Assembly (NCBI GenBank): GCA_021789355.1
Contig: JAJYJR010000219.1
Location: 1 to 9,004 of the forward strand
DNA length: 9,004 nucleotides
Direction of reading: 5' to 3'
Origin: Chloroflexota bacterium
GTDB lineage: Bacteria; Chloroflexota; Limnocylindria; Limnocylindrales; CSP1-4
Shown piece by piece: positions 1-9,004 of the stretch. The position numbers were made by a program, and so were the translations under genes. Position 1 is the stretch's first letter. Every line of letters begins with the position of its first letter. Below the pieces are notes generated by a model. It was not told where the DNA came from, ran no database searches, and was given only the letters and a program-made list of their open reading frames with translations.

Positions 1-1
1 C

Positions 2-139
2 TTCCTGCCCGAGCACACGACCGCGGTCGCGCTCCTGGACCGCCTTCTCCACCATGCCGTGACGGTCGTCACGTCGGGCGACTCCTACCGGATGAAGGAA
101 GCAAGAACGAGAGCGGGTGGGCCATCGACGAAGGCCTGA
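2..139 (+). CDS. istB: IstB-like ATP-binding protein, C-terminal fragment
   Basis: This is the last 45 residues of a gene entering from the left edge, in frame from base 2 to a TGA at 137-139. The visible part reads LPEHTTAVALLDRLLHHAVT, then a strand ending GDSYRMKE and a short basic tail. That matches the C-terminus of IstB helper ATPases of IS21 elements, where a 'LLDRLLHHA' helix precedes a 'G-[DE]-S-[YW]-R-[ML]-[KR]-[EQ]' strand. IstB is an AAA+ regulator that works with the IstA transposase in target selection. The Walker motifs would be upstream of the window. The IS terminus just downstream supports the call. It is cut only by the window edge, not visibly broken. Confidence 0.8.
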   Translation, partial: FLPEHTTAVALLDRLLHHAVTVVTSGDSYRMKEARTRAGGPSTKA

Positions 140-151
140 GAAGACCTCCGG

Positions 152-200
152 GTGGGGACTTTTCACGGCCAAGAGTGGGACTTTCACATGGCCATTGACA
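152..200. repeat. Terminal repeats of the IS21-type right end
   Basis: Two imperfect direct copies lie back to back. Copy 1 (152-171) reads GTGGGGACTTTTCACGGCCA; copy 2 (175-200) reads GTGGGACTTTCACATGGCCA and continues TTGACA. Multiple repeated motifs at the ends are typical of IS21 elements, where they serve as transposase-binding sites. The final TTGACA also has the form of an outward-facing -35 box, but no good -10 lies at the right distance in the flank. Confidence 0.7.
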
Positions 201-290
201 AGCGACTGACCTGCTTTCCAGCGGGACCACATGTCTCGCTTCTGCTCGGCCGTCAGTGTGGGTCTGCTCGCCTGTGCCACCGGCCACCTC

Positions 291-330
291 CCGATCGATA
301 CCGCATCAAGGTCGATGTTGCATCGATCGG
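291..330. promoter_or_regulatory. Palindromic hairpin just before the zinc-ribbon gene
   Basis: CCGATCGAT (291-299) and ATCGATCGG (322-330) form a perfect 9-bp inverted repeat. Inside it, CATC (304-307) can pair with GATG (314-317). The structure ends exactly at the preferred start codon (TTG 331). It could be an operator or a leader hairpin; it has no T-tract, so it is not a typical terminator. The function is inferred from symmetry only. Confidence 0.4.
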
Positions 331-1065
331 TTGAATCCGCCCCGCCTATCGGCCCTGCCCGTCGAGTTCGAGGTCCGCTGGCGCGTCCTCCAGGACCCCG
401 CCGCTCGGCTCGGCTCGCTCGCGGCCCTCCTCATCGGCGCCCGCGACCGCGCCCGGCGCAACACCGCGGCCTACATGGCCGACGCGAAGACGCGCTCGGT
501 GCTACGGCTGCTCGAGGGCGAGAACGAGGAGCGCGCTCGAGCGGGCCTGGCGCCCCTCGTGGCGACCGTCAAGCCCGGACTCCGGACGCTCTCGATCGCG
601 GTGGCGGGGCTCACCCTCGCCGACTTCCCCTCGCGCCTGCGCGACTGGAACGGCACGGCGAACGGAGCGGTGGATCCGCTGCCGTTATCGGCGGGCTCGA
701 GCTACGAGGCGCACTGGCGGTGCCACCGCTGCGGGCACCGCTGGACGGCGCCGGTCGCGCAGCGCACAAAGCGGCTCACGCGCTGCGGGCGCTGCCACAC
801 TGAGCGCGCCGACGGGCTGAACTCGCTCGCCGCGCTCCATCCCGAGTTCCTGCCCGAGTGGGACGCCGAGACCAACGCGCCGTTGCGCCCGGAGCGCATC
901 AAGGCGACCTACGACAAGACGGTGGCCTGGCACTGCCCCGACGATCCGACGCACCCGGGCTACGGGATGTCGCCGTATGCGCGGGCGAAGGTCGAGGTCG
1001 GCTGCCCGATCTGCCGGAAGCGGCGGCGCGCCGTGGCCCGCCGGGAGAGGAAGCGGGCCGCGTAG
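331..1065 (+). CDS. Zinc-ribbon protein, DUF4379-like repeats
   Basis: A predicted 244-residue soluble protein. Residues 1-100 are helical and Arg/Ala-rich with no family I recognise. The C-terminal half holds two zinc-ribbon units. Unit 1 (about 105-155) has WRCHRCGHRW then CGRC (Cys 131, 134, 152, 155). Unit 2 (about 165-228) starts with the hallmark 'SLAALHPEFLPEWD', then a WHCP...H segment and CPIC (Cys 202, 225, 228). The 'LA-x-LHPE-x-x-x-EW' plus C-x2-C layout matches the probable zinc-ribbon domain DUF4379 found in tandem in bacterial and phage proteins, some nuclease-linked; no nuclease domain is visible here. The start is uncertain. The frame is open back to the IS junction at about 199, with GTG at 256 and TTG at 331. 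Codons before 331 (ata, tgt, caa, ggt) look non-coding and neither start has a clear Shine-Dalgarno. The original 5' end may have been removed by the IS. Confidence 0.7.
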   Translation: MNPPRLSALPVEFEVRWRVLQDPAARLGSLAALLIGARDRARRNTAAYMADAKTRSVLRLLEGENEERARAGLAPLVATVKPGLRTLSIAVAGLTLADFPSRLRDWNGTANGAVDPLPLSAGSSYEAHWRCHRCGHRWTAPVAQRTKRLTRCGRCHTERADGLNSLAALHPEFLPEWDAETNAPLRPERIKATYDKTVAWHCPDDPTHPGYGMSPYARAKVEVGCPICRKRRRAVARRERKRAA

Positions 1066-1071
1066 GCCGTG

Positions 1072-1095
1072 CCGGAGCGTTCAGTCGCGCTCCGG
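1072..1095. terminator. Bidirectional hairpin between convergent genes
   Basis: CCGGAGCG (1072-1079) and CGCTCCGG (1088-1095) form a perfect 8-bp GC-rich stem around an 8-base loop. It lies 6 bases after the zinc-ribbon gene stop and overlaps the stop region of the opposing 58-residue gene. There is no strong T-run. Position and symmetry suggest shared termination. A close relative lies at 3096-3128. Confidence 0.55.
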
Positions 1096-1257
1096 TTCGT
1101 CGGGTCGCGGGGCAAGGTGATGGTCGTGCTTGCCCCGAGCGCAGTTCCAGCACAGACCGTTCTCGCCGAGGTTCTCTGCTCGAGGACAGGGCCTTCCAAC
1201 TTCGCGGCACTGGCATGTTCCGAGCGGACGGGGTTTAGGTATCTCGGGCTCCGGCAC
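1081..1257 (-). CDS. Small cysteine-rich (putative zinc-binding) peptide, 58 aa
   Basis: A short GTG-started gene. The support is a strong Shine-Dalgarno: on the minus strand GGGAGGGGAGG sits 6 bases before the GTG at 1257. It follows the repeat-protein gene by only 20 bases, so the two should share a transcript. The peptide begins VPEPEIPKPRP and carries CQC (15, 17), C24 and CWNC (36, 39), then a His-rich KHDHH (43-47), ending PERD. Cys and His spacing suggests a single zinc knuckle or ribbon; the family is unknown to me. The stop overlaps the terminator hairpin at 1072-1095. The two overlapping reading frames on the same strand give Arg/Ser-rich translations with no start as well served by a ribosome site. 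Confidence 0.6.
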   Translation of the reverse strand: MPEPEIPKPRPLGTCQCREVGRPCPRAENLGENGLCWNCARGKHDHHLAPRPDEPERD

Positions 1258-1277
1258 TTGGATCCTCCCCTCCCTGC

Positions 1278-1898
1278 TTACGCGGCGACTACCGCTGCCT
1301 CATGGGCAGCCGCGCGCGCCTCCTCAAAGACTGCAACCCGACTCGCACCGCGCGCCTCTACGGTCGCGCGTCCGAACGCCCGAACGGAGGCATGGTCATA
1401 CGAAACGACGTGGCACACGCCACGCGCGGCGACTTCCGAGTGATCTCGGGCGGTCACCTCGACCGACCCGAACGCGTTCACACGTGCCGCGCCACTGGCA
1501 TCGACTCGAAGTGGACGATTCGACGCGGCCTTGACGCTCGCATGGCCACTGGCCCTGACGGTCGTTTCCTCGAAGGCGTCCACCGTCACCTCATCAGTTG
1601 CGACAACGGAGGCACGATCCTGAACGATGACCCGCGCCCGTTCAGATGCGGTCACGGCCACCTCGCCGCGCGCCAGCACGTGCCCCTGACCCGAGACGTC
1701 CACGACGGCCTGCTCCTCGGCGGTCACGAATGCGGAGCCTGTCACACGAACGCGAGCTCGCTCACGGGCCACGACCTCGTGGCCGCTGGCGACCACGAAG
1801 GAACCGTTGCCGCGACACACCACCACGCGCATCCCTTGCGACGGCGACGCGAGGGCGCGGTCCAGTTCCGTCTGGTTGAAGACGTCCGAAGACTCCAT
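1278..1898 (-). CDS. Octapeptide-repeat protein, predicted beta-solenoid
   Basis: A 206-residue protein. After a leader of about 32 residues (MESSDVFNQTELDRALASPS then an MRVVVC strand), almost everything is an 8-residue repeat of pattern x-A-x-[GDE]-x-A-x-V. Examples are VARERARV (43-50), TASERARV (83-90), RAFGRATV (173-180) and EARGASRV (181-188). About 20 units run from residue 35 to the end; a V or similar residue falls at every eighth position (42, 50, 58, 66 and so on). One two-residue insertion at 131-140 separates two blocks. There is no signal peptide or membrane helix. Regular small/hydrophobic alternation with turn residues predicts a parallel beta-helix. Similar 'ATVRAYDS'-type repeat proteins occur as hypothetical proteins in actinobacteria and phages; I know of no assigned function. 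No obvious ribosome site precedes the ATG, and the promoter-like motif ends 6 bases before it, so a leaderless transcript is possible. It heads a two-gene unit with the 58-aa peptide. Confidence 0.75.
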   Translation of the reverse strand: MESSDVFNQTELDRALASPSQGMRVVVCRGNGSFVVASGHEVVARERARVRVTGSAFVTAEEQAVVDVSGQGHVLARGEVAVTASERARVIVQDRASVVATDEVTVDAFEETTVRASGHASVKAASNRPLRVDASGAARVNAFGSVEVTARDHSEVAARGVCHVVSYDHASVRAFGRATVEARGASRVAVFEEARAAAHEAAVVAA

Positions 1899-1904
1899 GA
1901 CAGT

Positions 1905-1933
1905 AGCTTTCGGCAGACTGCGGCGCTTGTCAA
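1905..1933 (-). promoter_or_regulatory. Promoter-like motif TTGAC-N13-TGCCGAAAGCT
   Basis: On the minus strand TTGACA is followed at the shared 13-base distance by TGCCGAAAGCT, which resembles the element at 4124 and 8883. It ends 6 bases before the repeat-protein ATG. TTGACA fits a vegetative -35; the -10 is poor. If it works as a promoter, the mRNA would be almost leaderless. Confidence 0.35.
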
Positions 1934-2067
1934 CGTGGCGGCCTATCCCGGTCGGGCACGCGCCTGCCAGTCCTGGCCCGGCGGATTATGTCTACGACCG
2001 CGTCTGACGGGAACTCCGTCCGCCTCCTATACCAACCGGCTATGCCGCACTGGCGGGCCCATCTCGC

Positions 2068-2096
2068 TTGACAACAGGGAAATCGCGCCAACCGTC
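2068..2096 (+). promoter_or_regulatory. Promoter-like motif TTGAC-N13-CGCCAACCGTC
   Basis: TTGACA (2068-2073) is a consensus -35. The sequence 13 bases after TTGAC begins CGCC and includes AACCGT, an NANNNT-type -10 at 16-base spacing. The motif ends 65 bases before the ATG at 2162. The rest of the divergent gap 1899-2161 holds no supported gene. Confidence 0.4.
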
Positions 2097-2161
2097 GCAG
2101 GGCCGGCCGTCAGACGCCACCGGGCGCCCGACTACCCGTCGCCCAGGCGGAGTCGCTCGAC

Positions 2162-2530
2162 ATGAAGCCCATCGGACGCGCCATGCCGGTCACCTGCCCG
2201 GCGTGCGGCATCGGCGCGGTGGCCGGCAGGTGCACGCTCACGCGGGGCGCGATCGTGACCCTCTACTGCGACGCCTGTGCGCTCCACATCGAGAACGGGA
2301 TCGTCCTCGCCCACGGGGTCGACATCGATCCCGACGACATCCGCGACCTCGCGCGTCGGCGGGCCCCGAACGCGAGCCCTGAGGAGCTGTACATCGCACC
2401 CGAAGCACGGCCCCTGCTTCTGGTCCCCACCGATGCGGGCGACCCGGATGAGCATGCGACGGACTGGCCGCCGATCACCTCGCTCACGATCCGGTTCGCG
2501 CGGCAGCCCAGCAAGACCTCCCCACGATGA
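2162..2530 (+). CDS. Small zinc-ribbon protein, 122 aa
   Basis: A 122-residue protein with an N-terminal zinc-ribbon: CPAC (Cys 12, 15) and CDAC (36, 39) about 20 residues apart, with a further Cys at 24. An acidic stretch DIDPDDIRDLARRRA (54-68) and a low-complexity C-terminus follow. There is no membrane helix. The ATG at 2162 is chosen because GGAG sits 9 bases upstream; an in-frame ATG at residue 8 is the alternative. Its TGA overlaps the ATG of the next gene by four bases (ATGA at 2527-2530), so the two are almost certainly translated together. No family is recognised beyond the metal-binding ribbon. Confidence 0.75.
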   Translation: MKPIGRAMPVTCPACGIGAVAGRCTLTRGAIVTLYCDACALHIENGIVLAHGVDIDPDDIRDLARRRAPNASPEELYIAPEARPLLLVPTDAGDPDEHATDWPPITSLTIRFARQPSKTSPR

Positions 2531-2910
2531 GCGGACTCATCAACCGCCTCTCCTGGCTCCTCATCGGGTTCGTCGCGGCCACCGGCGGCTTCACCCTTGT
2601 CGTGGTGGCCGGGGCGGCACTCGTCTTCCACGCCGCCCTCCCGTTGCCGACCGTCTGGCTGATCGTGGCGGCAGTGGCGGTCTACCTGATGCTGCGCGGC
2701 GAGCCCGCGGCACCCGCGACACCGCAGCCGCCATCTTCGCCGGCGCCGTCCGAGCCCGACATCGCCGTCAAGGACCTCGAAGTGCTGCACCGCATGTTGC
2801 AGCGCGGCGACATCTCGGAAGCCACCTACCGGCAGGCCGTCGCTCGCGCGACACGTCGGTTTGCGCCGCCCCCGCCGCCCCCGCCGCGGCGGCGCCGACG
2901 CTGGTGGTGA
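2527..2910 (+). CDS. Two-helix membrane protein with SHOCT-like motif
   Basis: A 127-residue protein. Residues 8-38 and 41-56 are hydrophobic and should form a membrane hairpin. A Pro/Ala linker (59-78) follows. Then comes a short amphipathic segment, about 80-108, with LEVLHRMLQRGDISEATYRQ. This fits the SHOCT pattern (leucines, then G-[DE]-I-[ST]-x-x-[EDT]-[YF]), a short C-terminal oligomerisation-type motif of bacterial membrane and phage proteins. The tail is seven prolines, five arginines and WW (114-127), encoded by a repetitive CCG/CGG tract at 2866-2905. The start overlaps the previous stop (ATGA), indicating coupled translation. The tail could bind acidic lipid or nucleic acid; that is inference. 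No enzyme motif is present. Confidence 0.75.
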   Translation: MSGLINRLSWLLIGFVAATGGFTLVVVAGAALVFHAALPLPTVWLIVAAVAVYLMLRGEPAAPATPQPPSSPAPSEPDIAVKDLEVLHRMLQRGDISEATYRQAVARATRRFAPPPPPPPRRRRRWW

Positions 2911-3095
2911 GAAGCACCCCTGCGACACGGCACCCATCACCCGACCGACGGTGCCACCCCGGGCCCGTGCACAGACCCTTGACGCCCGACGAGATTCCGT
3001 GTGTTCCTCGCCCGACCGCTCCGACGGGATCGCGAGCCAGCCAGCTGGACTCGGTACGCCGCCGGCCAAATTCACCCCGCGTTCGAGTGAACGGC
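2911..3095. other. Intergenic stretch, no gene supported
   Basis: Between the convergent genes ending at 2910 and 3185 I see no start with a ribosome site in a plausible coding frame. It holds a weak 6-bp inverted repeat, GGCACC (2929-2934) with GGTGCC (2950-2955), and an isolated TTGACG at 2979 without a downstream gene. The strong hairpin of this gap is listed separately at 3096-3128. Confidence 0.4.
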
Positions 3096-3128
3096 GATGC
3101 CGGAGCGGCTCAATCACGCTCCGGCATC
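3096..3128. terminator. Strong 12-bp bidirectional hairpin
   Basis: GATGCCGGAGCG (3096-3107) and CGCTCCGGCATC (3117-3128) pair perfectly over 12 bp with a 9-base loop. It stands between the convergent membrane-protein gene (stop 2910) and the minus-strand gene (stop 3185), 56 bases after the latter. There is no long T-tract. Its core GCCGGAGCG...CGCTCCGG is shared with the hairpin at 1072-1095. Confidence 0.6.
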
Positions 3129-3184
3129 GTCTCTTCCTGCGCGGAGCTCCCCGACCCGTCCCCTCTCCCGGGAGACGGCTTGCC

Positions 3185-3799
3185 TTATGCAGCGTCGTCC
3201 TCGGCCAGCAGCTCGTCGATCTCCTCGCGGCTCAGGTACTCGCCGCCCCCATCCGGTGTCGCCGCTCGGACCAGATACGCGGGGAGGAGCTCGGCCTGCT
3301 GTGCCTCGGCGTGCAGGATCCGGAGCAAGACGGCGTCACAGCCGGCATTGCGCAGATAGCCGCTGACGTCACCGATGTCGAGCAGCCTGCAGGTCGGGCA
3401 CTTCGGCCGCCGTCCGTGGCCGACCACGAACTCGGTCGTCCGGCGCAGCGCATCGAACTCGGCACCGGTGACGTGGCTCCCATCCTCCAGCCGGCCCTTG
3501 AGCAGGCGGTCCACGACGTGCCGCACGGCGACGTCGCGGCTCTCGGGCGCCATGCGGCGTGCCATCGCGGTCCGCCGCGCGAGTTCCGCCTGGCGCGCCA
3601 CCCAGCGCACGGGATCGTCCCGCTCGGCGACCACCCGTTCGGCGATCGCCCGGGCCCAGCGGTCGGGCCAGCGCACCCGCACGCCGGTCCGGCGATGGAA
3701 GGAGCTCTCCAGCAGGACCGTGCGGGCCACGCTGGTCAGGGCGCGTGGCACCTCGAGCGTGACGAGCTCCCCGTCAAGGGGCAGGAACAGAGCGGGCAT
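3185..3799 (-). CDS. Hypothetical protein with a CxxC motif, 204 aa
   Basis: The frame is open much further upstream, but the ATG at 3799 is chosen because AGGAGG sits 6 bases before it and the upstream translation is low-complexity. Residues 1-20 look like two beta-strands (MPALFLPLDGELVTLEVPRA). Residues 45-125 are helical and Arg-rich. CPTC (134-137) is followed by a lone Cys 154 in NAGCDAVLLR. The C-terminus is acidic (EEIDELLAEDD, 192-202). No family is recognised. The CxxC with Cys 154 might bind metal, but the site is incomplete for a classic zinc-ribbon. It is soluble with no signal peptide. It is transcribed alone, divergent from the 4205 unit. Confidence 0.7.
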   Translation of the reverse strand: MPALFLPLDGELVTLEVPRALTSVARTVLLESSFHRRTGVRVRWPDRWARAIAERVVAERDDPVRWVARQAELARRTAMARRMAPESRDVAVRHVVDRLLKGRLEDGSHVTGAEFDALRRTTEFVVGHGRRPKCPTCRLLDIGDVSGYLRNAGCDAVLLRILHAEAQQAELLPAYLVRAATPDGGGEYLSREEIDELLAEDDAA

Positions 3800-3868
3800 G
3801 GCTGACCTCCTGGAGCGGGCCGCGGGCCGTAAGGGGAACGGGAAGTGCAAGGGGAGAGCGGAAGCCTT

Positions 3869-3890
3869 CCCCTGACCCTTACCCGTACCC
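3869..3890 (-). promoter_or_regulatory. G-quadruplex motif in the leader of the 204-aa gene
   Basis: On the minus strand four G-runs (GGG, GGG, GGG, GGGG) are separated by three-base loops TAC, TAA and TCA. This is a canonical short-loop G4 pattern; the plus strand shows the C-runs at 3869-3872, 3876-3878, 3882-3884 and 3888-3890. It lies 70-92 bases before the ATG at 3799 and just downstream of the promoter-like motif at 3899-3927, so it would be at the 5' end of the mRNA. Formation in the cell is inferred. Confidence 0.5.
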
Positions 3891-3898
3891 GCGACTCT

Positions 3899-3927
3899 TA
3901 CCCTTGCCGGGTCTGCGTTCCTGTCAA
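3899..3927 (-). promoter_or_regulatory. Promoter-like motif TTGAC-N13-CGGCAAGGGTA
   Basis: On the minus strand TTGACA (3927-3922) is a consensus -35. The element 13 bases after TTGAC begins CGGCAAGGGT and offers AAGGGT as an NANNNT-type -10. The ATG at 3799 is 100 bases further on. It is the weakest match to the shared element. Confidence 0.35.
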
Positions 3928-4105
3928 GGTTCGAGGCCGGCCGTTGGCCTCGGGGCAGGGCCACCGCGCGAGTCGGCGCCTGTGGTCTCGACCGGACCGG
4001 ATCGGGTGGAATCAGGCGAAGGAGCGCGACCGTGCCCGCGCGCCTCCGTGGACGGACGCGGTGCGCGCCCGCACCGCAACTTTGCCCCGGATCCCGCGCT
4101 GCCCC
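3928..4105. other. Divergent intergenic stretch, nothing further recognised
   Basis: This is part of the 405-base gap between the divergent genes starting at 3799 and 4205. Long open frames cross it on the plus strand, but they give Arg/Pro-rich translations without ribosome sites and are products of base composition. No additional gene or clear repeat was found. Confidence 0.4.
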
Positions 4106-4134
4106 TTGACGCCCACGCAAGCCCGCCGAAGCTC
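4106..4134 (+). promoter_or_regulatory. Promoter-like motif TTGAC-N13-CGCCGAAGCTC
   Basis: TTGACG followed 13 bases later by CGCCGAAGCTC (4124-4134), which contains GAAGCT as an NANNNT-type -10 at 16-base spacing. The same arrangement occurs at 8865. Conservation continues downstream: 19 of 22 bases match from 4124 and 8883. It ends 70 bases before the ATG at 4205. Confidence 0.45.
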
Positions 4135-4193
4135 GCGCGTCGCTCAAAGGAGCCGCCACCACGACCAGTGGGACGAGCCGCGACGCAAGCGAG
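4132..4193 (+). promoter_or_regulatory. Possible leader hairpin reaching the ribosome site
   Basis: CTCGCGCGTC (4132-4141) can pair with GACGC-AA-GCGAG (4182-4193): 10 bp with a two-base bulge. The 3' arm ends within the purine-rich ribosome-site region (GAGAGGGAAG, 4191-4200) of the gene at 4205. A regulatory role is inferred; the loop is long (40 bases). Confidence 0.3.
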
Positions 4194-4204
4194 AGGGAAG
4201 CCCG

Positions 4205-4762
4205 ATGGGACGAGCAGCAACCCGGAAGCGCCAGCGCCACCAGATGCGCACGTGGCAGACCCGCAACCCCTGGACCGGAGAACGCGAGACGTTCCCCGTC
4301 TGCGTGGACGACGAAGCGCTAGGCGAATGGGAGCTGCACCGGGTGCGACTGGCGGCAGCCGGCTACCCAGACCGGCCGCCCGAGTTCGACAGCCCGAACC
4401 TCCGCGCCTGGAGCGCGGTCCCAGGCACGCCGGTGCGGTTTCGCGCGCGCGATGCGGCGCAGTCCGCGGTCCATCTCGGCGGCGACCCCGAGGCCCACCT
4501 CCTCGGCTTGTGGCGGTCGTGGAACGGCGAGAGCGGGGTCAAGATCATCGTCGGTCGCCGCGACGACGGCATGTTCGTCCTCAAGTTCGTGTTCGAGTCG
4601 CTCACCGACCACGTCTCCGTGCCGGCCTGGTTCGCGAACGCGGAGGAGGCCCGAGCCGCCATCGAGGACTTCAGCCGCACGGTGCTCCCGGAGTTCGGCC
4701 TGCCCCCACTGCACTTCACCTCCGCCGAGGCGATGCTCGCCGAGCTCGCCGGCGCCGCGTGA
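4205..4762 (+). CDS. Hypothetical protein, paralogue A, 185 aa
   Basis: A soluble protein with a basic N-terminus (MGRAATRKRQRHQMR). The segment EALGEWELHRVRLAAAGYPDRPP (about 37-59) and a W-containing strand follow. The rest is mixed alpha/beta with KIIVGRRDDGMFVLKFVF-like strands at about 110-128. It is a diverged paralogue of the protein at 5502-6053. They share the MGRAA start, 'EAL-x-EW', 'PDRPP', the following 'R-x-W' segment, the R-x-DG strand pair and a final helix. The ATG at 4205 is chosen from that match; GAGAGGGAAG lies just upstream. No known family is recognised. It starts a plus-strand unit with the genes at 4798 and 5502 (gaps of 35 and 62 bases). Confidence 0.7.
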   Translation: MGRAATRKRQRHQMRTWQTRNPWTGERETFPVCVDDEALGEWELHRVRLAAAGYPDRPPEFDSPNLRAWSAVPGTPVRFRARDAAQSAVHLGGDPEAHLLGLWRSWNGESGVKIIVGRRDDGMFVLKFVFESLTDHVSVPAWFANAEEARAAIEDFSRTVLPEFGLPPLHFTSAEAMLAELAGAA

Positions 4763-4797
4763 GCGGCCCATCCATCCCCCCGGAAAGGAGCACACCC

Positions 4798-5439
4798 GTG
4801 AGCAGCACGTGGCGCGCCGAGCTGTGGGTCCACGGCTCCCGCCCCGACCGCGCCGACGACATCCAGGCCGCCCTCGACGACGCCTGGGGCGAGATGGTGG
4901 TGAACGGCTACGCCCACGAGGACGCCGGTGAGGCGGAGATCGCCTGCTCGGGCGTCGGTCAGATCACGGCCGGCGGGTCGTTCGAGGCGCGCGCGGCCGA
5001 GCTGGCCGAGATCGTGTGGGAGGCGAACGGCGCGTACGCCGACGTTGAGGCGGCGGGCACGTGCCTCGACGGCCTCGAGCAGCGGACGTGGGCGTCGAGC
5101 GAAGACGACTACAAGGCGTCGATGCTGGAGGAGCGGGTGCCGGCAGTGGCGGTCGAGCCCGGAGCGCTCGGGGGTCCGGCGGGCGGCAGCGGAATGGCCG
5201 CCGCGATCGTCATCTGCCGCTCGATGGGCGACGGCGACGCCACCGCCTACGGTCCCTTCGTGGCGGCCTCCTTCGACGAGGCCGTGGCGGCTGCGAAGGC
5301 GTGGCTCCGGACGCAGCCGTGCAGACCTGCCCGGCGCGATCCGTTCTGGACCTCGCCCCGTGAGCTCACTTGCGAACGGCTGCTGCGCGGCGAGGACGGC
5401 CCCGCGGGCCACGAGATCGTGTGGCTGGAGGCGCCGTAG
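4798..5439 (+). CDS. Hypothetical protein, 213 aa, two-part
   Basis: A GTG start with AAAGGAG 7 bases upstream. The N-terminal part (1 to about 112) runs SSTWRAELWVHGSRPDR, then an acidic helix and 'EIVWEANGAYADVE' and ends near DDYKASM. A Gly/Ala-rich linker (120-135) leads to a C-terminal part (136-213) with AAAIVICRSM and a Trp-containing end (FWTSP, EIVWLEAP). Strand-helix alternation in the N-terminal part suggests a small alpha/beta fold, but I do not recognise a family. Both parts are soluble and acidic. It sits between two paralogues in one direction, so a joint function with them is likely but unknown. Confidence 0.7.
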   Translation: MSSTWRAELWVHGSRPDRADDIQAALDDAWGEMVVNGYAHEDAGEAEIACSGVGQITAGGSFEARAAELAEIVWEANGAYADVEAAGTCLDGLEQRTWASSEDDYKASMLEERVPAVAVEPGALGGPAGGSGMAAAIVICRSMGDGDATAYGPFVAASFDEAVAAAKAWLRTQPCRPARRDPFWTSPRELTCERLLRGEDGPAGHEIVWLEAP

Positions 5440-5501
5440 GGCCCTCCCGACGCCGAGTGAGCACGACGACGTTCGATGGCGGGTCAGTGGGAGAGAAACC
5501 G

Positions 5502-6053
5502 ATGGGACGAGCCGCACGGACCAGGCGAGCGCGACGGCAGACGCGAAAGGCCAGGGTCACCTTCCCGAACCCGCGTGCAGGACAGCCCGCGGTGCACCAG
5601 GCGGCCCTCAGCGCCGAGGCGCTGGCGGAGTGGGCGGCCGAACGCGAGGCCCTCCGACTGGCCGGCGATCCCGATCGACCGCCCGATGTCCGCACCGGCG
5701 CCATGCGCGTCTGGCAGCTCCGTCCGGACGAGCCCCACGCGTGCCCCGCCATCGGGCTCGACGAGACCATCGTCGCCGGCTGGATGGCCGGCCATCGTCT
5801 CGGCGTGGTGGCCACGCTGCTCGTCTCGCGGCTGCCGGACGGTCGTGTCCTGCTCCGCTACCGGGCGGTCCATGCCGGCGCCATCATCAGCGATGTAGAG
5901 GTTCAGCTGGCCACCGAGGCCGACATCGAGCCTGCGGTCCGCCCCGTCTTCGCCCGCTGGGCCGAGCTCGGCTTCGAGCCGCCAGACGCGGCGTCCGCGG
6001 CCGACTTCGCGGAGGCGATGCGGCTCGTCCGGCGTCTTGACGAGGTCGCCTGA
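5502..6053 (+). CDS. Hypothetical protein, paralogue B, 183 aa
   Basis: The protein has the same design as the product of 4205-4762: a basic start (MGRAARTRRARRQTRK), 'EALAEWAAEREALRLAGDPDRPP' (about 39-61), an R-x-W strand, then 'VSRLPDGRVLLRYR' and a C-terminal helix. The longer open frame upstream is rejected because MGRAA aligns exactly with the paralogue and GGGAGAG lies just before this ATG. DNA around the two starts is also alike: CAGTGGGA, then GAGAG...CCGATGGGACGAGC. This points to gene duplication rather than convergence. No known family, no membrane helix. It ends the three-gene unit; a short stem, CGGCG TGAT CGCCG (6063-6076), follows the stop. Confidence 0.7.
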   Translation: MGRAARTRRARRQTRKARVTFPNPRAGQPAVHQAALSAEALAEWAAEREALRLAGDPDRPPDVRTGAMRVWQLRPDEPHACPAIGLDETIVAGWMAGHRLGVVATLLVSRLPDGRVLLRYRAVHAGAIISDVEVQLATEADIEPAVRPVFARWAELGFEPPDAASAADFAEAMRLVRRLDEVA

Positions 6054-6313
6054 CCGGGACGCCGGCGTGATCGCCGACTCCGACCACTCGCAACGCGACG
6101 CCCGGGGCCCGGCCCGGCCCGGCTTCGACGCTCGTCTCCGGGAACCGCGCATCGTCAACGGGAGGAGGCGACAACTCCCGGTGTGGACAGGCGGCTTGAG
6201 GCTCCGACGCGGCCTCCTGACGGAACGGCCGGGTCGGGCATCAACGTTGCACACGTCCAGCACGCGCGCATAGCCGAGTGGCACCTCGCAGACGCGACTC
6301 CTGCCCTCCGGCG
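6054..6313. other. Convergent intergenic stretch with a weak hairpin
   Basis: These 260 bases separate the ends of the 5502 gene (+) and the helix-turn-helix gene (-). They hold a 5-bp stem at 6063-6076, a GGCCC/GGCCCGGCC-rich tract near 6107-6121, and CGGGAG (6159-6164) with CTCCCG (6175-6180), a 6-bp hairpin that may serve termination. No convincing gene was found on either strand. Confidence 0.4.
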
Positions 6314-6541
6314 TCAAGGGGGAGGGGATCCACCGTCGTCGCGCACAGGCAGGTCGCGCGCATCGCGCAGGTAGCGCGCCCGGAAGGCGACGAAGTCGAC
6401 CTCGCGCACGCGGTACGAGCGCCGGCCGCCGGCATCGAAGGCCACCGCCGCGAGGCGCCCGAGCTCGACCTGGCGCAGAACCCAGCGGCGCGTGTAGCCG
6501 AGTTCGGCGGCGATCTCCGGGATCGTGCGGTAGCGGGTCAT
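6314..6541 (-). CDS. Excisionase/MerR-type helix-turn-helix protein, 75 aa
   Basis: A small DNA-binding protein. Residues 6-28 (TIPEIAAELGYTRRWVLRQVELG) give the helix-turn-helix of the excisionase (HTH_17) group. The beta-wing RLAAVAFDAGGRRSYRVREVDFVAF follows, with the usual 'G-[RK]-x-[YW]-R-[IV]' strand, and then a short charged tail. Such proteins act as phage or plasmid excision factors or as small repressors. No integrase is within the window, so a regulator role is equally possible. It is divergent from the protease operon, with 220 bases between the two starts, a natural place for its operators. The ribosome site is weak (GGGG about 8 bases upstream). Confidence 0.8.
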   Translation of the reverse strand: MTRYRTIPEIAAELGYTRRWVLRQVELGRLAAVAFDAGGRRSYRVREVDFVAFRARYLRDARDLPVRDDGGSPPP

Positions 6542-6597
6542 GCGATGCGCCCCGTCAGGCTCTGCGGAGCTGACCCGAACGAGGGGCCAGCACGGGC

Positions 6598-6626
6598 GAG
6601 CGTGGTCGAGGGAGGCGCACCGTCAA
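6598..6626 (-). promoter_or_regulatory. Promoter-like motif TTGAC-N13-CGACCACGCTC
   Basis: On the minus strand TTGACG is followed after 13 bases by CGACCACGCTCGCCC, matching 11 of 15 bases of the element at 4124. CACGCT serves as an NANNNT-type -10. The helix-turn-helix ATG (6541) lies 56 bases downstream. Confidence 0.4.
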
Positions 6627-6656
6627 GCAAGGCGGGCTTCCCTGGCCGCGAACGTT

Positions 6657-6710
6657 GGGAACGCTGGGCAGGCAGGGCACGGTGGGAACGAATGGACTCG
6701 ACGCTCGACG
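6657..6710 (+). repeat. Nine-base periodic G-run array and tandem 7-mer
   Basis: Four GGG triplets start at 6657, 6666, 6675 and 6684, exactly 9 bases apart, with the outer units both reading GGGAACG. This is also a six-base-loop G-quadruplex pattern. CTCGACG then occurs twice in tandem (6697-6703, 6704-6710). The array sits between the divergent helix-turn-helix and protease genes, 52-105 bases before the protease ATG. Protein-binding sites are likely; which protein binds is unknown. Confidence 0.45.
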
Positions 6711-6761
6711 CCGCGTGCGCTTCTGTACGGGCCGACGGTCTGCGCAGGAGAGTTCACACCG

Positions 6762-8147
6762 ATGTCCAGGCACGCACCGCGCCTATCGGATCGGCGCACA
6801 CGGCGCTGGTTGCACACCCACCGGGTGGTGGTGCGTGGTCTCACGCTGGTCGATCACGTGGGCTCGCCGCGGGCCACCCGCGAGGTCGCGAGCCTGGCCG
6901 CTATGCTGCGTGCGCCTGAGCAGGTCGCCGCGGCTGGCGGATCGATCGTGCGCGGTGTGTTGTTCGCGGGCCCGCCCGGGGTGGGCAAGACGAACCTCGC
7001 GCGCATCCTCGCGGCGCTCCTCGGCGACGCCGTTCCCTACTACGAGTGCACCGCCGCCGAGCTCACCGAGCGGCGCGTCGCTGCGCTGGCGCGCTTCTTC
7101 GCCGGGCACCCGGCGCCCGCGGTCCTGTACATCGACGAGATCGACGCGGTGGCCCTCGAGCGTGGTTCGCGGGTCCACGACCGGCGCTCGCGGAGCGTGC
7201 TTTATGCCCTGCTCTCGGCGCTCGATGGATTGCGCGACGGGGGCCGGGTCCTCTATCTCGCCAGCACGAACACCGACCCCGCCTTCTTGGATCGCTCGCT
7301 CCTCCGCGCCGGGCGCTTCGGGCGGATGGTGCGCCTCGAGCTGCCCACGCGCGCAGAGCGGCGCGAGCTGCTCGGCTACCTGCTCGCGCGTCGCCAGGTC
7401 GCCGAGCCGCTCGATCTCGAGCGCGCCGCCGAGCTCACCCGGGGGCGCAGCGGCGCCGACCTCGTCGGCGCGCTCGACGACGGACTCGCCCTGGCACTCG
7501 CCGACGGCGTCGCGAGCGGCCTCACGTGGCGGCACCTGGTCGAGGCCATCCGTCGCCACGGGGAGGTCGACGAGGTTCCTGCCCTCGCTCCGGCCCAGCG
7601 CCGCCGCCAGGCCGTCCACGAAAGCGCGCATGCCGTCGTGGCCCTGGAGCTCCTGGGCCCGGGTGCCATCACCGCGATAGCGCTCGGCGATCATCGCGGG
7701 GGTCGCACCGAGCTCGGTCCCGACGACGGCTCGCGCCCCGACCTGCCTGACGAGGAGCTACTTGCCCGCGTCGCCGTCCTTCTCGCGGGCGCCATCGGCG
7801 AGCGCCTGTTCCTGGGCTCGGGGTCGCTCGGGGGTGGCAGCGACATGCAGCAGGCGACGGAGCTGCTGCTGTCCCGCCTATCGTGCGGCACCGATCCGGC
7901 GTGGGGCGAGCTGTGCACCGACGCCTTTGTCCGGGAGACCGGTCCGCGCCTCCTCGATGCGCGCGCCGCCGCGGTGCGCCTCGAACTCGATCATCAGGCT
8001 GCGCGAGCCGCCGCGATCCTGGAACACCGGCGGGACGCCGTGCTGGCCTTCGCCGACACGCTGCTCGCGGACGAGGCACTGAGCGGCGATGCCCTCAGCG
8101 CAGCGCTCGGCGCGCTGCCCCGGGAGAGCGAGGTGGGGGTTGCCTGA
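6762..8147 (+). CDS. FtsH-like AAA+ zinc metalloprotease without membrane helices
   Basis: A 461-residue protein with the FtsH domain order. The AAA+ domain has Walker A GPPGVGKT (70-77), Walker B AVLYIDEID (120-128), sensor-1 Asn (STNTDP, 170) and the second region of homology LLRAGRFGR with both arginine fingers (182, 185). A helical lid follows, then an M41 peptidase domain with the zinc motif HESAH (286-290, usual form HEAGH) and the third ligand Asp 361 in GGGSDMQQAT. The His-to-Asp spacing is close to that of E. coli FtsH. It should be an ATP-driven protease. FtsH proteins normally begin with two membrane helices and a periplasmic domain; here the AAA+ domain starts near residue 25 with none. 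The aromatic 'FVG' pore loop is also missing, replaced by about ten residues (ECTAAELTER). The ATG at 6762 is chosen because AGGAGAG lies 9 bases upstream; the open frame to 6540 is not coding-like. Its stop overlaps the next start (TGATG). Confidence 0.9.
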   Translation: MSRHAPRLSDRRTRRWLHTHRVVVRGLTLVDHVGSPRATREVASLAAMLRAPEQVAAAGGSIVRGVLFAGPPGVGKTNLARILAALLGDAVPYYECTAAELTERRVAALARFFAGHPAPAVLYIDEIDAVALERGSRVHDRRSRSVLYALLSALDGLRDGGRVLYLASTNTDPAFLDRSLLRAGRFGRMVRLELPTRAERRELLGYLLARRQVAEPLDLERAAELTRGRSGADLVGALDDGLALALADGVASGLTWRHLVEAIRRHGEVDEVPALAPAQRRRQAVHESAHAVVALELLGPGAITAIALGDHRGGRTELGPDDGSRPDLPDEELLARVAVLLAGAIGERLFLGSGSLGGGSDMQQATELLLSRLSCGTDPAWGELCTDAFVRETGPRLLDARAAAVRLELDHQAARAAAILEHRRDAVLAFADTLLADEALSGDALSAALGALPRESEVGVA

Positions 8148-8293
8148 TGGGCGTCGTTCGCCTCGCCGTGCGGTTGCTCCTCCTGGTGGTGTTCTGCGCG
8201 GCCCTTGCCGCCGTCGTGTTGGCCGCCCTCATCGCCGCGGCCGCGTGGACGCTCCTGCGGGTGGCCGCGCCGGACCCGGGATCGAGGGGCTAG
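8147..8293 (+). CDS. Single-helix membrane peptide, 48 aa
   Basis: The start codon shares one base with the protease stop (TGATG), so translation is coupled. Residues 3-40 are almost wholly hydrophobic (LAVRLLLLVVFCAALAAVVL onward through alanines to TLLRV), forming one long or two short membrane helices, with a short polar end (APDPGSRG). No domain is recognised. Placed between an FtsH-like protease lacking membrane helices and a J-domain membrane protein, it could anchor the protease. That is inference; it could also be a substrate or a regulatory peptide. Confidence 0.7.
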   Translation: MGVVRLAVRLLLLVVFCAALAAVVLAALIAAAAWTLLRVAAPDPGSRG

Positions 8294-8300
8294 TGGCGCC

Positions 8301-8834
8301 GTGAATCCCTGGCTGGTCCTCGGTGTCGACCCGAGCGCGGACGCCGGAGCCGTGCGCGCCGCCTACCACCGCCTCGCTCGCCAGCACCACCCCGACCACG
8401 GTGGATCGACGGCCCAGATGCGCGAGATCAACGCCGCCTACGGGCTCCTCGATGCCACCCTGCGGGCCGCGTCGAACCGCTCGACAGGGGCCGGAAGCTC
8501 CGCCGATCCGGCAGGCTGCTCCGGCGCCCGTGCCGCGTCGGCTACCGACGCACGACCGGCGGCATCGTGGTCGCGGCGTGCGCGGAGCTGGCTGGCGGGC
8601 TCCCGGCCCGGGCAGTGGCTGACCTCGCTCGTGATCCTCATGGTCGTGCACCAGGTCGCGGTGGCCGCAGCGATCGGGGCGCCCTCGTTCCTTGAAACGC
8701 TCGTGGCACTCCTCGCGCTGTCGCTGCAGGCAGCCGCCACGCCTGCCGGGCAGGCTTTCGCCCCGGGCCGCGACGCCCTGGCGCTCGCGGTCCTTATGCT
8801 GCGCGCCGCCTTCTGGTGCGCCGATCAGTGGTGA
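8301..8834 (+). CDS. J-domain (DnaJ-like) membrane protein, 177 aa
   Basis: A J-domain at residues 1-55: NPWLVLGVDPSADAGAVRAA, then YHRLARQHHPDHGG with the essential HPD (30-32), and the closing helix REINAAYGLLD. The J-domain is what stimulates Hsp70 (DnaK) ATPase. There is no Gly/Phe region, zinc centre or substrate domain of classical DnaJ. Instead a Ser/Ala linker (56-100) leads to about three hydrophobic segments: 107-126, 130-146 and 158-172. It is thus a membrane-tethered J-protein that would recruit DnaK to the membrane. The GTG at 8301 is 7 bases after the previous stop, with GAGGGG upstream. It forms one operon with the protease and the small membrane peptide. A 12-bp hairpin overlaps its stop. 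Confidence 0.85.
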   Translation: MNPWLVLGVDPSADAGAVRAAYHRLARQHHPDHGGSTAQMREINAAYGLLDATLRAASNRSTGAGSSADPAGCSGARAASATDARPAASWSRRARSWLAGSRPGQWLTSLVILMVVHQVAVAAAIGAPSFLETLVALLALSLQAAATPAGQAFAPGRDALALAVLMLRAAFWCADQW

Positions 8835-8850
8835 CGTCGCGCACCAGAAG
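8810..8850. terminator. Hairpin at the end of the protease/J-domain operon
   Basis: CTTCTGGTGCGC (8810-8821) and GCGCACCAGAAG (8839-8850) are a perfect 12-bp inverted repeat with a 17-base loop. The 5' arm is inside the last codons of the J-domain gene. There is no T-run after it. It is probably a terminator or mRNA-stabilising 3' end. Confidence 0.55.
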
Positions 8851-8864
8851 TCGTCAGGCGGCCC

Positions 8865-8893
8865 TTGACCGTGGCTCCACCTCGCCGAAGCTC
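8865..8893 (+). promoter_or_regulatory. Promoter-like motif TTGAC-N13-CGCCGAAGCTC
   Basis: TTGACC followed 13 bases later by CGCCGAAGCTC (8883-8893), the same as at 4106, with flanking CCC before and CGC..CGCTC after. It ends 50 bases before the ATG at 8944. Its 3' half also forms one arm of a hairpin over the ribosome site, so it may be a leader element rather than a -10 box. Confidence 0.45.
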
Positions 8894-8940
8894 CCGCACC
8901 GCTCGGGCCATGGGCGGTCCCCCTCGCAGTGCGGAGCTTC
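8887..8940 (+). promoter_or_regulatory. Hairpin sequestering the ribosome site of the 8944 gene
   Basis: GAAGCTCC-C-GCAC (8887-8899) pairs with GTGCGGAGCTTC (8929-8940): 12 base pairs with a single bulged C and a 29-base loop. The Shine-Dalgarno GGAG (8933-8936) is entirely inside the stem and the ATG follows 3 bases after it. If transcribed, this would limit translation in the manner of an RNA thermometer or a ligand-controlled leader. It requires an RNA that starts at or before about 8887. Confidence 0.45.
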
Positions 8941-8943
8941 CCG

Positions 8944-9004
8944 ATGACATCTCCAGACGCCGAGGTCCGGCCCGACGACGTGGCAGCGCGCCTGCCCGAG
9001 CCGC
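8944..9004 (+). CDS. Start of a gene running off the window
   Basis: An ATG with GGAG 7 bases upstream opens a frame with no stop to the window end. Only 20 residues are visible, acidic and proline-containing (MTSPDAEVRPDDVAARLPEP). The product is unknown. The codons are GC-ending and look coding. It has its own promoter-like motif and leader hairpin, and lies beyond the hairpin closing the protease operon, so it is probably a separate unit. Confidence 0.6.
   Translation, partial: MTSPDAEVRPDDVAARLPEP

Follow-up and report, generated by a model that had tools for sequence, protein, structure and literature searches.

Proteases of the AAA-M41 kind (FtsH, the i-AAA enzyme YME1L, and the m-AAA enzyme AFG3L2) share an AAA+ domain followed by an M41 peptidase domain, with Walker motifs, an arginine finger, a HEXXH motif, and a third zinc ligand. 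The protease described here has the same architecture; however, it carries neither the membrane or periplasmic part of these enzymes nor pore loop 1, the substrate grip of FtsH. Its gene is followed by those for a membrane helix peptide and a J-domain protein, partners with separate precedents. Membrane-anchored J domains bring Hsp70 to the membrane in DjlA and Tim14/Pam18. Turnover of sigma32 by FtsH involves the general-purpose DnaJ, whose gene does not adjoin that of the protease, and a dedicated helix peptide plays no part. SpoVM is a small hydrophobic peptide that acts with FtsH, and to our knowledge both SpoVM and MgtR work together with complete, membrane-bound FtsH, neither being co-encoded with a soluble protease plus a J protein. 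As would be the case for the trio, the Hsp70/J system influences degradation by an M41 protease in vivo: depletion of DnaK/J stabilizes the FtsH substrate sigma32, although this was not reproduced in vitro (available text of PMC3866087). MgtR, like the peptide studied here, is shorter than 50 amino acids and tied to M41 proteolysis, promoting degradation of MgtC (available text of PMC6813294). The initial annotation knew of no described system with this arrangement, and searches of open-licence PMC papers for such an arrangement or for soluble M41 proteases listed none whose title or abstract describes a linked M41 protease, helix peptide, and J protein.

A three-gene unit in three divergent loci

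The window (the whole 9,004-nucleotide stretch of Chloroflexota DNA that was analyzed) contains the trio and two further genes of interest:

2162..2530, plus strand: small putative zinc-binding protein (sub-threshold Pfam matches and cysteines)
6314..6541, minus strand: small DNA-binding protein of the HTH_17 (excisionase/MerR-like) type (Pfam HTH_17, 28.5 bits; cut-off 27)
6762..8147, plus strand: AAA+/M41 protease, 461 amino acids (ATG at 6762, TGA at 8145-8147)
8147..8293, plus strand: helix peptide, 48 amino acids (ATG at 8147-8149, TAG at 8291-8293)
8301..8834, plus strand: J-domain protein, 177 amino acids (GTG at 8301, TGA at 8832-8834)

Protease and peptide genes overlap by 1 base, the peptide ATG lying within the TGATG of the protease stop, and a 7-base spacer (8294-8300) separates the peptide from the J gene; translation of the three is probably coupled. 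Rereading the open reading frames and their Pfam domains thus reproduced the three-gene cassette that had been annotated, in its order, coordinates, and overlapping or 7-base junctions. The protease frame passes a third-position G+C filter. The peptide and J frames fail it; both were nevertheless taken as real because homologues exist.

Elsewhere in the window, the protein encoded at 256-1065 (plus strand) carries two treble-clef zinc stretches of the DUF4379 type and is partially related to proteins on plasmids from Piscirickettsia, Rhodococcus, and Curtobacterium, among others, and a repetitive protein (1278-1898, minus strand) matches phrog_15773, whose function is unknown (E 2e-13). An imperfect 24-base inverted repeat (79%) at 8798-8862 spans the J stop codon and could be a terminator, though one that lacks a T run.

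We searched 177 genomes of one Chloroflexota class (that of G145). The choice followed from a single sampled Chloroflexota genome with a G+C content of 72%; sequence composition as such did not point to this class, which ranked ninth by correlation (0.54, against 0.58 for the best and 0.53 for the two halves of the window). Two genomes of this class yielded further trios with the same order and similar junctions, so that the conserved pairing of short M41 proteases with membrane J genes, which the initial annotation had proposed to look for, does occur at other loci:

L131 (G1009:C89), minus strand: HTH_17 protein, protease P0049, 42-amino-acid helix peptide, 199-amino-acid J protein
L194 (G1010:C192), minus strand: 487-amino-acid protease, 52-amino-acid helix peptide, 173-amino-acid J protein

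Both stand on short contigs (5.9 kb for L131 and 4.4 kb for L194). At L131 the peptide again starts within the protease TGATG (1-base overlap) and is followed by a 10-nt gap before the J gene; at L194 the overlap is 4 bases (GTGA) if the first in-frame GTG is the peptide start, with a 4-nt gap before the J gene. Relative to the window, the L131 protease is 37% identical and its J protein 43% identical over 120 amino acids, and the L194 J protein is 49% identical over its full length. The three genes are one unit that recurs in three divergent loci, a recurrence suggestive of a joint function.

The proteases of these loci do not follow the same pattern of relatedness as their partners. While the L194 J protein and peptide are closer to those of the window than the L131 counterparts are, the L194 protease is 36% identical to another short protease, P0017, over 450 amino acids, versus 33% to the window protease over only 256 amino acids. 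It groups with P0016/P0017 in the tree (branch support 96/99). A tree in which the trio proteases form a single clade with the close relatives of the window protease was disfavored (p-AU 0.004, for a group chosen after the tree had been seen and with a long L194 branch). From these comparisons, the peptide and J protein seem to stay together while the protease partner changes; however, fast divergence of the L194 protease could also produce this pattern, given its long branch and the post hoc group.

The protease and its two small partners

The window protease matches Pfam AAA (79.3 bits; cut-off 21.2) and Peptidase_M41 (46.4 bits; cut-off 29.9), and by alignment it retains Walker A and B, the arginine finger, the zinc-binding HESAH, and an Asp as third zinc ligand. 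Hydropathy and length indicate that there is no N-terminal membrane helix: just two hydropathy peaks exceed 1.6 (1.8 and 1.7), both within the M41 domain, and close homologues begin at about the same position. Pore loop 1 (aromatic-hydrophobic-glycine, FVG) is missing, the region being about 7 residues shorter than in FtsH. The loop is absent from 19 of 19 aligned short M41 relatives (fragments P0013 and P0014 excluded) but present in 16 of 16 canonical FtsH proteins of the same class (9 of 25 canonical loci, having no open reading frame that passed the filter, were dropped). Short relatives without a J gene have lost it as well, so that its loss does not track the presence of J. Of the 19, 18 retain Walker B; L197 has ED in place of DE. 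The L194 protease has HEAGH and the third ligand, with an M41 match of 23.2 bits, below the Pfam cut-off of 29.9.

The best structural matches of the window protease are FtsH chains (e.g., 3kds and 2ce7), and it has the superfamily features of an AAA domain, HEXXH, and third Asp ligand, from which hexameric, ATP-dependent proteolysis can be predicted. Nevertheless, it lies outside the canonical FtsH branch of the tree. We filed it outside FtsH because three defining features of that family were tested and found lacking: the score against the FtsH equivalog model TIGR01241 (169.9 bits; cut-off 600), the N-terminal transmembrane helices with periplasmic domain, and pore loop 1. Judged by sequence, it is a member of a separate set of short M41 enzymes, of the AAA-M41 kind but not FtsH. 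The earlier description of a soluble FtsH-like protease therefore stands as regards the absence of membrane helices; however, the enzyme is not simply FtsH minus its helices, since pore loop 1 is gone as well.

The 48-amino-acid peptide has no Pfam match and contains a single strongly hydrophobic stretch (hydropathy peak 3.17). Homologues on other contigs form three clusters at 92-98% identity. The window and L194 peptides align with a score of 84.5, equalled by 0 of 5,000 shuffles, whereas the scores of the L131 peptide were reached by 11 of 5,000 shuffles against the window and 31 of 5,000 against L194; in all three comparisons, none of 85 other natural membrane segments scored as high. That the peptide is a spurious reading frame was rejected on the strength of the homologues, the L194 counterpart, and these tests. 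The membrane helix peptide of the initial annotation is thus confirmed, with homologues in the same place at L131 and L194, and so is its J-domain protein, with a putative membrane tether. The latter matches Pfam DnaJ (36.9 bits; cut-off 27.8) and has, near its N terminus, an HPD motif that is invariant in four aligned members (the window protein, P0041, P0054, and P0051; P0041 is a further close homologue, at 67% identity), so that it belongs among J-domain proteins. It is predicted from domain and motif to stimulate an Hsp70. In the same alignment, a variable linker leads to a conserved hydrophobic C-terminal tail with one hydropathy peak (2.23), which AlphaFold models as three helices (pLDDT about 55-73). 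In contrast to DjlA and Tim14/Pam18, the J domain is thus N-terminal and the tail has no Pfam match.

Genomic neighborhood and possible mechanisms

Homologues of the window HTH_17 protein were found by tblastn near the protease in L194, L196, and L197; the HTH_17 protein of L131 was identified by Pfam and has no tblastn match to that of the window. The HTH gene adjoins the protease gene in the window, L131, L194, and L197 and lies 1.7 kb off in L196; it is divergent from the protease in the window, L194, and L197 and on the same strand in L131. Also beside the L131 trio is a homologue of the small putative zinc-binding protein of the window (L131 3879-3493; 33% over 131 amino acids, E 2e-11, tblastn). 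Beyond the HTH gene of L194 lies a DnaB-like helicase gene, and the L132 contig bears a phage-type integrase; the window itself contains no integrase or replication gene. Because of the nearby HTH genes, the helicase, and the integrase, the gene content suggests integrated mobile elements in Chloroflexota.

We tentatively favor a reading in which the trio, probably borne by a mobile element and with translation of its genes probably coupled, is a module for protein quality control or regulatory proteolysis. On our best inference, its products would act jointly at the membrane, where DnaK would supply them with substrates. The J protein, lodged in the membrane and with its J domain facing the cytosol, would recruit host DnaK and pass on clients that are unfolded or loosely folded. 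The helix peptide would dock the soluble protease at the membrane beside the J protein or aid its assembly, and DnaK would make up in part for the missing pore loop in preparing substrates. Two observations bear on the proposed anchoring. When its membrane span is removed, YME1L is an inactive monomer, and an added oligomerizer restores its function (available text of PMC5095350). Membrane-free pieces of FtsH have been crystallized, going by the entry titles ("Truncated FtsH" and "Whole cytosolic region"), so that structure does not depend on a membrane anchor in every case. Rather than taking over from host FtsH, the module would probably serve the element, by removing a host or element protein or by protecting the host under stress: the L131 genome, G1009, contains an FtsH-type match in an open frame of 665 amino acids besides its trio. 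More doubtful is the specific proposal of a split membrane protease, in which a soluble M41 enzyme without membrane domain and pore loop would have the peptide as its anchor and the J protein with host Hsp70 as its unfolding device, peptide and J protein forming an exchangeable adaptor paired with two M41 groups. If the inferred mechanism is true, a mobile element would link host Hsp70 to membrane proteolysis, with anchor, adaptor, and protease as separate, exchangeable genes. By themselves, the short M41 enzymes offer a natural test of how far pore loop 1 is required by AAA+ proteases, and of whether Hsp70 can replace it.

The neighboring HTH gene, a candidate regulator of the trio, raises a different possibility, which we consider unlikely: that the M41 protease removes the HTH_17 protein and thereby switches the element, with the J protein and peptide sensing membrane or folding stress. 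ImmA-type peptidases act in this manner on ImmR-type repressors, and the position of the HTH gene by the protease, its divergent orientation in three loci, and the mobile-element genes in relatives all agree with such a role. However, mobile elements often encode short HTH proteins of the excisionase-like kind anyway, the L131 gene is on the same strand as the protease, and the HTH protein as substrate is a candidate only.

Loss of the pore loop with retention of the zinc residues, as in all 19 aligned short relatives, would likewise suit a non-threading, perhaps substrate-clipping peptidase, whose peptide neighbor would serve the J protein rather than the protease; that peptides and J proteins are nearer to their counterparts across loci than proteases are points the same way. 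We think this quite unlikely, since the window protease keeps Walker A, Walker B, and the arginine finger, implying ATP-driven work.

Occurrence of the three genes together and apart

In a profile search of the 177 genomes, seven short M41 loci from 5 genomes outscored the longer FtsH-type proteins; L194 was found via its J gene only, and the resulting count is at least eight short M41 places in six genomes. Two of the eight (L131 and L194) have the peptide and J genes, five do not, and L196 was left undecided, as its contig ends 326 nt past the protease stop. In the five (L132, L133, L195, L197, and L198), tblastn on stretches of 5.6-19 kb found no J gene, and no membrane-peptide open reading frame lies within 500 nt downstream of the protease; because of these five, neither peptide nor J protein is needed for the short M41 type generally. 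J matches at E 1e-40 or better and near full length numbered two in the 177 genomes, both in trios, and the next best stood at 1e-16. Thus, the short M41 type often stands alone, whereas the full J family, within these genomes, does not. The initial annotation had named homologous proteases regularly lacking the other two genes as an argument against joint action, and this applies in part: five of eight do lack them, while both full-length J matches have them. For ten protease relatives at 66-86% (including P0005-P0012), the contigs differ in length from all those that carry the known J and peptide homologues, so that no J gene could be tied to them.

Solitary proteases are also what would be expected if the trio were three independent accessory genes that travel together without joint function. 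This is very unlikely, given that the same order and overlap-type junctions recur in three loci, one with a protease apparently from another group, and that both full-length J matches of the 177 genomes lie in trios. Least likely of all is an anti-phage or inter-element defense module, with an AAA+/protease effector and membrane partners: IetAS pairs an AAA ATPase (IetA) with a protease (the subtilase IetS), the AAA part of the window protease resembles PADLOC IetA models (best 64 bits, E 4e-18), and the context is probably mobile, but the likeness is of AAA fold only, the protease domain here is M41 and fused to the ATPase, and neither the J protein nor three other window proteins scanned matched PADLOC.

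Searches outside the class returned distant or partial matches, or none. No close relative of the window protease was found in IMG/VR; plasmids (688 records) and phages (34 records) gave matches that were each below 60% identity, and in no record did a single place cover 80%, and P0017 matched 591 plasmid records, each below 60% identity. At E 1e-60 the protease had no match in 350 Chloroflexota genomes, 346 Actinomycetota genomes, and 296 genomes of one Actinomycetota class (overlapping sets), and P0017 had none at E 1e-45 in 296 Actinomycetota genomes, largely the same as those of the protease search. A scan of genome contigs with the protease gave AAA proteins at 24-36% identity among the matches listed. 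For the J protein, the alignment had no match at E 1e-18 in the 41 genomes of a second Chloroflexota class, and the window sequence alone found no relative in IMG/VR, whereas the alignment as query found 30 IMG/VR loci with J-domain matches. Among plasmids, 18 records matched the J protein partially, and no M41 gene is annotated near two plasmid J matches (H25 and H32); the L194 J protein had no match among phages. Scanning 58 J-match loci (28 from the class and 30 from IMG/VR) for AAA or M41 domains gave five matches, namely a membrane FtsH-type protein of G201 and four weak AAA matches about 4-5 kb off.

Several loci show other arrangements of M41, J-domain, and membrane genes. At L132, which has no J gene, an upstream open reading frame (2-271), predicted to encode a membrane helix, overlaps the start of the protease gene (268) and is perhaps another membrane partner in trans. 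At L199 (G201:C119, 490-2991, minus strand), an 833-amino-acid membrane M41 protein keeps the pore loop (YVGVG); next on that strand comes a J-domain open reading frame (below 486), cut by the contig end, which makes this another M41-J neighborhood. Finally, L200-L203, of the same Chloroflexota class, repeat an order of membrane ftsH, DnaB-like ATPase gene, and J-domain gene (labels assigned partly by eye), in which the J gene belongs to another family and encodes no membrane helix.
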